Shown piece after piece: positions 1 through 6,785 of a stretch of DNA of 6,785 bases (position 1 is its first letter; every line of letters starts with the position of its first letter). Below the pieces are notes generated by a model, which worked only from the letters and a program-made list of their open reading frames with translations, was not told the DNA's origin and did no database searches. This stretch comes from a bacterium (lineage in GTDB: Bacteria > Coprothermobacterota > Coprothermobacteria > Coprothermobacterales > JAADFF01), in NCBI GenBank assembly GCA_027063755.1, contig JAMORD010000106.1, positions 1-6,785 of the forward strand. Direction: 5' to 3'. The position numbers and the translations under genes were made by a program.

Positions 1-120
1 GGCTCCCTTAAAGAGGGCAAAGATGCTGATATTATCGTCACAACAAGTAGCATACTTGACCCATATAACAAAGTGAAATTCACTATTGTAAATGGTGAAG
101 TAGCATATAGAGAGGAGTAG
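1..120 (+). CDS. Amidohydrolase-family enzyme, C-terminal end (partial, 5' cut by window)
   Basis: Frame 1 reads 39 codons to a TAG stop. The peptide begins GSLKEGKDADIIV and ends VNGEVAYREE. This is the usual closing beta-strand pattern of the amidohydrolase superfamily (imidazolonepropionase, dihydroorotase and adenine-deaminase-like enzymes). There, a G-x-L-x-x-G-K-D-A-D-hydrophobic motif is followed by a strand of the form V-x-x-V-x-x-G-x-x-V-Y in the composite domain beside the TIM barrel. The metal ligands lie upstream of the window, so the substrate cannot be named. The GAGGAG at its very end doubles as the SD of the next gene, which starts 6 nt after the stop, so the two are probably co-transcribed. 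The family call is fairly secure; the exact enzyme is unknown. Confidence 0.75.
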   Translation, partial: GSLKEGKDADIIVTTSSILDPYNKVKFTIVNGEVAYREE

Positions 121-126
121 AGATAC

Positions 127-1704
127 ATGAAAAGCAGTGGAAAAAAACTAATAATTATATTAGTATCGCTTTCTCTTATCGTTGGTGTTGTTTGGGTATT
201 TTTACCATCTGGTCGCAAAACACAACAATCACAACATCAACCAAACTCTTCAGCATACAATGCACTAACATCTATTAAGACCCATACAGAAAATATTGCC
301 AATATATATGAAAACAACAAGGCATTTATTGATAATCTGAAAGCCACAGAACCCCTGTATATATGGGGCAGAGGGTACGCCTCAGATACACTTGGTATAC
401 TGAAACAAACACCGCAGTGGAAAACCATAGGCAACATTGATGAAAAGCAAGCAGGTCAGATTATGAACAATGCATCTTCAACGCTTGAAGATCGCCTCTA
501 TGCCATGTCTATGGGATATATCAGCATGTTTAACAAACTCATAGAAAACGGTAAAGGTGTTAGTGGCACTATAGATATGGGTAACTCTTCTATATCGGGT
601 ATTGATGCTCTTGTAAGGGCAAAAGCGGGAGCATATACCCTCGTAGACTGGCAACAGATTGAAGAGAAAACCTCTACGAAGGCCAAGGTAGAATTTATCA
701 GAGATAAATCCAAGGCGTGGGAATCTGCATACAATGACCTTAAAGGCTTATTGACCATTACAGATAAGAAAAAATCTTCTATCGTGATGGATATAGGAAC
801 AACTTACATGGCTGTTTACAATCTAAAAAATATAACCACAAACATGTATAAAAACGCCGACGATATACTGAACAACAAATCTGATGATGTAACGCTAAAC
901 AACATAGACAAAAGCACAATGATGTTTATGCTTTACTCATCAGAATATGCCCGTGTAGGTATAGAAGTATTATCAACACTGAAACAAATGGAATACAGTG
1001 TTAGTGGCAGCATAACCTTAACAAGAGAAGACATAATAAACAGATGTAACAACACATGGCAAAGTATTCAGCAAACATTAGGGATAAATTTACCCGAAGA
1101 CCCAACTTCTACACAGGCTCTTGCAGAAATGAACAAGATTGCAAACAGTCTACTAAAAAAATACAATCTAAACAACAATACCATTGGTAGCATTCTCATT
1201 AACCGTCTAACCAATAATTATGAAAGGTACAAAAAAGTTCTATCCGACCAAAATGGAGACACTTATTATATCTTCTACCTCACAGCACAGAGTAAAGGTA
1301 TAGCAGATTTCCTTAACAACAATCTCAATATTGCCCAGGGGATACTACTTAGGGCTCCCACAAGCACAAACACAATAGCACAAGAACTACAGACAGAAAA
1401 GCTGGCATTTGACAAACTCTATAGCTGGGAAATACGAGAAATAACATCTATATATCAACAGCTTGATAAAGAAGGCAAATACCCTCTTATACTAGACACA
1501 TTCGTATCTATCAGTTCTTCAGGTTATCAGGCGGAATTACTCCTTACTCAAATAAAAAACATCTTGAAAAACTATTCTGAAAATAATATCCTAAATACTG
1601 CTAAAAACATAGTAGGTATATATACGCGATTTATGATTGACAATCTCTACAATCTTATGGATATCCTGACAATCAAAGGAGGCCTATCTATTATCAAAGG
1701 GTGA
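127..1704 (+). CDS. Membrane-anchored Asn-rich protein of unknown function (525 aa)
   Basis: I do not recognise this protein. The ATG is preceded by GAGGAG (112-117) at good spacing, inside the end of the upstream gene. Residues 1-7 are polar and basic (MKSSGKK). They are followed by one hydrophobic segment at about 8-27 (IIILVSLSLIVGVVWVFL), then a basic, Gln/Ser/Asn-rich linker at about 30-42. This predicts a single-pass protein with a short cytoplasmic tail and nearly all of its mass outside the membrane, or less likely a cleaved signal. The remaining 480 or so residues look mainly alpha-helical, are rich in Asn, Ser, Thr, Ile and Lys, and contain a single Cys near residue 307. There are no obvious repeats, sortase motif or catalytic signature. 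It lies directly behind an amidohydrolase gene and ends in a terminator. A role in sensing, adhesion or envelope assembly would be a guess. Confidence 0.85.
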   Translation: MKSSGKKLIIILVSLSLIVGVVWVFLPSGRKTQQSQHQPNSSAYNALTSIKTHTENIANIYENNKAFIDNLKATEPLYIWGRGYASDTLGILKQTPQWKTIGNIDEKQAGQIMNNASSTLEDRLYAMSMGYISMFNKLIENGKGVSGTIDMGNSSISGIDALVRAKAGAYTLVDWQQIEEKTSTKAKVEFIRDKSKAWESAYNDLKGLLTITDKKKSSIVMDIGTTYMAVYNLKNITTNMYKNADDILNNKSDDVTLNNIDKSTMMFMLYSSEYARVGIEVLSTLKQMEYSVSGSITLTREDIINRCNNTWQSIQQTLGINLPEDPTSTQALAEMNKIANSLLKKYNLNNNTIGSILINRLTNNYERYKKVLSDQNGDTYYIFYLTAQSKGIADFLNNNLNIAQGILLRAPTSTNTIAQELQTEKLAFDKLYSWEIREITSIYQQLDKEGKYPLILDTFVSISSSGYQAELLLTQIKNILKNYSENNILNTAKNIVGIYTRFMIDNLYNLMDILTIKGGLSIIKG

Positions 1705-1726
1705 TAGGGTATTTCCTATCACCCTT
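1697..1726. terminator. Bidirectional terminator shared by convergent genes
   Basis: A perfect 12-bp inverted repeat has arms 1697-1708 (AAGGGTGATAGG) and 1715-1726 (CCTATCACCCTT) around a 6-nt loop (GTATTT). On the + strand it is followed by a pyrimidine-rich tract (CCCCTTCTTTATAT) rather than a clean T run. On the - strand it is followed by a short T run and then mixed sequence. The TGA of the + gene (1702-1704) lies in one arm and the TGA of the - gene (1721-1719) in the other. Position and symmetry support a two-way intrinsic terminator; the weak U tracts lower confidence in its strength. Confidence 0.75.
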
Positions 1727-2426
1727 CCCCTTCTTTATATACCAATTTTATAAATTCCTCAATTTTATCCCAGTTTACATAGACATAACTCAATATCTCG
1801 TCATCGGACATCTGTATTTCTTCTGGTATACGAATAAGCTTCCTAACATTACCTATATACGGCATAACAATCCACACCAAACCAAGAAATGTCCGAGACT
1901 TAATAATAGAATGCACATCATCCGAAAGTAAAACATTAAAAACTATATCATCTCTAATATGCGAAATATCCGGCATCATCAACATATCTTTGGAAAATTT
2001 GAGCAGATACATAACCCACATGTACAAAGCCAATTTTCTCTCCGCAACATGCCTTCGTCTATCGTTTAAAAAACGCTCTAATACCGCAATAGAACGAACA
2101 ATATTTTTTTTATCCAGAAAACGAAACGCAGGTTGTAGCATAACCCTTATATCAGCAATATCTATATCACCTCCAAGTGCCTTACGTAGTCGGTTACCTT
2201 TATCGGTAAGCGTATAAGTTTTTATCGGTCTACCCCTTTTACCACTCTTATAAGAATTAGATTCCCTTACATAGCCTTTATCAACAAGCACCTTTACTGC
2301 CCTATAAACGGCCCACTCAGAAACACCTATTCTTGATGCTATCTCCTTAACTGTCAATGTTTCTGAGGAATCAGAAAAAGACTGTATATACCTCTTTACA
2401 GATTCAGCAATATCACCTTTAGCCAC
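1719..2426 (-). CDS. Winged-helix transcriptional regulator with helical C-terminal domain
   Basis: This is probably a cytoplasmic DNA-binding regulator. With the GTG at 2426 as start it has 235 residues. A winged helix-turn-helix covers about residues 5-82: helix-turn-helix VKEIASRIGVSEWAVYRAVK (26-45), then LVDKGYV, then a basic wing with KSGKRGRP leading into IKTYTLTDKG. This resembles MarR/PadR/TrmB-type folds without matching one clearly. Residues about 90-235 look helical with many hydrophobic and aromatic positions, perhaps for dimerisation or ligand binding. The GTG has a G-rich SD-like run (2434-2439) 7 nt upstream. An in-frame TTG at 2441 would give 240 aa but has no visible SD. The chosen start overlaps the acetyltransferase gene by 8 nt. 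As last gene of a three-gene operon it may autoregulate the set; its target and signal are unknown. Confidence 0.85.
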   Translation of the reverse strand: MAKGDIAESVKRYIQSFSDSSETLTVKEIASRIGVSEWAVYRAVKVLVDKGYVRESNSYKSGKRGRPIKTYTLTDKGNRLRKALGGDIDIADIRVMLQPAFRFLDKKNIVRSIAVLERFLNDRRRHVAERKLALYMWVMYLLKFSKDMLMMPDISHIRDDIVFNVLLSDDVHSIIKSRTFLGLVWIVMPYIGNVRKLIRIPEEIQMSDDEILSYVYVNWDKIEEFIKLVYKEGEG

Positions 2427-2919
2427 CTCTATGCCCCCCAAGATATTTTCGCATTCTCAGCCACGGTCCTTTAATCTCAGCCCGAACATAACCTCTTTTC
2501 TCATAGAATCGTATTGCGCCATTATTTTTTATGCCCACCCATAAACCAGCAACTGTCCGTCCACTTTCCATAAAGTAGCTCTCAGCCACCTGCATAAGAC
2601 GAGAACCAACTCCCACACCGTGAAATCTACTATCTACCGATATTTCATGCACTTCACCAACAAACATACCAATGTATTTATCCCACCACTGACTGTGAGA
2701 AGCGATAAATCCTGCTATCTCGCCTCCAATATAGGCGAGAAACATACCAGTAGGATCTGCCTTATAAAGCCACCACAGATATCTATGTGCTTCTTGTTCA
2801 TCTTCTACACCATATTCAGGAAACTGTTCATATGCTGAAAAGAGTATGTCCTGCAGTCTTGGCATAACATGTTGAAATTGATCTTCTGTTTCTACTTTCT
2901 CAATCACAATATTAACCAT
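2419..2919 (-). CDS. GNAT-family N-acetyltransferase
   Basis: This is predicted to transfer an acetyl group from acetyl-CoA to an amine on a small molecule or protein. At 166 aa it is a normal single-domain length. Motif A is VHEISVDSRFHGVGVGSRLM (90-109). It contains the pyrophosphate-binding R-x-x-G-x-G as R98, G101 and G103, preceded by the beta-4 strand that ends in the typical V-D pair. Motif B shows NNGAIRFYEKRGY (about 132-144), the usual N-x-x-A-x-x-F-Y-x-x-x-G-F/Y pattern near the end of the fold. The N-terminal half, with Trp-rich YLWWLY, would form the acceptor site. The ATG at 2919 is chosen because GAGGTG (2933-2928) lies 8 nt upstream; a GTG at 2928 would add three residues and overlap the upstream stop. 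The neighbours do not reveal the substrate, but co-translation suggests it acts with the upstream unknown protein. Confidence 0.9.
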   Translation of the reverse strand: MVNIVIEKVETEDQFQHVMPRLQDILFSAYEQFPEYGVEDEQEAHRYLWWLYKADPTGMFLAYIGGEIAGFIASHSQWWDKYIGMFVGEVHEISVDSRFHGVGVGSRLMQVAESYFMESGRTVAGLWVGIKNNGAIRFYEKRGYVRAEIKGPWLRMRKYLGGHRGG

Positions 2920-2924
2920 ATCAC

Positions 2925-3974
2925 TCACACCTCTACTATAGGCTTTGCCAAATGGTCATATTTCATTGCTATATCGGCACATATCTGTCTGTTTCCCCAT
3001 AAACATCGTCTTTCATCTCCATACCTACGAGAAAGCACAAGTATCTTTACCCTCCACATGTTTTCCAAATACTCCACTCCCATCTTCCACCACGGAGGCA
3101 AATATGCATAGTGATATTCATATGCATAGCCACTATCCCACAGGTAAAATGGTATTTTCAATTTATCCCTCAAAAACCCATGTCTCTTTAGCGTTATATC
3201 TGTCCATGGCATGTATACTCCACCAAGCAAATGAGCAAGAACCTCAACAGACATGACAATATACTTAGCGTGCCACCGGCGAGAAGTTAAAATTCCTTCA
3301 AATACAGGAGCATTATCCAATCTTTCAATATAAGAAGGTATTTTGTCAAAATCGTCATCTGGAAGCGTCATTAGAATATCTATCTGCTCGTTCTGTCCCA
3401 CCATATTAAGGAAAGCTCTTCCTTTTATCGGCCCCAGTAGATAAGCATAACGAAGCATATCTCCTAAACTCAACCTCTTTTTCTCCTTTATAAGAGAATC
3501 ATACAAAGCCTTGCTATCTTGGGGCGATGTCTTAAAAAATAAGCGAGCCTTGCGACGAAGCATATACTCTGAATGGGGATTAGGAAACTTTTTATAGTAA
3601 TACCATCCCCTATCTTCATGTCCCATATAAAAGGCAAGATCACCAACCAGTAGTATTTCCCACTGATAATAAGCAATATCTTGTTCCTCACTAAGAATCT
3701 TGCGAAAATATCTCCTGTATACCTCATAAAAGGCTTCTATACCCTTAGACATTCCTTCTAAAAAAGCCAATGTGCGTACAACAAGCGGAGTAGCCTGAAA
3801 ACTAAGTGCTACCCTAACTGTGGAAATGGCGTCTTCCTCCTCACCAGAAAAAAACATATAAAGTGCCCCCAAATGTACAACCCAAGGGTCAAGGATCATA
3901 CCAGATTTTAGTCGCTTTACATATCCATTGTAAACATATTTATCCCATAACCACACAGGCATCACCATTTTCAT
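2925..3974 (-). CDS. Tyr/Trp-rich protein of unknown function (349 aa), first gene of a three-gene operon
   Basis: I do not recognise this protein. It has no signal peptide, membrane segment or nucleotide-binding motif, so it is probably cytoplasmic. Composition is striking: I count 29 Tyr and 12 Trp in 349 residues, with clusters such as WYYYKK, YAYEYHYAYLPPWW and WLWDKY. The middle (about 35-200) reads as successive amphipathic helices of about 15 residues separated by short turns, for example GDLAFYMGHEDRGWYYYKKF then SEYMLRRKARLFF. This suggests a TPR-like helical solenoid, but no repeat fits the TPR consensus well. The last 110 or so residues are aromatic and basic, with two Cys near the end (CLWGNRQIC). 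ATG codons at 3974, 3968 and 3962 are all possible starts and none has a clear SD. It is followed with almost no gap by a GNAT gene and a winged-helix gene. Confidence 0.8.
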   Translation of the reverse strand: MKMVMPVWLWDKYVYNGYVKRLKSGMILDPWVVHLGALYMFFSGEEEDAISTVRVALSFQATPLVVRTLAFLEGMSKGIEAFYEVYRRYFRKILSEEQDIAYYQWEILLVGDLAFYMGHEDRGWYYYKKFPNPHSEYMLRRKARLFFKTSPQDSKALYDSLIKEKKRLSLGDMLRYAYLLGPIKGRAFLNMVGQNEQIDILMTLPDDDFDKIPSYIERLDNAPVFEGILTSRRWHAKYIVMSVEVLAHLLGGVYMPWTDITLKRHGFLRDKLKIPFYLWDSGYAYEYHYAYLPPWWKMGVEYLENMWRVKILVLSRRYGDERRCLWGNRQICADIAMKYDHLAKPIVEV

Positions 3975-3978
3975 TATA
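3973..3978 (-). promoter_or_regulatory. Possible -10 box (TATAAT) for the minus-strand operon
   Basis: On the minus strand a perfect TATAAT runs from 3978 to 3973 and overlaps the first ATG of the 349-aa gene. No good -35 hexamer sits 16-18 nt upstream. If used, transcription would begin near 3966, which would make the ATG at 3962 the start of a nearly leaderless message. It may equally be chance in A/T-rich sequence. Confidence 0.3.
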
Positions 3979-4003
3979 ACCGTAACCCGATATCCTTTTT
4001 ATT

Positions 4004-4012
4004 TGATACAAT
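4004..4012 (+). promoter_or_regulatory. Extended -10 promoter of the tungstate/molybdate transport operon
   Basis: TGATACAAT gives an extended -10 element (TG at 4004-4005, TACAAT at 4007-4012). Transcription would start around 4018-4019, exactly where the folded leader RNA begins. The region 16-18 nt further upstream (around 3983-3990) has no resemblance to TTGACA, consistent with an extended -10 promoter that does not need a -35 box. The agreement with the 5' end of the RNA is the main support. Confidence 0.5.
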
Positions 4013-4152
4013 AAAAACGCCCCGAGCCGGTGGGCCTAAAGGCATAAGCCTATGGCTACCGTGCCGTTAGGGTATGTGGGGAAACCTGCATGCCTGCCAG
4101 TGTGCAAAGGGGTTATAAACATATCCCCTACACACTGGCCCCTGGGGATTTT
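4013..4152 (+). promoter_or_regulatory. Moco/Tuco-type riboswitch aptamer in the leader of the transport operon
   Basis: The non-coding leader folds into a compact multi-stem RNA that can be drawn by eye. Closing stem: CCCC 4020-4023 with GGGG 4144-4147, extended by AAAA with TTTT. Long hairpin 4028-4061: CGGT with ACCG, GCC with GGC, AGGC with GCCT, loop ATAA. Hairpin 4071-4094: GGTATG with CATGCC, enclosing GGGGAAACC. Hairpin 4096-4139: nine pairs GCCAGTGTG with CACACTGGC, then AGGGG with CCCCT. The CCGAGCC start, the CCGTGCC segment and the GGGGAAACCTGC stretch resemble, from memory, the molybdenum-cofactor RNA family, and the genes it precedes import tungstate/molybdate, a known target of that family. 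Whether it senses Moco or the tungsten version cannot be decided here. Structure is well supported; the family name is from recall and context. Confidence 0.72.
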
Positions 4153-4176
4153 GTGTAGAAAGGAGGGGCAGTTGTG
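4138..4176 (+). promoter_or_regulatory. Expression platform: anti-SD hairpin over the permease start
   Basis: The permease SD is AAAGGAGGGG (4159-4168), with AGGAGG 7 nt before the GTG at 4174. GCCCCT (4138-4143), directly after the last aptamer hairpin, is the exact complement of AGGGGC (4164-4169), so a 6-bp stem with a 20-nt loop could hide the 3' part of the SD. G4138 also closes the aptamer hairpin, and the 5' GCCCC (4019-4023) can pair either with GGGG 4144-4147 or with GGGGC 4165-4169, so the pairings compete. This suggests control of translation initiation. The direction of the switch cannot be read from the sequence. Confidence 0.55.
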
Positions 4177-4926
4177 TTTAGATTTTTTTCTACATTACTT
4201 GCATTTCTCATCCTTCTACCATTTATAGGCCTCTCTATATACACAACCCCCTCCGAGCTGTGGCAAGCTTTGACAAACACGGAAGTGCTTGAAGCCTTAA
4301 AAAATAGCTTTGTAGGGGCAACCTATGCAACACTGATGGCAGCCATATTTGCCATACCTATAGGTTATGCACTGGCAAGAGATGTATTAAGACCACGCAA
4401 AGTATGGTTGGCCCTTCTTAACATACCAGCTATGGTACCCCACTCTGTAGGCGGTGTTGTTGTGCTCCTCACATTTTCTCCCAAATATTCTCCCATAGGC
4501 AGATACCTTGCAGAGCACGGATTTTATATAACTGGCACCATGCTGGGCATAGTACTTGCCATGTGGATTGTCAGTGTTCCGTATTTTATCAATGCATCAT
4601 ACGATGCCTTTAAAAGTGTTCCTCACGGGCTTGAAAAGGCTGCAATGAGTATGGGAGCTTCACCACTGATGGCATTTCTTACTATCACATTACCGTTAGG
4701 TTTCAGAGGTCTCATTACTGGTGCAATACAAACATGGGCCCGTGCTGTCAGTGAGTTTGGAGCCGTTGTCATGGTTTCCTACTATCCCAAGACAGCTCCT
4801 GTTATGGTATACGAGCTATTTAACAACTTTGGGTTGAAAAAATCTGTACCCGTTGCCGTCATCACAATGACTATATCTGGTCTTGTATTTATAGTATTAA
4901 GACTGTGGGGTGGCAAGGATGCTTGA
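4174..4926 (+). CDS. wtpB: Tungstate/molybdate ABC transporter permease (WtpB/ModB type)
   Basis: This is the inner-membrane channel subunit, expected to work as a homodimer for ATP-driven import of tungstate or molybdate. At 250 aa it has the usual length. Hydrophobic segments fall at about 5-23, 48-69, 77-100, 120-141, 168-190 and 225-244. The cytoplasmic coupling loop (EAA motif) is EKAAMSMGASPLMAFLTITL (154-173) followed by P174, with the conserved G161. After it, SEFGAVVMVSYYPKTAPVMV (193-212) is typical of molybdate/tungstate permeases. The start is GTG with a strong SD (AGGAGG, 7 nt spacer), and that SD lies in the riboswitch expression platform. It is the first gene of the operon and overlaps the ATPase gene. 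Oxyanion permease is secure; the Wtp rather than Mod label rests mainly on the WtpA-like binding protein downstream. Confidence 0.9.
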   Translation: MFRFFSTLLAFLILLPFIGLSIYTTPSELWQALTNTEVLEALKNSFVGATYATLMAAIFAIPIGYALARDVLRPRKVWLALLNIPAMVPHSVGGVVVLLTFSPKYSPIGRYLAEHGFYITGTMLGIVLAMWIVSVPYFINASYDAFKSVPHGLEKAAMSMGASPLMAFLTITLPLGFRGLITGAIQTWARAVSEFGAVVMVSYYPKTAPVMVYELFNNFGLKKSVPVAVITMTISGLVFIVLRLWGGKDA

Positions 4927-5902
4927 GGTAAAAAACATATCTGCCATATTTGGAAAATTCTCACTAAGAAACATATCTTTTTCTCTAAAAGACGGTAAGC
5001 ACCTTGCCATCGTTGGTCCAACAGGAGCCGGTAAAACCTCACTGATGGAGATTATAGCTGGGGTGAGAAAGCATCAGGAAGGTAAAATCATCTTAGATGG
5101 TCAAGATATTACACACTTACCCCCACACAAACGCAATATATCCATGTTATATCAGCATCTTAGTCTTTTCCCCCACTATACCGTCAGGGGCAATATTGCA
5201 TATCCACTCAGATGGCGAAAAGAAAAAGGCATGTCTATACATGATGTTGCAAGGAATTTAGGAATAGAACATCTTCTGGATAGACATATACATGAGCTCA
5301 GCGGAGGAGAAAAACAAAGGGTGGCACTGGCAAGAGCACTTGTAACAAGGCCCAAAATACTTATGCTTGATGAACCCCTCAGTGCCATAGATATTGTCAC
5401 CAAAGAGCAGGTTATAGCCACAATAAAACACATTCAGGATACATATCAACTCTCTACAATACTCATTACCCACTCACCAGAAGAAGCATATACACTGGCA
5501 GACTATATCGCCATTATCAAAAAGGGCAAACTCGTAAGATACGACACCAAAGACAGCCTATGGAAAAATCCAGAGGATATATGGTTCGCCAAGATGATAG
5601 GTATAAAAAACATCATTCCTATAGATATATGGCGTAAAATGTATCCTTTAAATATTAGCTCCGAGTTTACCCATGTTGGCATTCACCCCGCATCACTACA
5701 ATATGATGTTAATGGCCCCATCATAGGATATGTACAAGAAATTGTCCAGTATCCCCATCACAAAGAAATCATTGTTCAGATAGATAGCGGAGTTTCTTTG
5801 ATATGGCAAACAAACTCACACGAGACAATCTATAAGGGAGAACAAATCTCCCTTTCTATATCACCTAAGAATATATATCCTTTAAAGGAGGAGAAGGCAT
5901 GA
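4919..5902 (+). CDS. wtpC: Tungstate/molybdate ABC transporter ATPase (WtpC/ModC type)
   Basis: This is the cytoplasmic ATPase powering oxyanion import. Numbered from the ATG at 4919 (327 aa), it has Walker A GPTGAGKT (33-40), Q-loop Gln79 (LYQHLSLFPHYTV), signature LSGGEKQRVALARAL (127-141), Walker B ILMLDEP (147-153) and the switch His185 in ILITHS. The D-loop reads SAID rather than the common SALD. After about residue 230 comes a 95-residue beta-rich accessory domain (GIHPASLQYD, then GYVQEIVQYPHHKEIIVQ) as in the TOBE-type C-termini of MalK/ModC-like subunits, where regulatory ligands can bind. The ATG start fits the family N-terminus (MLEVKNIS) and overlaps the permease by 8 nt. An in-frame GTG at 4910 would add three residues. 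It ends in an ATGA overlap with the binding-protein gene. Family certain; the substrate comes from context. Confidence 0.93.
   Translation: MLEVKNISAIFGKFSLRNISFSLKDGKHLAIVGPTGAGKTSLMEIIAGVRKHQEGKIILDGQDITHLPPHKRNISMLYQHLSLFPHYTVRGNIAYPLRWRKEKGMSIHDVARNLGIEHLLDRHIHELSGGEKQRVALARALVTRPKILMLDEPLSAIDIVTKEQVIATIKHIQDTYQLSTILITHSPEEAYTLADYIAIIKKGKLVRYDTKDSLWKNPEDIWFAKMIGIKNIIPIDIWRKMYPLNISSEFTHVGIHPASLQYDVNGPIIGYVQEIVQYPHHKEIIVQIDSGVSLIWQTNSHETIYKGEQISLSISPKNIYPLKEEKA
5884..5891 (+). promoter_or_regulatory. Strong SD for the binding-protein gene
   Basis: AAAGGAGG lies inside the last codons of the ATPase gene with a 7-nt spacer to the ATG at 5899. It settles the start of the binding-protein gene and suggests strong independent initiation, which suits a binding protein needed in excess over the membrane subunits. 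Confidence 0.75.
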
Positions 5903-6785
5903 AGAAACTTTTCCAAGTAGCCTTAGTATTCACACTCATGTTTACTCTTACACTGTCATTTGCATCGTGTGGTTCTTCCGCAAAACAAACTGACACAGCC
6001 ATCAATACCCCAAGTAGCACAATAGCAAACACCAACAACCTAACAGGAGAGCTTATAACAGGTGAGATTACCGTATTTCACGCAGGCTCCTTGTCCGTTC
6101 CGTTTAAGGCTATTGCCGACGCATTTCAGAAAGAGTATCCCGGTGTCACAGTAAAACTTTCCGCAGGTGGTAGCAAGGGGCTCGCCCAGAAGATTATTAC
6201 TTTAAGTGAGCAAGGACAACCTGTTCCTGACATCTACGCATCTGCTGACTATTCTCTTATAGACAGCCTTATTATTCCCCAGAAACTGGCCAACTTCAAT
6301 GTGCTTTTTGCCAAAAACTCCATTGTCATAGCATACACAGACAAGAGCAAATATGCCGATGAAATCAATGCCGATAACTGGTATGAAATACTCTCTCGTC
6401 CAGATATTAGAATGGGTCGTTCTGACCCTGAGCTTGATCCCTGTGGATACAGAAGCGTGCTTGTTATGGAGCTCGCCGAAAAATACTATAAAAAACCGGG
6501 GCTTTATAAAACTCTGAAAGACCATGCTGGAACAGTTATTAGACCTAAAGAGGTAGACCTTGTGGCAGACCTGGAAACAGGCAACATTGACTATTTTTGG
6601 ATATATGAATCTGTGGCCAGACAGCACCACTTCAAATACATCACACTACCTGAGCAGATTAACTTGTCATCTATCCAATATGCAGACTTTTACAAGACAG
6701 CAAGCATAACCCTAACAAAACCTGATGGAAGCAAATACACCGTATATGGTAAACCCATTGTCTATGGTATTACACTTATAAACGG
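5899..6785 (+). CDS. wtpA: Tungstate/molybdate-binding lipoprotein WtpA (3' end cut by window)
   Basis: This is the extracytoplasmic oxyanion-binding subunit that delivers substrate to the permease. The ATG overlaps the ATPase stop (ATGA). The first 295 residues are in the window. A lipoprotein-type signal comes first: MKK, hydrophobic 4-22, then FASC with the probable lipidated Cys24 (Phe at -3 is less usual than Leu), followed by a Ser/Thr/Asn linker to about 55. The mature domain opens with VFHAGSLSVPF (59-69) and continues AGGSKGLAQKI (89-99), ASADYSLI (114-121), AYTDKSKYADEINADNWYEI (145-164), LSRPDIRMG (165-173), LDPCGYRS (179-186) and FWIYESVA (233-240). These match the archaeal-type WtpA/ModA subfamily closely as I recall it. 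That group binds tungstate and molybdate in six-coordinate form using carboxylates; Asp180 and Glu237 are candidate ligands. Only the C-terminal part is missing. Confidence 0.92.
   Translation, partial: MKKLFQVALVFTLMFTLTLSFASCGSSAKQTDTAINTPSSTIANTNNLTGELITGEITVFHAGSLSVPFKAIADAFQKEYPGVTVKLSAGGSKGLAQKIITLSEQGQPVPDIYASADYSLIDSLIIPQKLANFNVLFAKNSIVIAYTDKSKYADEINADNWYEILSRPDIRMGRSDPELDPCGYRSVLVMELAEKYYKKPGLYKTLKDHAGTVIRPKEVDLVADLETGNIDYFWIYESVARQHHFKYITLPEQINLSSIQYADFYKTASITLTKPDGSKYTVYGKPIVYGITLIN

Follow-up and report, generated by a model that had tools for sequence, protein, structure and literature searches.

The wtpBCA locus

The stretch of DNA analysed here (the window) comprises 6,785 nucleotides and is one whole contig of the genome of a bacterium of the Coprothermobacterota (GCA_027063755.1, contig JAMORD010000106.1; 1.5 Mb in 251 contigs, 88% complete). 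It carries a leader RNA that sits before molybdenum/tungsten transport genes (wtpBCA), as is expected of a member of the Moco/Tuco RNA family (RF01055). The genes and the signals for their expression are:

127-1704 (+): open reading frame of 525 aa, no Pfam or NCBIfam match
2925-3974 (-): open reading frame of 349 aa, no Pfam or NCBIfam match, divergent from wtpB
4004-4012 (+): extended -10 element TGATACAAT, read directly from the sequence
4161-4169 (+): Shine-Dalgarno (SD) sequence AGGAGGGGC, 7 bases before GTG 4174, read directly from the sequence
4174-4926 (+): WtpB-like permease with a GTG start; best NCBIfam match NF040839, 237 bits, under the cut-off of 340
4919-5902 (+): WtpC-like ATPase; best NCBIfam match NF040840, 256 bits, under the cut-off of 440
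5899-6785 (+): WtpA, the substrate-binding protein, truncated at the end of the contig; TIGR03730, 306 bits, cut-off 243

The original prediction had assigned these genes to a WtpBCA operon. This was borne out for WtpA, which scored over its cut-off, but only in part for the other two proteins: the Wtp models rank best for both, but the curated equivalog cut-offs are not reached, and they are accordingly named WtpB-like and WtpC-like. The C-terminus of WtpA continues on a second contig (C131), where it is followed by a convergent gene. Since the end of wtpA precedes this convergent gene, the operon consists of three genes. The interruption of wtpA is an assembly break and not a broken gene; the gene is complete across the two contigs. 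Positions 6655-6785 of the window repeat the end of contig C131 (L043 1375-1671).

The same leader and gene order were found in the genome of a sister species (G001, where loci L008 and L062 are one contig). The WtpB proteins of the two are 88% identical, and a search for WtpB in named genomes returned one close relative only. The sister genome retains the divergent reading frame at 2925-3974, which ends 44 bases before the riboswitch in the window.

The extended -10 element proposed earlier is present as TGATACAAT, and the sister species has TGATATAAT at the same place. Transcription is thus expected to start at ~4018-4019, which places stem P1 of the leader at the extreme 5' end of the RNA. 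A generic sigma-70 scan does not list this promoter, since the scan requires a -35 box and no -35 match is present.

The leader belongs to the Moco/Tuco family and lacks P3

A cmscan of the whole window returned RF01055 as the sole match over the gathering score, at 4008-4128 on the forward strand (64.3 bits, cut-off 36, E 3.8e-14), and the leader of the sister species scored 64.4 bits against the same model. It is therefore near certain that the leader is a member of the Moco/Tuco riboswitch family. Its parts are:

4008-4128 (+): Moco/Tuco aptamer, P3 absent (RF01055 match, model 1-135)
4019-4023:4109-4113 (+): P1 (RF01055 match, fold, covariation)
4019-4023 (+): P1 5' strand GCCCC; aptamer partner 4109-4113, alternative partners 4144-4147 or SD 4165-4169
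4026-4064 (+): P2 with a CCTAA...TATGG tetraloop-receptor-type bulge (RF01055 match, covariation; receptor description from PMC2408646)
4065-4069 (+): junction CGTTA at the P3 position (P3 deleted in the cmscan alignment)
4070-4095 (+): P4 hairpin of 11 pairs with a GAAA tetraloop (loop in the 4080-4083 region)
4096-4113 (+): P5 (4096-4097:4104-4105), conserved AAAGG and P1 3' strand GGGGT 4109-4113 (RF01055 match, covariation)

The gap between P2 and P4 comprises 5 unpaired bases and the match skips the model's P3 positions as a deletion, which shows that P3 is missing. According to the rule given by Regulski et al. 2008 (PMC2408646), a GNRA loop on P4 pairs with a receptor in P2. The window RNA has both elements, with GAAA as the GNRA-type loop of P4 and a receptor-like bulge within P2. 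P5 reads GC...GC, as opposed to CC...GG in the family, a compensated change that is common to some other members. The aptamer of the sister species is nearly identical, with an A-U pair in P1 in place of G4019-U4113. The leader folded better than 200 of 200 dinucleotide shuffles (z = -4.2).

Covariation was assessed in 26 P3-less leaders from unrelated genomes that were aligned by sequence alone. Standard pairs occupied 89.8% of the proposed-pair cells, as compared to 68.2% in shuffles and at most 50.1% with slid partners, a control that is biased towards the tested structure because this came from one member of the alignment. Changes on both sides were present in 26 of the 32 pairs (9 of 11 in P4), a number reached by 0 of 500 shuffles, and the covariation score was 0.591 vs 0.187. 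The original prediction had described a Moco/Tuco-like leader with four stems and had suggested covariation among homologous leaders as a check. The family call is confirmed by the covariance-model match together with covariation, the four stems correspond, checked letter by letter, to P1, P2, P4 and P5 of RF01055, and all four show strong compensatory changes.

An anti-aptamer hairpin competes with P1 and P5

Downstream of the aptamer, the following elements were identified:

4096-4139 (+): anti-aptamer hairpin, 4096-4104:4131-4139 (9 pairs) and 4108-4112:4125-4129 (5 pairs)
4125-4129 (+): CCCCT, bound to the 3' strand of P1 in the absence of ligand and, once released, a candidate anti-SD
4138-4143 (+): GCCCCT, candidate anti-SD, exact complement of AGGGGC 4164-4169
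4144-4147 (+): GGGG, taken up by the P1 5' strand when no ligand is bound (probability in folds with 26 nt of coding RNA: window 0.90, sister 1.0)

When the RNA was folded without constraints, the helix 4096-4104:4131-4139 formed at a probability of 0.98-1.0 in both species, with P1 absent. The full hairpin of 14 pairs disrupts both P1 and P5. A 9-base match between the linker and the 3' part of the aptamer arose by chance in 8 of 2000 shuffles (0.4%) in the window and in 3 of 2000 (0.15%) in the sister. The 9-pair core of the hairpin is identical in the two species compared, whereas the inner strand is CCCCT in the window and CCTTT in the sister, where the pairing partner is still the same purine strand, in a different register (AAAGG:CCTTT). 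A further stem, 4128-4134:4152-4158, has 7 pairs in the window and only 4 in the sister and was not relied on.

Base-by-base folding of the growing RNA gave a P1 probability of 0.95 up to position 4125, 0.45 at 4128 and 0.02 at 4131. The hairpin thus displaces P1 by 4131; the polymerase footprint, which lies outside the fold model, would lengthen the interval. In folds that include neither ligand nor tertiary contacts, the free form was ~14-18 kcal/mol more stable than the bound form. Therefore, if the RNA is a switch, the choice made by the ligand must be kinetic.

For the SD, two candidate pairings are available in the window, 4138-4143:4164-4169 or 4125-4129:4164-4168. The sister has a shifted anti-SD of five pairs (CCCCC:GGGGG), which is predicted at a probability of 0.96-0.98 for RNA ends up to +26. 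The mechanism originally proposed was built on masking of the SD by GCCCCT. The exact GCCCCT:AGGGGC complement does exist, but a match of this length arose in 282 of 2000 linker shuffles (14%), which is within chance, and the 6-base match was thus rejected as proof of a switch. Likewise, both GGGG 4144-4147 and GGGGC 4165-4169 are possible partners of GCCCC 4019-4023, as had been noted, but the main partner of this strand, the P1 strand GGGGU 4109-4113, had been missed. SD masking is still plausible as a mechanism; what had been overlooked is the anti-aptamer hairpin, the better-supported switching element as compared to the SD match, of which SD masking would be the likely outcome.

The mean unpaired probability of the SD in the window was 0.30 in the free and 0.52 in the bound form for an RNA ending at the start codon, and 0.07 and 0.18, respectively, when 26 nt of coding RNA were included. 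For the sister leader at +8, the free and bound values were 0.66 and 0.65. The computed openness of the SD is not cleanly OFF-like because in the free form the SD has further partners, namely the 5' coding RNA and the 5' strand. Pairing of the P1 5' strand with the SD was rejected as the main, conserved off state, since it is lost in the sister.

Relation to known Moco and Tuco RNAs

The window RNA resembles the P3-less (Tuco) sub-type of RF01055 in matching the whole model in sequence and structure, in the absence of P3, in the GAAA loop with its receptor, and in a gene context of tungsten transport and tungsten enzymes. It differs from the sub-type as published in that its lineage is not among the groups named in the abstract of PMC2408646, and in having a strong anti-aptamer hairpin as its platform. 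With the E. coli moaA Moco RNA it shares the aptamer core and, probably, translational control. However, the E. coli RNA has P3 and responds to Moco and not to Tuco (PMC2408646), whereas the window RNA is P3-less, and the ribosome-binding site (RBS) lies inside P1 in E. coli but downstream of P1 in the window. By description, it can also be likened to the Pelobacter carbinolicus RNA of Regulski et al., which is P3-less and precedes a tungstate-class (wtp) transporter, albeit in a different lineage. Among the papers searched, there was no earlier report for the present lineage. The window RNA adds a further member to an established family.

The genome context favours the tungsten cofactor as the ligand

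P3-less RNAs have been found to go with tungsten genes in the organism and P3-plus RNAs with molybdenum genes, and the 2008 assignment of P3-less RNAs to Tuco rests on this correlation and on gene context (Regulski et al. 2008, PMC2408646). In the source genome, P3 is absent from the leader and tungsten genes are present, namely three genes for aldehyde:ferredoxin oxidoreductase (AOR) and wtpA. A second RF01055 match, likewise without P3, lies on contig C124 (L002 1501-1609, reverse strand, 37.1 bits) and ends at the start of a gene for a tungsten AOR. It has a GCAA loop and no receptor, and in its fold the 5' strand ATCACCCTC pairs with GAGGGTGAT in the SD. As modelled, this platform is of the type in which P1 itself carries the RBS, and it differs from that of the window RNA. 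The AOR-leader copy is also found in the sister genome (L045 906-1014).

The genome further contains two MoeA genes and one formate dehydrogenase-type protein, which could use Mo or W. Searches of this 88% complete genome gave no match to the xanthine-oxidase-type cofactor domain (Mo-hydroxylase family), no match to TupA and no match to ModA over the cut-off, the ModA search returning only the WtpA of the window. Wtp-type binding proteins accept molybdate as well as tungstate. The original prediction had raised the question of a response to the tungsten cofactor. The evidence leans towards Tuco (P3 absent, AOR-leader copy, no ModA or TupA); thus, the sequence data favour, without proving, Tuco over Moco for the window RNA, and a tungsten-cofactor ligand is what we infer.

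The association of P3 with downstream genes was also viewed in a census of RF01055 matches from 389 genomes, in which 118 RNAs were classed by P3 and downstream gene. The P3 calls were based on folding and on inspection by eye, the gene calls on clustering and representatives, such that single rows may err. P3 was absent from all RNAs before AOR (8/8) and WtpA (8/8), from 15 of 17 before TupA-like and from 4 of 4 before TupB genes (together 19/21), whereas 5 of the 9 RNAs before ModA had P3. Both kinds occur together in the genomes of one genus (G115, G239, G352), where ModA is preceded by P3-plus RNAs and WtpA by P3-less RNAs (loci L077, L087, L095 with L133, L139, L150). There were exceptions in both directions: P3-plus RNAs precede wtpB-like genes in one genus (L006, L113, L137) and TupA in one genus, and P3-less RNAs are found upstream of ModA (3 genera) and of moaA (13 genera). 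The absence of P3 is thus an imperfect marker of Tuco. As a strict marker it was rejected, since by genus the transport genes show a trend only (P3-plus genera: 2/5 for ModA vs 2/~27 for tungstate transporters; one-sided hypergeometric ~0.1, calculated by hand).

Two further gene contexts were seen in the census. P3-less RNAs precede genes for NAD-type aldehyde dehydrogenases (PF00171) in several genera (L090, L112, L118, L131, L143, L145, L157, L158), as does the P3-plus RNA L075. These enzymes need no tungsten, and the leaders could serve to switch between isozymes that oxidise aldehydes with and without tungsten; among the papers searched, none mentions both. P3-less RNAs were also present before TonB-dependent receptor and porin genes (L082, L086, L094, L108, L119; L016, L085, L155), and these receptors and porins might bring tungstate or molybdate across the outer membrane.

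A putative co-transcriptional OFF switch on metal import

We consider it probable that the P3-less RF01055 riboswitch acts co-transcriptionally as a translational OFF switch on wtpBCA and senses the tungsten cofactor. During transcription, the aptamer (P1, P2, P4 and P5) would form first. With the tungsten cofactor bound, P1 and P5 would be held and the C-rich stretch 4125-4143 would stay free to pair with the purine-rich SD, by which import would be lowered. Without the cofactor, 4125-4139 would invade P5 and the P1 3' strand to give the anti-aptamer hairpin, and the released P1 5' strand would take up GGGG 4144-4147; both C-rich strands would then be occupied and the SD available. The OFF logic follows from the free state occupying both C-rich strands while the bound state releases the SD complements. 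The RNA would most likely be an ordinary feedback switch that lowers metal uptake when the cofactor is plentiful. In E. coli, production of the cofactor leads to repression by the Moco RNA (PMC2408646), and by analogy the OFF direction would fit both this precedent and what is expected for a metal importer. We infer Tuco as the ligand, the OFF direction and a kinetic decision; thermodynamic folding by itself leaves the direction unsettled, as the models predict no opening of the SD in the free state.

This lack of opening bears on the opposite direction, an ON switch in which GCCCC masks SD 4165-4169 without ligand and is locked into P1 by the ligand, which frees the SD. Indeed, if the RNA stops at the start codon, pairing of 4019-4023 with 4165-4169 reaches a probability of 0.99 in the free fold, and the SD is the more open in the bound form (0.52 vs 0.30). 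However, the equivalent pairing in the sister has only four pairs and a probability of 0.00-0.01, and with more coding RNA the pairing in the window drops to 0.02, GGGG 4144-4147 replacing the SD. A metal importer that takes up more when the cofactor is abundant would also be unusual, and repression is what the E. coli member exerts (PMC2408646). We thus regard an ON switch as improbable. Transcription termination, for which other family members use intrinsic terminators (PMC2408646), appears more improbable still, to the point of being hardly credible here: a terminator scan found no intrinsic terminator or terminator-like site from the aptamer to wtpB, which is why we consider control to be translational, the alternative stems have no terminal T run, and the switching strands lie within reach of the SD.

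The alternative that concerns the ligand is less easily set aside, though we still consider it unlikely. The same riboswitch could respond to Moco or to either metal form, in which case the importer would be controlled by total metal cofactor. Either Mo or W may serve the formate dehydrogenase of the genome, ModA is preceded by P3-less RNAs in 3 genera of the census, and transporters of this class may not discriminate, according to Regulski et al. (PMC2408646). Against this, both copies in the genome are P3-less and the second one serves a tungsten oxidoreductase, and the genome gave neither a Mo-hydroxylase family match nor ModA.

Within the favoured reading of a Tuco-sensing switch, a more specific version is conceivable but doubtful, in that the decision window of the kinetic switch may be very narrow: P1 would be stable for ~15 nt past its completion before the 14-pair hairpin takes over. 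If so, expression of the one Mo/W importer recognised in this lineage would be set by cofactor binding during transcription.

Since 2008, the assignment of P3-less RNAs to the tungsten cofactor has rested on gene context. The present lineage is well suited to address it, with two P3-less copies that differ in platform, one before the sole importer recognised and the other before the gene for a tungsten enzyme, and with no ModA match. The genus from the census with P3-plus RNAs before ModA and P3-less RNAs before WtpA would provide a natural control for ligand specificity.
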